Both the position numbers and the translations under genes were made by a program. A stretch of 52,471 nt of DNA from Comamonadaceae bacterium. Lineage in GTDB: Bacteria > Pseudomonadota > Gammaproteobacteria > Burkholderiales > Burkholderiaceae_C. Every line of letters starts with the position of its first letter. Position 1 is the stretch's first letter. The notes under the pieces were generated by a model. It was given only the letters and a program-made list of their open reading frames with translations, was not told the origin of the DNA and ran no database searches. Positions 1-52,471 of the stretch are shown piece after piece. The stretch lies in contig CANCUP010000003.1 of the NCBI GenBank assembly GCA_947381325.1, positions 1 to 52,471 of the forward strand, read 5' to 3'.

Positions 1-627
1 TCCCAAACGGTCCATCATGGGCACGACGCCCGAGGTCGACACCGTCACACGACGGCGTGACAGGCCATAGCCGTGGTCATCCAACATCGCGCGCAAAGCG
101 GGCACCAAGGCGCTGTAGTTTTGCAGCGGTTCGCCCATGCCCATCATCACCACGTTAGAGATCACGCGCTCGGTGGTGTTGAATTTTTTGCGCAGGAAAT
201 GCTCAGCAAACCACAGCTGCGCGATGATTTCGCCCGCCGTCAAATTGCGGCTGAAGCCTTGGTGACCGGTCGAGCAAAAACGACAGCCCACCGCACAACC
301 GGCTTGCGATGAGACACACAAGGTACCACGGTCGTCTTCGGGAATGAACACGGTTTCAACGGCGTTGCCGTCTCCCACGTCGAACAGCCACTTGATGGTG
401 CCGTCAGCAGAGTCGTGTTGCGACATGGGGGTCAGGGGCTGAACCTGGGCACAGGTTTTGAGCTTTTCACGCAAGGACTTGGCCAGATCGCTCATCTGGT
501 CAAAATCTTGCGCGCCCTTTTGGTGGATCCAGCGAAACAGCTGGGTGGCACGGAAGCGCTTCTCACCCAGGCGCTCACAAAAAACGGCCAAACCGTCGAG
601 ATCAAAGTCAAGCAGGTTGGCCGTCAT
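1..627 (-). CDS. rlmN: 23S rRNA (adenine-C2)-methyltransferase RlmN, 3' part cut by window edge
   Basis: Radical-SAM enzyme that methylates C2 of A2503 in 23S rRNA (and A37 of some tRNAs in known RlmN). The first 209 codons are present; the gene runs off the left edge, so roughly the last 40% is missing. The N-terminal RNA-binding region reads [13 protein letters not shown], followed by the radical-SAM cysteine motif CAVGCRFC with the [11 protein letters not shown] continuation typical of RlmN, then the GMGEPL SAM-binding motif. The ATG start at 627 fits homologous N-termini, although no good Shine-Dalgarno sequence precedes it. It lies 46 bp downstream of ndk on the same strand, the usual ndk-rlmN order in Burkholderiales, so it is probably cotranscribed with ndk. 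Confidence 0.95.
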
Positions 628-673
628 GGTGCGCAATGAGGAGGCTGCGGTGTTGCAGGCCCCTCGGTAGCTT

Positions 674-1099
674 TCAGTGACCGTAAACGTTCATGCCAGC
701 GAAGAAGAAAGCGATTTCAACTGCGGCAGTTTCAGGGGCGTCAGAGCCGTGTACCGCGTTGGCGTCGATGCTGTCGGCGAAGTCAGCACGGATGGTGCCC
801 GCAGCGGCTTTCTTGGGATCGGTTGCGCCCATCAGGTCACGGTTTTTCAAGATCGCGTTTTCACCTTGCAACACTTGGATCATGACGGGGCCAGAGATCA
901 TGAAATCCACCAAGTCTTTGAAGAAAGGACGCTCTTTGTGCACCGCATAGAAAGCTTCGGCTTCGCCGCGTGACAGATGGGCCATGCGTGCAGCGATCAC
1001 TTTCAAGCCAGCAGCTTCGAAACGGGCGTAGATTTGTCCGATGACATTTTTAGCCACAGCGTCAGGCTTGATGATGGAGAGGGTGCGTTCGATGGTCAT
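674..1099 (-). CDS. ndk: nucleoside diphosphate kinase
   Basis: Balances NTP and dNTP pools by moving the gamma-phosphate between nucleotides through a phosphohistidine. The 141-residue product has the family's usual length. Lys11 (IIKPDAV) and the active-site histidine His117 in NAVHGSD are present, as are the GATDP and GTIR segments of the nucleotide pocket. The ATG at 1099 is preceded by AGGA about 9 nt upstream. Its upstream gap (1100-1212) holds a plausible promoter, and rlmN follows on the same strand. Identification is secure from motif content and full length. Confidence 0.98.
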
Positions 1100-1158
1100 T
1101 TTCTTTTTTCCTATGGAGTTGTTTTAGAAACTTTGGTTCGTCAATTGCTAAGCCGGAT

Positions 1159-1185
1159 ATTTTAACCGCTCTCAGCGGGCGTCAA
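1159..1185 (-). promoter_or_regulatory. candidate promoter of ndk
   Basis: On the minus strand a TTGACG -35 box (1180-1185) is followed after 15 nt by TAAAAT (1159-1164). The spacer contains a short inverted repeat CCGCT-gag-AGCGG. The 15-nt spacing is shorter than the sigma-70 optimum of 17, so this is a prediction from sequence only. It lies about 60 bp upstream of the ndk start. Confidence 0.4.
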
Positions 1186-1212
1186 GGGGTTTCCCTTAGA
1201 GTCAGCAGGTAT

Positions 1213-2460
1213 TCAGCGTGGGCCTCGGCTGCCGCGTTTGGGGCCTGACGGTGGACGCGGCCCGGTGGCGGGTTTGCCACCCCGGACCAAGCCCGCCTTG
1301 AAGGCCCGTTGACCGGCTTTTTTACGTTGCCGTTCGATGTCAAAACTGTCAGCGCCGATGTAGCCCACCGAGGTTTTCATCGGATCAGGCTGGGCGTCGC
1401 GCACAGGCACTTGTGGGGTTTTGCCACCACGTCTGCGCTCGGTGCGCACCAAGCGCTCGGGCCCGGTGTTGCGCTCTTCGGGCGCACGCGGGTAAGAGGG
1501 ACGCGGCCCCACGCTGTTGCCACGACGGCGACTGCTGGCGCGCTCGGTGCGGTGGTTGTGGGCGGGTCCGCTTTCTAGCGGTGCCTGGGCACCGGCGGCT
1601 TCCATCAGGGCGCGGATGTCGCGCTCCCCCAACTCAACGAAAGCCCCACGCTTCAAACCACGTGGCAACACCATGGCGCCATAGCGGATGCGAATCAAAC
1701 GGCTGACCGCGTGGCCCACCGCTTCGAACATGCGGCGCACCTCGCGGTTACGACCTTCGGAGATGGTCACGCGGTACCAGCAGTTGGAGCCTTCGCCACC
1801 GCCCTCTTCGATCGAACCAAACTGCGCGGGACCGTCGTCCAGCTGAATGCCGTCGATGAGCTGTTGTTTTTGCTCCATGCTGAGTTTGCCCAGCGAACGC
1901 ACCGCGTATTCGCGTTGCAAACCAAAACGCGGGTGCATCAATTGGTTGGCCAACTCGCCCGAGCTGGTGAACAACAGCAAACCCTCGGTGTTCAAGTCCA
2001 AGCGGCCGACCGACTGCCACTTGCCCTGGTACAGGCGCGGCAAACGGCGAAACACGGTGGGACGGTTTTGCGGGTCGTCGTGGGTCACCACTTCGCCCGC
2101 AGGCTTGTGGTACGCAATCACGCGCGGCGGTGGCGGCGCAATGCGCACTTTGAGTTGTTTGCCATTGACCTTGATTTGGTCGCCAAACTGAACCCGCTGG
2201 CCCACGTGGGCGGGCTCGTTGTTCACAAAAACATGCCCATCGGCAATCAGCTTTTCCATCTCAATGCGCGAACCCATGCCCGACTGCGCCAACACCTTGT
2301 GCAGCTTGGGCGACTCGGGTTGGGGCAGCAGCACGCGTTTGCTGGGCAGGTCGTCTTCGCGCGTGGCTTCGACGTCAAATTCGCCCGACACGACGTCGGC
2401 GAACTCGATCACCGGCTCGTGGGGCAGCGTGGCCCCGTCGTCGTGGATTTCAGGGTGCAT
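1213..2460 (-). CDS. rluB: 23S rRNA pseudouridine synthase RluB
   Basis: Makes pseudouridine at U2605 of 23S rRNA in the known family. The 415-residue product starts with an acidic leader, then an S4 RNA-binding domain (about 50-105) and an RsuA/RluB/E/F catalytic domain with the intact [12 protein letters not shown] motif, catalytic Asp155, followed by [15 protein letters not shown]. The last 120 or so residues are a basic, Arg/Pro/Gly-rich low-complexity tail, as in many proteobacterial RluB proteins. The frame is open further upstream to 2565, but the ATG at 2460 is preferred because it overlaps the end of scpB by only 11 bp and gives the expected N-terminus. Cotranscription with scpB is likely; scpB-rluB is a common pair. 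Confidence 0.93.
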
Positions 2461-3223
2461 GGGGTTCTTCTTCGCCGTCTGAGGCAGGTTCAACAGGGTG
2501 GATGGGTTCGCTGGGGTCGGCGCTTGGCGGGGCGTCATCAGGCAAGGCCTGGGTCTGGCTGGCATCGAGCTGCTCTAGCGCAGCGTCAAGCAAGAGCGGC
2601 GCTTCCAGCATCGCGGGGTTGTTTTGGGCATGCACCGCATCTTCAAGCGCCATGAGCATTTGCGAGTCGGGCGCTTCGTCACTCAAACGTGCAAAGGCAT
2701 TGGTTTGCGCCTGCGTGGTGTCGTAAGTCGGCAGCTGATCGAGTGAAGCCAGCCCCAGGTCATCCAAAAACTGCCGTGTGGTGGCATACAAGGACGGACG
2801 CCCCACGGTTTCGCGGTGGCCAATGACTTCCACCCACCCACGGTCCTCAAGTTGCTTGAGCACCAAGGAGTTGATGGTCACGCCACGAATGTCTTCCATG
2901 TCGCCACGCGTCACCGGCTGGCGGTACGCAATGATGGCCAGGGTTTCCATGGCCGCTCGGCTGTATTTGGGTGGTTTTTCGGGGTTCAGGCGGTCGAGGT
3001 ACTCGCGCATGTCGGGGCGACTTTGAAAGCGCCAACCGGTGGCGACTTCGACCAACTCGACGCCCCGTTGCATCCAGTCTTGTTGCAAGTCTTCGAGCAG
3101 GGTTTTGATCGTGTCTGCACCCAAGGCATCTTGAAACAAAACGCGCATTTCACGCACAGGCAAGGGCTGGTGAGAACAGATCAGTGCGGTCTCAAGGACA
3201 CGCTTGGCGTCGACGGTATTCAT
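2450..3223 (-). CDS. scpB: segregation and condensation protein ScpB
   Basis: Kleisin-interacting winged-helix protein of the SMC-ScpAB complex that compacts and segregates the chromosome. The 257-residue product has the tandem winged-helix core (about 1-170), with the family signature in [20 protein letters not shown] and the [16 protein letters not shown] stretch. An acidic, Pro-rich C-terminal tail follows. The partner scpA is not adjacent: the next gene upstream is rluD, 178 bp away. The gap 3224-3401 holds a small inverted repeat (CCCCGA at 3259 with TCGGGG at 3274) without a T-run, and nothing else that I recognise. The 3' end overlaps rluB by 11 bp. Confidence 0.93.
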
Positions 3224-3401
3224 CGTCTGCTTTTTCCGAAATCGGTATTGAAGGAGGGCCCCGAAAATCTATCTCGGGGCAGTGAGGGCAATGCAGCAGG
3301 CACTTGGCACCTGGGCTGGGAGTCATCGCAAGTCAGAGCCAAAGGGCCCACCGCTTTCACAAGCGTGCGCCGCGATTGTACTTGCAGCGCCTGAACCGTG
3401 G

Positions 3402-4379
3402 TCAGGCAGGGCGTTGGAGCCCCATATGGGTCAAGAGACTCGCCATGTCACTGGGCAGTGGTGACTCAAACGCCAAGGGTTGGGCGGTGATGGGATGGGC
3501 AAAGCGCAAACGAAAAGCGTGCAGCGCCTGGCGCGTAATCCCTAAGCCCATGGGCCCCGCATACAAAGCGTCACCCAAGAGCGGATGGCCAATGTGTGCC
3601 ATGTGGACCCGAATTTGGTGGGTACGACCGCTGTGTAAGGTGCATTGCACCAGGCAGGCTTCTTCTTGCGTGTCGAGGCAGTCGAAGGTGGTGTGGGCCT
3701 CTTTGCCGCTTTGGCGCGTCAAGTCGACCACCGCCATGCGCAGACGGTTGCGCGTATCGCGTCCCACCGCGGCCTCGACCTCCCGGCGTTTGGCACCGTT
3801 CCATTGGCGGTAAGCAATGGCCAGGTATTCGCGGTGAACCTCACGCGCACCGATCATCGCCACCAACGCATCCATGCAACGGCGGCTGCGTGCCACCACC
3901 ATCAAGCCGCTGGTGTCTTTGTCCAATCGGTGCACGATCCCCGCGCGCGGGAGCATGACAGCGTGTGGGTCCAATGCCAACAAACCGTTGAGCAATGTGC
4001 CGCTCCAGTTGCCAGGTGCCGGATGCACCACCAAACCAGCCGGTTTGTGAATGATGCGCAGGTCATCGTCTTGGTAAACCACGTCCAAATCCATGGCTTC
4101 AGGCTTGAAGGCTTGACTTTGCGGCGTGGGCCTGAGGGCCACGTGGTAGCGCTCGCCCATGCGCACGCGGGCCGAAGCTTTGTGCATCACACGGGCTTGG
4201 GGCAGCAAGCTGGTGACGCAGCCATCGCTCAAGAGTTGTTGAGAAAAACTTCGTGAGAACTCGGGCAGCAAGATGGCCAAGGCACGGTCCAAGCGTTCGC
4301 CGTGCAGGGTGGTGGGAATGTCGAGTTCACGCCATTCCACCTCGGGCCCCTCCACCACATCGACTGTGTCGTCCAGCAA
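3402..4379 (-). CDS. rluD: 23S rRNA pseudouridine synthase RluD family
   Basis: RluA/RluD-family synthase; RluD itself modifies U1911, U1915 and U1917 in helix 69 of 23S rRNA. An S4-like domain (HGERLDRALA onward) is followed by the catalytic domain with the HRLDKDTSGLMVVAR motif, catalytic Asp near residue 153, and the SGRTHQIRVH motif. Start choice: the frame opens at a TTG at 4445, but a second TTG at 4379 is preceded by a strong GAGGAGG 5 nt upstream. Starting there also leaves room for the bamD promoter in the divergent gap, so I prefer it (325 residues). No ATG is available before the S4 domain. Divergent from bamD. Confidence 0.9.
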   Translation of the reverse strand: MLDDTVDVVEGPEVEWRELDIPTTLHGERLDRALAILLPEFSRSFSQQLLSDGCVTSLLPQARVMHKASARVRMGERYHVALRPTPQSQAFKPEAMDLDVVYQDDDLRIIHKPAGLVVHPAPGNWSGTLLNGLLALDPHAVMLPRAGIVHRLDKDTSGLMVVARSRRCMDALVAMIGAREVHREYLAIAYRQWNGAKRREVEAAVGRDTRNRLRMAVVDLTRQSGKEAHTTFDCLDTQEEACLVQCTLHSGRTHQIRVHMAHIGHPLLGDALYAGPMGLGITRQALHAFRLRFAHPITAQPLAFESPLPSDMASLLTHMGLQRPA

Positions 4380-4456
4380 AGCATCCTCCTCGGTGGGTGC
4401 TGGGTGCGTTGGTTGAGCCGATAGAATGGGTTGTCTTTGCTTCAAGAAAGTAGCCT

Positions 4457-5266
4457 GTGGTGTTACGACTCAAATTATCGGTGGTGTGGGTGGCCTTCGG
4501 CTTGGTTGGCGCGATTCTTTTGTCAGGATGTGCTTCAGAAAAAGATGTCACCGCGAATTGGACTGTCGACAAACTCTACGCCGAAGCCAAAGATGAAATG
4601 ACCGCCGGCGCCTATGACAAAGCGATCGGTTACTTTGAAAAGCTCGAAGGGCGCGCAGCCGGCACGGTGCTGGCTCAGCAAGCACAAATCGACAAGGCAT
4701 GGGCTCAGTACAAGACCAATGAGCCTGTCCAAGCCGTGGCCACTTTGGATCGTTTCATCAAGCTCAACCCAGCCAGCCCTGCTTTGGACTATGCGATCTA
4801 TTTGAAAGGCATCGTCAACTTCAACGACAACTTGGGGCTGTTTTCCTCACTGGCCAACCAAGATTTGGCCGAGCGTGATCCCAAGCAAGCCAAGGACTCA
4901 TTTGAAGCATTCCGCGAACTGACCCTGAGATTTCCAGATTCGAAGTACAGCCCTGACGCTCGCTTGCGCATGGCCTACATCAAAAACTCATTGGCCCGCT
5001 CCAATGTGTACGTGGCCCGGCACTACTTCAACCGAGGCGCCTATGTTGCCGCGGTGAACCGTGCGCAGATCACCGTCAATGAGTACCGTGATGTGCCAGC
5101 TGTGGAAGAGGCCTTGTTCATCATGGTGCAATCGTATGACCGTCTAGGGCTAGAACAATTGCGCGATGACACACGGCGGGTGCTTGAGAACACCTACCCA
5201 GACAGTGTCTTGTTGCACCCTGAGCGTGCGGCAGCGGCTAAAAAACCTTGGTGGAAGCTGTGGTGA
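4457..5266 (+). CDS. bamD: outer membrane protein assembly factor BamD
   Basis: Essential lipoprotein of the BAM complex that inserts beta-barrel proteins into the outer membrane. A hydrophobic signal segment ends in the lipobox LLSGC, with Cys25 as the lipidated residue and a negatively charged stretch right after it. Tetratricopeptide-like helical repeats follow, with BamD hallmarks such as GAYDKAIGYFEKLEGR, FIKLNPASPALDYAIYLKG and NVYVARHYFNRGAYVAAVNR. The 269-residue length matches the family. The start is a GTG at 4457, with a second GTG directly after it; a TAGAAT -10-like hexamer sits at 4422-4427. The 3' end overlaps the convergent helicase gene by 29 bp. Confidence 0.95.
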   Translation: MVLRLKLSVVWVAFGLVGAILLSGCASEKDVTANWTVDKLYAEAKDEMTAGAYDKAIGYFEKLEGRAAGTVLAQQAQIDKAWAQYKTNEPVQAVATLDRFIKLNPASPALDYAIYLKGIVNFNDNLGLFSSLANQDLAERDPKQAKDSFEAFRELTLRFPDSKYSPDARLRMAYIKNSLARSNVYVARHYFNRGAYVAAVNRAQITVNEYRDVPAVEEALFIMVQSYDRLGLEQLRDDTRRVLENTYPDSVLLHPERAAAAKKPWWKLW

Positions 5267-7289
5267 TCGCAGCTTGTTGGAGCGCCTCGAGGGCCTGAAA
5301 CAATTCCTCGTCGTTTTCCAATCGGCGCATGGCAGGCAAAGCTGCCAGCAACCGTTTGCCATAGCCTGTGGTGACCAAGCGGTTGTCGCACAAGACCAAC
5401 AGGCCTTGATCGGTTTCTCGGCGTATCAAGCGGCCTGCACCTTGCTTCAAGGCCACCACAGCCTCAGGGACAAAATAATCATTGAATGGGCTGCGGCCTT
5501 GGGATTCCAGTCGTTTGCTGCGTGCCTCGACCAAGGGATCATTAGGGGGTGGAAATGGCAACTTGTCGATCACCACCAATTGCAAGGCCTCTCCTGGCAC
5601 GTCAAAGCCTTCCCAAAACGTGGCCGAGGCGACCAACACACAAGCGCCCTCCCCGGCCTGTGCACCTTCGCGAAAGCGCTGCATCAAATGGCGCTTGGGC
5701 CACTCGCCTTGCACCAACACCTCAATGCCGCTGCCATCGAGGTGCTGCTTCATCAACTCGCCAATGGCGCGCAAGGCTCGCAAGGTGGTGGTCAACACCA
5801 AGGTGCGTCCGCCCAAGCGACGCACCGAATCGCTGGCGAGTTGGGCCACTTGGGTGCTGTGGGCCGGGTCGTTGGGCCGCACCACATGGCGTGGCACATA
5901 CAGGCTGGCCTGATTGGGGTAATCAAAGGGGCTGCTGACTCGCAGCACCTTGGCCGACTCCAGACCACACGGTTCGGTGAACCAGGTCAGCCCGTCGTCG
6001 TCGCCCAAGGTGGCCGAGGTGAAGACCCAGGCACGCGGGCGATCGTCCAAGCGCACCCCCGGGTTGCCACTGTCTTGGGGTTTGGCGGACAGCAATTTGT
6101 CTCGCACACTTTGCGCAATGTCCAACGGCGCTTCCATCAATCGCAGCTGCGATGCCGTCACATCCAGCCAACGCACCGCTTCGGCTGCGCAGGGTTTCAA
6201 AAAAGCATCGACTTGTTGCGCAATGTCGGCCACACGCTCGAACATGCGCACAAAGTCGGGGGCCAGTTCACTCACGGTTTCCAGGGCACGCAAGGCCTGC
6301 ACACAGGCCGCGCCGAGGTCTTGCAGCGCCAGACTCCAGGCCTCCGGGTGAATGCCCTCTGGGGCGTCGCCCGTCCAACGCAAGGTGAGTGCACCCGGGC
6401 GTTTGCCAGCCACCAAGCGCAGTTCGCGTGTGGCGCGCTCCAGCAAGGACGACACGCCTTGCCAATCGGCCAAACCGCGTGCCAGCTGCAAGCCCGTGGC
6501 CAGCATGTCACGCGTCAAGTCCAGCAGCTGCGCCGTGCCTAACTGATGACCTAAAAACTGAACCCCGGTTTCATTGAGCTGATGCGCTTCGTCAAATATC
6601 ACCACGCGCACGGTGGGCAGCAACTCCGCCATGCCTGTTTCACGCACCGCCATGTCGGCAAAAAACAAATGGTGGTTGATGACCACCACGTCAGCCCCCA
6701 ATGCCTCACGGCGTGCCGCATTGACATGACAGCCCTTGAACTTGGGACACTGAGAGCCCAAACAATTGTCACGGCTGGAGGTGATCCATGGAATCAGCGG
6801 TGAGCGCTCGTCCAACCCTGGCAACTCGGCCAAGTCACCGGTGGTTGTGGCATGCGACCAGGTCTCGACCTTGGCCAACAGATGCACTGCCGTGCGGTCC
6901 GGCAAGCTGCTGCTCTGGCGCGCCATCTCCAAGCGGTGTGTGCACAAATAGCTGCTGCGCCCTTTGAGCAAGGCCAAGCGCACCGGCAAATTCAAGGCCT
7001 GCACCAAACGCGGCAAATCACGCGCAAACAATTGGTCTTGCAAGGCCTTGGTGGCGGTCGACAGCAGCACCCGTTCGCCGCTGAGCAAGGCGGGCACCAA
7101 ATACGCAAAAGTTTTGCCCACCCCCGTGCCCGCCTCGACCACCAAGCTGCCGCCGTGCGCCACCACATCGGCCACCGCCAAGGCCATATCTGTTTGCCCT
7201 GGGCGAGGTTGAAACTGGTCGGTGGCACGTGCCAACACACCCAAAGGCGCAAACGCCTCTTGCACCATGTCGCGCAAAGGGTTGTCCAT
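5238..7289 (-). CDS. DinG/YoaA-type ATP-dependent DNA helicase (XPD-like, Fe-S)
   Basis: Superfamily 2 helicase of the XPD/DinG group, which unwinds DNA 5' to 3' and acts in repair and R-loop removal. Of 683 residues, the Walker A AGTGVGKT lies at 53-60, the DEAH box at 233-236, and four cysteines (116, 176, 181, 187) between motifs Ia and II fit the 4Fe-4S cluster. C-terminal motifs include ATFWEGFDVPG and QGAGRLIRRETDQG. Length and layout fit YoaA as well as DinG, so I leave the symbol open. Its ATG shares one base with the stop of the upstream YdcH-like gene, making it the last gene of a four-gene operon. The tail overlaps bamD by 29 bp. Confidence 0.92.
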   Translation of the reverse strand: MDNPLRDMVQEAFAPLGVLARATDQFQPRPGQTDMALAVADVVAHGGSLVVEAGTGVGKTFAYLVPALLSGERVLLSTATKALQDQLFARDLPRLVQALNLPVRLALLKGRSSYLCTHRLEMARQSSSLPDRTAVHLLAKVETWSHATTTGDLAELPGLDERSPLIPWITSSRDNCLGSQCPKFKGCHVNAARREALGADVVVINHHLFFADMAVRETGMAELLPTVRVVIFDEAHQLNETGVQFLGHQLGTAQLLDLTRDMLATGLQLARGLADWQGVSSLLERATRELRLVAGKRPGALTLRWTGDAPEGIHPEAWSLALQDLGAACVQALRALETVSELAPDFVRMFERVADIAQQVDAFLKPCAAEAVRWLDVTASQLRLMEAPLDIAQSVRDKLLSAKPQDSGNPGVRLDDRPRAWVFTSATLGDDDGLTWFTEPCGLESAKVLRVSSPFDYPNQASLYVPRHVVRPNDPAHSTQVAQLASDSVRRLGGRTLVLTTTLRALRAIGELMKQHLDGSGIEVLVQGEWPKRHLMQRFREGAQAGEGACVLVASATFWEGFDVPGEALQLVVIDKLPFPPPNDPLVEARSKRLESQGRSPFNDYFVPEAVVALKQGAGRLIRRETDQGLLVLCDNRLVTTGYGKRLLAALPAMRRLENDEELFQALEALQQAAITTASTKVF

Positions 7290-7495
7290 CAGGCCGGCTC
7301 TTTGGGCGCGAGGTCGCGTTCAATCTGCTGAATCTGATCGCGCAAGGCCAGACGGCGTTTTTTCAGACGACGCAACAACAGCTCGTCGTGCGGCACCACC
7401 TGGCCCAGGCGGTCAATGCTGGCGTTGAGGTCCGCATGTTCCATGCGCAACTCGATGAGTTGGCGGTCTGGCGAACGCAGGTTTTCAAACGTCAT
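7289..7495 (-). CDS. YdcH-like (DUF465) small coiled-coil protein
   Basis: A 68-residue charged helical protein matching the DUF465/YdcH family by length and pattern: a short N-terminal segment, an LRMEHADLNASIDRL helix, and an LKKRRLALRDQIQQIER helix forming a hairpin coiled coil. No biochemical role is established for the family. It sits between a periplasmic coiled-coil gene (overlap 4 bp) and the helicase gene (overlap 1 bp), so it is translated as part of the zapE operon. The ATG at 7495 is the only sensible start. Confidence 0.8.
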   Translation of the reverse strand: MTFENLRSPDRQLIELRMEHADLNASIDRLGQVVPHDELLLRRLKKRRLALRDQIQQIERDLAPKEPA

Positions 7496-8034
7496 CGCGA
7501 AGCCCCGGGCGCAGGCAAGGCTGCAGCGGGTGGCTTGGCGCGCTCTCGGCGCTTTTGCTCCAGGCTGTCACGCCGCGCTTGCGCCTCACGTTGCTTTTGT
7601 TCAAACTCTTCGCGCTTGCCACCTTTGGCCTCGTGTTCCACCAGTTTCTCGGCATGACGCTGCTCACGTTCTTTGGCCTCTTGCACCGCTTGTTCGCGGT
7701 CTTGTTGCCGCTGCTGCTGCTCTGACGCTCTCTCGGCCATGCGCTGTTGGGCTTGCTCGGTGTTGATTTGGCGCTCAAGGTCTTTGTGCGCCAACTCGTC
7801 TTTGCGCAACTGTGTGTTGGCTTCGATTCGCCGATCACGGGCCTCTAAGCGGCAACCCGTGACATTGAACTGCTGGAAACACAGGCGCATGTCTTGGTTG
7901 TAGGCGTCTTCCAGCGCCTGGCGCCGTGCGTCAAGGCGCGCGCCTTCGGCCTGACGCTCTTGCGCGCTGGGCCATTGGGCTTGTACCGCCAACACCCAGC
8001 CACTGAGCAGCAAACCAAAGAGCCTGTGGGTCAT
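7492..8034 (-). CDS. predicted periplasmic coiled-coil protein, unknown function
   Basis: Function not recognised. The first 20 residues form a plausible Sec signal peptide ending in AVQA before QWPSAQ. The mature part is almost wholly charged alpha-helix: long runs of Glu, Gln, Arg and Lys with Ala from about residue 22 to 165, predicted coiled coil, then a Pro/Ala tail. Two cysteines, Cys52 and Cys61 (RLCFQQFNVTGCR), are the only ones in the mature protein and could form a disulfide. It overlaps zapE upstream and the YdcH-like gene downstream by 4 bp each, so expression is probably coupled. The only functional hint is the neighbour ZapE, a cell-division ATPase. Confidence 0.8.
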   Translation of the reverse strand: MTHRLFGLLLSGWVLAVQAQWPSAQERQAEGARLDARRQALEDAYNQDMRLCFQQFNVTGCRLEARDRRIEANTQLRKDELAHKDLERQINTEQAQQRMAERASEQQQRQQDREQAVQEAKEREQRHAEKLVEHEAKGGKREEFEQKQREAQARRDSLEQKRRERAKPPAAALPAPGASR

Positions 8035-9128
8035 GTCAGGGCGGTGTCGACGGTGCGACGGTCTAGGGCCAAAAACTCGGCCGATTGCATCTCGTTCAAA
8101 CGAGACACGGTACGCGGAAACTCATGCACCAAGGGTCCTTCGGTATAGAGTTGCTCAGGGGCCACAGCGGCAGACATGATCAGCTTGACGCGGCGGTCGT
8201 ACAACACGTCCACCAGCCAGGTGAAACGCCGAGCTTCCGACGCCTTGTTCACCGGCATAAAGGGCACATCGCTGAGCATGACGGTGTGGAATTGCGTGGC
8301 TATTTCCAAGTAATCGTTTTGCGACCGTGGCCCGCCACACAGGGCTTTGAAATCAAACCACACCACACCGCCGGCACGCCGACGTGCCATGATCTCGCGC
8401 GCCTCGATGTGCAGCACGGGGTCTTCATCCGGGCATTCAGCCAAACGGTTGAAGGTGTCGCGCATGGCGGCATCGGCCTCAGCGCTCAGCGGTGTATGGT
8501 AGAGGTCGACTTGCTCCAGCACACGGCGGCGGTAATCGGTGCCGTTGTCGACGTTGACCACATCCAAGTTGGCATTGAGCAAGTCGATCGCGGGCAAGAT
8601 GCGGTCACGGTGCATGCCTCCCGGGTACAAGTCATCGGGTTTGAAGTTGGAGGTGGTCACAAAGCCCACACCGTTTTCAAATAAGGCGCTGAGCAAGCGG
8701 TGCAAGATCATCGCGTCGGTGATCTCGGCCACATGGAACTCGTCAAAACAGATCAGCTTGTAGCGCTTGGACATTTTTTGCCCCAGCACCTGCAAGGGAT
8801 TGGGCGTGCCTTGTAAGTCACGCAGTTCGCGGTGCACTTCGCGCATGAACTCGTGAAAATGCAGACGCGTTTTGCGCTGGATGGGTACCGCATCAAAGAA
8901 ACAATCCATCAAAAAGCTCTTGCCACGCCCCACGCCGCCGTACATGTACACGCCGCGAGGAATCGTCGGGTGGTTGACCAGCTTTTTCAGCGTACTGGAT
9001 CGTTTGGTTTTGTAGGCAGCCCATTCACTGGCGCAACGCTCCAGCGCGTCGATGGCACGCAGTTGTGCAGGATCGCTTTGAAAGCCGCGGGCTTGGAGTT
9101 CTCGTTGGTAATTTTCATGCACTGACAT
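8031..9128 (-). CDS. zapE: cell division protein ZapE (AFG1-like ATPase)
   Basis: AAA-type ATPase of the AFG1/LACE1/ZapE family; E. coli ZapE associates with the Z-ring in late division. The 365-residue product has Walker A GGVGRGKS at 64-71, the Walker B stretch LICFDEFHV, and the family segment VTTSNFKPDDLYPGGMHRDR. The ATG at 9128 gives the usual N-terminus (MSVHENYQRELQARGF). It is the first gene of the zapE - coiled coil - YdcH - helicase cluster and ends with a 4 bp overlap into the next gene. The lpdA terminator at 9200-9226 lies just upstream, so its promoter should lie in 9129-9199, where no clear boxes are visible. Confidence 0.95.
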   Translation of the reverse strand: MSVHENYQRELQARGFQSDPAQLRAIDALERCASEWAAYKTKRSSTLKKLVNHPTIPRGVYMYGGVGRGKSFLMDCFFDAVPIQRKTRLHFHEFMREVHRELRDLQGTPNPLQVLGQKMSKRYKLICFDEFHVAEITDAMILHRLLSALFENGVGFVTTSNFKPDDLYPGGMHRDRILPAIDLLNANLDVVNVDNGTDYRRRVLEQVDLYHTPLSAEADAAMRDTFNRLAECPDEDPVLHIEAREIMARRRAGGVVWFDFKALCGGPRSQNDYLEIATQFHTVMLSDVPFMPVNKASEARRFTWLVDVLYDRRVKLIMSAAVAPEQLYTEGPLVHEFPRTVSRLNEMQSAEFLALDRRTVDTALT

Positions 9129-9199
9129 AGCAAGGGGTATTGTGCCTTGGACGCTGCGCTGGGCGAGTTAGAGGGGTGATTGACTTGGATTTTTAAATC

Positions 9200-9226
9200 A
9201 AAAAAACCCGCCATATCTGGCGGGTT
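9200..9226 (-). terminator. intrinsic terminator of the sucA-sucB-lpdA operon
   Basis: Perfect 8-bp inverted repeat AACCCGCC (9205-9212) and GGCGGGTT (9219-9226) with a 6-nt loop, followed on the minus strand by a run of seven T (plus-strand A at 9200-9206). It begins 28 bp after the lpdA stop and separates the operon from zapE. Confidence 0.9.
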
Positions 9227-9253
9227 CCGCAACTGAACGTGAGCCGATGCGGC

Positions 9254-10681
9254 TTAGAAGTTCAGCGTGCGCTTGTCCACGGCCAAGGCCGCTTCTTTGG
9301 TGGCTTCGCTCAACGATGGGTGGGCATGGCAAATGCGCGCAATGTCTTCGGCCGAGGCCTTGAACTCCATCGCCACCACAGCCTCCGAGATCAACTCTGA
9401 CACCTGTGGACCCACCATGTGCACACCCAAGATTTCGTCGGTTGTGGCATCGGCCAAGAACTTGACCATGCCGGTGGTGTCGCCCAACGCGCGGGCGCGG
9501 CCATTGGCCAGGAACGGGAAAGTGCCCGCCTTGTAGGCCACGCCGTCGGCCTTGAGTTGCTGCTCGGTGCGACCGACCCATGCAATCTCAGGGCTGGTGT
9601 AGATGACCCAAGGAATGGTGTTGAAGTTGACATGGCCGTGTTGACCGGCAATGCGCTCAGCCACAGCCACGCCCTCTTCCTCGGCTTTGTGGGCCAACAT
9701 GGGGCCACGCACCACATCACCCACCGCCCAGACGCCGGGCAAGTTGGTTTTGCAGTCGCCATCGACCACAATCGCGCCGCGCTCGTCCAGTTGAAGGCCC
9801 ACGGCTTCACCGTTCAAACCCGTGGTGTTGGGCACACGTCCGATGGAGACAATCAGCTTGTCGGCATCCAGCGTCACGGCTTCGCCTTTGGCATTGGTGT
9901 AGGCCACCGAGACGCCTTTTTTGCCGTGGTTGATCTCGCCCACTTTCACACCGAGCTCAATCTTCAAGCCTTGCTTGTCAAAGGCTTTTTTGGCTTCTTT
10001 GGCGATTTGTTCGTCCACAGCGCCCAAGAAGGTTGGCAAACCTTCGAGGATGGTGACGTCAGCACCCAGACGGCGCCACACCGACCCCATCTCCAAACCG
10101 ATCACACCCGAGCCAATCAAGGCCAATTTCTTGGGGACCGCACCGATGCGCAAAGCGCCGTCGTTGGAGAGCACATTCACCTCGTCAAACGGCACACCAG
10201 GCAAGGCGCGTGCGCTCGAACCCGTGGCGATGACGATGTGTTTGCCCGTGATGGTCGCTTCGGTCTTGCCGGCCACTTTGATCTCGTAGCCGCCTTCGGC
10301 CTTGGCTGCAAAGCTGCCACGACCGTGGAAGAAGCTGACCTTGTTCTTTTTGAACAAGTACAAGATGCCGTCGTTGTTTTGCTTCACGACATTGTCCTTG
10401 CGGGCCAGCATCTTGACCACGTCTATCTTCACGCCAGTGGCGCTGATGCCGTGCTCTTCAAAATGGTGGTTGGCATGGTCAAAGTGCTCGCTCGATTGCA
10501 GCAAGGCTTTGGAGGGAATGCAGCCCACGTTGGTGCAGGTGCCGCCGGGAGCTGGGCCACCGGCTGCGTTTTGCCACTCGTCGATGCACGCCACTTGAAA
10601 GCCGAGTTGGGCGGCACGAATGGCAGCGATGTAGCCACCGGGGCCAGCACCGATGACGACCACGTCAAATTGATTACTCAT
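9254..10681 (-). CDS. lpdA: dihydrolipoyl dehydrogenase (E3), 2-oxoglutarate dehydrogenase operon
   Basis: FAD enzyme that reoxidises dihydrolipoyl groups on SucB, passing electrons to NAD. Of 475 residues, the FAD Rossmann motif [13 protein letters not shown] is at 8-20, the redox-active pair Cys49 and Cys54 lies in [15 protein letters not shown], an NAD-binding [12 protein letters not shown] follows, then the FAD-domain WAVGDVV and the catalytic His in HAHPSLSEA. The frame is open to 10702, but the ATG at 10681 has AGGAC about 7 nt upstream and gives the usual N-terminus. Last gene of the operon, followed by a terminator. A second, lipoyl-fused E3 gene is at 33119-34954. Confidence 0.96.
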
Positions 10682-10703
10682 ATGCGTCCTTTGATGTTTC
10701 AAA

Positions 10704-10780
10704 CAACCCGCGGAACTGGCTTGGCCAGGCCGCTGGGTTGGCCCCCTGATGGGGGGATGCGGCGACTCGCAGTGCGCCGC
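10704..10780. repeat. folded intergenic repeat element between sucB and lpdA
   Basis: Three adjacent hairpins fill most of the 111-bp gap. The first pairs CAACCCGCGG (10704-10713) with CCGCTGGGTTG (10730-10740), with one bulged base. The second is CCCCC-TGAT-GGGGGG (10742-10756). The third pairs GCGGCGACT with AGTGCGCCGC (759-780 of the 10 kb block), again with one bulge. No ORF or T-run is present. It looks like the GC-rich extragenic repeats that are frequent in Comamonadaceae intergenic regions (from memory). In the transcript it could stabilise mRNA or reduce read-through into lpdA. Confidence 0.6.
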
Positions 10781-10792
10781 AAACGGGGTTGG

Positions 10793-12031
10793 TTAGATAT
10801 CAAACAACAGACGGGCTGGGTCTTCCAGCGCTTCTTTCATCGCCACCAAGCCCAACACGGCTTCGCGACCGTCGATGATGCGGTGGTCGTACGACATGGC
10901 GAAGTAGTTCATGGGGCGAACCACGACTTGCCCGTTTTCCACCATGGCGCGGTCTTTGGTGGCGTGCACGCCCAAAATGGCCGACTGGGGTGGGTTGATG
11001 ATGGGGGTCGACATCATCGAGCCGAAGGTGCCACCGTTGCTGATGGAGAAGGTGCCGCCGGTCATTTCTTCCATGCCCAGCTTGCCGTCTTTGGCTTTGG
11101 CACCAAATTCAGCGATCTTTTTCTCGATGTCGGCAAAGCTCATTTGGTCGGCGTTGCGCAAGATTGGCACCACCAAACCACGGGGCGAACCCACGGCAAT
11201 GCCGATGTCAAAGTAGCCGTGGTAGACGATGTCGTTGCCATCGACCGAAGCGTTCAACACGGGGAATTTCTTCAAGGCATGCACCGCAGCTTTGACGAAG
11301 AAGCTCATGAAGCCGAGCTTGACGCCGTGCTCTTTTTCGAAGCGCTCTTGCATGCGCTTGCGCATCTCCATGACCGGGGCCATGTTGATTTCGTTGAAGG
11401 TGGTCAAGATGGCGTTGGTCGACTGCGATTGCAACAAACGCTCGGCCACGCGTGCACGCAGACGTGTCATGGGCACACGCTGCTCAGGACGGTCGCCCAA
11501 GTTCACAGCAGCAGGTGCCGCCACTTGTGGCAATGCCTTGGTGGGTGCGCCCGTGGGAATGACACTGGGTGCAGCCACGGCGGCCAACACATCGCCTTTG
11601 GTGACGCGACCGTCTTTGCCGGTGCCAGACACCGAGCCGGCAGCCAAGTGGTTGTCGGCCATCAACTTGGCAGCGGCAGGCATGGCGACACCGGCTTTGC
11701 TGCTGGACGCTGCAGCGGCGGCGGCCACAGGCGCTGGCGCAGTTGGCGCGGCGGCAGGCGCCGCTGCGGGCGCCGCGGCGGCCACTTTGCCATCGGTGTC
11801 GATGCGGGCAATGAGCTGCTCAGCAGCCACCGTGCCGCCGTCGGCCACCAAGATTTCAGACAACACACCTGCGGCAGGCGCAGGCACTTCGAGCACCACT
11901 TTGTCGGTTTCAATGTCGATCAGGATTTCGTCTGCCGCAACCGTGTCACCGACTTTCTTTTTCCACTGCAGCATGGTGGCCTCGGCCACGGACTCGGACA
12001 ACTGAGGAACTTTGACTTCTACGATAGCCAT
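10793..12031 (-). CDS. sucB: 2-oxoglutarate dehydrogenase E2 (dihydrolipoyl succinyltransferase)
   Basis: Core of the 2-oxoglutarate dehydrogenase complex; transfers succinyl from lipoyl to CoA in the TCA cycle. Of 412 residues, a single lipoyl domain occupies about 1-77 with lipoylated Lys44 ([11 protein letters not shown]). An Ala/Pro-rich linker, the peripheral-subunit-binding domain ([10 protein letters not shown] to KGDVLAAV) and the acyltransferase domain follow, with catalytic His383 and Asp387 in [12 protein letters not shown]. The ATG at 12031 gives the family N-terminus [15 protein letters not shown]; an upstream in-frame start at 12070 would add an unlikely leader. It lies 42 bp after sucA and before the folded repeat that precedes lpdA. 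Confidence 0.97.
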
Positions 12032-12073
12032 ATGAATTCTTTCTGTATTTATTTCGTTGTTCTTGGACAAGAG

Positions 12074-14938
12074 TTACTTGGTCAACACAAAGCCTTTGAG
12101 CTTGCCAAATGCGCCTTCGACCAGCGCTTTTTGTTGCTCTTGGTGCAGGTGTGAGTAACCCACGGCAGGCGACGCCGAAGCGGCGCGACCCGAGTAGCCC
12201 AGTTTTTGCCCTGCGCTCATGTTTTCGTGGATGTAGTGCTGCACAAAGAACCAAGCACCTTGGTTTTGTGGTTCGTCTTGTGTCCACACCAATTCAGTGA
12301 GGTTGGGGTACTTTTTGAGTTCGGCTGCAAAGGCTTTGTGGGGGAAGGGGTAGAGCTGTTCCACGCGCAAAATCGCGACGTCGTCAGCACCCAGCTCTTC
12401 GCGCTTTTTCACCAAGTCGTAGTACACCTTGCCCGAACAAGCCAACACGCGCTTGACCTTGTCAGCCTTGAGCGCTTTGTTCTCAGGGATCACGGTCTGG
12501 AAGCTGCCCTTGGTGAATTCCGACACAGGGGAAGTGGCGTCTTTGTTGCGCAGCAGCGACTTCGGTGTGAAGATGATCAAAGGTTTGCGCAGGGCACGGA
12601 CCATTTGTCGACGCAACACGTGGAAGATCTGGCTGGCCGTGGTGGGCTGCACGATCTGCATGTTGGTGTCGGCGGCCAATTGCATGAAGCGCTCTAGGCG
12701 TGCCGAGCTGTGCTCTGGGCCCTGGCCTTCGTAGCCGTGCGGCAGCATCAAGGTCAGGCCATTGACACGGCCCCACTTGACTTCGCCAGAGGCGATGAAC
12801 TGGTCGATCACCACTTGTGCGCCGTTGGCAAAGTCACCGAACTGGGCTTCCCAAATCACCAAGGTGTTGGGGTCGTTGGAGGCGTAGCCGTATTCAAAGC
12901 CAAGCACCGCTTCTTCAGACAAGATCGAGTCGATCACCACAAATGGGGCTTGCTTGTCGGCCACGTTTTGCAAGGCCACATAGGTGCCAGTGTCCCACTT
13001 TTCACGCTTTTGGTCGTGAATCACCGCATGGCGGTGGGTGAAGGTGCCACGGCCGCAATCTTCGCCTGACAAACGCACTGGGTAGCCGCTGGCCACCAAG
13101 GAGGCGAAAGCCATGTGCTCGCCCATGCCCCAGTCCACAGGAATCTCGCCACGGCCCATGGCTGCGCGGTCGTCGTAGACCTTCTTGACCAACTGGTGGG
13201 GGGTGACGGATTCGGGGATGGTGGTGATGCGCTCAGCCAAGCGCTTCCACTCGGCCATGGGGATGGCGGTGTCGCCCGCGTCGGTCCACTTCTTGCCCAA
13301 GAAGGGGGCCCAGTCGACGGTGAACTTGGTTTTGAAGTTGGTCAGAACGGGGTCGGTGGTGTTCTTGCCAGCGTCCAAAGCGGCGCGGTAGGTTTTGACC
13401 ATGTCATCGCCCAGGCCATCGCCCAAACCTTGGGCGGCCAGTTTGTCGGCAAACAACTTGCGGGTACCGGGGTGTGCCGCAATTTTTTTGTACATCAGCG
13501 GCTGGGTCAGCGCCGGTGTGTCTTGCTCGTTGTGACCCAATTTGCGGAAACACACGATGTCAACCACCACATCTTTGCGGAACGCCATGCGGTATTCCAG
13601 CGCCAGTTCGGTGGCCAAGACCACGGTTTCTGGATCGTCGGAGTTGACGTGCAAGACCGGCGCTTCGACCATCTTGACAATGTCGGTGCAGAACACGCTC
13701 GAGCGCATGTCGCGGGGGTCCGAGGTGGTGAAACCGATTTGGTTGTTGATGATGATGTGCACCGTGCCGCCCGTGGAATAACCGCGGGTTTGCGCCAGCG
13801 CAAAGGTTTCTTGGTTGACACCTTGACCACCAAAGGCGGCGTCGCCGTGCACCAACACCGGCAACACTTGGTTGCCTAGGGGGTCGTCGCGGCGGTCCAT
13901 GCGTGCGCGCACAGAGCCTTCCACCACGGGGTTGACGATTTCCAGGTGTGACGGGTTGAAGGCCAGCGACAAGTGCACGGGGCCACCCGCGGTGCTCACG
14001 TCCGAGCTGAAACCTTGGTGGTATTTCACGTCACCGGCAGGCAACTCTTCTGGGGCGGTGTGGTCGAACTCGGCAAACAAATCGGCGGGCAATTTGCCCA
14101 TGGTGTTGACCAACACGTTCAAGCGGCCACGGTGGGCCATGCCAATCACCACCTCTTGCACGCCTTTGGCGCCCGCGAGTTGGATCAATTCGTCCATCGA
14201 GGCGATGAAGCTCTCACCGCCTTCAAGCGAGAAGCGCTTTTGCCCCACGTACTTGGTGTGCAGGTAGCGCTCCAGGCCTTCGGCGGCGGTCAAGCGGTCG
14301 AGGATGTGCTTTTTCTTGTCGGCATTGAAGTTGGGCTTGCTGCGGATGCTTTCCAACTTTTGCTGCCACCAACGCTTTTCAGCTTGGTCGGTGGCGTACA
14401 TGTACTCGGCGCCCAAGGTGCCGCAGTAGGTTTCGCGCAGTGCATTGAGCAACTCGCGCAAGGACATGCTGTTTTTGCCAAAGAAGGTGTTGCTGGTGTC
14501 AAACACGGTTTCTTGGTCGGCATCGGTGAAGCCGTAAAACGCAGGGTCGAGGTCTGGAATGGCCGGGCGCTCGGTGCGCTTCAAGGGGTCGAGGTCAGCC
14601 CAACGTTGGCCGACGTTGCGGTAAGCGGCAATGAGTTGCTGCGCGGCGGTGCGCTTGCGACCCATTTCGGCGTCGGCGCTGGCCATGACGACCTTGGTGC
14701 CGCCCGCTTTGGCGCGCTCGGCAAAGGCGTTGATGACGGGCATGTGGGGCACGTCTTTGGCGTTGCTGCCATCCACGGCAGGCACGTGCTGCAGTGCATC
14801 GAAGTATTCACGCCAAGAATCTGGGACGCTGCCGGGGTTGGCCAGGTAGTTCTCGTACATCTCTTCGACGTACGGAGCATTGCCCCCGAACAGATAGGTG
14901 TTGCCTGAATAGGCTTGGTAGACGTTTGTCTCGCTCAT
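12074..14938 (-). CDS. sucA: 2-oxoglutarate dehydrogenase E1 component
   Basis: Thiamine-diphosphate enzyme that decarboxylates 2-oxoglutarate and loads succinyl onto SucB. The 954-residue length fits. The N-terminal helix that binds the complex core (YVEEMYENYLANPGSVPDSW), the active-site segments GMAHRGRLNVL and HGDAAFGGQGVNQE, the ThDP-binding region with NNQIGFTT, and the C-terminal VWTQDEPQNQGAW are all present. The ATG at 14938 has GGAGG about 8 nt upstream. First gene of sucA-sucB-lpdA, the standard betaproteobacterial order. A hairpin (14952-14968) sits directly upstream of the Shine-Dalgarno sequence. The 179-bp gap to prpE should hold the operon promoter. Confidence 0.98.
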   Translation of the reverse strand: MSETNVYQAYSGNTYLFGGNAPYVEEMYENYLANPGSVPDSWREYFDALQHVPAVDGSNAKDVPHMPVINAFAERAKAGGTKVVMASADAEMGRKRTAAQQLIAAYRNVGQRWADLDPLKRTERPAIPDLDPAFYGFTDADQETVFDTSNTFFGKNSMSLRELLNALRETYCGTLGAEYMYATDQAEKRWWQQKLESIRSKPNFNADKKKHILDRLTAAEGLERYLHTKYVGQKRFSLEGGESFIASMDELIQLAGAKGVQEVVIGMAHRGRLNVLVNTMGKLPADLFAEFDHTAPEELPAGDVKYHQGFSSDVSTAGGPVHLSLAFNPSHLEIVNPVVEGSVRARMDRRDDPLGNQVLPVLVHGDAAFGGQGVNQETFALAQTRGYSTGGTVHIIINNQIGFTTSDPRDMRSSVFCTDIVKMVEAPVLHVNSDDPETVVLATELALEYRMAFRKDVVVDIVCFRKLGHNEQDTPALTQPLMYKKIAAHPGTRKLFADKLAAQGLGDGLGDDMVKTYRAALDAGKNTTDPVLTNFKTKFTVDWAPFLGKKWTDAGDTAIPMAEWKRLAERITTIPESVTPHQLVKKVYDDRAAMGRGEIPVDWGMGEHMAFASLVASGYPVRLSGEDCGRGTFTHRHAVIHDQKREKWDTGTYVALQNVADKQAPFVVIDSILSEEAVLGFEYGYASNDPNTLVIWEAQFGDFANGAQVVIDQFIASGEVKWGRVNGLTLMLPHGYEGQGPEHSSARLERFMQLAADTNMQIVQPTTASQIFHVLRRQMVRALRKPLIIFTPKSLLRNKDATSPVSEFTKGSFQTVIPENKALKADKVKRVLACSGKVYYDLVKKREELGADDVAILRVEQLYPFPHKAFAAELKKYPNLTELVWTQDEPQNQGAWFFVQHYIHENMSAGQKLGYSGRAASASPAVGYSHLHQEQQKALVEGAFGKLKGFVLTK

Positions 14939-14951
14939 TGCGCTGACCTCC

Positions 14952-14968
14952 GTTCCCCTTCAGGGAAC
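14952..14968. promoter_or_regulatory. inverted repeat touching the sucA ribosome-binding site
   Basis: Perfect 6-bp arms GTTCCC (14952-14957) and GGGAAC (14963-14968) with a 5-nt loop. On the minus strand the repeat ends immediately before GGAGG, the sucA Shine-Dalgarno sequence. It could act as an operator in DNA or as a leader hairpin in RNA; the sequence alone does not decide. The rest of 14939-15117 shows no clear promoter boxes. Confidence 0.4.
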
Positions 14969-15117
14969 ATTAGCTGGTTGAAAAAAACCTCCCGCGACAC
15001 GGCTGAACCGGTTGGCGGATGCGTTAGTGGCTGGAAGGGCCTGAAAACATCCGTCATTGTGCCATTGATCCGCCGGGTGTCCGCGGTCTTTACCTGGTGG
15101 GCAGATTCAGCCTGGTG

Positions 15118-17013
15118 TCAGGCGATTTGATCCTGAATTTGCTTCAAGGCCGTGGGGTCGTCGATGGTGGTCAGGTCGCCCGGATCACGTTTTTCACACA
15201 CCGCCTGAATGGCGCGACGCAGCAATTTGCCGCTGCGCGTTTTGGGCAAGGCGGTGACAAACAACACCCGCGATGGCCGCGCCACCGCGCCGAGTTGCGA
15301 ATCCACCACCTTCATGACCTCGCCTTCGAGCTTCAAGCGCGCGGCGGGGTCGCCCAGAGCCGAGGCGTCTTTGGCAATGGCGAAAGCCATGGCCACCTGG
15401 CCTTTGAGCTGGTCGGCCACACCGACCACCGCGACTTCGGCGATGTTGGGGTGGCTGGAAATGCTCTCTTCAATCTCACGGGTGCCCAAGCGGTGACCGG
15501 CCACGTTGATCACATCGTCGGTGCGACCCAAAATAAAGAAGTAACCGTCTTCGTCTCGAACCGCCCAGTCGAAGGTGCTGTACACCAGCTTGTTGGGCAC
15601 GGTGTTCCAGTAGGTGCTGACGAAACGCTTGTCGTCCCCCCAAATGGTTTGCAGGTTGCCTGGGGGCAGCGGACCTTCGATGGTCAGCACGCCTTTTTGG
15701 TGGGCGCCCGTCAACTCTTCACCAGTTTGGTCATCCACCAGTTTGACGTTGTAGCCATAGACCGCTTTGCCGGGCGAGCCAAACTTGCTGGGGGCTTTTT
15801 CCACACCATTGCAGATGGTCAGAATAGGCCAGCCGGTTTCTGTTTGCCAGTAGTTGTCGATGATGGCTTTGCCGTTCAAGCCTTCAGAAATCCATTTGGC
15901 AGTGGGCTCGTCCAAGGGTTCACCCGCCAAGAACAAGGCCTGCAAACTGGACAGGTCGTATTTGGTGAGCAGCGCAGGGTCTTGCTTTTTGAGCACGCGA
16001 ATGGCCGTGGGCGCGCTGAACATGACGTTGACTTTGTACTTTTCGACCAAGCTCCACCAGATGCCGCCATCGGGGCGGATGGGCAAGCCTTCGTACATGA
16101 GGGTGGCCATGCCACCAATCAGTGGGCCATAGATGATGTAGCTGTGGCCGACCACCCACCCAATGTCGCTGGTGCAAAAGAAGGTGCCACCGGGTTGACC
16201 CTGGTAAATATTCGGAATACTGGCGGCCAGCGCCACGGTGTAGCCCCCGGTGTCACGTTGCACACCTTTGGGTTTGCCGGTGGTGCCCGAGGTGTAGAGG
16301 GTGTAACTGGGATGGGTGGACGCCACCCACTCGCAAGGCACTTGGGTGTCCATGTGCTTGGCGCGTTCGGTGGCGTAGTCCACATCGCGCCCGGCCACCG
16401 GGGTGAAGGCCGCGAGGTGGCGGTCCACCATGATGACGTGGCCGGGTTTGTGGGTCGACAACTGGATGGCCTCGTCCAGCAAGGGCTTGTAAGGCACGCC
16501 TTTGCCCCCGCGCGAACCCGCATCGGCGCTGATGATGACTTTGGGCGACGCGTCTTCGATGCGCGTGGCCAGCGAGTGCGAGGCAAAACCGCCAAACACC
16601 ACCGAGTGGATGGCCCCGATGCGGACACAAGCCAACATGGCGAAGGCGGCCTCGGCAATCATGGGCATGTAAATCAGCACCCGATCGCCTTTGACCACGC
16701 CCAGGTCTTTCAAAATGGCGGCCATGCGCTGCACCTCGGCATGCAAGTCGCGGTAGGTGTAGGTTTTTTCTTGGTCGGTCTCGGTCGACACAAAGATCAG
16801 CGCAGGCTGGTCGGCGCGGTCTTTCAGGTGACGGTCGACCGCGTTGTGGCACAGGTTGGTGGTTCCGCCCACAAACCACTTGGCAAACGGTGGGTTGCTG
16901 TAGTCACAGATCTGCTGGGGCGGCGTTTGCCAGTCGATGTGCTGGGCCTGTTCGGACCAAAACGCATCGCGGTCCTCAATGGAACGGCGGTGAAAGTCTG
17001 CGTACGCAACCAT
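15118..17013 (-). CDS. prpE: propionate--CoA ligase (PrpE type)
   Basis: ANL-superfamily acyl-CoA synthetase that activates propionate (and some acetate) through an acyl-adenylate. The 631 residues match PrpE rather than the longer Acs. The N-terminus MVAYADFHRRSIEDRDAFW is PrpE-like, the AMP-binding P-loop is YTSGTTGKPKGVQRD, the hinge region includes GRTDDVINVAGHRLGTREIE, and the C-terminal PKTRSGKLLRR carries the lysine that is acylated in regulated members. The ATG at 17013 has GAGGAG 8 nt upstream. It stands 179 bp upstream of sucA on the same strand, with no terminator visible between them. Acetyl-CoA synthetase activity is an alternative. Confidence 0.9.
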   Translation of the reverse strand: MVAYADFHRRSIEDRDAFWSEQAQHIDWQTPPQQICDYSNPPFAKWFVGGTTNLCHNAVDRHLKDRADQPALIFVSTETDQEKTYTYRDLHAEVQRMAAILKDLGVVKGDRVLIYMPMIAEAAFAMLACVRIGAIHSVVFGGFASHSLATRIEDASPKVIISADAGSRGGKGVPYKPLLDEAIQLSTHKPGHVIMVDRHLAAFTPVAGRDVDYATERAKHMDTQVPCEWVASTHPSYTLYTSGTTGKPKGVQRDTGGYTVALAASIPNIYQGQPGGTFFCTSDIGWVVGHSYIIYGPLIGGMATLMYEGLPIRPDGGIWWSLVEKYKVNVMFSAPTAIRVLKKQDPALLTKYDLSSLQALFLAGEPLDEPTAKWISEGLNGKAIIDNYWQTETGWPILTICNGVEKAPSKFGSPGKAVYGYNVKLVDDQTGEELTGAHQKGVLTIEGPLPPGNLQTIWGDDKRFVSTYWNTVPNKLVYSTFDWAVRDEDGYFFILGRTDDVINVAGHRLGTREIEESISSHPNIAEVAVVGVADQLKGQVAMAFAIAKDASALGDPAARLKLEGEVMKVVDSQLGAVARPSRVLFVTALPKTRSGKLLRRAIQAVCEKRDPGDLTTIDDPTALKQIQDQIA

Positions 17014-17046
17014 GCGGGTGTCTCCTCTTATGACGTCGATCTGAAT

Positions 17047-17058
17047 TCATAATTATGA
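17047..17058. promoter_or_regulatory. palindrome in the prpE upstream region
   Basis: Perfect 12-bp palindrome TCATAATTATGA centred about 40 bp upstream of the prpE start. Its CATAAT half could serve as the -10 box on the minus strand, with TTGCTG 15 nt upstream as a weak -35. Promoter or operator use is inference. Confidence 0.35.
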
Positions 17059-17108
17059 GAAGACGGGACTTGCAGCAAGCTGACTCTGACCCCGCATCGA
17101 CTGCTGCT

Positions 17109-17711
17109 TTACTTGATGAGCGCTTGAATTTCTTTGAACGGATCAGCATCCGCGCTGCGCAGCCACTCAAACAGCACCATCTCGGTGGTCACCAGCTCAG
17201 CGCCGGCACCCGCCAAACGGTCAAACGCGGCATCGCGGTTGCGCTCGGTGCGCGAGCCACAGGCGTCGGTCACCACCCACACCTCAAATTCAGCCTCCAG
17301 CAATTCAAGCGCGGTTTGCAGCAAGCACACGTGGGCCTCCACACCCGCGATGACGATGCTTTGACGGCTGGGGTCTTGGGGCACGGCCTTTTGCAAGTGC
17401 TTGGGCAGACTTCGTGCATTGCCACCGGCGGCGCGTGGCGCAGGACGCAGCACCTCGATCAAGCCTTCGGCACAGGCACTGAAGCTCATCTTGGGCAAGG
17501 TGCGTCGACACAGTGCGCGCAACTCGGCAGGGTTTTGACCCAGCTTGTCTGGATTTTGCTCAGTGCCCCAGGTCGGCACCTCCATCCAATGCGCGGCTTG
17601 GGCCAGGCGCATGGCGTTGGCCAACACGCCGACGCCATCGTGAATGGCGGGCATGAGGCGGTCTTGGTAGTCCACCAGCACCAGCTGAGAGTCTTGGTCG
17701 TCGAGCAACAT
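17109..17711 (-). CDS. isochorismatase-like cysteine hydrolase
   Basis: Member of the isochorismatase/nicotinamidase-like fold (YcaC-type), 200 residues. The expected triad is visible: Asp14 (LVLVDYQDRL), Lys74 (TLPKMSFSAC) and Cys129 (GVEAHVCLLQTA). The cis-peptide region VIAGVEAH before the cysteine is typical of members that hydrolyse amides or related compounds; the true substrate is unknown. The frame is open upstream to 17816, but the ATG at 17711 gives the family N-terminus. The gap 17712-17869 to the divergent NlpC/P60 gene contains a TAGAAT hexamer near 17858 and a GAGTC-TT-GACTC repeat, nothing more that I can assign. Confidence 0.85.
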   Translation of the reverse strand: MLLDDQDSQLVLVDYQDRLMPAIHDGVGVLANAMRLAQAAHWMEVPTWGTEQNPDKLGQNPAELRALCRRTLPKMSFSACAEGLIEVLRPAPRAAGGNARSLPKHLQKAVPQDPSRQSIVIAGVEAHVCLLQTALELLEAEFEVWVVTDACGSRTERNRDAAFDRLAGAGAELVTTEMVLFEWLRSADADPFKEIQALIK

Positions 17712-17869
17712 TCGCAATATCCGTGGGATGAAAACAGGGCCAAGTATCGGCGATGTGCAAGACGGCCCGAGAGTGCAGACAGGCAGAGAATCATTAACGC
17801 CAATGAAATCAATCACTTAGCCTTGAGTCTTGACTCAGTGGGTCAGTCTCGGCAGGCTAGAATGGCCGG

Positions 17870-18418
17870 ATGTTCAAACGCGCCCTCCTCGTCCTCTGCT
17901 GTGTTGCCAGCGCCCATGCGGCGCCCAGCAACAACGCGGCCGATGACATTGAGCGCTACCTGGCTGAGCGCGGCGTGTTGGCCCAGATGGCCCAGTTGCG
18001 CGACTCGGTCGGCGGCAAAGCCTCTGAACTGGTGGTCAACGCCATGGGTTTTTTGGGCGTGCCCTACCGCCGAGGTGGCACCGAGGCCGACACAGGCTTT
18101 GATTGCAGCGGCTTTGTGCGCTCCATGTTCGAGCAAAGCGTGGGCTTGGTGTTGCCCCGCCGGGCCCGCGACCAAGCGGCGGTGACCGAAAAAATTGACA
18201 AAAAAGATTTAGAGCCTGGTGACTTGGTGTTTTTCAACACCATGCGCCAAACCTTCAGCCATGTGGGCATTTATGTGGGCGACAACAAGTTCATCCACTC
18301 GCCCAAGCCTGGCCAGCAAGTGCGGGTGGAAGACATGCGCCAAGCCTATTGGGAGCGCCGCTTCACGGGCGCACGGCGTGTCTCGGGTTCAGAGAAAACC
18401 GACGCTTCCAAAAACTGA
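17870..18418 (+). CDS. NlpC/P60 family peptidoglycan hydrolase, secreted
   Basis: Predicted D,L-endopeptidase acting on cell-wall peptides. The first 18 residues form a signal peptide ending in ASAHA. The NlpC/P60 domain occupies about 48-170, with catalytic Cys79 (GFDCSGFV), His131 (FSHVGIYVG) and a third polar residue His143 (KFIHSP). A TAGAAT -10-like hexamer ends about 6 nt before the ATG, so the transcript may be almost leaderless. A paralogue sits at 47577-48083 and shares the GDLVFFNT, SHVGIY and YW-RRF-G-R features. Here the N-terminus is a cleavable signal and not a lipobox. Confidence 0.92.
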   Translation: MFKRALLVLCCVASAHAAPSNNAADDIERYLAERGVLAQMAQLRDSVGGKASELVVNAMGFLGVPYRRGGTEADTGFDCSGFVRSMFEQSVGLVLPRRARDQAAVTEKIDKKDLEPGDLVFFNTMRQTFSHVGIYVGDNKFIHSPKPGQQVRVEDMRQAYWERRFTGARRVSGSEKTDASKN

Positions 18419-18495
18419 GCCGACTCGGCCGACCGCGATTGCGACGGAGCTTTCACGCGTTTCAAGACTCGCTGGGCTTGAACCCTTTCAACCCG

Positions 18496-19299
18496 TCAGA
18501 ACCGCTCATCGCTGGCCATGTAGCGCCAGGTGCCTGGCGCCAACTCGCCCAAATTCACGCGCCCCAAACGCAGGCGTCGCAAGCCCAAAATCTCGAGCCC
18601 TGCCAACCCACACAGGTAGGAGGCCAGCCCCAAATGAGAACCCTTCACCGCCAAACGCAATGTGCTGCGCTCAGGTGACGAACTGCTCAGGCTGATCTTG
18701 GCATGCGGCAAGCGTTGGCGCTCGTCTTTGAGCGCACGCTCGATCGGGCGCAGCATGTCGGGCGTGACCTCACCGGCCACATCCACCCTCAACTCGTGCT
18801 CCATGGTGCCCATGTCTTCCACCAGCTTGCGTTGGGTGCGCCAGTCTTGGGTGAACACCAGCAAACCGCTCGCCCCCTGCTCCAGCGGCACGCTGAACTG
18901 CAAGCCTCTGAAATGCGGTTTGAGCGGGCGCACCCCGCTGTGGTCATGCGCGCTGTGATGGTCGGGGGTCAAGAGGCTGAGCGCATTCTTGGGGGCTGAT
19001 TTTTGTGCTTTGTGCGCCGAGGCTTGGGTGTCCTCGCGGCCATCCAGCCAGTCGGCGGGTTTGCAAACAATCAACGTGGCCGACGTCAGGTTGAGCAAAC
19101 TGGCTTCTGGGTCAATGCTGACCTGCTGGCTGCTCACGCGGTGCTGGGGCTCCTCCACCACCGCGCCGTCCACCCTGACCCAACCGCCCTCGATGTATTG
19201 CTCGGCTTCGCGGCGTGAACAGCCACGCAGTTGCATGACGCGTTTAGACAGGCGCTCGCCGTCAGGGGGTATGGGGGGCATGTGGGGGATGTATTTCAT
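18496..19299 (-). CDS. S4-domain protein related to RsuA/RluF synthases, catalytic residues lost
   Basis: 267 residues. An intact S4 RNA-binding domain (about 15-60, RLSKRVMQLRGCSRREAEQY) is followed by a domain with the RsuA/RluB/E/F layout. The catalytic motif that should read G-R-L-D is VPLEQGASGLLVF: the nucleophilic Asp is Glu140 and the preceding Arg is Pro138. The conserved Tyr of the K-x-Y-x-V motif is Leu170 (MEHELRVDV). The R-x-V-R-R-M-F helix is replaced by SHLGLASYLCGL at 221-232. The protein probably binds rRNA but is unlikely to isomerise uridine; that is inference. A loop at about 90-125 is Ser/His-rich. The start used is the ATG at 19299; a Shine-Dalgarno sequence is not evident. 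Confidence 0.8.
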   Translation of the reverse strand: MKYIPHMPPIPPDGERLSKRVMQLRGCSRREAEQYIEGGWVRVDGAVVEEPQHRVSSQQVSIDPEASLLNLTSATLIVCKPADWLDGREDTQASAHKAQKSAPKNALSLLTPDHHSAHDHSGVRPLKPHFRGLQFSVPLEQGASGLLVFTQDWRTQRKLVEDMGTMEHELRVDVAGEVTPDMLRPIERALKDERQRLPHAKISLSSSSPERSTLRLAVKGSHLGLASYLCGLAGLEILGLRRLRLGRVNLGELAPGTWRYMASDERF

Positions 19300-19342
19300 C
19301 AAGACGCGCTGAAAGCGCAAGCCCCAATGGTAAGGTGTGCGC

Positions 19343-20050
19343 ATGAAAACACAGATGGATCACTTGGTGGTGTTGGCCGCCAACTTGGAAATGGGCGTGC
19401 AATGGTGTGAGGCCACCTTGGGCATCACGCCCGGCCCTGGCGGCGAACACGACAAATACGGCACCCACAACCGCCTGTTCAAAATTGCCACCCCGGCTTA
19501 TCCCACCGCGTATTTGGAAATCATCGCCATCAACCCGCACGCGGTGCGGCCGAAAAAAATGCAGCCGACGCGTTGGTTTGACATGGACGACGCCACCCTG
19601 CAAGCCGCCGTCAAAACCGAGCCGCGCTTGGTGCACTGGGTGGTCAACACCCCTGACATGCAAGCCGCCCGCATGGCGCTGCGCATGCAAGGCATTGACC
19701 GTGGGCCCGCCGTGTCGGCCAGCCGCCGCACCTCCAAAGGCGTGTTGAACTGGCAAATCAGCGTGCGCGCCGATGGCCAGCGCTTGTTCGACGGCACCCT
19801 GCCCAGCCTGATTCAGTGGGGCAAGCCTGAGGCCACGGACCCAATGCGTTTACACCCCCGCAACACCCTGCCGCGCTCAGGCGTGAGTCTGCAAAGTGTC
19901 ACGGTGAGCCACCCAAGCGCCGCCAAGTTGCAAGCCGCCTATGACGCGATTGGCTTGGAGGGCGTGACGGTGGCGGAAGGCCCGGCCAACTTGCTGGCCA
20001 CGCTGCAAACCCCCAAAGGCTTGGTGCAGTTGCAAAGCTTGGGGGCTTGA
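19343..20050 (+). CDS. VOC/glyoxalase-like domain protein
   Basis: 235-residue soluble protein resembling the Glyoxalase-like (PF13468 type) group. It starts MDHLVVLAANLEMG-like after a short leader, has the N-terminal VOC half with HNRLFKIATPAYPTAYLEIIAINP, and a second half ending TLQTPKGLVQLQS. Metal ligands are plausible at the first His of the MDHLVV strand and the Glu of AYLEII. The substrate is unknown. AAGG at 19332-19335 lies 7 nt before the ATG at 19343, which decides the start over a GTG at 19337. Divergent from the S4 protein gene with a 43-bp gap. Downstream, 20051-20132 carries an inverted repeat GAGCTGA/TCAGCTC (20049-20070) without a T-run. Confidence 0.8.
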   Translation: MKTQMDHLVVLAANLEMGVQWCEATLGITPGPGGEHDKYGTHNRLFKIATPAYPTAYLEIIAINPHAVRPKKMQPTRWFDMDDATLQAAVKTEPRLVHWVVNTPDMQAARMALRMQGIDRGPAVSASRRTSKGVLNWQISVRADGQRLFDGTLPSLIQWGKPEATDPMRLHPRNTLPRSGVSLQSVTVSHPSAAKLQAAYDAIGLEGVTVAEGPANLLATLQTPKGLVQLQSLGA

Positions 20051-20132
20051 GCTGAGCGCTTGTTCAGCTCGCCTGTGCCACACGCTTGTGCAGCAAAGCT
20101 AAGCGCCTTTCACGCACTCAGCCCGGTGGATT

Positions 20133-21281
20133 TCACCCCTCATCCGGCAAGGTGGCCAGCAAGGCCATGCCCGCAGCCATCACCCCAGCCGTGAGCCACA
20201 GCGCCCCACGAAACGTGCCCGTGCTTTGAGCCATCAAGCCAGCCACCACCGGGGCCATCATTTGTGCAGCACCATAACTTAGCGTGAGCCGTGCCATGGC
20301 TTTGCCCGGGTTGTGGGGGGAGCGTCGCCCCACCAAGGCCAAGGTCAGGCTGACGATTCCAATGAAGGTCGCGCCATAGCCCACCGCCCCCGCCATGGCT
20401 GCTGCCAGCGAGCCTGACAAGGCGGGCAACAGCACGGACACGGTTTGCAACCCCAGGGCCAACAGCAAGGCACGGGTGTCACCGATGCGGCGTGCCACAC
20501 GGTCCCACACAAACACCGCCGGCATGGCGGCCACACCCACCAGCGCCCAGGCCCAAGGGCCTTGGCCCGCCAGCGCAGGTTCACGCTCGACCATGGCCAC
20601 GGTGAACGTGGCGCTGATGACAAAACCCCAGCCCGCCGCAAAGTAGCTGCCCAGCAGGGTCCACAGCCAACGGCGCGACACCGTGTGGGCACCCTCATCG
20701 GCCTGCGCAGCGGCCACCGCCGGTGGCACAGGCGGACGCCACATCCAGGCCGGTACAAAAAACACCACGCCCAGCACCGCAAACGCCAGCCATTGACGCC
20801 ACCACTCGGGCCACACCTGCGCCAAGCCCCAGGCACCCAGCGCCGACACCACAATGCCCAGGCCAATGCCAATGAAGTGCAGCCCCAACTCGGGCCGATG
20901 GCCGTGGCGCATCAACCACCCCAGCACCAGCCCGGAGCCCAGCAACATGCCCGTGGCGCCGCACAAACCCCCGATGAAGCGCCACAGCGCCCATGCGGGC
21001 ATCCAGGCGGACAAGGCCATGGCAGCCGTGGTCAACAACGCCATCCACAAACCCATGCTGTAGAGGCGGTGACGCCAGCGCACGTCGTCAATCCAGGCGG
21101 CAGCCAACGCACCGCTCATGTAGCCCGCGTAATTGACAGCCGCCAAGGCACCGGCGCCCGCATCGGTCAAGCCGGTTTGCGCCTGCAAACTGGGCAACAA
21201 GGGGGTGTAGGCAAAACGGGCCAGACCAATGGTCAAGACCAGCCCACACACACCCCCGGTGGTGACTTGCCAGGCTTTCAA
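20133..21281 (-). CDS. YbfB/YjiJ-type MFS transporter
   Basis: 382-residue membrane protein with about 12 hydrophobic segments. The N-terminus VCGLVLTIGLARFAYTPLLP and NYAGYMSGALAAAW are hallmarks of the YbfB/YjiJ (MFS_4) group, whose substrates are mostly unknown. The central loop around residues 190-205 is charged. It begins 4 bp before the end of the upstream unknown gene, so the two are translationally coupled. Last gene of the dusC - kinase - unknown - transporter series. Assignment to the family is firm; function is not. Confidence 0.88.
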   Translation of the reverse strand: MKAWQVTTGGVCGLVLTIGLARFAYTPLLPSLQAQTGLTDAGAGALAAVNYAGYMSGALAAAWIDDVRWRHRLYSMGLWMALLTTAAMALSAWMPAWALWRFIGGLCGATGMLLGSGLVLGWLMRHGHRPELGLHFIGIGLGIVVSALGAWGLAQVWPEWWRQWLAFAVLGVVFFVPAWMWRPPVPPAVAAAQADEGAHTVSRRWLWTLLGSYFAAGWGFVISATFTVAMVEREPALAGQGPWAWALVGVAAMPAVFVWDRVARRIGDTRALLLALGLQTVSVLLPALSGSLAAAMAGAVGYGATFIGIVSLTLALVGRRSPHNPGKAMARLTLSYGAAQMMAPVVAGLMAQSTGTFRGALWLTAGVMAAGMALLATLPDEG

Positions 21282-21757
21282 AAGCCGCCCTCCACCCAGG
21301 CCTGGGCGCTGCTGCGGTTGAACTTGAAGGACGCTTGCACGCGCTTTTCGGCCAAGCGCTCGCCCATCTCGTCATAGGCACTCAGCACGGCGTAGGGGTG
21401 TTCGTCGTCGGGCACGATGTCAAAGCGCACCGTGAGGCGGCCCTGTGGGCTGTTCAGGTCCAGGCTCTGGTGCAAGCTGGCATGCAGTTGCTGCTCATGG
21501 CGACGCACAAACTCGTGCGCGGTTTTCACCAAGGTCAGAAACGCGTTGTTGTCCAGCGGCTTGGGGTTCTTTTTGTCGCGCCCCATGGTCCAGGGGCCCA
21601 CCAAGGCGGCTTCTGCTTCGCCATCTTTGAACATGGCCACGGCCCAGCCGTCGTCATCGTCGTTGTTGATGACGCGGGCGGTCCAGCCCTCGCCTTGCCA
21701 GACGCGGGCTTCTTGGATGAAGGGGATGTCTTCGGTGATGGAGGAGTCTTGGGTCAC
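21278..21757 (-). CDS. conserved-looking protein of unknown function
   Basis: About 159 residues, not recognised. It has no signal peptide or membrane segment. It is rich in Asp/Glu and Trp near the N-terminus (FIQEARVWQGEGWTARV, DDDDGW) and has a central WTMGRDKKNPKPLD segment, then a helix EFVRRHEQQLHASL and a strand pair RLTVRFDIVPDDE. The frame is open from a TTG at 21796, but that codon lacks a properly spaced Shine-Dalgarno sequence. I chose the GTG at 21757, without strong support. It overlaps the MFS gene by 4 bp and follows the RIO-type kinase gene, so it belongs to that operon. Confidence 0.75.
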   Translation of the reverse strand: MTQDSSITEDIPFIQEARVWQGEGWTARVINNDDDDGWAVAMFKDGEAEAALVGPWTMGRDKKNPKPLDNNAFLTLVKTAHEFVRRHEQQLHASLHQSLDLNSPQGRLTVRFDIVPDDEHPYAVLSAYDEMGERLAEKRVQASFKFNRSSAQAWVEGGF

Positions 21758-21811
21758 AGTGATCTCGGGTGAATCAATCAATCGTGGCAGATGCAAACGG
21801 TGCTTTGTGCC

Positions 21812-22678
21812 TCAAGGCGTGACGGCCTGCTGCATGCGCAGTCGCCGGGCGGCGTCTTCGGCGCGGGCGTCGTCGATCTCGCGCATCACAGCGCTCAGGT
21901 CGACGTCGGCGGTGCTGCGGTCGAAGCGCCCTGTCAGCACAGTGTCTTGTGCCAACACACCTTGTTGGTAGAGGCTCCAAATCTCGGGGCCAAAGTCGGT
22001 GCGCAGCAACTCGGGGGCGAATTGGCCAAAGAAGTCGCGCAAATTGGCCACATCGCGCAGCAGCATGCGCTGCGCATGGTGGTTGCCCGCTGCGTCAACA
22101 GCCTGCGGCAAGTCGATGATGACGGGCACGTCCTGCCCCGCCTCATCGGCCAGCAAAATGTTGAACTCCGACAAATCCCCGTGCACCACGCCCGCACACA
22201 CCATGCGCACCACCTCGCCAATCAGGGTGCGGTGGTGCTGCAAGGCTTGCTCCGGCGTGAAGGCCACGTCGTTGAGGCGCGGGGCGGCATCGCCTTGGGC
22301 ATCGGTGACCAGCTCCATCAACAGCACGCCTTCGTAAAAGTTGTAAGGCTGGGGCACGCGCACCCCGGCACCCGCCAGGCGGTACAGCGCATCGACTTCG
22401 GCGCTTTGCCACGCAGCCTCTTGGGCTTGGCGGCCAAACTTGGTGCCCTTGGCCATGGCACGGGCCTGGCGGGAGTTTTTGACTTTGCGGTTTTCGGTGT
22501 AGTCCACCGCTTGGCGAAAGCTGCGCTGGGTGGCCTCTTTGTAAATCTTGGCGCAACGGGTGTCGTCGCCACAGCGCACCACATAGACCATGGCTTCTTT
22601 GCCGCTCATGAGCTGGCGCACCACGGTGTCGATCAGGCCTTCGTCAACAAGGGCTTGGAGTCTGGGGGGTGCTTTCAT
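21812..22678 (-). CDS. RIO1-like serine kinase
   Basis: 288-residue atypical protein kinase of the RIO group, similar to the PA4780-like bacterial set. The glycine-loop equivalent SGKEAMVYVV is at 25-34, the ATP-binding Lys44 is in CAKIYKE, the catalytic loop HGDLSEFN contains Asp168 and Asn173, and the metal-binding Asp189 is in VIIDLPQAVD. The RIO flexible loop corresponds to TENRKVKNSRQARAMAKG. Archaeal and eukaryotic RIO kinases act in small-subunit ribosome maturation; the bacterial role is not settled. The ATG at 22678 overlaps the end of dusC by 4 bp, which supports this start over an upstream one. Confidence 0.88.
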   Translation of the reverse strand: MKAPPRLQALVDEGLIDTVVRQLMSGKEAMVYVVRCGDDTRCAKIYKEATQRSFRQAVDYTENRKVKNSRQARAMAKGTKFGRQAQEAAWQSAEVDALYRLAGAGVRVPQPYNFYEGVLLMELVTDAQGDAAPRLNDVAFTPEQALQHHRTLIGEVVRMVCAGVVHGDLSEFNILLADEAGQDVPVIIDLPQAVDAAGNHHAQRMLLRDVANLRDFFGQFAPELLRTDFGPEIWSLYQQGVLAQDTVLTGRFDRSTADVDLSAVMREIDDARAEDAARRLRMQQAVTP

Positions 22679-23676
22679 GCCACCATTTTGCGCGCAGCGT
22701 TGGCCGCCAACCATTCGGCCATGCGCTCGGGTTGGGTGACGGTGCGCAAGTCCATGTAGGCGTCTTGGGCTTGCGGGTAGTGCTTGCGCAAAAAGTTCAG
22801 CCACTGCTTGAAGCGCCCGGCTTGGTGGTGGCGCTGAATGCGGGTGCAGGTGATGGCCCAAAAGGCCGCCAAGTGGGGACCCAGGTCGTCCCAGCTCACG
22901 CCCACAAGCGACGCATCAAGGGCGGCATCAGTCGGGGCATCGGGGCCGTTGGCCCCCGCATCCCAGGCTTTGATTGCCAGGCCCAAGCCTGGGTTGGTCA
23001 CGATGCCGCGCCCCACCATCAAGGCATGACAGCCCGACTCGGCGCGGGCCCGCAGGGCGTCTTGCACATTCCAAATTTCACCATTGGCCACCAACGGGAT
23101 CTTGACCACGGCACGGATGTCTTCAATGCGCGGCCAATACGCCGGGGGCCGGTAGCCATCGGCCTTGGTGCGCGCATGCACCACGATTTCGCTGGCTCCA
23201 CCCGCCTCCAGCGCTAGGGCACAGGCTTCGGCACGGCGGTCGTCGTCAAACCCCAGACGCATCTTGGCCGACACCACCTGGTGCGCAGGCACCGCGCGGC
23301 GCACCGCACGCACGATGTGAAACAACACCTCGGGGTCTTGCAACAAGGCGGCGCCGCCGCCATGGCGGTTGACTTGCTTGGCCGGGCAGCCAAAGTTCAG
23401 GTCCACGCCATCGCCGCCCATGCCCGCCACACGGGCGGCGTTGTCGGCCAGGCAGTCGGGGTCGGAGCCCAGCAACTGCGGGCGCACTGGCACCCCGGCA
23501 GGGGTGCGCCCGCCGTTGGCCAGCTCGGGCACCACGCGCAAAAACGTGCGCTCGGGCAGCAAGGTGTTGGTGACGCGGATGAACTCTGACACGCAGCGGT
23601 CAATGCCGCCCACGCGGGTCAGCACATCGCGCAGCACACAGTCGAGCAGGCCCTCCATGGGGGCGAGGATGATCAT
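22675..23676 (-). CDS. dusC: tRNA-dihydrouridine synthase C
   Basis: FMN enzyme that reduces uridine in the tRNA D-loop (U16 for E. coli DusC). 333 residues. The N-terminal LAPMEGLLD is characteristic of DusC, the active-site cysteine lies in NFGCPAKQVNRHGGGAALL, and FMN-binding segments VSAKMRLGFDD, ANGEIWN and MVGRGIVTNPGL follow. The frame can also start at a TTG at 23697; the ATG at 23676 gives MIILAPMEGLLD, which matches the family. First gene of a four-gene minus-strand operon. The 234-bp gap to the divergent acetyltransferase gene contains no obvious consensus promoter. Confidence 0.93.
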   Translation of the reverse strand: MIILAPMEGLLDCVLRDVLTRVGGIDRCVSEFIRVTNTLLPERTFLRVVPELANGGRTPAGVPVRPQLLGSDPDCLADNAARVAGMGGDGVDLNFGCPAKQVNRHGGGAALLQDPEVLFHIVRAVRRAVPAHQVVSAKMRLGFDDDRRAEACALALEAGGASEIVVHARTKADGYRPPAYWPRIEDIRAVVKIPLVANGEIWNVQDALRARAESGCHALMVGRGIVTNPGLGLAIKAWDAGANGPDAPTDAALDASLVGVSWDDLGPHLAAFWAITCTRIQRHHQAGRFKQWLNFLRKHYPQAQDAYMDLRTVTQPERMAEWLAANAARKMVA

Positions 23677-23910
23677 TGGGGGGGAAGTCTTTTGCAAGGG
23701 GGCTGGCAGTGTAGATCAGGCGCGTGTGCCCTCAAGCCAAGCGTGCCTCTGTGCGCAGGGCTTGGTGCTTGAACTGGGGGGTGTCTGGGGCAACGGGGCC
23801 ATTTGCTGGGACAATCCATCCTTTTGCAAAAAACGCGCCCTGTTTGCCATTCACATGGGCCTTTCACACCAAGTCTTTCACATTTGGCCTTTCACGTTTG
23901 TCTTTGATCC

Positions 23911-24435
23911 ATGTCCAGCACCCTCTCTTTCCAAGTACGCCCTGCCTCCCCTCAAGACGCTGCCCACATCGCCGAACTCTACGCAGCCACCGCCAAAGAA
24001 GCCTTCCAGTCGATGCGCACCGGCGCCTCAGTGCCGCCCGTGCCAGAAGCCAAGAACACCGCCTACTGGCGTGAAGCCATCCAATACGCCGAGCCCCAGG
24101 TGCAGGTGGCTGTGGCGGGTGGCCAGCTGATTGGCTTTGTGGGTTATGACCGCTCACGCGACAAAGGCACACCCAACACCATGGGCGAGATTTGGGACAT
24201 TTATGTCAGCCCCAGCCACTGGGCGCAAGGCGTGGGCCTGGCGCTGTGGGACGCGGCACGCGAAGGCCTGCAAGAAGAAGGCTGCACCCATGTGTCCATC
24301 TGGGTGCCGATTGCCAATGACCGCGCCATGCGCTTTCATGAGCTGGCTGGCTTCAAGCGCGAGATGAACAGCGCCAAAACCGTGCCCATGGGTCCGGTGA
24401 AGGTGGAAGAAATTCGCCTCAAGCAAGCGCTGTGA
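23911..24435 (+). CDS. GNAT family N-acetyltransferase
   Basis: 174-residue acetyl-CoA-dependent acyltransferase. The acetyl-CoA-binding motif A is clear: IYVSPSHWAQGVGLALWDAA, with the Q-x-x-G-x-G/A-like pyrophosphate loop. It is followed by motif B around AMRFHELAGFKRE. The N-terminus FQVRPASPQDAAHIAELY is typical of the fold. The substrate is unknown; peptides, antibiotics, polyamines or ribosomal proteins are all possible. The stop is 10 bp before the J-domain gene, and the genes onward to 27996 follow at short intervals, so it probably heads that transcription unit. Confidence 0.88.
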   Translation: MSSTLSFQVRPASPQDAAHIAELYAATAKEAFQSMRTGASVPPVPEAKNTAYWREAIQYAEPQVQVAVAGGQLIGFVGYDRSRDKGTPNTMGEIWDIYVSPSHWAQGVGLALWDAAREGLQEEGCTHVSIWVPIANDRAMRFHELAGFKREMNSAKTVPMGPVKVEEIRLKQAL

Positions 24436-24445
24436 TGCGCAAGCG

Positions 24446-24739
24446 GTGAACCACGTGTCAGAACATTACGCCGCCCTCGGGCTCAAGAGCGATGCCAGCT
24501 TGGCTGACATCAAGAAAGCCTTTCGCCAAAAAGCCTCGCAGTTTCACCCCGACCGCAACACGGACGAGGACGCCCCCGCACGCTTTCGGGCTGCGCAAGA
24601 GGCCTACGAGGTGCTGTCAGACGACGCCAAGCGCCAAGCCTATGACGACAACCGCCGCCGCAACTTGCTGGACGACCCCGCACAGACGGCACGCGAAATC
24701 TGGCACAGCTACTTTCAGCAACTGCTCAACCGGGCTTGA
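24446..24739 (+). CDS. J-domain-only protein (DnaJ-like co-chaperone)
   Basis: 97 residues. A complete J domain (about 6-69) with the HPD motif at 34-36 (FHPDRN) that stimulates Hsp70/DnaK ATPase; helix II is basic (KKAFRQKASQ) and helix III is ARFRAAQEAYEVLS. There is no Gly/Phe region, zinc finger or substrate-binding domain, so it is a class C J protein that must be targeted by its last 25 residues (QTAREIWHSYFQQLLNRA) or by partners. The start is a GTG at 24446. Its stop lies 2 bp before the next gene. It heads a set of three unrecognised genes, which suggests a dedicated DnaK job. Confidence 0.9.
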   Translation: MNHVSEHYAALGLKSDASLADIKKAFRQKASQFHPDRNTDEDAPARFRAAQEAYEVLSDDAKRQAYDDNRRRNLLDDPAQTAREIWHSYFQQLLNRA

Positions 24740-24741
24740 CC

Positions 24742-25287
24742 ATGCACATTTCCCCTTTCTTTCAAGAGCTGCGCTCGGCCTACCAAGCTGAGTTGGACGA
24801 CCTGAGTTTTGACTCGGACGGCCAACACGTGCTGCACAAACGCTTGGCTGAAAAACGCCAGGCCATGACGTTTTTGCTGCAAATGATGGACCTCAACCCC
24901 GAGATGGTGGCGGTGGTCTTGCACCAAGCGTTTCAGTTCAACGCCCCGGCCATGATGGACCACTTGTTGAGCCGCGAGGCCGACGAGCTGCTGAGTTGGG
25001 ACGAGCTGTCTGACAGCTTGCACATCGCCCCCTGGGCACAACCCATTGTGCAAACGGCATTGAGCGAGCCCACCGGTGCCTGGTTTTTGACGGTCGCTGC
25101 GGCGCTGGAGTACATGCACCAAAAGCCCATGGGCGCCGCCGCACAGACAGCCCGCACTGAAGCCGACGACGATGCCACCGAACGCGCGCACGCCGGACCC
25201 GAGGACGAAGAAGAACGCGAAGCCCGCGCGCGCGAGGAAGCGGGCAACGCCTGGATGGTGGAACAAGGCTTTGACAGCAAAGAATAA
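24742..25287 (+). CDS. unrecognised protein with acidic C-terminal tail (J-protein cluster, gene 2)
   Basis: 181 residues, family not recognised. It has no signal or membrane segment. The first 130 or so residues look helical, with a hydrophobic stretch MTFLLQMMDLNPEMVAVVL and an acidic segment SREADELLSWDEL. The last 40 residues are strongly charged and probably disordered, dominated by Glu, Asp, Arg and Ala (EDEEEREARAREEAG). The ATG at 24742 is 2 bp after the J-domain stop, implying translational coupling. The next gene, 15 bp downstream, also ends in an acidic tail. A shared scaffold or chaperone-client role is only inference from position and composition. Confidence 0.8.
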   Translation: MHISPFFQELRSAYQAELDDLSFDSDGQHVLHKRLAEKRQAMTFLLQMMDLNPEMVAVVLHQAFQFNAPAMMDHLLSREADELLSWDELSDSLHIAPWAQPIVQTALSEPTGAWFLTVAAALEYMHQKPMGAAAQTARTEADDDATERAHAGPEDEEEREARAREEAGNAWMVEQGFDSKE

Positions 25288-25302
25288 ACAAGGACACACG
25301 CC

Positions 25303-26049
25303 ATGAACGCACTCGCCCTGATTGCCAAAACCCTAAGCCTGATCGCCAGCGGCGACATCGTGGCTGCCGAAGCGGCTTTGGTGGAGCTGGCCGACACCGA
25401 GGGCGACCAAGCCCTGATGGTGGTGCTGGAGCAATTGCCGCCCAAAGACATCTTGGCCGTGATTCGCGAGTACGACAACTCCAAAGAATCGGTCATCAAC
25501 CTGCTGGTCTCGCCCGAGCAGTTCGCGCGTGCCGTGGTGATTGAAAAACAATACAAAGACCTGACGCGTACCCACCTGCGCGGCATGATGAACGCCATCA
25601 TCTTTCGCGAAGACGCCGACCCGGTGGAGTTTTTGACTGCCATTGGTGACCTCGAAGGTGGCGCAGAAGCCCTGGCGGACTACTTCTCTGAAAAGTGGAG
25701 CCGCGTGGAGGCCTTTGCCCGCACCGGCACGTTTGAGACGGTGGAAGACGACGGCGACATCTTGTCCGAGAGCGCTCTGTTGGGCTCGGCCTACATCAAG
25801 CCCCGCGTGGATGAAGACGAAGTGGCCGACCAAGACTGGATGCAACTGGCTTGGATCCTGCGTTACAAACTGCCCGATTTGTTCATTGAGATGCTGCTGG
25901 TGCTGCGTGCCAAGGCACGCGCCCATGACCTCGGGCTGGCTGAAGAAGAAGGCGCTGACGAGGACGACGACAAGGTCGAGACCAGCGCCACCGACCGTGG
26001 CCAGGCCACGCCAGCGGCACGCGACTCGGACGAGGAGTCGGCCATTTGA
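25303..26049 (+). CDS. unrecognised acidic protein (J-protein cluster, gene 3)
   Basis: 248 residues, family not recognised. Predicted all-helical and soluble. The N-terminus has a repeated helical look (LSLIASGDIVAAEAALVELA), followed by LVSPEQFARAVVIEKQYKDL and DLEGGAEALADYFSEKW. The C-terminal 35 or so residues are acidic and low complexity (EEEGADEDDDKVE). Putting two consecutive genes with acidic tails behind a J-domain gene is unusual. The ATG at 25303 follows an AAGGA-containing leader (ACAAGGACACACGCC) with fair spacing. It overlaps the next gene by 4 bp at TTGA. Confidence 0.8.
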   Translation: MNALALIAKTLSLIASGDIVAAEAALVELADTEGDQALMVVLEQLPPKDILAVIREYDNSKESVINLLVSPEQFARAVVIEKQYKDLTRTHLRGMMNAIIFREDADPVEFLTAIGDLEGGAEALADYFSEKWSRVEAFARTGTFETVEDDGDILSESALLGSAYIKPRVDEDEVADQDWMQLAWILRYKLPDLFIEMLLVLRAKARAHDLGLAEEEGADEDDDKVETSATDRGQATPAARDSDEESAI

Positions 26050-27275
26050 GCCCCCACCCCACCCCGCCCAGCACAGCCACCCACGTGGCGATGTTCGATG
26101 GCCGTGCATTTTTTGAAAAAGCCTTGGTGTTTGGGGTGCAACACGGCATCTTGGACCCAGCCCGGCTCGACGCCATCGCCACCGATGCGCCCAAAGGCAT
26201 GGTGCAAATTGCGCGCTACTTTGGCAGCGAGTTTTTACGGCCCGAGATTGAAAAAGCCAAAGACCGCATCGTCAATTTGGTGAGCCTGAACCTGGAGCTG
26301 CTCAGCGGCGGCGACTTGGCCCAAGCCGCGCAAGCCCTGCGCGAACACTCGTTCATGTCGCGCTCTAAGGCGGCATCCGACATGCTCAAAGCCCTCATCG
26401 TGATGCCCCAAAACACCCACTTCGGCATGAACGAGCACGGCGGTTTCAGCGACAAACACATCCCCCAATTGGCCAAGTGGTCGCTGTGCACCTTGGCCGA
26501 CTACCAAGCGGAATTGGCCAAGCGTCAACAAGTAGCCCACGTGATCGAAGCCGCCATTTGGCTGGCCGAGACCATGGGCCTGGGTGCCGACGACCTGGAA
26601 GAAGCCGGTTGTGACGCAGAAGCCGTCATTCGCACCGCCTTGCTCGCTGGGGCTACCCGACAGACCCAATGGCCCGACTGGGTGGCGTTTCAAAAAATGG
26701 TCACCACTCTGCGCGCATCCAGTGCCAAGAAGGCCATCACGCTCGCCTGCCCCAAGGCCCTGCCTGCGGCCTACAAGGCCGCCGTGGATGCGGTGCTTGC
26801 CAGCGTGCAAGCCGATTTGCCCAGGATCTTGGACGCCACCCTCACCCCGCACAAGCTGTTCAACCAAACGCCGGCTTTTGTGGGCCGCTATTTTTGGTTG
26901 GAAGACGGTTTGTCCGAGGTGGACCACTTTGACCGCCAAGCCTCTGTAGCCTGGCACAAAGCCACCGCCGGTCACAGCGACGACAGCTCGTTGCTCACTT
27001 TGTTCTTGTGCATCGCGGCGGGCAGCCCAGGCAAAACCTTGCTCACCGAAAAAACTGCCGCCACGCTGGTGCGCAAAATTCGCAAGTCGGGCATGAACCC
27101 GGCCTTGGCCCAGCAGTTCATTGCAGAGCACGCCCCCGTGCAGCACCAAAGCGACTACCTGCGCATGTGGCACAGCTTTGTGGACGACGCACAGGCCACG
27201 CTCGAGAGCGACCACGACTACAAGCTGCACGATGCCCTGGCCTTGCTGCGGCGCGAATGCAACGTGAGCGATTGA
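26046..27275 (+). CDS. unrecognised protein (J-protein cluster, gene 4)
   Basis: 409 residues, family not recognised. It is soluble by composition and mostly helical, with no nucleotide-binding or catalytic motif that I can name. Segments that look well ordered include FDGRAFFEKALVFGVQHG, IARYFGSEFLRPEIEKAKD and TPAFVGRYFWLEDGLSEV. Start: a TTG at 26046 overlaps the previous stop (TTGA) and has GAGGAG 8 nt upstream; a GTG at 26085 or ATG at 26091 (MFDGRAFFEKAL) is possible but lacks a Shine-Dalgarno sequence. It ends 7 bp before the DTW gene. Its place, coupled to gene 3, suggests a joint function. Confidence 0.8.
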   Translation: MSPHPTPPSTATHVAMFDGRAFFEKALVFGVQHGILDPARLDAIATDAPKGMVQIARYFGSEFLRPEIEKAKDRIVNLVSLNLELLSGGDLAQAAQALREHSFMSRSKAASDMLKALIVMPQNTHFGMNEHGGFSDKHIPQLAKWSLCTLADYQAELAKRQQVAHVIEAAIWLAETMGLGADDLEEAGCDAEAVIRTALLAGATRQTQWPDWVAFQKMVTTLRASSAKKAITLACPKALPAAYKAAVDAVLASVQADLPRILDATLTPHKLFNQTPAFVGRYFWLEDGLSEVDHFDRQASVAWHKATAGHSDDSSLLTLFLCIAAGSPGKTLLTEKTAATLVRKIRKSGMNPALAQQFIAEHAPVQHQSDYLRMWHSFVDDAQATLESDHDYKLHDALALLRRECNVSD

Positions 27276-27282
27276 ACGCGGC

Positions 27283-27996
27283 ATGCCTCACGCCGTCTCG
27301 CGTCTGCGCAGCGCCCGCTTGGCGCGCAGCGTCAAACCATTTTTGGCAAGAGGCGGCCCCAAGGGCGAGCGTTGCGCGGGCTGTCGACTCATCTTGAGCC
27401 ACTGCCTGTGCGCACTGCGCCACAGCGTGCCCACCCGCTCGGGCATGTGCCTGCTCATGGCCGACATTGAACCGCTCAAACCCAGCAACACCGGCTGGCT
27501 GATTGCCGATGTGGTGCCAGACACCTTCGCCTTTGGCTGGGCCCGCACAGAAGTCGACCCCGCCTTGTTGCGCTTGTTGGCCGACCCGCAATGGCAAGGC
27601 TATGTGGTGTTTCCTGGAGAGTTTGTGGCGCCTGAGCGTGTGGTGAACCAGGTGAAACACGACCACGCACGCCGCCCACTGTTCATCATGCTCGACGGCA
27701 CCTGGGCCGAGGCACGCAAGATGTTCCACAAAAGCCCTTACCTCAACCAGCTCCCGGTGCTGAGCCTGAACCCAGAGCAGATGTCGCGCTACACGCTGCG
27801 CCGCTCCAAACGCGACGACCACTTTTGCACCGCAGAGGTCGGCGCCATGTGCTTGGAATTGGCCCATGACACGCATGCCGCCGACACCTTGAATGCCTAC
27901 TTGGATGTCTACACCGAGCACTACCTCAAGGCCAAACACCAACAAGCGGTGGACTTGGACGATGCCGTGCACAGGGACTTGCGCGCCTTGCGTTGA
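27283..27996 (+). CDS. DTW-domain tRNA-uridine aminocarboxypropyltransferase (TapT/YfiP-like)
   Basis: 237-residue DTW-family protein. E. coli TapT (YfiP) transfers the aminocarboxypropyl group of SAM to U47 of tRNA. The N-terminal cysteine cluster Cys31, 34, 41 and 43 (ERCAGCRLILSHCLC) fits the zinc-like site, and the DTW-type motif appears as IMLDGTWAEARKM, followed by LSLNPEQMSRYTLRRSK. The ATG at 27283 starts just after the cluster gene 4 stop; a basic 25-residue leader precedes the cysteine cluster. The 62-bp gap to the RbgA-like gene carries no terminator. The context with other RNA-related genes supports a tRNA role. Confidence 0.9.
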   Translation: MPHAVSRLRSARLARSVKPFLARGGPKGERCAGCRLILSHCLCALRHSVPTRSGMCLLMADIEPLKPSNTGWLIADVVPDTFAFGWARTEVDPALLRLLADPQWQGYVVFPGEFVAPERVVNQVKHDHARRPLFIMLDGTWAEARKMFHKSPYLNQLPVLSLNPEQMSRYTLRRSKRDDHFCTAEVGAMCLELAHDTHAADTLNAYLDVYTEHYLKAKHQQAVDLDDAVHRDLRALR

Positions 27997-28058
27997 CAAG
28001 CGCTGCCGTGTCGTGACCGACAATGGCACCTTTTACTTTCAGTCGGCAGCGACTTTCT

Positions 28059-28991
28059 ATGGCGATTCAATGGTTTCCCGGACACATGCACCTCACGCGC
28101 AAAGCGATTGGGGAGCGCATCAAAGACATTGACGTGGTCATTGAAATGCTCGATGCCCGCTTGCCTGGCTCGAGTGCCAACCCCATGCTGGCCGAGCTGA
28201 TCCAAGGCAAACCCGCCCTCAAGGTGTTGAGCAAACAAGACCTGGCCGATCCGGCACGCACCGCTTTGTGGCTGGCCCATTACAACGCCATGCCAGGGGT
28301 GCGTGCGTTGGGTCTGGACACCAGCATGACCTCACCCGCCAAAGCCTTGGTGGAGGCCTGCTTTGCACTGGCCCCCAACCGGGGCGGCATGACCAAGCCC
28401 ATGCGGGTGCTGATTTGCGGCATTCCCAACGTGGGCAAGTCCACCTTGATCAACACGCTCAAAGGCAAACGTGCTGCCAAGACAGGCGACGAAGCCGGGG
28501 TGACCAAGCTGGAACAGCGCATCACGCTGGCCGATGACTTTTATTTGTACGACACGCCCGGCGTGCTGTGGCCACGCATCATCGTGGCGCAAAGCGGCTA
28601 CAACCTGGCGGCCAGCGGTGCCATTGGCGTGAACGCCTTCGACGAAGAAGAAGTGGCGCTGGAGCTGCTGAACTACCTGATTCCCCACTACCCCCAGGCG
28701 CTGCAGGTGCGCTACAAAGTCAACGATGTGCCCAGCCACTCCGACGAGCAACTGCTGGAAGCGATTGGCCGCCAACGTGGCGCGGTGCAAAGCGGTGGAC
28801 GCGTGAACACCGCCAAAGCCGCAGACATCGTGATCCACGATTTCCGCTCTGGCGCGCTGGGCCGCTTGACCTTGGAAACGCCCCAAGAATTTGCGCAATG
28901 GTTGGCAGAAGGCAAACAAGCCGATGCCGAACGTGCGGTGCGCAAAGAAGGCACTGAAAAAAACAAACCCAAGAAAAAACCACGCCCGTGA
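28059..28991 (+). CDS. circularly permuted GTPase, RbgA/YlqF-like ribosome biogenesis factor
   Basis: 310 residues with permuted GTPase motifs in G4-G5-G1-G3 order: LSKQDLAD (G4-like, with Ser in place of Asn), then the P-loop GIPNVGKSTLINTL, then DTPG. The N-terminus AIQWFPGHMHLTRKAI is the classical YlqF/RbgA start. B. subtilis RbgA works in late 50S assembly; this protein is a homologue by architecture, and its role here is inferred. The ATG at 28059 is chosen over an upstream in-frame ATG at 28023 because it gives that N-terminus. The C-terminus is Lys/Pro-rich. It overlaps the next gene by 4 bp. Confidence 0.93.
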   Translation: MAIQWFPGHMHLTRKAIGERIKDIDVVIEMLDARLPGSSANPMLAELIQGKPALKVLSKQDLADPARTALWLAHYNAMPGVRALGLDTSMTSPAKALVEACFALAPNRGGMTKPMRVLICGIPNVGKSTLINTLKGKRAAKTGDEAGVTKLEQRITLADDFYLYDTPGVLWPRIIVAQSGYNLAASGAIGVNAFDEEEVALELLNYLIPHYPQALQVRYKVNDVPSHSDEQLLEAIGRQRGAVQSGGRVNTAKAADIVIHDFRSGALGRLTLETPQEFAQWLAEGKQADAERAVRKEGTEKNKPKKKPRP

Positions 28992-29581
28992 ACCAGCGCC
29001 TCGACACCCCCGACAAAGAAGCCATCGCTCTGCTGCCGCCATTCGAGCGGCTGGGGCTGGACCGCATCACCCTGGTGAACACGGGCAAACAGGCCCAACT
29101 TGCACACGACGCGCTGGTGGCCACCCATGCCTGGGGCTTTGACACCGAGTCCAAACCGACCTTCAAGGTGGGCGAAGCTTCCGACGGGCCGCATGTGTTG
29201 CAACTCTCAACGGGTGAGCGCGCCTGGGTGTTTCAACTGCACGAACCCGAGTGCCGTGCTGTGGCCGCCGACCTGCTGGCACGCAGCGGCATTGCCAAAG
29301 CGGGCTTTGGTTTGGGCGATGACCGCAAGCGCATCATCCAAAAGTTGGGGGTGGAGCCAGCGGGTGTTTTGGAGCTGAACACGATTTTTCGAGCACAGGG
29401 GTACCGCAAGGAAATGGGCGTCAAGGGCGCAGTGGCGGTGCTGTTCAAGCAGCGGTTTCAAAAGTCTAAAAAGGCAGCCACCAGCAACTGGGCCAATGAG
29501 CGCTTGAGCGAATCGCAGCTCATCTATGCGGCCAACGATGCGTATGCAGCGTACCGCGTTTGGGAAGCCCTGAAGCTCTAG
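28988..29581 (+). CDS. RNase D-like 3'-5' exonuclease
   Basis: 197-residue DEDD-superfamily exonuclease domain. Asp52 and Glu54 in WGFDTES form motif I, FGLGDDRKR is motif II-like, and LIYAANDAYAAYRVW carries the Tyr and Asp of motif III. It lacks the HRDC domains of full RNase D, as in short WRN/RNase D-type exonucleases. The substrate (DNA or RNA) cannot be told from sequence; coupling with an RbgA-like gene favours RNA. The start is a GTG at 28988 that overlaps the previous stop (GTGA). Confidence 0.88.
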   Translation: MNQRLDTPDKEAIALLPPFERLGLDRITLVNTGKQAQLAHDALVATHAWGFDTESKPTFKVGEASDGPHVLQLSTGERAWVFQLHEPECRAVAADLLARSGIAKAGFGLGDDRKRIIQKLGVEPAGVLELNTIFRAQGYRKEMGVKGAVAVLFKQRFQKSKKAATSNWANERLSESQLIYAANDAYAAYRVWEALKL

Positions 29582-29852
29582 TAAACACACCGAAACCCGA
29601 TGTACACCGCATAAAAATCGGCTGGTTTGAAGGCCTTCACATCGGCCTTCATGTTGAACGCACCGTACCACCACGAACCACCCACTGTTTTGCGCTCGCG
29701 GCCAGTGGCGTCAAGGGCATCGGTGGTCCATTCCCACACATTTGCACCCATGTCATACAAGCCATTGACGCCTTCACAGGTGGCTCACCCACTTGCGCCT
29801 GCGCAGCAGATGTGAACAACAAGAGGGCGAATAATGGGTTTTGGATAGACAT
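29578..29852 (-). pseudogene. remnant of a formylglycine-generating-enzyme (SUMF1-type) gene
   Basis: Two pieces of one ancestral gene remain. The 5' end (29852 downward) encodes a signal peptide, MSIQNPLFALLLFTSAAQAQ. The 3' end (stop at 29578) encodes the C-terminal FGE-sulfatase signature NGLYDMGANVWEWTTDAL, then KTVGGSWWYG and FYAVYIGFRCVY. The two lie in different frames and the joined length is about 90 codons, where full SUMF1-domain proteins have about 250-300 residues. Most of the domain is therefore deleted and the frame is broken. It converges on the exonuclease gene with a 4 bp overlap. No intact copy is in the window. Confidence 0.75.
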
Positions 29853-29969
29853 GCATCAAGTCTAAACAAGCGGTCCTGGATGCGCAGTCAGCGGTAAAGA
29901 TGCCCTGAGCCGAAGCCCTAAAATTGGGGCTCTGCTTGATGTTCGAGCCCATCCTCTACCCATCTCACC

Positions 29970-30869
29970 ATGTCCACCCCTCTGGGCCACAGCGCCGCCC
30001 CACCCTCTGACCCTGCCCATTCGGTGCTGGCCTTTGCCAACTGCCTGTGGCGGGTTCGCCGGCCCAGGCCCTTTGTGTTGGTGATTGAAGGCGAAGTCGG
30101 CACCGAAGCATCGGCACCGAGCGACTACTTACACGACAAACTCTTGTTGCCAGAATGGCGCGAAGCCTTTTACCAATTGGTCGATGCCACAGGCTTGGTG
30201 GTTTGCCTGAACTCTCACACCCAACACCCCACCTACCGCGACGTGCGCGGGCGCTCCAGCAAAGGGCGCCTCAGCCAAGGCGAGTACTACCACCACGATG
30301 GATGCACCGGCCCGGTGAAGCCCCGCTTTGTGGAAATTCGCTGCCCCATTCAGCCGCAAACACGCGGCGTGGCCACGGCCGTGGCACCGCACCGCGATGT
30401 GGTGAACGCCATGGTGCAAGTGCTGCCCACCGAGTTGGCCGCGACGCCTGCATTGACCGGAATTGACATGAGCCTAGCCACCATCAGCCAGATGGATGAT
30501 GCAGCGCTTGACCACCTGCAAGGCCTCATCACGCGCACCGTGCGCAAAAAGCTCAATGCCGAAGGCGCACGCAGCTACTTTCGGCACGTGGACGCCGCAG
30601 CCAATGCCTACTTTGAACCTTGGGCCTTGGGCGAGAGCCGTTTCATTGCCAACGCCAACAGCGGCACGACCATGCAACACCGCCGCGCCTACCAAACCCC
30701 GCACACGGGTGGCGTGGCCCATGGCCACTTGGTCAAGCGGTGGACGAATGAAGAACTGCTGCTACCCGGTCAGGTGGTAGACCAAGCCTTGATTGCGGCG
30801 CTGTGCAGTGAGGAAGGGGATGAAGTGGACGGGGAGCGGGCTGAGGGGTGTTACCTCGGGGCGCATTGA
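29970..30869 (+). CDS. unrecognised protein with possible Fe(II)/2-oxoglutarate oxygenase motifs
   Basis: 299 residues, family not firmly recognised. A His-x-Asp triad fragment (His108, Asp110 in EYYHHDGC) is followed by FVEIRCPIQPQTRG, which resembles the strand after the facial-triad motif in TauD-like enzymes. A later His (237, MQHRRAY) and Arg (257, LVKRW) could supply the third metal ligand and the 2-oxoglutarate-binding Arg. Spacing between the last two is longer than in TauD, so the match is tentative. There is no signal peptide. The gene is isolated: a broken gene lies upstream and a remnant downstream. The ATG at 29970 has no clear Shine-Dalgarno sequence. Confidence 0.7.
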   Translation: MSTPLGHSAAPPSDPAHSVLAFANCLWRVRRPRPFVLVIEGEVGTEASAPSDYLHDKLLLPEWREAFYQLVDATGLVVCLNSHTQHPTYRDVRGRSSKGRLSQGEYYHHDGCTGPVKPRFVEIRCPIQPQTRGVATAVAPHRDVVNAMVQVLPTELAATPALTGIDMSLATISQMDDAALDHLQGLITRTVRKKLNAEGARSYFRHVDAAANAYFEPWALGESRFIANANSGTTMQHRRAYQTPHTGGVAHGHLVKRWTNEELLLPGQVVDQALIAALCSEEGDEVDGERAEGCYLGAH

Positions 30870-30884
30870 CTGAGGAGGCTCATG

Positions 30885-31049
30885 TCAGGGCGATATTCGC
30901 GCCGGCACACTGCGGGTCTCGCCGATCTTGAGCAAAGTGAACTCGGCATCGGTCAAGCCCTTGGCAGCGCGGGCGGTCAGCAGGTCTTTGGGTGGCTGGT
31001 CGAGCGCTTCGTCACTCAAGGCAAAGCCTGCACCAACCCGCACTTTGTT
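30885..31049 (-). pseudogene. 55-codon coding remnant of unknown origin
   Basis: On the minus strand an open stretch encodes a protein-like C-terminus: VRVGAGFALSDEALDQPP, then KDLLTARAAKGLTDAEFTLL and KIGETRSVPARISP, ending in TGA at 30885. It is closed upstream by a stop at 31050-31052, has no start codon with a ribosome-binding site, and I cannot name the family. Together with the broken FGE gene nearby it marks a stretch where genes have decayed. The rest of 30870-31140 shows a GGCGC-AA-GCGCC repeat near 31085 and nothing more that I can identify. Confidence 0.4.
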
Positions 31050-31140
31050 TCATCCGGCGCTGCTGTGCCTTGGTGCAGTTCGCTGGCGCAAGCGCCACTT
31101 CGCGGCCCACAGGCCTCCCTCCTGTCACAGAGTCAATCCA

Positions 31141-31641
31141 TCAAACAAGTGGCTTGTCTGAATTGGGGCGGCGCAAATCAGCCAGCATGAAACCGCAAGC
31201 AAAGAACCAGACAATCGGTCCTGACACAGTCGGCAAATTGGGTTCGATCACACCCGATACCAGCATCGCAAACATGAAAGACAGATCACCAATGCCGATC
31301 ACCACCAACGCCAGTACGAATGCCATGACCGATCGGGTGTGCCAGTACCAAGCGGCCAGCAACACACCAAGGACGCCGTAACCACCCACGTCCAAGCAAA
31401 AGTTGATCAGCAACTGTGAGTGCGCAAACAAAGTGACGGCGTCGGAAGCATTCTGAAAGGCATCGCGTGTAACAACAGATCCGCCTATCAGCATCTGCCA
31501 CAAGCCTCTTGGTGCATCGCGCAGATACTGGTGAACGCCTTCCGCGCCAACCCAGATGTGTAACACCCCCCAATACACCAAGAGCCAAACGCCGATTTTT
31601 CCAGCAGTGCCAAGCGAGGAATGAGGTTTCAGAAGTGTCAT
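31141..31641 (-). CDS. small integral membrane protein, unknown function
   Basis: 166 residues with four predicted transmembrane segments: IGVWLLVYWGVLHIWVG (about 15-31), a segment near LLINFCLDVGGYGVLGVLL, VMAFVLALVVIGIGDLSFMF and GPIVWFFACGFMLAD. No known domain recognised. The ATG at 31641 has AGGAG 8 nt upstream. The flanking AT-rich gap 31642-31812 is shared with the divergent NnrU-like gene and carries a CAATC-n5-GATTG inverted repeat at 31709-31723, a possible operator. Confidence 0.75.
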   Translation of the reverse strand: MTLLKPHSSLGTAGKIGVWLLVYWGVLHIWVGAEGVHQYLRDAPRGLWQMLIGGSVVTRDAFQNASDAVTLFAHSQLLINFCLDVGGYGVLGVLLAAWYWHTRSVMAFVLALVVIGIGDLSFMFAMLVSGVIEPNLPTVSGPIVWFFACGFMLADLRRPNSDKPLV

Positions 31642-31812
31642 TTATAAGCTCCTAAGTACAACAAAACATAAATAATATACGAATAATGGATTCACTTAAA
31701 AATACGGACAATCACAGCGATTGGGTTTTCCTCCTCGCCACTGCCCGTTATGACAGACGCTTTCAGGACAAATTCCTAGAAAATGGCTGTTCTGTCCTCA
31801 TCAGGAGTAGGC

Positions 31813-32421
31813 ATGGCTTGGTTGATCTTGGGTTTGGTTCTTTTTTTGGGCGCGCATTCAACGCGCATCTTTGCTGAAGGATGGCGAACCAAAAGCATCG
31901 AGGCCTGGGGTGAGAAGCCCTTCAAAGGGGTCTACGCTTTGGTGTCTTTGTTGGGTTTTTATGCCCTGATCGTTGGCTATGCACAAGTGCGTCTGGAGCC
32001 GGTTGTCATCTGGCACCCCCCCATCGCGACTCGCCACATCAGTGTGCTGCTGATGTTGTTTGCAAGCATCTTGCTGGTGGCAGCTTACATCCCAGCCAAC
32101 CATCTCAAAGTGCGCCTGCGCCACCCCATGGTGTTGTCCGTCAAGGTGTGGGCCTTGGCGCATGTGTTGTCAAACGGAGATTTGGCGGATCTGATCTTGT
32201 TCGGCGCGTTTTTGGCGTGGTCCGTCATGAACTTCAAATCTGCGCGTGCACGCGACCGCACCCAAGCCGAGCAGCAAGCGCTGGTGTCAGATACCACTGC
32301 GCAACCCGTTCTTCCCAAAACATCTGCCACGCTCATCACAGTCGGCGTTGGTGTTGTTCTTTGGGGGCTCATCACCTTTGTTTTGCATGCTCGGGTGGTT
32401 GGCGTGTCGCCGCTGGGTTGA
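31813..32421 (+). CDS. NnrU family membrane protein
   Basis: 202-residue membrane protein of the NnrU group, a family first linked to nitric-oxide and nitrite metabolism but also widespread without denitrification genes. The N-terminal MAWLILGLVLFLGAHSTRIF and the motif LRHPMVLSVKVWALAHVLSNGDLADLILFG (shown here only in outline: Arg-His-Pro-Met, then Trp-Ala, His, Asn-Gly-Asp) match it; about five to six hydrophobic segments are present. AGGAG at 31803-31807 sits 5 nt before the ATG at 31813, which fixes this start over an upstream in-frame ATG. No denitrification gene is nearby. Confidence 0.88.
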   Translation: MAWLILGLVLFLGAHSTRIFAEGWRTKSIEAWGEKPFKGVYALVSLLGFYALIVGYAQVRLEPVVIWHPPIATRHISVLLMLFASILLVAAYIPANHLKVRLRHPMVLSVKVWALAHVLSNGDLADLILFGAFLAWSVMNFKSARARDRTQAEQQALVSDTTAQPVLPKTSATLITVGVGVVLWGLITFVLHARVVGVSPLG

Positions 32422-32434
32422 GATGGCAGGCTCG

Positions 32435-33055
32435 TCACGCTGAAGCGCTGGTTTTTTTCATCGCCTCGGCAAATAACCCACTCTCCAACCAAGCCGCCAG
32501 CCATGCCTTCACGGCTGGCAGAGGCAAGGCCTTGAACCGCTCGGGGTCAACGGCGGCGAACTGACGCACAAAGGGAAAGATGCCGATGTCGGCCGCACAG
32601 GGGCTGGCACCGCCCAGTTGCGGTTGGGTGTGCAAGAGCTGTTCCAGCGGATCGAGCAGCACTGCCACGGCTTGCTGGAAGTGATGTTCGCGCGTCATGG
32701 CATCGGCAAAGCGCTGCGGGTATTTGTAGCGGTCGAGGTGATGCTTGAAAGGCCCGTCACACGCCTGCTGCAAGGCCAGATTGGTAGGGGGTTGCGCCCT
32801 CGCCCACCAATGGTCTGCGTCGCCGGTTTGTTCGAAAGCCCAGCGCATGATGTCCAAGCTTTGCTCCAACACGGTACCGCTGGGCAGCACCAGCACAGGC
32901 ACCGTGCCTTTGGGCGAGAGGGCCAGCATGGCGAGAGGTTTGTCGCGCAAGGACACCTCGTGCGACTGGAAGGCCACGCCGGCTTGCAGCAAGGCCATGC
33001 GGGCACGCATGGCGTAGGGGCAACGGCGGTAGGTGTAGAGCAGAGGTGCTGGCAT
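32435..33055 (-). CDS. glutathione S-transferase family protein
   Basis: 206 residues. An N-terminal thioredoxin-like domain has YRRCPYAMRARMAL, with Cys12 at the active-site position, and the cis-Pro segment KGTVPVLVLPSGTVLEQS. A helical C-terminal domain follows, ending KAWLAAWLESGLFAEAM. Cys at the active site is typical of omega/beta or YibF-like bacterial members, which act in thiol transfer more than detoxification; the substrate is unknown. It converges on the NnrU-like gene with a 13-bp gap and shares the strand with the lpdA gene upstream, but a terminator lies between them. Confidence 0.88.
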   Translation of the reverse strand: MPAPLLYTYRRCPYAMRARMALLQAGVAFQSHEVSLRDKPLAMLALSPKGTVPVLVLPSGTVLEQSLDIMRWAFEQTGDADHWWARAQPPTNLALQQACDGPFKHHLDRYKYPQRFADAMTREHHFQQAVAVLLDPLEQLLHTQPQLGGASPCAADIGIFPFVRQFAAVDPERFKALPLPAVKAWLAAWLESGLFAEAMKKTSASA

Positions 33056-33063
33056 GAGTGATG

Positions 33064-33094
33064 AAAAAGCCGCCTGGCTTGGCAGCGAGGCGGC
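33064..33094 (-). terminator. intrinsic terminator of the aceE-aceF-lpdA operon
   Basis: Arms GCCGCCT (33069-33075) and AGGCGGC (33088-33094) form a 7-bp stem with a 12-nt loop; on the minus strand TTTTT follows (plus-strand A at 33064-33068). It lies 25 bp after the lpdA stop and before the glutathione-transferase gene. Confidence 0.8.
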
Positions 33095-33118
33095 TTCTAT
33101 TCTTGCACCGTGAGGCGT

Positions 33119-34954
33119 TTACTTCTTGCTCGGCGGCAAGTCGGTGCAAGACCCATGCGCCACTTCTGCCGCCATGCCGATGCTTTCGCCCAGCGTGGGG
33201 TGTGGGTGGATGGTTTTGCCAATGTCCACCGCGTCTGCGCCCATCTCAATCGCCAGCGCAATCTCGCCAATCATGTCGCCCGCGTGGGTGCCGACCATGC
33301 CGCCGCCCAAGATCTTGCCGTGGCCGTGGGCCTCGGGTGAATCGTCAAACAGCAGTTTGGTCACGCCTTCGTCGCGGCCGTTGGCAATGGCCCTACCTGA
33401 GGCGGTCCAAGGGAACAGGCCTTTTTTGACCTTGATGCCTTGCGCTTTGGCTTGGTCTTCGGTCAAGCCCACCCATGCCACTTCGGGGTCGGTGTAGGCC
33501 ACGCTTGGGATGACACGGGCGTTGAACGCCGCAGCAGCCAGCTCTTTGTTGCCTTGCAGTTCACCGGCAATCACTTCGGCGGCCACATGCGCTTCGTGCA
33601 CGGCCTTGTGCGCCAACATGGGCTGGCCCACGATGTCACCAATGGCAAAAATGTGCGGCACGTTGGTGCGCATTTGAATGTCAACGTTAATGAAGCCACG
33701 GTCCGTCACAGACACGCCAGCTTTGTCAGCTGCAATCTTCTTGCCATTGGGCGTGCGGCCCACGGCTTGCAGCACCAGGTCGTACACCTGCGGCGCGGGG
33801 GCGGTGCCACCCTCTTCTGCTGGGGCAAAGGTGACTTCAATGCCTTCGGGCAAAGCGCGTGCAGACACCGTCTTGGTCTTGAGCATGATGTTGTCAAAAC
33901 GCTTGGCGTTCATCTTTTGCCAGACCTTCACCAAGTCGCGGTCAGCGCCTTGCATCAGGCCGTCCATCATTTCCACCACGTCCAGGCGTGCGCCCAGCGT
34001 GCTGTAGACGGTGCCCATCTCTAGGCCGATGATGCCGCCGCCCAAGATGAGCATGCGTTTTGGCACTTCTTTGAGGGCCAAGGCACCTGTGCTGTCGACC
34101 ACACGAGGGTCTTCAGGCATGAAGGGCAAGCGCACGGCTTGTGAGCCTGCCGCAATGATGGCGCGCTTGAACGCCACCACTTTTTTGCTGCCGGTTTTTT
34201 CTTGTGCTGTGCCGCTGGTTTCTTCCACTTCGAGGTGGTTGGCGCCCACGAAGTGACCGTAGCCGCGCACGGTGGTGACCTTGCGCATCTTGGCCATGGC
34301 AGCCAGGCCGCCCGTCAATTTGCCAATGACTTTTTCTTTGTGGCCACGCAGCTTGTCGATGTTGACCACCGGTGCGCCAAAGTCCACGCCAAGGTCTGCC
34401 ATGTGACTGACTTCGTCCATCACGGCGGCGACGTGCAACAGGGCTTTGGATGGAATGCAACCCACGTTCAGGCACACGCCACCCAGGGTGGCATAGCGCT
34501 CAACGATGACCACACTGAGCCCCAAGTCTGCGGCGCGGAATGCCGCCGAGTAACCGCCGGGGCCACCACCCAACACCAGCACATCGCACTCGATGTCGGC
34601 GGAGCCGCCAAACGACGAGGGGGTGGGTGCAGGCACAGCAACAACAGCTGCTGGCGCAGCCGTAGCTTTGGCGGCTGGCGTTGGCGAGGGTGCGGCAGCA
34701 GGGGCAGCCGCAGCGCCCTCGCCTTCGAGCACCAAGACCACGGAGCCTTGTTTGACTTTGTCGCCGAGTTTCACGCGCAGCTCTTTGACCACACCGGCGT
34801 GTGACGACGGAATTTCCATCGAGGCTTTGTCGGACTCGACGGTGATGAGCGATTGCTCGGCCTTCACGGTGTCGCCGGGTTTGACCAGCAACTCGATCAC
34901 GGCCACTTCGTCGAAGTCGCCAATGTCTGGAACTTGAATATCAATGAGTGCCAT
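33119..34954 (-). CDS. lpdA: dihydrolipoyl dehydrogenase with N-terminal lipoyl domain (pyruvate dehydrogenase E3)
   Basis: 611 residues. An N-terminal lipoyl domain (about 1-80, lipoylated Lys43 in [11 protein letters not shown]) and an Ala/Pro linker are fused to a complete E3: FAD motif [15 protein letters not shown], redox pair in [19 protein letters not shown] motif [14 protein letters not shown] and the His of [11 protein letters not shown]. Lipoyl-E3 fusions are known in betaproteobacterial pyruvate dehydrogenase (Ralstonia and Neisseria type). The lipoyl domain is almost identical to the first domain of AceF next door. The ATG at 34954 matches the AceF N-terminus; the frame is open further upstream but the added residues are implausible. 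Confidence 0.96.
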
Positions 34955-34981
34955 ATCGTTCTCAATCAGTTGAAGACACAG

Positions 34982-35014
34982 CGACGCAAAGCGTCGGTCT
35001 GTCCCGCAAGTTAT
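34982..35014. repeat. hairpin and short motif in the aceF-lpdA gap
   Basis: CGACGC-AAA-GCGTCG (34982-34996) is a perfect 6-bp hairpin. Next to it, CTGTCCCGCAAGTTAT (34999-35014) ends at the aceF stop and recurs almost exactly after aceE (36723-36739, CAGTCCCGCAAAGTTAT). No ORF fits. A role in RNA processing or stability is inference. Confidence 0.4.
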
Positions 35015-36672
35015 TAAAGGAGCACGCGACGGAAGTCGCTGAGGATTTGGCCCAGGAAGGCATTGAAGCGTGCAGCAGCCGCACCGTCGATCACGCGGTG
35101 ATCCCAGGTCAAGCTCAGCGGCAACATCAAACGGGGCTGGAAGGCCTTGCCGTCCCACACCGGTTCCATGGTGCTCTTGCACACACCCAAGATGGCCACT
35201 TCAGGCGCATTGATGATGGGGGTGAAGTACTTGCCACCAATGCCGCCCAGGCTGGAGATGGTGAAGGTGGCACCGGTCATTTCGGCGGGGCCGAGTTTTC
35301 CGTCGCGCGCTTTCTTGGCCAACTCAGACATTTCTTGGCTGATTTGCAGCACGCCTTTTTTGTCGCAATCGCGGATGACGGGAACCATCAAGCCGTTGGG
35401 CGTGTCCGCCGCAAAGCCGATGTGCCAGTAGTTTTTGTAGACCAGGGCATCGCCATCCAAGCTGCTGTTGAATTCAGGGTACTTCTTGAGCGCGGCCACA
35501 CAGGCCTTGATCAAGAACGCCAGCATGGTGACTTTGACGCCCGACTTCTCGTTTTCTTTGTTGGTCGACACGCGGAAGGCTTCGAGGTCGGTGATGTCTG
35601 CGTCGTCGTGGTTGGTGACGGCCGGAATCATCACGGCATTGCGCAACAGGTTGGCACCGCTGATCTTCTTGATGCGCCCCATCTCTTTGCGCTCGATGGG
35701 ACCGAACTTGGCAAAGTCAACCTTGGGCCAAGGAATGAGGCCCAAACCCGCACCATCGCCTCCGCCCGCAGGTGCTTTGGCCGCCTGCGCTTTGGTTTGG
35801 GTGGCACCCGACATGACCGCCTTGGTGAAGGCTTGCACGTCGTCTTGGGTGATGCGGCCTTTGGGGCCTTGGCCTTTGACTTCTTCCAGTGGCACGCCCA
35901 GTTCGCGGGCGAACTTGCGCACCGAAGGCGACGCATGGGGCAGGCCCAGCGTGGAAGCACCGGGTGCGTGTGCAGGGGCCGCCACGGCGGCGGCTGCCAC
36001 AGCGACAGCCGTGGGCGCAGAAACGGCAGCAGGTGCAGCGGCGACCGCAACTGCCGCAGGGGCTGCCACAGCGGTAGCAGCCACAGACACACTGCCTTCC
36101 AAAATGGCCAACAGGTCACCAATGTTGACCGTGTCACCCACTTTGACTTTCAACTCTTTGAGCACACCGGCGTGTGAGGATGGAATTTCCATCGAGGCCT
36201 TGTCCGACTCCACGGTGATGAGTGACTGCTCCACCTTGATGGTGTCACCCGGTTTGACGAACACTTCAATCACGGCCACGTCTTTGAAGTCGCCAATATC
36301 GGGCACATGAATGTCAATTGGGCCTGATGCCGCAGGCGGCGCCGGCGCGGCGGGTGCAGTCGCGACAGGGGCTGGTGCGGCTGACGCCACAGCAGTGGGC
36401 GCCGATGCTGCGGCCACAGGCGCGGCAGCAGCACTTGCGGCCTCTACGACCAAGACCACCGAGCCTTCTTTGACCTTGTCACCCAACTTCACGCGCAGTT
36501 CTTTGACCACACCGGCGGTGCTGGATGGAATTTCCATCGAGGCTTTGTCGGACTCGACCGTGATCAACGATTGTTCCGCCTTGACGGTGTCACCCACCTT
36601 GACTAGCAGTTCAATGACTGCGACTTCATCGAAATCGCCAATGTCTGGGACTTTTACTTCTACCAATGCCAT
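35014..36672 (-). CDS. aceF: pyruvate dehydrogenase E2 (dihydrolipoyl acetyltransferase), two lipoyl domains
   Basis: Acetyl transferase core of the pyruvate dehydrogenase complex. 552 residues with two lipoyl domains (about 1-78 with Lys43, and about 115-195 with Lys158), each followed by an Ala/Val/Pro-rich linker, then a subunit-binding domain ([18 protein letters not shown]) and the catalytic domain with His525 and Asp529 in [15 protein letters not shown]. The first lipoyl domain is nearly identical to that on the neighbouring E3. The ATG at 36672 gives [14 protein letters not shown]. It lies between aceE (70-bp gap) and lpdA (59-bp gap). Confidence 0.97.
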
Positions 36673-36742
36673 GTTTGTCTCACTTAGTAAGTTGGGGACG
36701 GCGCCAGGCTTGCAGCTTTGGGCAGTCCCGCAAAGTTATCCG

Positions 36743-39454
36743 TTAAGCGTAAAGCGGGTTGATCTTGTCGACTTTGATGCCGTATTTTTTGATGGCCTCA
36801 GCCACTTGGCTCACCGGCACGGTGCCGTCTTCGCTGAGGGCCTTGAGTGCCGCCACGACGATGTAGTGGCGGTTGATTTCAAAGTGCTCACGCAGTTTGC
36901 TGCGGAAGTCGCTGCGCCCAAAACCATCGGTGCCCAACACTTTGTAGGTGCGACCCTTTGGAATGAACGGGCGAATTTGCTCGGCATAGGCCTTCATGTA
37001 GTCGGTCGATGCCACCACCGGGCCGGTGTAGGGGTCGAGTTGTGCCGTGACGAACGGCACTTTGGGTGTGTCTGTCGGGTGCAACAGGTTGTAACGCTCG
37101 GCGTCTTGGCCGTCGCGGGTCAATTCGTTGAAGCTCGGGCAGCTCCACACGTTGGCTGCCACGCCCCAGTCGGCGGACAGCAAGTCGCGGGCTGCGATAG
37201 ATTCACGCAAGATGGTGCCCGAGCCCAACAGGTTGACGCGCGGCGCTTTCTTGGCGCCCTCGCCTTGTTGCAACAAGTACATGCCTTTGATGATTTGCTC
37301 TTCTGTGCCGGCCTTGAGGCCTGGCATGGCGTAGTTTTCGTTCAACAAGGTCAGGTAGTAAAAGACGTTGTCTTGCTTTTCCACCATGCGCTTCAAACCG
37401 TGGTGCAAGATGATGCCCACTTCGTGTGCGAAGGTCGGGTCGTACGACACGCAGTTGGGAATGGTGTTGGCCATGATGTGGCTGTGACCGTCTTCGTGCT
37501 GCAAGCCTTCACCGTTCAAGGTGGTACGACCCGAGGTGCCGCCCAACAAGAAGCCACGCGCTTGCATGTCGCCAGCCGCCCAGGCCAAGTCGCCAATGCG
37601 CTGGAAGCCGAACATCGAGTAATACACGTAGAACGGCACCATGATGCGGTTGCTGGTGGAGTAGCTGGTGGCCGCTGCAATCCAGCTCGACATGCCACCG
37701 GCTTCGTTGATACCTTCTTGCAAGATCTGGCCCGCCACGTCTTCCTTGTAATACATGACCTGGTCTTTGTCGACCGGGGTGTACTGCTGGCCAGCGGGGT
37801 TGTAAATACCGATTTGACGGAACAAACCTTCCATACCAAAAGTACGGGCTTCGTCGACCAAAATGGGCACCACACGTGGACCCAAGGCTTGGTCACGCAG
37901 CAACTGCGTGAGGAAGCGCACATAGGCTTGGGTGGTCGAGATTTCGCGGCCTTCGGCGGTCGGCTCCATCACCGATTTGAAGATGTCCAACGAGGGGACC
38001 GTGAAGGTTTCTTCGGCTTTGGTGCGGCGGTGCGGCAAGTACCCACCCAAGGCCTTGCGGCGCTCGTGCAGGTAACGCATTTCGGGTGTGTCGTCAGCGG
38101 GCTTGTAGAACGGAATCTTGGACAACTCGCTGTCAGGGACTGGAATGTTGAAGCGGTCACGCATGTACTTGATGTCTTCGTCCGTGAGCTTCTTGGTTTG
38201 GTGGACGTTGTTCTTGCCCTCGCCCGCTTTGCCCATGCCAAAACCTTTGACGGTTTTGATCAGCAAGACGGTGGGTTGGCCTTTGTGGTTCACCGCTTGG
38301 TGGTAGGCGGCATACACCTTTTGAGGGTCATGGCCACCACGCTTGAGGTTCCAAATTTCGTCGTCGCTCATGTGCGCCACCATCTCGAGGGTGCGCGGGT
38401 CGCGGCCAAAGAAATGTTTGCGCACGTAAGCGCCGTCGTTGGCTTTGAACGCTTGGTAGTCACCGTCCAAGGTCTCCATCATCAGCTTGCGCAGAGCGCC
38501 GTCCTTGTCGCGGGCCAAGAGTGGGTCCCACTCGCTGCCCCACAACAGTTTGATCACGTTCCAGCCCGAACCACGGAATTCGCCTTCGAGCTCTTGCACG
38601 ATCTTGCCGTTGCCACGCACGGGGCCATCCAAGCGCTGCAAGTTGCAGTTCACCACAAAGATCAGGTTGTCGAGCTTTTCGCGCGCGGCCAAACCAATCG
38701 CGCCCAAAGACTCGACTTCGTCCATTTCACCGTCGCCGCAGAACACCCACACTTTGCGGTTTTCTGTGTTGGCAATGCCACGGGCATGCAGATATTTCAA
38801 GAAGCGGGCTTGGTAAATGGCCATCAAAGGCCCGAGGCCCATAGAGACGGTGGGGAACTGCCAAAACTCTGGCATGAGTTTGGGGTGTGGGTAGCTAGAC
38901 AGGCCGTTGCCGTCCACCTCTTGGCGGAAGTTGAGCAATTGCTCTTCAGTCAATCGTCCTTCGAGGTAAGCACGGGCATAGACGCCGGGCGATACGTGGC
39001 CCTGGATGTAGAGGCAATCGCCGCCATGGTTTTCGTTTTCTGCATGCCAAAAGTGGTTGAAGCCTGCACCGAACATGTGAGCCAACGAGGCAAACGATCC
39101 GATGTGTCCGCCTAGGTCACCACCGTCTTCTGGGTTGTGGCGGTTGGCTTTGACCACCATGGCCATGGCGTTCCAGCGCATGTAAGCGCGCAAACGCTCT
39201 TCGATTTCAATGTTGCCGGGGCAATGGGCCTCTTGGCTGGGTTCGATCGTGTTGACGTAGCCTGTGTTGGCTGAGAACGGCATGTCGATGCTGCTCTCTC
39301 GCGCATGTTCTAGCAACTGTTCCAACAAGAAGTGCGCACGCTCTGGGCCTTCTGCGTTGATGACGGCGGACAAGGCGTCCATCCATTCACGTGTCTCTTG
39401 CGTGTCTGCATCATTGATGGCAAATGTGCGCAGGTCGTTGGGTTGTGCTGACAT
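36743..39454 (-). CDS. aceE: pyruvate dehydrogenase E1 component (homodimeric type)
   Basis: Thiamine-diphosphate enzyme that decarboxylates pyruvate and loads acetyl onto AceF. 903 residues, the usual size of homodimeric AceE. The N-terminus ETREWMDALSAVINAEGPERA, the segment HIGSFASLAHMFGAGFNHFW, the ThDP motif around CGDGEMDEVESLGAIGLAAR with VNCNLQRLDGPVRGNG, and the C-terminal VLGTDGFGRSD are present. The ATG at 39454 has AGGAG 7 nt upstream; an in-frame extension to 39529 is unlikely since it would cover the promoter. First gene of the operon; a predicted promoter and dyad lie just upstream. Confidence 0.97.
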   Translation of the reverse strand: MSAQPNDLRTFAINDADTQETREWMDALSAVINAEGPERAHFLLEQLLEHARESSIDMPFSANTGYVNTIEPSQEAHCPGNIEIEERLRAYMRWNAMAMVVKANRHNPEDGGDLGGHIGSFASLAHMFGAGFNHFWHAENENHGGDCLYIQGHVSPGVYARAYLEGRLTEEQLLNFRQEVDGNGLSSYPHPKLMPEFWQFPTVSMGLGPLMAIYQARFLKYLHARGIANTENRKVWVFCGDGEMDEVESLGAIGLAAREKLDNLIFVVNCNLQRLDGPVRGNGKIVQELEGEFRGSGWNVIKLLWGSEWDPLLARDKDGALRKLMMETLDGDYQAFKANDGAYVRKHFFGRDPRTLEMVAHMSDDEIWNLKRGGHDPQKVYAAYHQAVNHKGQPTVLLIKTVKGFGMGKAGEGKNNVHQTKKLTDEDIKYMRDRFNIPVPDSELSKIPFYKPADDTPEMRYLHERRKALGGYLPHRRTKAEETFTVPSLDIFKSVMEPTAEGREISTTQAYVRFLTQLLRDQALGPRVVPILVDEARTFGMEGLFRQIGIYNPAGQQYTPVDKDQVMYYKEDVAGQILQEGINEAGGMSSWIAAATSYSTSNRIMVPFYVYYSMFGFQRIGDLAWAAGDMQARGFLLGGTSGRTTLNGEGLQHEDGHSHIMANTIPNCVSYDPTFAHEVGIILHHGLKRMVEKQDNVFYYLTLLNENYAMPGLKAGTEEQIIKGMYLLQQGEGAKKAPRVNLLGSGTILRESIAARDLLSADWGVAANVWSCPSFNELTRDGQDAERYNLLHPTDTPKVPFVTAQLDPYTGPVVASTDYMKAYAEQIRPFIPKGRTYKVLGTDGFGRSDFRSKLREHFEINRHYIVVAALKALSEDGTVPVSQVAEAIKKYGIKVDKINPLYA

Positions 39455-39500
39455 GCTTGTCTCCTTTGTATAGGCACTTCTTTGTTCCGACTTTAATCGA

Positions 39501-39529
39501 ATTGTCTCACAATAAACCGTTAATTTCAA
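39501..39529 (-). promoter_or_regulatory. predicted aceE promoter
   Basis: Minus-strand TTGAAA (39524-39529) and GACAAT (39501-39506) are separated by exactly 17 nt, a good sigma-70 match. The expected transcript start is near 39494, about 40 nt upstream of the aceE ATG. The -35 box falls inside the dyad at 39512-39540. Confidence 0.6.
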
Positions 39530-39540
39530 ATTACGGTTAT
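39512..39540. promoter_or_regulatory. large imperfect dyad between aceE and the histidine kinase gene
   Basis: AACCGT-T-AATTT (39515-39526) and AAATT-ACGGTT (39528-39538) are reverse complements apart from one extra T, centred on C39527; with a further single bulge the arms extend to ATAA/TTAT. It covers the predicted aceE -35 box, and on the plus strand TTTCAA (39524) with CTTAAT (39547) could be the kinase promoter. The arrangement fits an operator controlling both genes; the binding protein is unknown. Confidence 0.5.
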
Positions 39541-39567
39541 CTATTTCTTAATGTGAAATATAGAAAT

Positions 39568-42123
39568 ATGGCTCGAACAAGCTCAGTAAACTCAGGCCAC
39601 ATGCTCAAACAGTACCTTCAAACTCCCATCAAGAGCCTTCTCGTCATTTGGAACCGTTGGTGGCGTCAACAAAGCCCCAGCAAGCAGGACCGATTCGCCC
39701 TGATCGGCCCCTTGGTGGCTGTGATGCTGTTCTTGTTGGCCATCACCACGGCGCTGTGGTATTTGAAGTATGAGGAGATGGACAGGGAACAAGAAATCGT
39801 CAGACGCGATGTGGAATATGCCCAACAACGATTGCGTTTGCGCTTGCTAGAACGCCAAGAGCACATCATGCGAATTGCCAGTGATGTGGCCAATCGGGAC
39901 ACCGATCCCAAAGAATTCGCCCTTGAGGCCAAGTTGCTGCTCGAGCAAAGCCCTGAACTCTCTAGCATCACTTGGTTAGACACCAAACGACGTGTCCGCT
40001 CAACTTATGCCAGCGCCAGTGCGAACCCAACCATGATCCACCAAACCGGCGATCTGTTGATGCAGTCTGCCACCAAAGATACCTTTGATTTGGCTCATGC
40101 TTTGCTGCAGCCGGTGTATTCGCAACCGATTCAACAGTTCAGCAATGTTCAGGAGAAAGTCAGTCAGATTCAGTTGCAAGTACCTATCGTGAACCACACC
40201 AACTTCGAAGGTGTGATATTGGCTGAATACCCACTGGATGGGATCTTTCGATACGTGGTGCCCAACGAAATCACCAGCAAGTACGCCGTGTCACTGCGCG
40301 ATGTGAACAACACCGTGCTGGCGGGTCAAGCCAACAAGCCAGGCCCGAAGGTGAGCGAAGTATTGCCATGGCTGAACCGCACCAATGTGTATGAAGTGCC
40401 AGTCACACCTGTGGGCTATGCCCTCACATTGCACGCCAGAGCCTACAGAACATCACAGGGTTTGATCGGCAACGGCGTTTTTTGGCTGGTCACGGCATTG
40501 AGTTTGATGACGGCTTGGATGTTGATTGGCACATGGCGGCACACGCGACGGCGAGTTCAAGCGCAACAGGCCTTGGTGGCTGAAACCAACTTTCGTCGCG
40601 CGATGGAAAACTCGGTCCTCACAGGCATGCGCGCCATGGACCTGAAAGGTCGAATCACCTACGTGAACACAGCGTTTTGCCAAATGACAGGTTGGACAGA
40701 AAGTGAGTTGGTCGGTTGCACGCCACCTTTTCCTTATTGGCCGGATGAAGACCGGACCAGCCTTGAGGAAAAACTCAAGCTGGAGTTACAGGGAAACACC
40801 ACATCGAGTGGCTTTCAGGTCCGTGTGAAGCGCAAAGACGGTCATTTGTTTGATGCACGGCTTTATGTGTCTCCCCTGATCGATGCCTTGGGACAGCAAA
40901 CGGGTTGGATGACGTCGATGACCGACATCACCGAACCCAACCGCATCCGCGAGCAGTTATCCGCCTCGCACGATCGCTTCACCACCGTGCTCGAAGGCTT
41001 GGATGCGTCGGTCTCCGTAGCGCCACTCGGCAGCCAAGAACTGCTGTTCGCCAACAAACTCTACCGACAATGGTTCAATGCGTCGACACAGGGTCACTTG
41101 AGTTTGGTCGAGCAAGCCGGACTTCCATCGCAACATTTGACCCATGACAGAAGTGATGAAGCCGAAGATGCGGACGACCCCATGGTGGGTTTTCCAACCG
41201 ATGCATTGACGCAAGTGAGCAGCGAAAACGCAGAAGTTTATGTACCAAGTTTGAACAAATGGCTGGAAGTCAGGTCGCGCTATTTGAATTGGGTGGATGG
41301 TCGTTTGGCCCAGATGGTGATTGCCACCGACATCACGCCGCGACGCCAAGCAGAGGAGCAGTCGCAAGCACAAGCCGAACGTGCTCAATCGGCCAGTCGC
41401 CTGATCACCATGGGTGAAATGGCGTCTAGCGTGGCCCATGAACTCAACCAACCACTCACAGCCATCAACAATTATTGCAATGGCATGGTCTCTCGCATCA
41501 AGTCTCACAACTTGACGGAAGAGGATTTGCTCAAGGCCCTGGAAAAAACTGCCCACCAAGCCCAGCGTGCAGGGCAAATCATTCAGCGCATTCGCAGCTT
41601 TGTGAAACGCAGCGAACCTAACCGCACCTATGCAGAGGTGGCCCCTATGGTGACCGAAGCTGTCGAGTTGGTCGACATCGAATTGCGACGTCGCCAAGTG
41701 CGCCTGTCTCAGACGATCGCACCGCGCTTGCCCAAGTTGCATGTTGACCCCATCTTGATTGAACAGGTGTTGGTCAACATGATGAAGAATGCTGCCGAGT
41801 CCGTGGACTTGGCCAACCGCCCCATGTCGGGACGTAATGTGGAACTCAAAGTCATGCCACGCTTAGAAGAAGGTCAATCTGTGGTGGAGTTTTCGGTCAG
41901 CGACACCGGGAGAGGCTTGGCCCCCGAGGTGATGGAGCGTTTGTTTGAAGCCTTCTTTTCTACCAAGCCCGAGGGCATGGGCATTGGGCTGAATTTGTGC
42001 CGCAGCATCGTGGAATCCCACCAGGGAAGAATGAAGGCGGAGAACCTCTACAATGCCAACGAAATCACGGGCTGCCGATTTTCCTTCTGGATACCGGCCC
42101 GTTCAGTCGGAGCATCTGCATGA
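39568..42123 (+). CDS. membrane sensor histidine kinase with PAS domains
   Basis: 851 residues. Transmembrane segments at about 43-66 and 302-322 enclose a periplasmic sensor region of about 235 residues, as in double-PAS (DctB-like) sensors. A cytoplasmic PAS domain follows (about 341-450, ENSVLTGMRAMDLKGRITYV), then a second PAS-like stretch (FTTVLEGLDASVSVA), the HisKA box with phospho-acceptor His624 (SSVAHELNQPLTAINNY), N box LVNMMKNAAESV and G boxes SDTGRGLAPE and GMGIGLNLCRSIV. The signal is unknown. The start used is the ATG at 39568; the ATG at 39601 is possible. It overlaps its response regulator by 4 bp and diverges from aceE. Confidence 0.9.
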   Translation: MARTSSVNSGHMLKQYLQTPIKSLLVIWNRWWRQQSPSKQDRFALIGPLVAVMLFLLAITTALWYLKYEEMDREQEIVRRDVEYAQQRLRLRLLERQEHIMRIASDVANRDTDPKEFALEAKLLLEQSPELSSITWLDTKRRVRSTYASASANPTMIHQTGDLLMQSATKDTFDLAHALLQPVYSQPIQQFSNVQEKVSQIQLQVPIVNHTNFEGVILAEYPLDGIFRYVVPNEITSKYAVSLRDVNNTVLAGQANKPGPKVSEVLPWLNRTNVYEVPVTPVGYALTLHARAYRTSQGLIGNGVFWLVTALSLMTAWMLIGTWRHTRRRVQAQQALVAETNFRRAMENSVLTGMRAMDLKGRITYVNTAFCQMTGWTESELVGCTPPFPYWPDEDRTSLEEKLKLELQGNTTSSGFQVRVKRKDGHLFDARLYVSPLIDALGQQTGWMTSMTDITEPNRIREQLSASHDRFTTVLEGLDASVSVAPLGSQELLFANKLYRQWFNASTQGHLSLVEQAGLPSQHLTHDRSDEAEDADDPMVGFPTDALTQVSSENAEVYVPSLNKWLEVRSRYLNWVDGRLAQMVIATDITPRRQAEEQSQAQAERAQSASRLITMGEMASSVAHELNQPLTAINNYCNGMVSRIKSHNLTEEDLLKALEKTAHQAQRAGQIIQRIRSFVKRSEPNRTYAEVAPMVTEAVELVDIELRRRQVRLSQTIAPRLPKLHVDPILIEQVLVNMMKNAAESVDLANRPMSGRNVELKVMPRLEEGQSVVEFSVSDTGRGLAPEVMERLFEAFFSTKPEGMGIGLNLCRSIVESHQGRMKAENLYNANEITGCRFSFWIPARSVGASA

Positions 42124-42746
42124 GTTTGATTCCTAAAAAAGGTACGGTCTACGTCGTTGACGATGACGAGGCTGTGCGCGATTCGCTGCAATGGTTGTTG
42201 GAGGGCAAGGACTACCGTGTTCGTTGCTTTGACTCTGCTGAAACGTTTCTGAGCCGCTATGACGCGCGTGAAGTGGCCTGCTTGATTGTTGACATCCGCA
42301 TGGGTGGCATGACAGGCTTGGAGCTGCAAGACAAGCTGATCGAGCGCAAATCTCCTTTGCCCATTGTGTTCATCACGGGCCACGGTGATGTGCCGATGGC
42401 CGTGAACACGATGAAAAAAGGGGCCATGGACTTCATCCAAAAGCCCTTCAAAGAGGACGATTTGGTGAGCTTGGTCGAGCGCATGCTCGAACACGCCAAA
42501 GACGCTTTTGCCGATTTCCAGCAAGCTGCCAGCCGTGACGCCTTGATGGCCAAGTTGACTGGACGTGAAGCCCAAGTGCTCGAACGCATTGTGGCGGGAC
42601 GTCTGAACAAGCAAATTGCCGACGACTTGGGCATCAGCATCAAAACCGTGGAAGCCCACCGCGCCAACATCATGGAAAAGCTCAACGCCAACACTGTGGC
42701 CGACTTGCTGAAAACGGCCTTAGGTCAAACCGCCGCCAAAGCCTGA
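42120..42746 (+). CDS. FixJ-like response regulator (receiver plus LuxR-type HTH)
   Basis: 208 residues. Receiver domain with acidic pocket DDDE (14-17), phospho-acceptor Asp58 ([10 protein letters not shown]), Thr in FITGHGD and Lys in IQKPF. A C-terminal LuxR/FixJ helix-turn-helix follows ([20 protein letters not shown], then [11 protein letters not shown]). The ATG at 42120 overlaps the kinase stop as ATGA, so kinase and regulator are made together. Target genes are not known; the only nearby promoter with a large dyad is that of aceE and the kinase. The gene ends about 25 bp before a strong terminator. Confidence 0.93.
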
Positions 42747-42770
42747 AAAACCTGACCTTGTTTCATCCAC

Positions 42771-42795
42771 AACGCCCGTTTTGCACGGGCGTTTT
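42771..42795 (+). terminator. intrinsic terminator after the two-component operon
   Basis: AACGCCCGT (42771-42779) and ACGGGCGTT (42785-42793) form a perfect 9-bp stem with a 5-nt loop, followed by TT in a TTTT run. It closes the kinase/regulator transcript; folD begins 16 bp later. Confidence 0.85.
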
Positions 42796-42810
42796 CACTT
42801 CTCATTGACC

Positions 42811-43671
42811 ATGACCGCACAACGCATCGACGGCAACGCCCTCTCCCAACAACTCCGCGCCCAAGTGGCTGCAGACACCGCAGCGCTGAAGGCCCAAGGC
42901 CTGATACCCGGCTTGGCCGTGGTGCTGGTGGGGGACAACCCCGCCAGCCAGGTCTATGTGCGCAACAAGGTCAAGGCCTGCCAAGACGCCGGCCTGCATT
43001 CGGTGCTTGAGAAATACGAGGCCACGATGAGCGAAGCGGATTTGTTGGCGCGTGTCGAAGCGCTCAACAACGACCCGCAGATCCACGGCATCTTGGTGCA
43101 ACTGCCCTTGCCTGCCCACATCGACGCACAAAAAGTGATTGAAGCCATCAGCCCAGCCAAGGACGTGGACGGTTTTCACATCGCCAGCGCGGGCGCTTTG
43201 ATGACGGGCATGCCAGGATTTTGGCCCTGCACACCTTATGGCTGTATGAAGATGCTCGAAAGCATTGGCTACAAGCTGCGCGGCAAGCACGCGGTGGTGA
43301 TTGGCCGCAGCAATATTGTGGGCAAACCCATGGCGCTGATGCTGCTGCAAGAAAACGCCACCGTCACCATTTGCCACAGTGCCACCCCAGACCTCAAAGC
43401 GCACACCTTGCAAGCCGACGTGATCGTGGCGGCGGTGGGAAAGCGCAATGTGCTGACGGCTGACATGGTCAAACCTGGTGCGGTGGTGTTAGACGTGGGC
43501 ATGAACCGCAACGAAGAAGGCAAGCTGTGTGGCGACGTCGACTTTGAAGGTGTGAGCCAAGTGGCCAGCTACATCACCCCCGTGCCAGGAGGTGTGGGGC
43601 CGATGACCATCACCATGTTGTTGGTGAACACCTTGGAATCGGCCAAGCGGGCCTTATCTGCTCAGCACTGA
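42811..43671 (+). CDS. folD: bifunctional methylenetetrahydrofolate dehydrogenase/cyclohydrolase
   Basis: One-carbon enzyme interconverting 5,10-methylene- and 10-formyl-tetrahydrofolate with NADP. 286 residues. The conserved YVRNKVKAC segment contains the catalytic Lys, [10 protein letters not shown] and [11 protein letters not shown] are family motifs, the NADP site is [12 protein letters not shown], and the C-terminus has [15 protein letters not shown]. The ATG at 42811 is preferred over an in-frame start at 42781, which lies within the terminator hairpin. prlC begins 18 bp downstream, so the two may be cotranscribed. Confidence 0.97.
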
Positions 43672-43689
43672 ATCAAAGAAATTGTCCAT

Positions 43690-45735
43690 ATGTCACACGC
43701 CAACCCCCTGCTCGATTTCACCGACCATCCCCTGTTTGATGCCATCCGGCCCGAGCACATTGCACCGGCGCTTGACCCGCTGCTGGCCGATGCCAACCAA
43801 GCCCTGGAAAAAGTCACCGCGGCCGACTTCCCAGCCGACTGGCAGGCCATTGCCAGCGTGCTGGATGTCGCCACCGAAAAGCTCAGCCGTGCGTGGGGTG
43901 CCGTCAGCCATTTGCATTCGGTGGCAGACACGCCTGAGTTGCGTGCCGCCTACACCGAGGCATTGCCCCGTGTGACCGAGTTTTGGACCCGTCTGGGGGC
44001 CGACGAACGTTTGTATGCCAAGTACAAGGCCATTCCTTTAAGCAGCCTCAACGCCGAGCAGCAGCGTGCCCACACACTGGCGATGCGCAACTTTGTGCTA
44101 TCGGGTGCCGAGCTTGAAGGCGAGGCCAAAGAGCGCTTTGCAGCCATTCAAGAGCGTCATGCCGAAGTGAGCCAGAAGTTCAGCGAGAACGTGCTGGACG
44201 CGACCGACCAATGGTCACTCGTCGTCAATGCCGACGAGTTGGCAGGGGTGCCTGACGATGTGTTGCAGGCCACTCGCGCTGCCGCTGAAAAAGACGGCGT
44301 GGCCGGCCACCAATTGAATTTGAAAATGCCGTGCTACCTGCCTGTGATGCAGTTCGCGCACAGCTCCGCCTTGCGCGAAAAGCTCTACCGCGCCTACGCC
44401 ACGCGGGCCTCTGACCAATCGCAAGCGGTGCAAGCGGGCAAGACCGAGCAAGACAACACGCCCTGGATCAAAGACATCCTGACGCTGCGCCAAGAAGAAG
44501 CGCAGTTGCTGGGTTACGCCAACCACGCCGAGGTGTCTCTGGCGACGAAGATGGCCCAGTCGCCCGCTGAGGTGATGGCCTTTTTGCGTGACTTGGCACA
44601 ACGCGCCCGCCCCTTTGCCGAAAAAGACGTGGCTGAAATGCGCGCCTTCGCCGCCGAGCACCTGAGCCTGCCAGACCCCCAAGCCTGGGACTGGCCCTAC
44701 ATCGGGGAAAAGCTCAAAGAAGCGCGCTACGCGTTCAGCGAGCAAGAGGTCAAGCCCTACTTCACAGCGCCCAAGGTGTTGGCGGGTTTGTTCAAAATTG
44801 TGGAGACCTTGTTCGAGGTCAGCATCCGCCGCGACAACGCACCGGTGTGGCACCCTGCCGTCGAGTTCTACCGGATTGAGCGTGCGGGTCAGTTGGTCGG
44901 TCAGTTCTACCTCGACCCGGGGTCGCGCTCAGGCAAACGTGGCGGCGCCTGGATGGACGACGTGCGTGCTCGCTGGCTGCGCCCCGACACCCAACAACTG
45001 CAAACCCCCGTAGCCCATTTGGTGTGCAACTTTGCGGAGGGCGTGGGTGGCAAACCACCCCTGCTCACACACGACGATGTGATCACCCTGTTCCACGAAT
45101 GTGGTCACGGCTTGCACCACCTGCTCACCCAAATCAACGAACGCGATGTGTCTGGCATCAGCGGTGTGGAATGGGACGCTGTGGAGCTGCCCAGCCAATT
45201 CATGGAAAACTTTTGCTGGGAATGGAGCGTGCTACGCCACATGACAGCGCACGTGGAGACGGGTGAACCCCTGCCACGCGCACTGTTCGACAAAATGCTG
45301 GCCGCCAAGAACTTCCAAAGTGGTTTGCAAACCTTGCGTCAAATTGAGTTTTCGCTGTTTGACATGCGCTTGCACACCGAAGCATCTGCCGCCCAAGACG
45401 TGATGCTGGTGCTGCGCGAAGTGCGCGCTGAGGTGGCAGTGCTGCCCTCGCCTATCTGGAGCCGCACACCGCACACCTTCAGCCACATCTTTGCAGGCGG
45501 TTATTCCGCTGGTTATTACAGCTACAAGTGGGCCGAGGTGCTGAGTGCCGATGCCTACGCCGCCTTTGAAGAAACCGTGGGTGCCGACGGTGAGCCCAGC
45601 GTGGAGACGGGTCGCCGCTACAGAAAAGAGATTCTGGAAGCGGGGGGTAGCCGCCCTGCCATGGCGTCGTTCAAAGCGTTCCGTGGGCGGGAACCAAAGC
45701 TCGATGCTTTGTTGCGCCACCAAGGCATGGCCTGA
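43690..45735 (+). CDS. prlC: oligopeptidase A (M3 zinc metallopeptidase)
   Basis: Cytoplasmic zinc endopeptidase that degrades peptides, including cleaved signal peptides. 681 residues, the usual length for PrlC/OpdA. The zinc motif HECGH occupies 469-473 (LFHECGHGLHHLL), and the third ligand Glu is in GISGVEWDAVELPSQF. SHIFAGGYSAGYYSYKWAEVL near the C-terminus is the conserved substrate-binding Tyr/Gly region. The ATG at 43690 follows folD by 18 bp. It converges on rpiA with a 21-bp gap that contains no hairpin. Confidence 0.96.
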   Translation: MSHANPLLDFTDHPLFDAIRPEHIAPALDPLLADANQALEKVTAADFPADWQAIASVLDVATEKLSRAWGAVSHLHSVADTPELRAAYTEALPRVTEFWTRLGADERLYAKYKAIPLSSLNAEQQRAHTLAMRNFVLSGAELEGEAKERFAAIQERHAEVSQKFSENVLDATDQWSLVVNADELAGVPDDVLQATRAAAEKDGVAGHQLNLKMPCYLPVMQFAHSSALREKLYRAYATRASDQSQAVQAGKTEQDNTPWIKDILTLRQEEAQLLGYANHAEVSLATKMAQSPAEVMAFLRDLAQRARPFAEKDVAEMRAFAAEHLSLPDPQAWDWPYIGEKLKEARYAFSEQEVKPYFTAPKVLAGLFKIVETLFEVSIRRDNAPVWHPAVEFYRIERAGQLVGQFYLDPGSRSGKRGGAWMDDVRARWLRPDTQQLQTPVAHLVCNFAEGVGGKPPLLTHDDVITLFHECGHGLHHLLTQINERDVSGISGVEWDAVELPSQFMENFCWEWSVLRHMTAHVETGEPLPRALFDKMLAAKNFQSGLQTLRQIEFSLFDMRLHTEASAAQDVMLVLREVRAEVAVLPSPIWSRTPHTFSHIFAGGYSAGYYSYKWAEVLSADAYAAFEETVGADGEPSVETGRRYRKEILEAGGSRPAMASFKAFRGREPKLDALLRHQGMA

Positions 45736-45756
45736 GAAAAGCTTGAAACATCAGGC

Positions 45757-46455
45757 TTAGAACGTCAAGGTCTTGACGCCTGTCGAGGTGCCCAGCAAAC
45801 ACACTTGGGCTTTTTGATGGGCAAAGACCCCGACCGTGACCACGCCAGGCCATTGACTGACCACGGTTTCAAAGGTCAAGGGATCCTCAATTTTCAGGCC
45901 TGTCACGTCGACGATGTGCTGCCCGTTGTCAGTGACCAGCGCTTGGCCATTTTTCAAACGCACCGTGGTCATGCCACCCATGGCTGCGAATTGGCGGATC
46001 ACACGGGCAGTGGCCATCGGAATGACCTCCACCGGCAATGGAAAAGCACCCAAGGTGTCGACCAATTTGCTCTCATCCGCAATGCAAACAAACATCTTGG
46101 ACTGAGCCGCCACAATCTTTTCGCGGGTCAATGCCGCACCCCCGCCTTTGACCATGTAGCCCTGGTGATCAATCTCGTCAGCACCGTCGATGTAGACCGA
46201 CAAACTGTCCACGTCTGACGCTTCAAACACCGCAATGCCATGGGCCTTGAGTCGTTCTGTGGATGCGACAGAGCTGGACACAGCACCTTTGATGTGGTCT
46301 TTGATAGTGGCCAGTGCATCGATGAATTTGTTCACCGTCGACCCCGTGCCCACGCCGACCACCTCGCCAGGCACCACGTATTGCAAGGCCGCTTGGCCGA
46401 CCAAGGTTTTGAGTTCGTCTTGGCTCAAGGGGGCAGAAGATGTGGGGGTGCTCAT
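45757..46455 (-). CDS. rpiA: ribose-5-phosphate isomerase A
   Basis: Interconverts ribose-5-phosphate and ribulose-5-phosphate in the pentose phosphate pathway. 232 residues with [16 protein letters not shown], the catalytic-region [24 protein letters not shown] and a C-terminal GVVTVGVFA segment. The ATG at 46455 is preferred over one at 46476, because homologues begin with a short Ser/Thr-rich leader before [11 protein letters not shown]. It is divergent from pyrD with a 41-bp gap, so the two promoters must overlap or lie within coding sequence. Confidence 0.96.
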
Positions 46456-46496
46456 GGGCGAAAATCCAGGGTTCAATTCAAAGCTTGAGATTATCC

Positions 46497-47576
46497 ATGT
46501 CGTTGTTCCCTTATTCGTTGGCCCGGCCCGCTCTGTTTTCGATGGATGCAGAAACCGCGCACGATCTCACCTTGTCGATGCTGGCGCGCACGCAAAACAC
46601 ACCGCTGCAATGGGCCTACGGCCAATCGCGCATCGCCGACCCCATCACCTTGGCGGGCTTGACGTTTCCCAACCGTGTGGGCTTGGGCGCAGGGCTAGAC
46701 AAAAACGCGCGCTGCATCGACGGCTTGGCCGCGATTGGGTTTGGCTTTGTCGAGGTGGGAACTGTCACCCCCAAGGGACAGCCAGGCAACCCCAAACCAC
46801 GCATGTTTCGCTTGCCTGAAGCCAAGGCACTGATCAACCGCCTGGGCTTCAACAACGAGGGCTTGGAAGCTTTCATTGCCAACGTCCAACAAGCCAAGTT
46901 CCGCCAACGCAGCGGTACGCCCATGTTGCTGGGTTTGAACATTGGCAAAAACGGAGCCACCCCGAATGAACGTGCCGCCGATGATTACCTGACTTGCCTA
47001 GACGGCGTCTACCCCTACGCAGACTACGTGACGGTCAATATCTCCAGCCCCAACACCAAAAACCTGCGCGCCCTGCAAAGCGATGAGGCCCTGGATGCGC
47101 TCATCAGCACCTTGGCCAAACGACGCGACACTTTGGCGCAGCAATACAACAAGCAAGTGCCGGTGTTCATCAAGATCGCCCCCGATTTGGATGAAGCCCA
47201 AGTGGCCGTGATTGCGGCCACCTTGCAACGCCATTGCATGACCCGTGGGCAATCGGCCGCGACGGCCTCCTGGGGCGTGGTGGCCACCAACACCACCATC
47301 GCCCGCGATGCGGTGGAAGGACTTCCCTTTGGGGAAGAAACTGGCGGGCTGTCTGGTGCGCCGGTGTTTGAGAAAAGCAATGCAGTGATTCGTCAATTGC
47401 GCGCGGCCTTAGGGCCAGATGTCCCCATCATTGGGGTGGGCGGAATTTTCAGCGGCACAGATGCCGTGGCCAAAATCAAGGCCGGCGCTGATGTGGTGCA
47501 GATTTACACCGGGTTGATTTACAAGGGACCGGCGTTGGTGAAAGAGGCTGCACAGGCCATCCGCGATCAAGCCTGA
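46497..47576 (+). CDS. pyrD: dihydroorotate dehydrogenase (quinone), class 2
   Basis: Membrane-associated FMN enzyme of pyrimidine synthesis. 359 residues with the class 2 N-terminal helix ([18 protein letters not shown]), [63 protein letters not shown] and the FMN-phosphate site [21 protein letters not shown] (here abbreviated by its Gly residues). The ATG at 46497 is used; an in-frame start at 46440 lies inside rpiA. Its last base abuts the end of the convergent NlpC/P60 gene with no spacer. Confidence 0.96.
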
Positions 47577-48083
47577 TCAAGCCAATAGGGTTCGGTAGCC
47601 TTGAAAGCGCCGAGCCCAATAACGCCGACTCAGTCGCTCAGCGGTAACACCCGTTTTTTCGTTGGCAGCATGGATGAATTTGTCCGATCCGATGTAGATG
47701 CCCACATGAGAAAACGGACTGCCCAGGGTGTTGAAAAAAACCAAGTCACCCGGACTGGCTTGCTCTGGCGGAACAACCCGCGCAGCACGCGCCATGTCAA
47801 AGGCACTGCCTTTGATGGCGATGCCAGCCGACTCTTGGTAGACAAAACTCACCAGGCCTGAGCAATCAAACCCGGTGTGCAGCTTTTTACCGCCATAGGT
47901 GTATCCACGGTCCAGCATGGCCATGGCGTGCATCACGATGTCTTGTCTTTTTGAGTTTGAAGGACGAACTGGGGCGGGTGGAGGTTCCAGTCTGGGTTGA
48001 GGGGAAGCTAAATATTTGGGATCTGTTGCACACCCCCACAACACAGAGGTACCTGCGAGCGAGAACAAGAAACGACGATTCAT
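47577..48083 (-). CDS. NlpC/P60 family lipoprotein
   Basis: 168-residue cell-wall peptidase. A signal sequence ends in the lipobox VLWGC with Cys18. A Pro-rich linker follows (LEPPPAPVRP), then the NlpC/P60 domain with Cys74 (GFDCSGLV), His126 (FSHVGIYIG) and His138 (KFIHAA). It is paralogous to the secreted protein at 17870-18418, sharing GDLVFFNT and YW-RRF-G-R near the end, but is lipid-anchored. GGAG 5 nt upstream supports the ATG at 48083 over the one at 48098. It follows the FAD oxidoreductase gene by 14 bp. Confidence 0.9.
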   Translation of the reverse strand: MNRRFLFSLAGTSVLWGCATDPKYLASPQPRLEPPPAPVRPSNSKRQDIVMHAMAMLDRGYTYGGKKLHTGFDCSGLVSFVYQESAGIAIKGSAFDMARAARVVPPEQASPGDLVFFNTLGSPFSHVGIYIGSDKFIHAANEKTGVTAERLSRRYWARRFQGYRTLLA

Positions 48084-48097
48084 CGTGACTCCAGGCA

Positions 48098-49207
48098 TCA
48101 ACTCAGGGCTTGAACGACGGCGGCCCCAATGGCCAGTGAGCTGGTCAAGCCAGGCGACTCAATGCCAAACAGATTGACCAACCCCGGGATGCCGTGCACT
48201 TGAGGACCTTGGATGCAAAAGTCTGCCGCAGCGTCATGCGGTCCAGAAATCTTGGGTCTAATTCCTGCGTAACCCGCCTGCAAGGCCCCATCCGCCAAAG
48301 CAGGCCAATACTTGCGGACCTCTTGGTAAAACGCCTGCTCATGCTCAGCAGAGACCACCAAGTCATCGGGCGAGTCCACCCACTGCACGTCGGGACCAAA
48401 CTTGGCTTGCCCTCCTAAATCGAGCGTCAGATGGACGCCCAAACCCGCGGCTTGTGGCACGGGGTAGATCAAGCGTGAAAACGGTGATTTGCCAGACAGG
48501 GTGAAGTAATTGCCCTTGGCAAAAAACGCTTGGGGCACATGGGTGGGAGCAAGTCCTTCAAACTTGGCAGCCAACCAAGGGGCTGTCAAACCAGCGGCAT
48601 TGACCACGGTTTGAGCCATCAACTCAGTGCCATCGGCCATGCGAACCACGATGCCTTCAGGGGTACAGACGGCACTCTCGACAGGTGAATTCAACGCCAC
48701 CAAGCCCCCTGCATTCTCAAAATCACCTTGCAGGCTGAGCATCAACCCATGGCTGTCCACAATGCCGGTGCTCGGCGAATGCAGCGCCGCAACACAGGAC
48801 AGTGCGGGCTCCATCGTTTGAGCCTCGGCAGCGGTCAACCAACGCAGGTCAGTCACACCGTTGGCCTGGGCTTTGGCCATGATGACATGCAACGCAGACA
48901 CTTGATCCGGGTGGGTCGCGACGATCAGCTTGCCGCAGCGCTGATGCGCAATGCCGCGTTCAGCGGCGTAGGCATACAGCATGTCGCGCCCCTGTAAGCA
49001 CAACTGCGCCTTCAAAGATCCTTGAGGGTAATAAATGCCAGCATGAATGACCTCACTGTTGCGCGAACTGGTACCTGTGCCAATCGCATCAGCAGATTCC
49101 AGCACGATCCATTCGCGTCTCGACACAGGAGCAGCTTGAATCAAATCTCGTGCTGTGGCCAAACCTACAACCCCTGCACCAACCACCAACCCATCGACTT
49201 TGTCCAA
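48098..49207 (-). CDS. FAD-dependent oxidoreductase, L-2-hydroxyglutarate oxidase (LhgO) type
   Basis: 369 residues of the DAO/GlpO-like fold. N-terminal FAD motif [15 protein letters not shown] (8-22), then [19 protein letters not shown], a hallmark of L-2-hydroxyglutarate oxidases, and a C-terminal [17 protein letters not shown] that closes the FAD site. Probable substrate is L-2-hydroxyglutarate; related 2-hydroxy acids or amino acids cannot be excluded. The start is a TTG at 49207, well supported by AGGGAG 6 nt upstream. The phasin terminator (49240-49265) ends 33 bp upstream, leaving almost no room for a separate promoter. Confidence 0.85.
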
Positions 49208-49239
49208 GAAGTACTCCCTTCCGTTGAAGGTATTTGACC

Positions 49240-49265
49240 AAAAAAAACGGCACCCTGAGGTGCCG
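49240..49265 (-). terminator. intrinsic terminator of the phasin gene
   Basis: Perfect 7-bp stem CGGCACC (49248-49254) and GGTGCCG (49259-49265) with a 4-nt loop, followed on the minus strand by eight T (plus-strand A 49240-49247). It lies 28 bp after the phasin stop. Confidence 0.92.
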
Positions 49266-49293
49266 ATTCAAACCCTTGCGAGACTTTTGCAAA

Positions 49294-49839
49294 TTAACGC
49301 TTCTTGGCTGCCGCCTTGCCAGCGTTCAAGGCCGTTGCAGCCATATTTTTGTAGTTAGTTTCGGCCACATCGGTGGCTTGTTTGACAGCTTTTTGAACCG
49401 ATTCCAAAGCGTTGTTCCCAGCAGAAACAGCGGTTTTGAACGCAGCAACTGCGGCTTCGGAACCAGCAGGTGCATTTTTAGTGGCAGTATCGATCATGTT
49501 GGTGAATGCTTTTTGTGCATCAGCCATTTTTTCTTCAACTACGCTGGTGAAATGTGTGCCGGTACCCGTGGCAATTTCGTACAAATGACGGTTGTAGGAC
49601 ACAGCTTTTTCGGCCAAGGGTTGGAACAAACTGGCTTGCAGAGCCAGCAACTCTTGGGCATCTTTCACGCTCAAAACCGAATGGGCTTGTTGCTGGGAAT
49701 CAGCCAATGTGGACTTGGCAGCAGCTAGATTCAACTCAATCAGTTGTTCAAGGCCAGAAAAGGCTTTGCTGGTCAAGCCAACCAAGGTCTCCAAATTGGC
49801 TTTGTTGGCAGCGATCACTTGTTCAGGGGTCAGGGTCAT
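49294..49839 (-). CDS. phaP: phasin family protein (polyhydroxyalkanoate granule protein)
   Basis: 181-residue amphipathic helical protein that coats polyhydroxyalkanoate granules. The N-terminus MTLTPEQVIAANKANLETL, then GLTSKAFSGLEQLIELNL and LALQASLFQPLAEKAVSYNR match betaproteobacterial PhaP1-type proteins; the C-terminus is Ala/Lys-rich (ALNAGKAAAKKR). The ATG at 49839 has GGAG 7 nt upstream; the longer open frame to 49950 covers the promoter. Predicted promoter and a PhaR-like site lie upstream, and a strong terminator follows, so it is a single-gene unit. It implies PHA storage in this organism. Confidence 0.93.
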   Translation of the reverse strand: MTLTPEQVIAANKANLETLVGLTSKAFSGLEQLIELNLAAAKSTLADSQQQAHSVLSVKDAQELLALQASLFQPLAEKAVSYNRHLYEIATGTGTHFTSVVEEKMADAQKAFTNMIDTATKNAPAGSEAAVAAFKTAVSAGNNALESVQKAVKQATDVAETNYKNMAATALNAGKAAAKKR

Positions 49840-49854
49840 ATCAATTCTCCAAAA

Positions 49855-49883
49855 ATCATAAAAAGTACACAAAATCTGCGCAA
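49855..49883 (-). promoter_or_regulatory. predicted phaP promoter
   Basis: Minus-strand TTGCGC (49878-49883) and TATGAT (49855-49860) are separated by exactly 17 nt, giving an expected start near 49848 with a short leader that contains the GGAG ribosome-binding site. The remainder of 49840-50012 is AT-rich apart from the site described at 49908. Confidence 0.6.
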
Positions 49884-49907
49884 AACAGGCCGCTGTGAAG
49901 CATGTCA

Positions 49908-49922
49908 TGTTGCAGTGCAGCA
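49908..49922. promoter_or_regulatory. candidate PhaR binding site upstream of phaP
   Basis: TGTTGCAGTGCAGCA is a 15-bp near-perfect palindrome (one mismatch) rich in TGC/GCA, resembling the CTGC/GCAG-type sites bound by the PHA regulator PhaR in other bacteria. It is centred about 30 bp upstream of the predicted -35 box. No phaR gene is in the window. Confidence 0.45.
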
Positions 49923-50012
49923 TGCGACAAATTTTAGAGACGAAACGCACTTTGACAAACTTAAAAGCAGGATAAAGCGCAGCTTTAGAGCTGACAGACT
50001 AAATTTTGCGCC

Positions 50013-50576
50013 TCATTCACCGCTGTGAGCCCAATGGCTTTGCCATTGCATTTTGTATTGGGAGGCTAGCTCCACCGACTTAAGAATCAAAAAATTCTCT
50101 GCATTGCGTGTTTCTGCGGAATTCGTGAAATTAAAGCTGCCGGTGATGACCACAGACTCATCAATCACCATGACCTTGTTATGAGAAATCGCGTGTTTGC
50201 CGTCCTCACGCAATGAGACTCGTCCTTGATTCAACAAGTCAATCACGTAGCGGTTGGTGTGGTCACTTTTCTGATCCAACAACACCCGCACTGTCACGCC
50301 CCGACCATGGGCACGAAGCAAGGCTTGCGCAATTGCGTTATGGGTAAATCCGTAAGCTTGAACCAGAACTTCTTGTTGACTTGCGTCAATTGCCTTGACG
50401 ATGGCATTGGCAGCTCCAGCAGGGGGGGTGAAATAAACGCCCAGCACTTCAACAGGATTTTGGGGCGGTGAACTGGCTTGCACATCGCCCCAACTGCTGC
50501 GCTCTTTCACCAAACTCAATACTTGGAAAACGACCAAACCTAACAGCAAAGCGCCAAATGACAATTTTTTTCTCAT
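50013..50576 (-). CDS. phospholipase D-like (Nuc-type) nuclease/hydrolase
   Basis: 187-residue exported PLD-superfamily protein with a single HKD motif: His132, Lys134, Asp139 in HNKVMVID, followed by GSFNFTNSAETRNAEN. Single-motif members of this size (bacterial endonuclease Nuc) form dimers and cut DNA; some relatives act on lipids. The N-terminus is an uncleaved anchor or signal (LSFGALLLGLVVFQVLSLV). The ATG at 50576 faces the divergent MFS gene across an AT-rich 135-bp gap that shows no confident promoter. Same strand as phaP, 173 bp apart. Confidence 0.9.
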   Translation of the reverse strand: MRKKLSFGALLLGLVVFQVLSLVKERSSWGDVQASSPPQNPVEVLGVYFTPPAGAANAIVKAIDASQQEVLVQAYGFTHNAIAQALLRAHGRGVTVRVLLDQKSDHTNRYVIDLLNQGRVSLREDGKHAISHNKVMVIDESVVITGSFNFTNSAETRNAENFLILKSVELASQYKMQWQSHWAHSGE

Positions 50577-50711
50577 CTGAGAATGCTAAGCGCCAATGTA
50601 GTTTTTATAGATTTTGAAACTTTTTTTAATTATTCATCAAAAACATTAAGTCGACACAGGCGACAGCTTAAGAGCGCTGGGTACAAACCCTCGTAGTAAA
50701 GTAGCCACGCT

Positions 50712-51938
50712 TTGAAGACAGATCTCCCATCACCTGCCAGTCCCAACGAACTATCGCCCACCAATCGACGAGCGATCTTTTTGTTGTCGCTAGCCACATT
50801 TGCGAGCATGACCATTCAGCGGATCTGCGATCCCATGCTGCCGGAGTTGTCGCGGGATTTCAGCGCCCCCATCGATGAAGTCGCGCAAGTCGTTTCAATG
50901 TTCGCCATCACCTATGGCTTGATGCAGCTTGTCTTTGGACCACTCGGAGATCGATGGGGAAAATACAAATTGGTGATGCTGGCCACTCTTGTCTGCAGCG
51001 TGGGTTCTTTTTTGTCTGCTTTCAGCGCAAGTTTGAACTTTTTGATCATGGCTCGCATTGGCACTGCGGTCTTTGCAGCGGCGATCATTCCATTGTCAAT
51101 GGCCTGGGTTGGTGACCAGGTGCATTACGAACGCCGACAAGAAACTCTAGCCCGTGTGGGCCTGGGCACCATGCTGGGCATCACGGCTGGACAGTTGTTT
51201 GGCGGCTTGTTGACGGACACTTTGGGATGGCGCTGGGCCTTCGCGATGGTTGCTGTCTTGTTCGGTTGGGTGAGTTTGATGCTTTGGCGACATTGGCGCT
51301 ACATAGAAACACCCAGCGTGCCCTATTCATCCGAACATGGTTTCTTAGGGCAGCTGATTCAAGTTGCTCGGGATCCTTGGGCTCGTGCGCTCCTGAGCAT
51401 TGCATTGCTAGAGGGTGGCTCCGTATTTGGTGTCTTGGCAATCACGGCATCTCATCTGCACCAAACACATGGCATTTCACTGACGCTTGCCGGTGGTACG
51501 ACTGCCTTATTTGGATTCGGTGGCATGCTCTATATGGCCACAGCCAAGTACACGATCCGACGATTTGGAGAAATCTCTTTGGCACGTTATGGCGGCAGTT
51601 TGCTCAGCGTGTGCTTTGCTGTGGTCGCTTTTACACCTTGGTGGCCTATGGCGATTCCTGCGTGTTTCTTCGCCGGGTTTGGATTTGCCATGTTTCACAA
51701 CACCATGCAAGCCAAGGCGACCCAAATGGTTCCTAGTGCTCGTGGAACCAGTGTGACCTTATTTGCGGGAGCATTATTTTTAGGCCAATCGTTAGGGGTT
51801 TTGGTCTTGGCCAAGCTGATGGCCTATTCAAACTCAGGCCACGTGATTGGCATCGATGCTCTGGGTGTTTTTGCCCTCGCATGGTATTTTGGTCGTAAAT
51901 TGACACATCGCAACGCCAGTCAAGCTGACAACGCCTAA
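50712..51938 (+). CDS. Bcr/CflA-like MFS drug-type transporter
   Basis: 408 residues, 12 predicted membrane segments. The MFS loop signature between TM2 and TM3 appears as FGPLGDRWGKYKLV, and TM1 contains SLATFASMTIQRICDPMLPEL, which resembles the Bcr/CflA and related efflux groups. The transported compound is unknown. The only start before TM1 is a TTG at 50712 and its ribosome-binding site is weak; a start at the ATG of SMTIQR would remove TM1. The following exonuclease gene begins 18 bp downstream. Confidence 0.85.
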   Translation: MKTDLPSPASPNELSPTNRRAIFLLSLATFASMTIQRICDPMLPELSRDFSAPIDEVAQVVSMFAITYGLMQLVFGPLGDRWGKYKLVMLATLVCSVGSFLSAFSASLNFLIMARIGTAVFAAAIIPLSMAWVGDQVHYERRQETLARVGLGTMLGITAGQLFGGLLTDTLGWRWAFAMVAVLFGWVSLMLWRHWRYIETPSVPYSSEHGFLGQLIQVARDPWARALLSIALLEGGSVFGVLAITASHLHQTHGISLTLAGGTTALFGFGGMLYMATAKYTIRRFGEISLARYGGSLLSVCFAVVAFTPWWPMAIPACFFAGFGFAMFHNTMQAKATQMVPSARGTSVTLFAGALFLGQSLGVLVLAKLMAYSNSGHVIGIDALGVFALAWYFGRKLTHRNASQADNA

Positions 51939-51956
51939 AACTCAAACGGAACGCCC

Positions 51957-52471
51957 ATGACACACGACATAGAACAACTCGCCCAACAAGTTGAGCAGCA
52001 CCCCGACTATCGCGTTCTAAGACGTCTGCATCCTCAGCATAGCTTCAACACCCCCTCGCATGGACAGCGCATTTGTAAAGGGGTGGTCTTAGACACAGAA
52101 ACAACAGGGTTTGATGCCCAAGGTGATCGGGTGATTGAGCTTGGCATGCTTGTCTTTGAATTCGACCCAATCACGGGCTCTGTTTTCAATGTGCTGGAGG
52201 TTTTCGATGAACTGGAGGATCCTGGTTTTCCAATTCCACCAGAAACCATTGAAGTCCACCACATCACAGATGACATGGTGAAAGGTCGCCGTATCGACGA
52301 TGAACGCGTCGCACACCTGATGCAAAGCGTGGATGTGGTGATTGCACACAATGCCAAATTCGATCGCCCCTTTGTTGAAGCGCGGTGGCCAGTTTTTGAA
52401 CAACTCAATTGGGCTTGCAGCATCCAAGACATCGATTGGCGTCACGAAGGCTTTGGTTCAGCTAAGCTGGA
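51957..52471 (+). CDS. DnaQ-like 3'-5' exonuclease, cut by window edge
   Basis: 171 codons before the right edge. A 40-residue leader is followed by the DEDD exonuclease domain: motif I VLDTETTGFD, a segment ending PPETIEVHHITDDMV, and motif II VIAHNAKFDRPF. This resembles the DNA polymerase III epsilon-type or exonuclease-domain proteins. Motif III (His/Asp) lies beyond the edge, so the family cannot be refined. The ATG at 51957 starts 18 bp after the MFS stop; no strong Shine-Dalgarno sequence is visible (CAAACGGAACGCCC). Confidence 0.85.
   Translation, partial: MTHDIEQLAQQVEQHPDYRVLRRLHPQHSFNTPSHGQRICKGVVLDTETTGFDAQGDRVIELGMLVFEFDPITGSVFNVLEVFDELEDPGFPIPPETIEVHHITDDMVKGRRIDDERVAHLMQSVDVVIAHNAKFDRPFVEARWPVFEQLNWACSIQDIDWRHEGFGSAKL

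Follow-up and report, generated by a model that had tools for sequence, protein, structure and literature searches.

The closest described system is the atcJABC operon of Shewanella oneidensis MR-1 (SO_1850, SO_1849, SO_1848, and SO_1846), as presented in excerpts of PMC6715715. AtcJ of this bacterium is a 94-residue protein made up of a J domain and 21 further residues; it stimulates DnaK 3.3-fold, and its last 21 residues are the part that binds AtcC (Kd 7 nM). AtcC and AtcB bind each other directly, and no partner of AtcA was found. Cells lacking atcJ, atcB, or atcC grow poorly at 7°C, whereas cells lacking atcA do not (PMC6715715, excerpts). According to part of a meeting report, AtcB also contacts RNA polymerase (PMC7871303).

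Here we describe a locus that can be aligned with this operon gene by gene. It lies on contig CANCUP010000003.1 of a Comamonadaceae bacterium (assembly GCA_947381325.1), in a stretch of 52,471 nucleotides that we call the window. Four closely packed open reading frames occupy positions 24446-27275, all on the + strand: the J gene, initially delimited as 24446-24739, gene 2 (24742-25287), gene 3 (25303-26049), and gene 4 (26046-27275). The original prediction, made from the sequence alone, had placed the four genes exactly so, with gaps of 2, 15, and -4 bp. It had also stated that it knew of no system composed of these genes. The idea of a new system is not supported: the set is that of atcJABC, for which the NCBIfam models NF050028, NF047888, NF047889, and NF047890 exist. 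Judged by homology, the locus is an atcJABC operon that has diverged from the described one; it adds a member to the known system, one in which AtcC and the ends of AtcA and AtcB show changes specific to the lineage. Our overall reading, which we regard as very probable, is that of a betaproteobacterial atcJABC operon in which AtcJ, AtcC, and AtcB would bring DnaK to a target limiting at low temperature. Three unannotated families, found in many records of Limnohabitans, Rhodoferax, and Polaromonas, are thereby tied to a DnaK co-chaperone network whose biochemistry has been studied. Among the open-licence PubMed Central papers on Atc proteins that we consulted, none describes a betaproteobacterial atcJABC operon. 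A 2023 study by Weber reportedly describes a P-x7-W motif in the AtcJ extension and is said to cover beta- and gammaproteobacteria; if it lists these genera, the betaproteobacterial operon is already known. This 2023 paper (Weber) is referred to in a portion of PMC10939069.

Searches with single proteins give the locus only a faint signature. The J protein matches the Pfam DnaJ domain (PF00226) with an E-value of 5.4e-22 and an intact HPD, and no other Pfam domain scored above cut-off, in agreement with the predicted J domain without a substrate-binding part. The initial lead consisted of three weak NCBIfam Atc matches in the correct order. The J protein aligns along almost the whole AtcJ model NF050028 at 60.1 bits against a cut-off of 150, and is outscored there by general DnaJ models of NCBIfam; protein 2 matches AtcA (E 0.0093, 15.8 bits against a cut-off of 200) and protein 4 matches AtcC (E 0.12, 11.8 bits against 370), and protein 3, the AtcB candidate, has no NCBIfam match whatever. 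None of the window proteins reaches the curated cut-off of any of the four equivalogs, so they are not members of these families as currently defined. The original prediction had not placed proteins 2-4 in any family; this holds insofar as no Pfam or NCBIfam family scored above cut-off with them, but not once profiles are compared, which pairs them with AtcA, AtcB, and AtcC (see below). No NCBIfam HscB model matched the J protein at E ≤ 1. Sequence searches of the PDB returned nothing at E ≤ 1 for AtcC, and best E-values of 0.062 for AtcB and 0.33 for AtcA. The single-chain structure models of AtcB and AtcC are almost entirely helical and matched no PDB entry by fold with E ≤ 0.001, so we assign them to no fold family. 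Weak Pfam matches to CUE, Fucose_iso_N2, MgtE_N, and FliG_C, all below cut-off and each occurring in 1-4 of 18 members, were dismissed as chance.

The kinship with atcJABC rests on profiles built from many loci. A search with the AtcC model across the order of genome G680 matched 28 of 197 genomes at E ≤ 0.001, 24 of the 197 over the cut-off. From 15 reference-side stretches, 11, all from genomes passing the AtcC cut-off, were taken as the reference set, which serves as a proxy for the curated NCBIfam Atc models rather than for a verified species. One reference locus scanned with all four Atc models (L156) passes every one (181/150, 272.9/200, 487.8/440, and 512/370 bits, score/cut-off), and another (L162), scanned for AtcJ and AtcA, passed both. 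Window-clade profiles (95 J, 96 A, 97 B, and 88 C rows, with shorter or cut rows and L019-L024 excluded) matched their 11-row reference namesakes with E-values, each referring to a single comparison, of 1.3e-21 for J, 7.5e-9 for A, 1.4e-4 for B, and 2.4e-7 for C, the B link being the weakest of the four (probability 52.6%, 56 columns). Likewise, hmmsearch with the window-clade profiles against the reading frames of the 15 reference-side stretches hit each gene at its expected place, with E-values, calculated for this small set, of 5.5e-21 for J (L156), 1.7e-13 (L159) to 5.7e-5 (L158) for A, 6.4e-6 (L157) to 9.8e-4 (L163) for B, and 4.8e-12 (L156) to 1.2e-4 (L160) for C. That the window could instead hold an unrelated, new J-protein operon resembling atcJABC in layout only might be argued from the sub-cut-off NCBIfam scores and from the modest direct match of AtcB to the reference. 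Four namesake matches in the same order argue against this, as does the failure of all 12 mismatched gene pairs (E 0.082 or worse), and the AtcJ tail motif is common to the window clade and the reference; we consider a purely formal resemblance extremely improbable.

Intermediate sets bridge, and thereby strengthen, the B and C links. Window B matches a type-II set (L105-L110) with E 8.5e-12 and a gamma set (L165-L168) with E 2.2e-5, the gamma B in turn matching reference B with E 6e-17, and L165 B matching NCBIfam AtcB with E 1.1e-22; window C matches type-II C with E 1.5e-12. By these comparisons the kinship of window and reference is clear, but it is not upheld for every pairing of the four sets: window A does not match type-II A (E 0.35) and reaches E 0.018 with gamma A, window C reaches only E 0.073 with gamma C, and the reference compares with type-II at E 0.018 for A and 0.06 for B. 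Beyond their homologous A, B, and C proteins, the reference loci passing the Atc models share with the window an acidic AtcA tail, and S. oneidensis shares with it the gene order. The type-II loci, a second, divergent type of J/B/C operon, resemble the window in having AtcB- and AtcC-like proteins with an adjoining J protein, whereas the protein in the place of AtcA has no detectable relation to window AtcA. One of them (L110) departs from the common order, with its J gene on the opposite strand, 3' of atcC.

We placed atcJ at 24455-24739 (+ strand), since GTG 24455 is more likely to be the start than the in-frame GTG 24446: L025, whose AtcB is 97% identical to that of the window, has an in-frame TAG at the position of GTG 24446. 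The product is a short J protein of 94 residues, the published length of S. oneidensis AtcJ; its HPD is intact, and all that follows the J domain is a short C-terminal extension (24674-24739, + strand, about 21 codons plus stop) that contains P-x7-W and, by analogy with S. oneidensis, is expected to be the hook for AtcC. We counted 96 J rows from L001-L018 and L025-L104 (94 distinct), which are related, so that the counts are not independent. HPD is kept in all 96, the last being cut by its contig, and P-x7-W is present in the window and in 93 of the 96, as well as in 11/11 reference rows. It is missing from L012, L016, and L017, where AtcJ lacks the W of the motif and the operon is still kept; these are natural variants of the hook. 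Among the five J rows of L019-L024, which stand outside this count, two have the full motif and three have the W but no P.

A gene for a GNAT acetyltransferase (23911-24435) stops 10 or 19 bp 5' of atcJ, depending on the atcJ start, and also sits before atcJ in the nearest relatives; therefore atcJ may be co-transcribed with it. A scan for signals was uninformative, with 0 promoter-like sites against 0.9 expected and 10 terminator-like sites against 8.4 expected. The 2 bp between atcJ and atcA contrast with 120 bp in S. oneidensis and with the 8-24 bp that 74 of the 80 genomes compared by its authors show (PMC6715715, excerpts).

Acidic, disordered-looking tails had been predicted on two of the proteins. 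The tails are indeed found, on the products of genes 2 and 3, but rather than trailing off they end in strongly conserved motifs. The atcA homologue (24742-25287, + strand) encodes 181 residues with an acidic linker followed by a conserved end, [ED]QGFD standing close to the C-terminus in 86 of 96 rows. The mean majority share is poor in the linker (0.36-0.39 over residues 131-160) and 0.88 at the end (171-180), in line with a tether whose end serves for docking. The atcB homologue (25303-26049, + strand) encodes a helical protein of 248 residues with a low-confidence acidic tail (pLDDT below 50 from residue 215 of the structure model) and the end DEESAI. Of the 95 rows of at least 230 residues, 94 end in E-E-[SL]-A-[IL], 80 of them in DEESAI. 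The stretch ahead of this motif is better conserved (mean majority share 0.59-0.81), and because of this the tether reading is weaker for AtcB than for AtcA. Judging from sequence, both tails resemble tethers that carry a function at their end. Their conserved motifs differ from those of the reference set: EQGFD in window AtcA is unlike the Shewanella and reference ends, AtcB closes with DDMFSFLD or a near variant in the reference rows, and five type-II AtcB rows end in [LM]GxDIF[SA]. The conserved tail motifs offer simple peptides for testing.

A further change concerns AtcC. The atcC homologue (26046-27275, + strand) encodes 409 residues from TTG 26046, which overlaps atcB by four bases, or 394 from the in-frame ATG 26091; either may be the start, and the relatives compared showed no uniform pattern. 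AtcC has 296-305 residues in the 11 reference rows, 297 in S. oneidensis, and about 286-305 in the type-II loci. The core matches, and the window protein has some 110 additional C-terminal residues (298-409; 26937-27272, + strand) that are absent from the 11 reference proteins and from type-II AtcC. Cut at residue 298, this extra part resembles the protein's own core at residues 187-264 (E 1.4e-4, probability 52%); its match to type-II AtcC is weaker (E 0.0012), and AtcA, AtcB, and reference AtcC gave E 0.03 or worse. Duplication of the core is thus a likely, though not proven, origin. One could imagine from these features a clamp rebuilt in this large betaproteobacterial clade, in which AtcC gained a core-derived C-terminal helical module and the EQGFD and DEESAI ends dock, on their acidic tethers, a client other than that of Shewanella. 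We regard this as a doubtful proposal; if true, interchangeable tail motifs would deliver DnaK to a different machine.

A 65-residue stretch of a gamma-type AtcC (L165:1741-2661) barely exceeds the cut-off of Pfam DUF6178 (25.6 versus 25.5 bits), hinting that DUF6178 shares part of the helical AtcC core; window AtcC reaches E 0.02 with this model. Its length of 561 positions raised the idea of an origin as an AtcB-AtcC fusion; the AtcC side touches the model, but scans of 27 AtcB proteins (3 + 18 + 6) gave no match to it, and we do not claim such an origin. A literature search on the word DUF6178 found no paper.

Conservation of the operon was followed in relatives retrieved by a collection search with window protein 3, the best 80 loci of 157 relatives being used; their records belong to Limnohabitans, Rhodoferax, Polaromonas, Comamonadaceae, and similar. 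Five of these best 80 are cut by their contigs; the remaining 75, all long enough to hold J, A, and the start of C, have the order J-A-B-C on one strand without exception (75 of 75). Median gaps are 12 (J/A), 18 (A/B), and 16 bp (B/C), and gaps of at most 50 bp occur in 76/79, 71/79, and 70/78 cases, respectively; the smallest value, -358, is an artefact of start choice. This is in keeping with the coordinated unit inferred from the spacing: the genes are not scattered in these relatives, nor did they turn out to belong to families with unrelated functions. Across genomes, the operon is patchy. AtcB was matched in 7 of 61 genomes (own genome included), in 5 of 37 within the genus, and in 20 of 300 across the order, representing 14 of 135 genera, where six of the 20 are weak, partial matches some 75 residues long. 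With the AtcC alignment, 18 of the 300 order genomes were matched, all within these 20; of the two others, G088 has a locus (L014) that stops about at the end of atcB, and G287 has an AtcC detected at the locus nonetheless (E 1.3e-10). The AtcC model NF047890 matched 0 of 229 class genomes, a result that, by the search's own control, is no evidence of absence. Because the AtcJ model NF050028 catches any J domain (matches in 367 of 369 class genomes, over cut-off in 0 of 369), we left it out of the distribution analysis. The patchy occurrence (20/300) suggests a niche trait.

Patchiness also bears on the question of function. An operon homologous to atcJABC might serve under another stress or act on another DnaK client, cold growth not being its main job. 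The longer AtcC and the AtcA and AtcB ends unlike the reference would suit such a role, and S. oneidensis expresses its operon between 7 and 37°C, the authors allowing for another role (PMC6715715, excerpts). Yet neither the J domain nor the P-x7-W hook nor the gene order has been lost, so the core wiring has probably stayed unchanged, and we rate a different main job as somewhat unlikely. The preferred reading, a cold role, is itself carried over from S. oneidensis by analogy. Under it, the J domain of AtcJ would recruit and activate DnaK, and the short C-terminal extension would plug into AtcC around P-x7-W. AtcC would hold AtcB, and the AtcC-AtcB pair would position DnaK on a particular target limiting in the cold, perhaps RNA polymerase, if the lead from Shewanella applies; AtcA would be an accessory member. 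We infer that the S. oneidensis wiring (J activity, AtcJ-AtcC and AtcC-AtcB binding) holds in the window organism, the binding steps being assumed because the genes are homologous and the motifs conserved. The parts that stay constant despite deep divergence are the HPD, the P-x7-W hook, AtcC residues 51-80, and AtcB residues 21-90, so the mechanism is to be sought there.

The original prediction had foreseen a class C J protein in a dedicated DnaK role, encoded beside partners that may target DnaK; the genes stay together, and the S. oneidensis AtcJ-AtcC-AtcB chain is of this kind (PMC6715715, excerpts). The partners need not be scaffolds, however: AtcC or AtcB could be a client that AtcJ passes to DnaK for folding. 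HscB, which has a C-terminal domain of its own, works with IscU, the Fe-S scaffold. Like the window locus, HscB/IscU combines a J domain and a small partner-binding part with a partner encoded in the same operon, and it is discussed as a precedent for class C J proteins devoted to a particular client (PMC6715715, excerpts). AtcJ moreover raises the melting temperature of S. oneidensis AtcC from 31°C to 44°C, but the Kd of 7 nM seems to the authors too tight for a hand-over (same excerpts), and AtcB is reported in contact with RNA polymerase (PMC7871303, in part). A client role for AtcC or AtcB is therefore unlikely in our estimate, and we retain the targeting scaffold.

Two further observations concern the surroundings and copy number of the operon. 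A DTW-domain gene (27283-27996) starts 7 bp past atcC; among 25 genomes of the same genus it is present in exactly the four with atcB, the DTW flank having no match in the 21 of 25 without atcB. Clade inheritance or a functional link may account for this co-occurrence. Finally, one Polaromonas MAG (NZ_JACPOF01 records) carries two different atcJABC operons, L056 and L090, each on a contig of its own, representing either a duplicated operon or a mixed bin.
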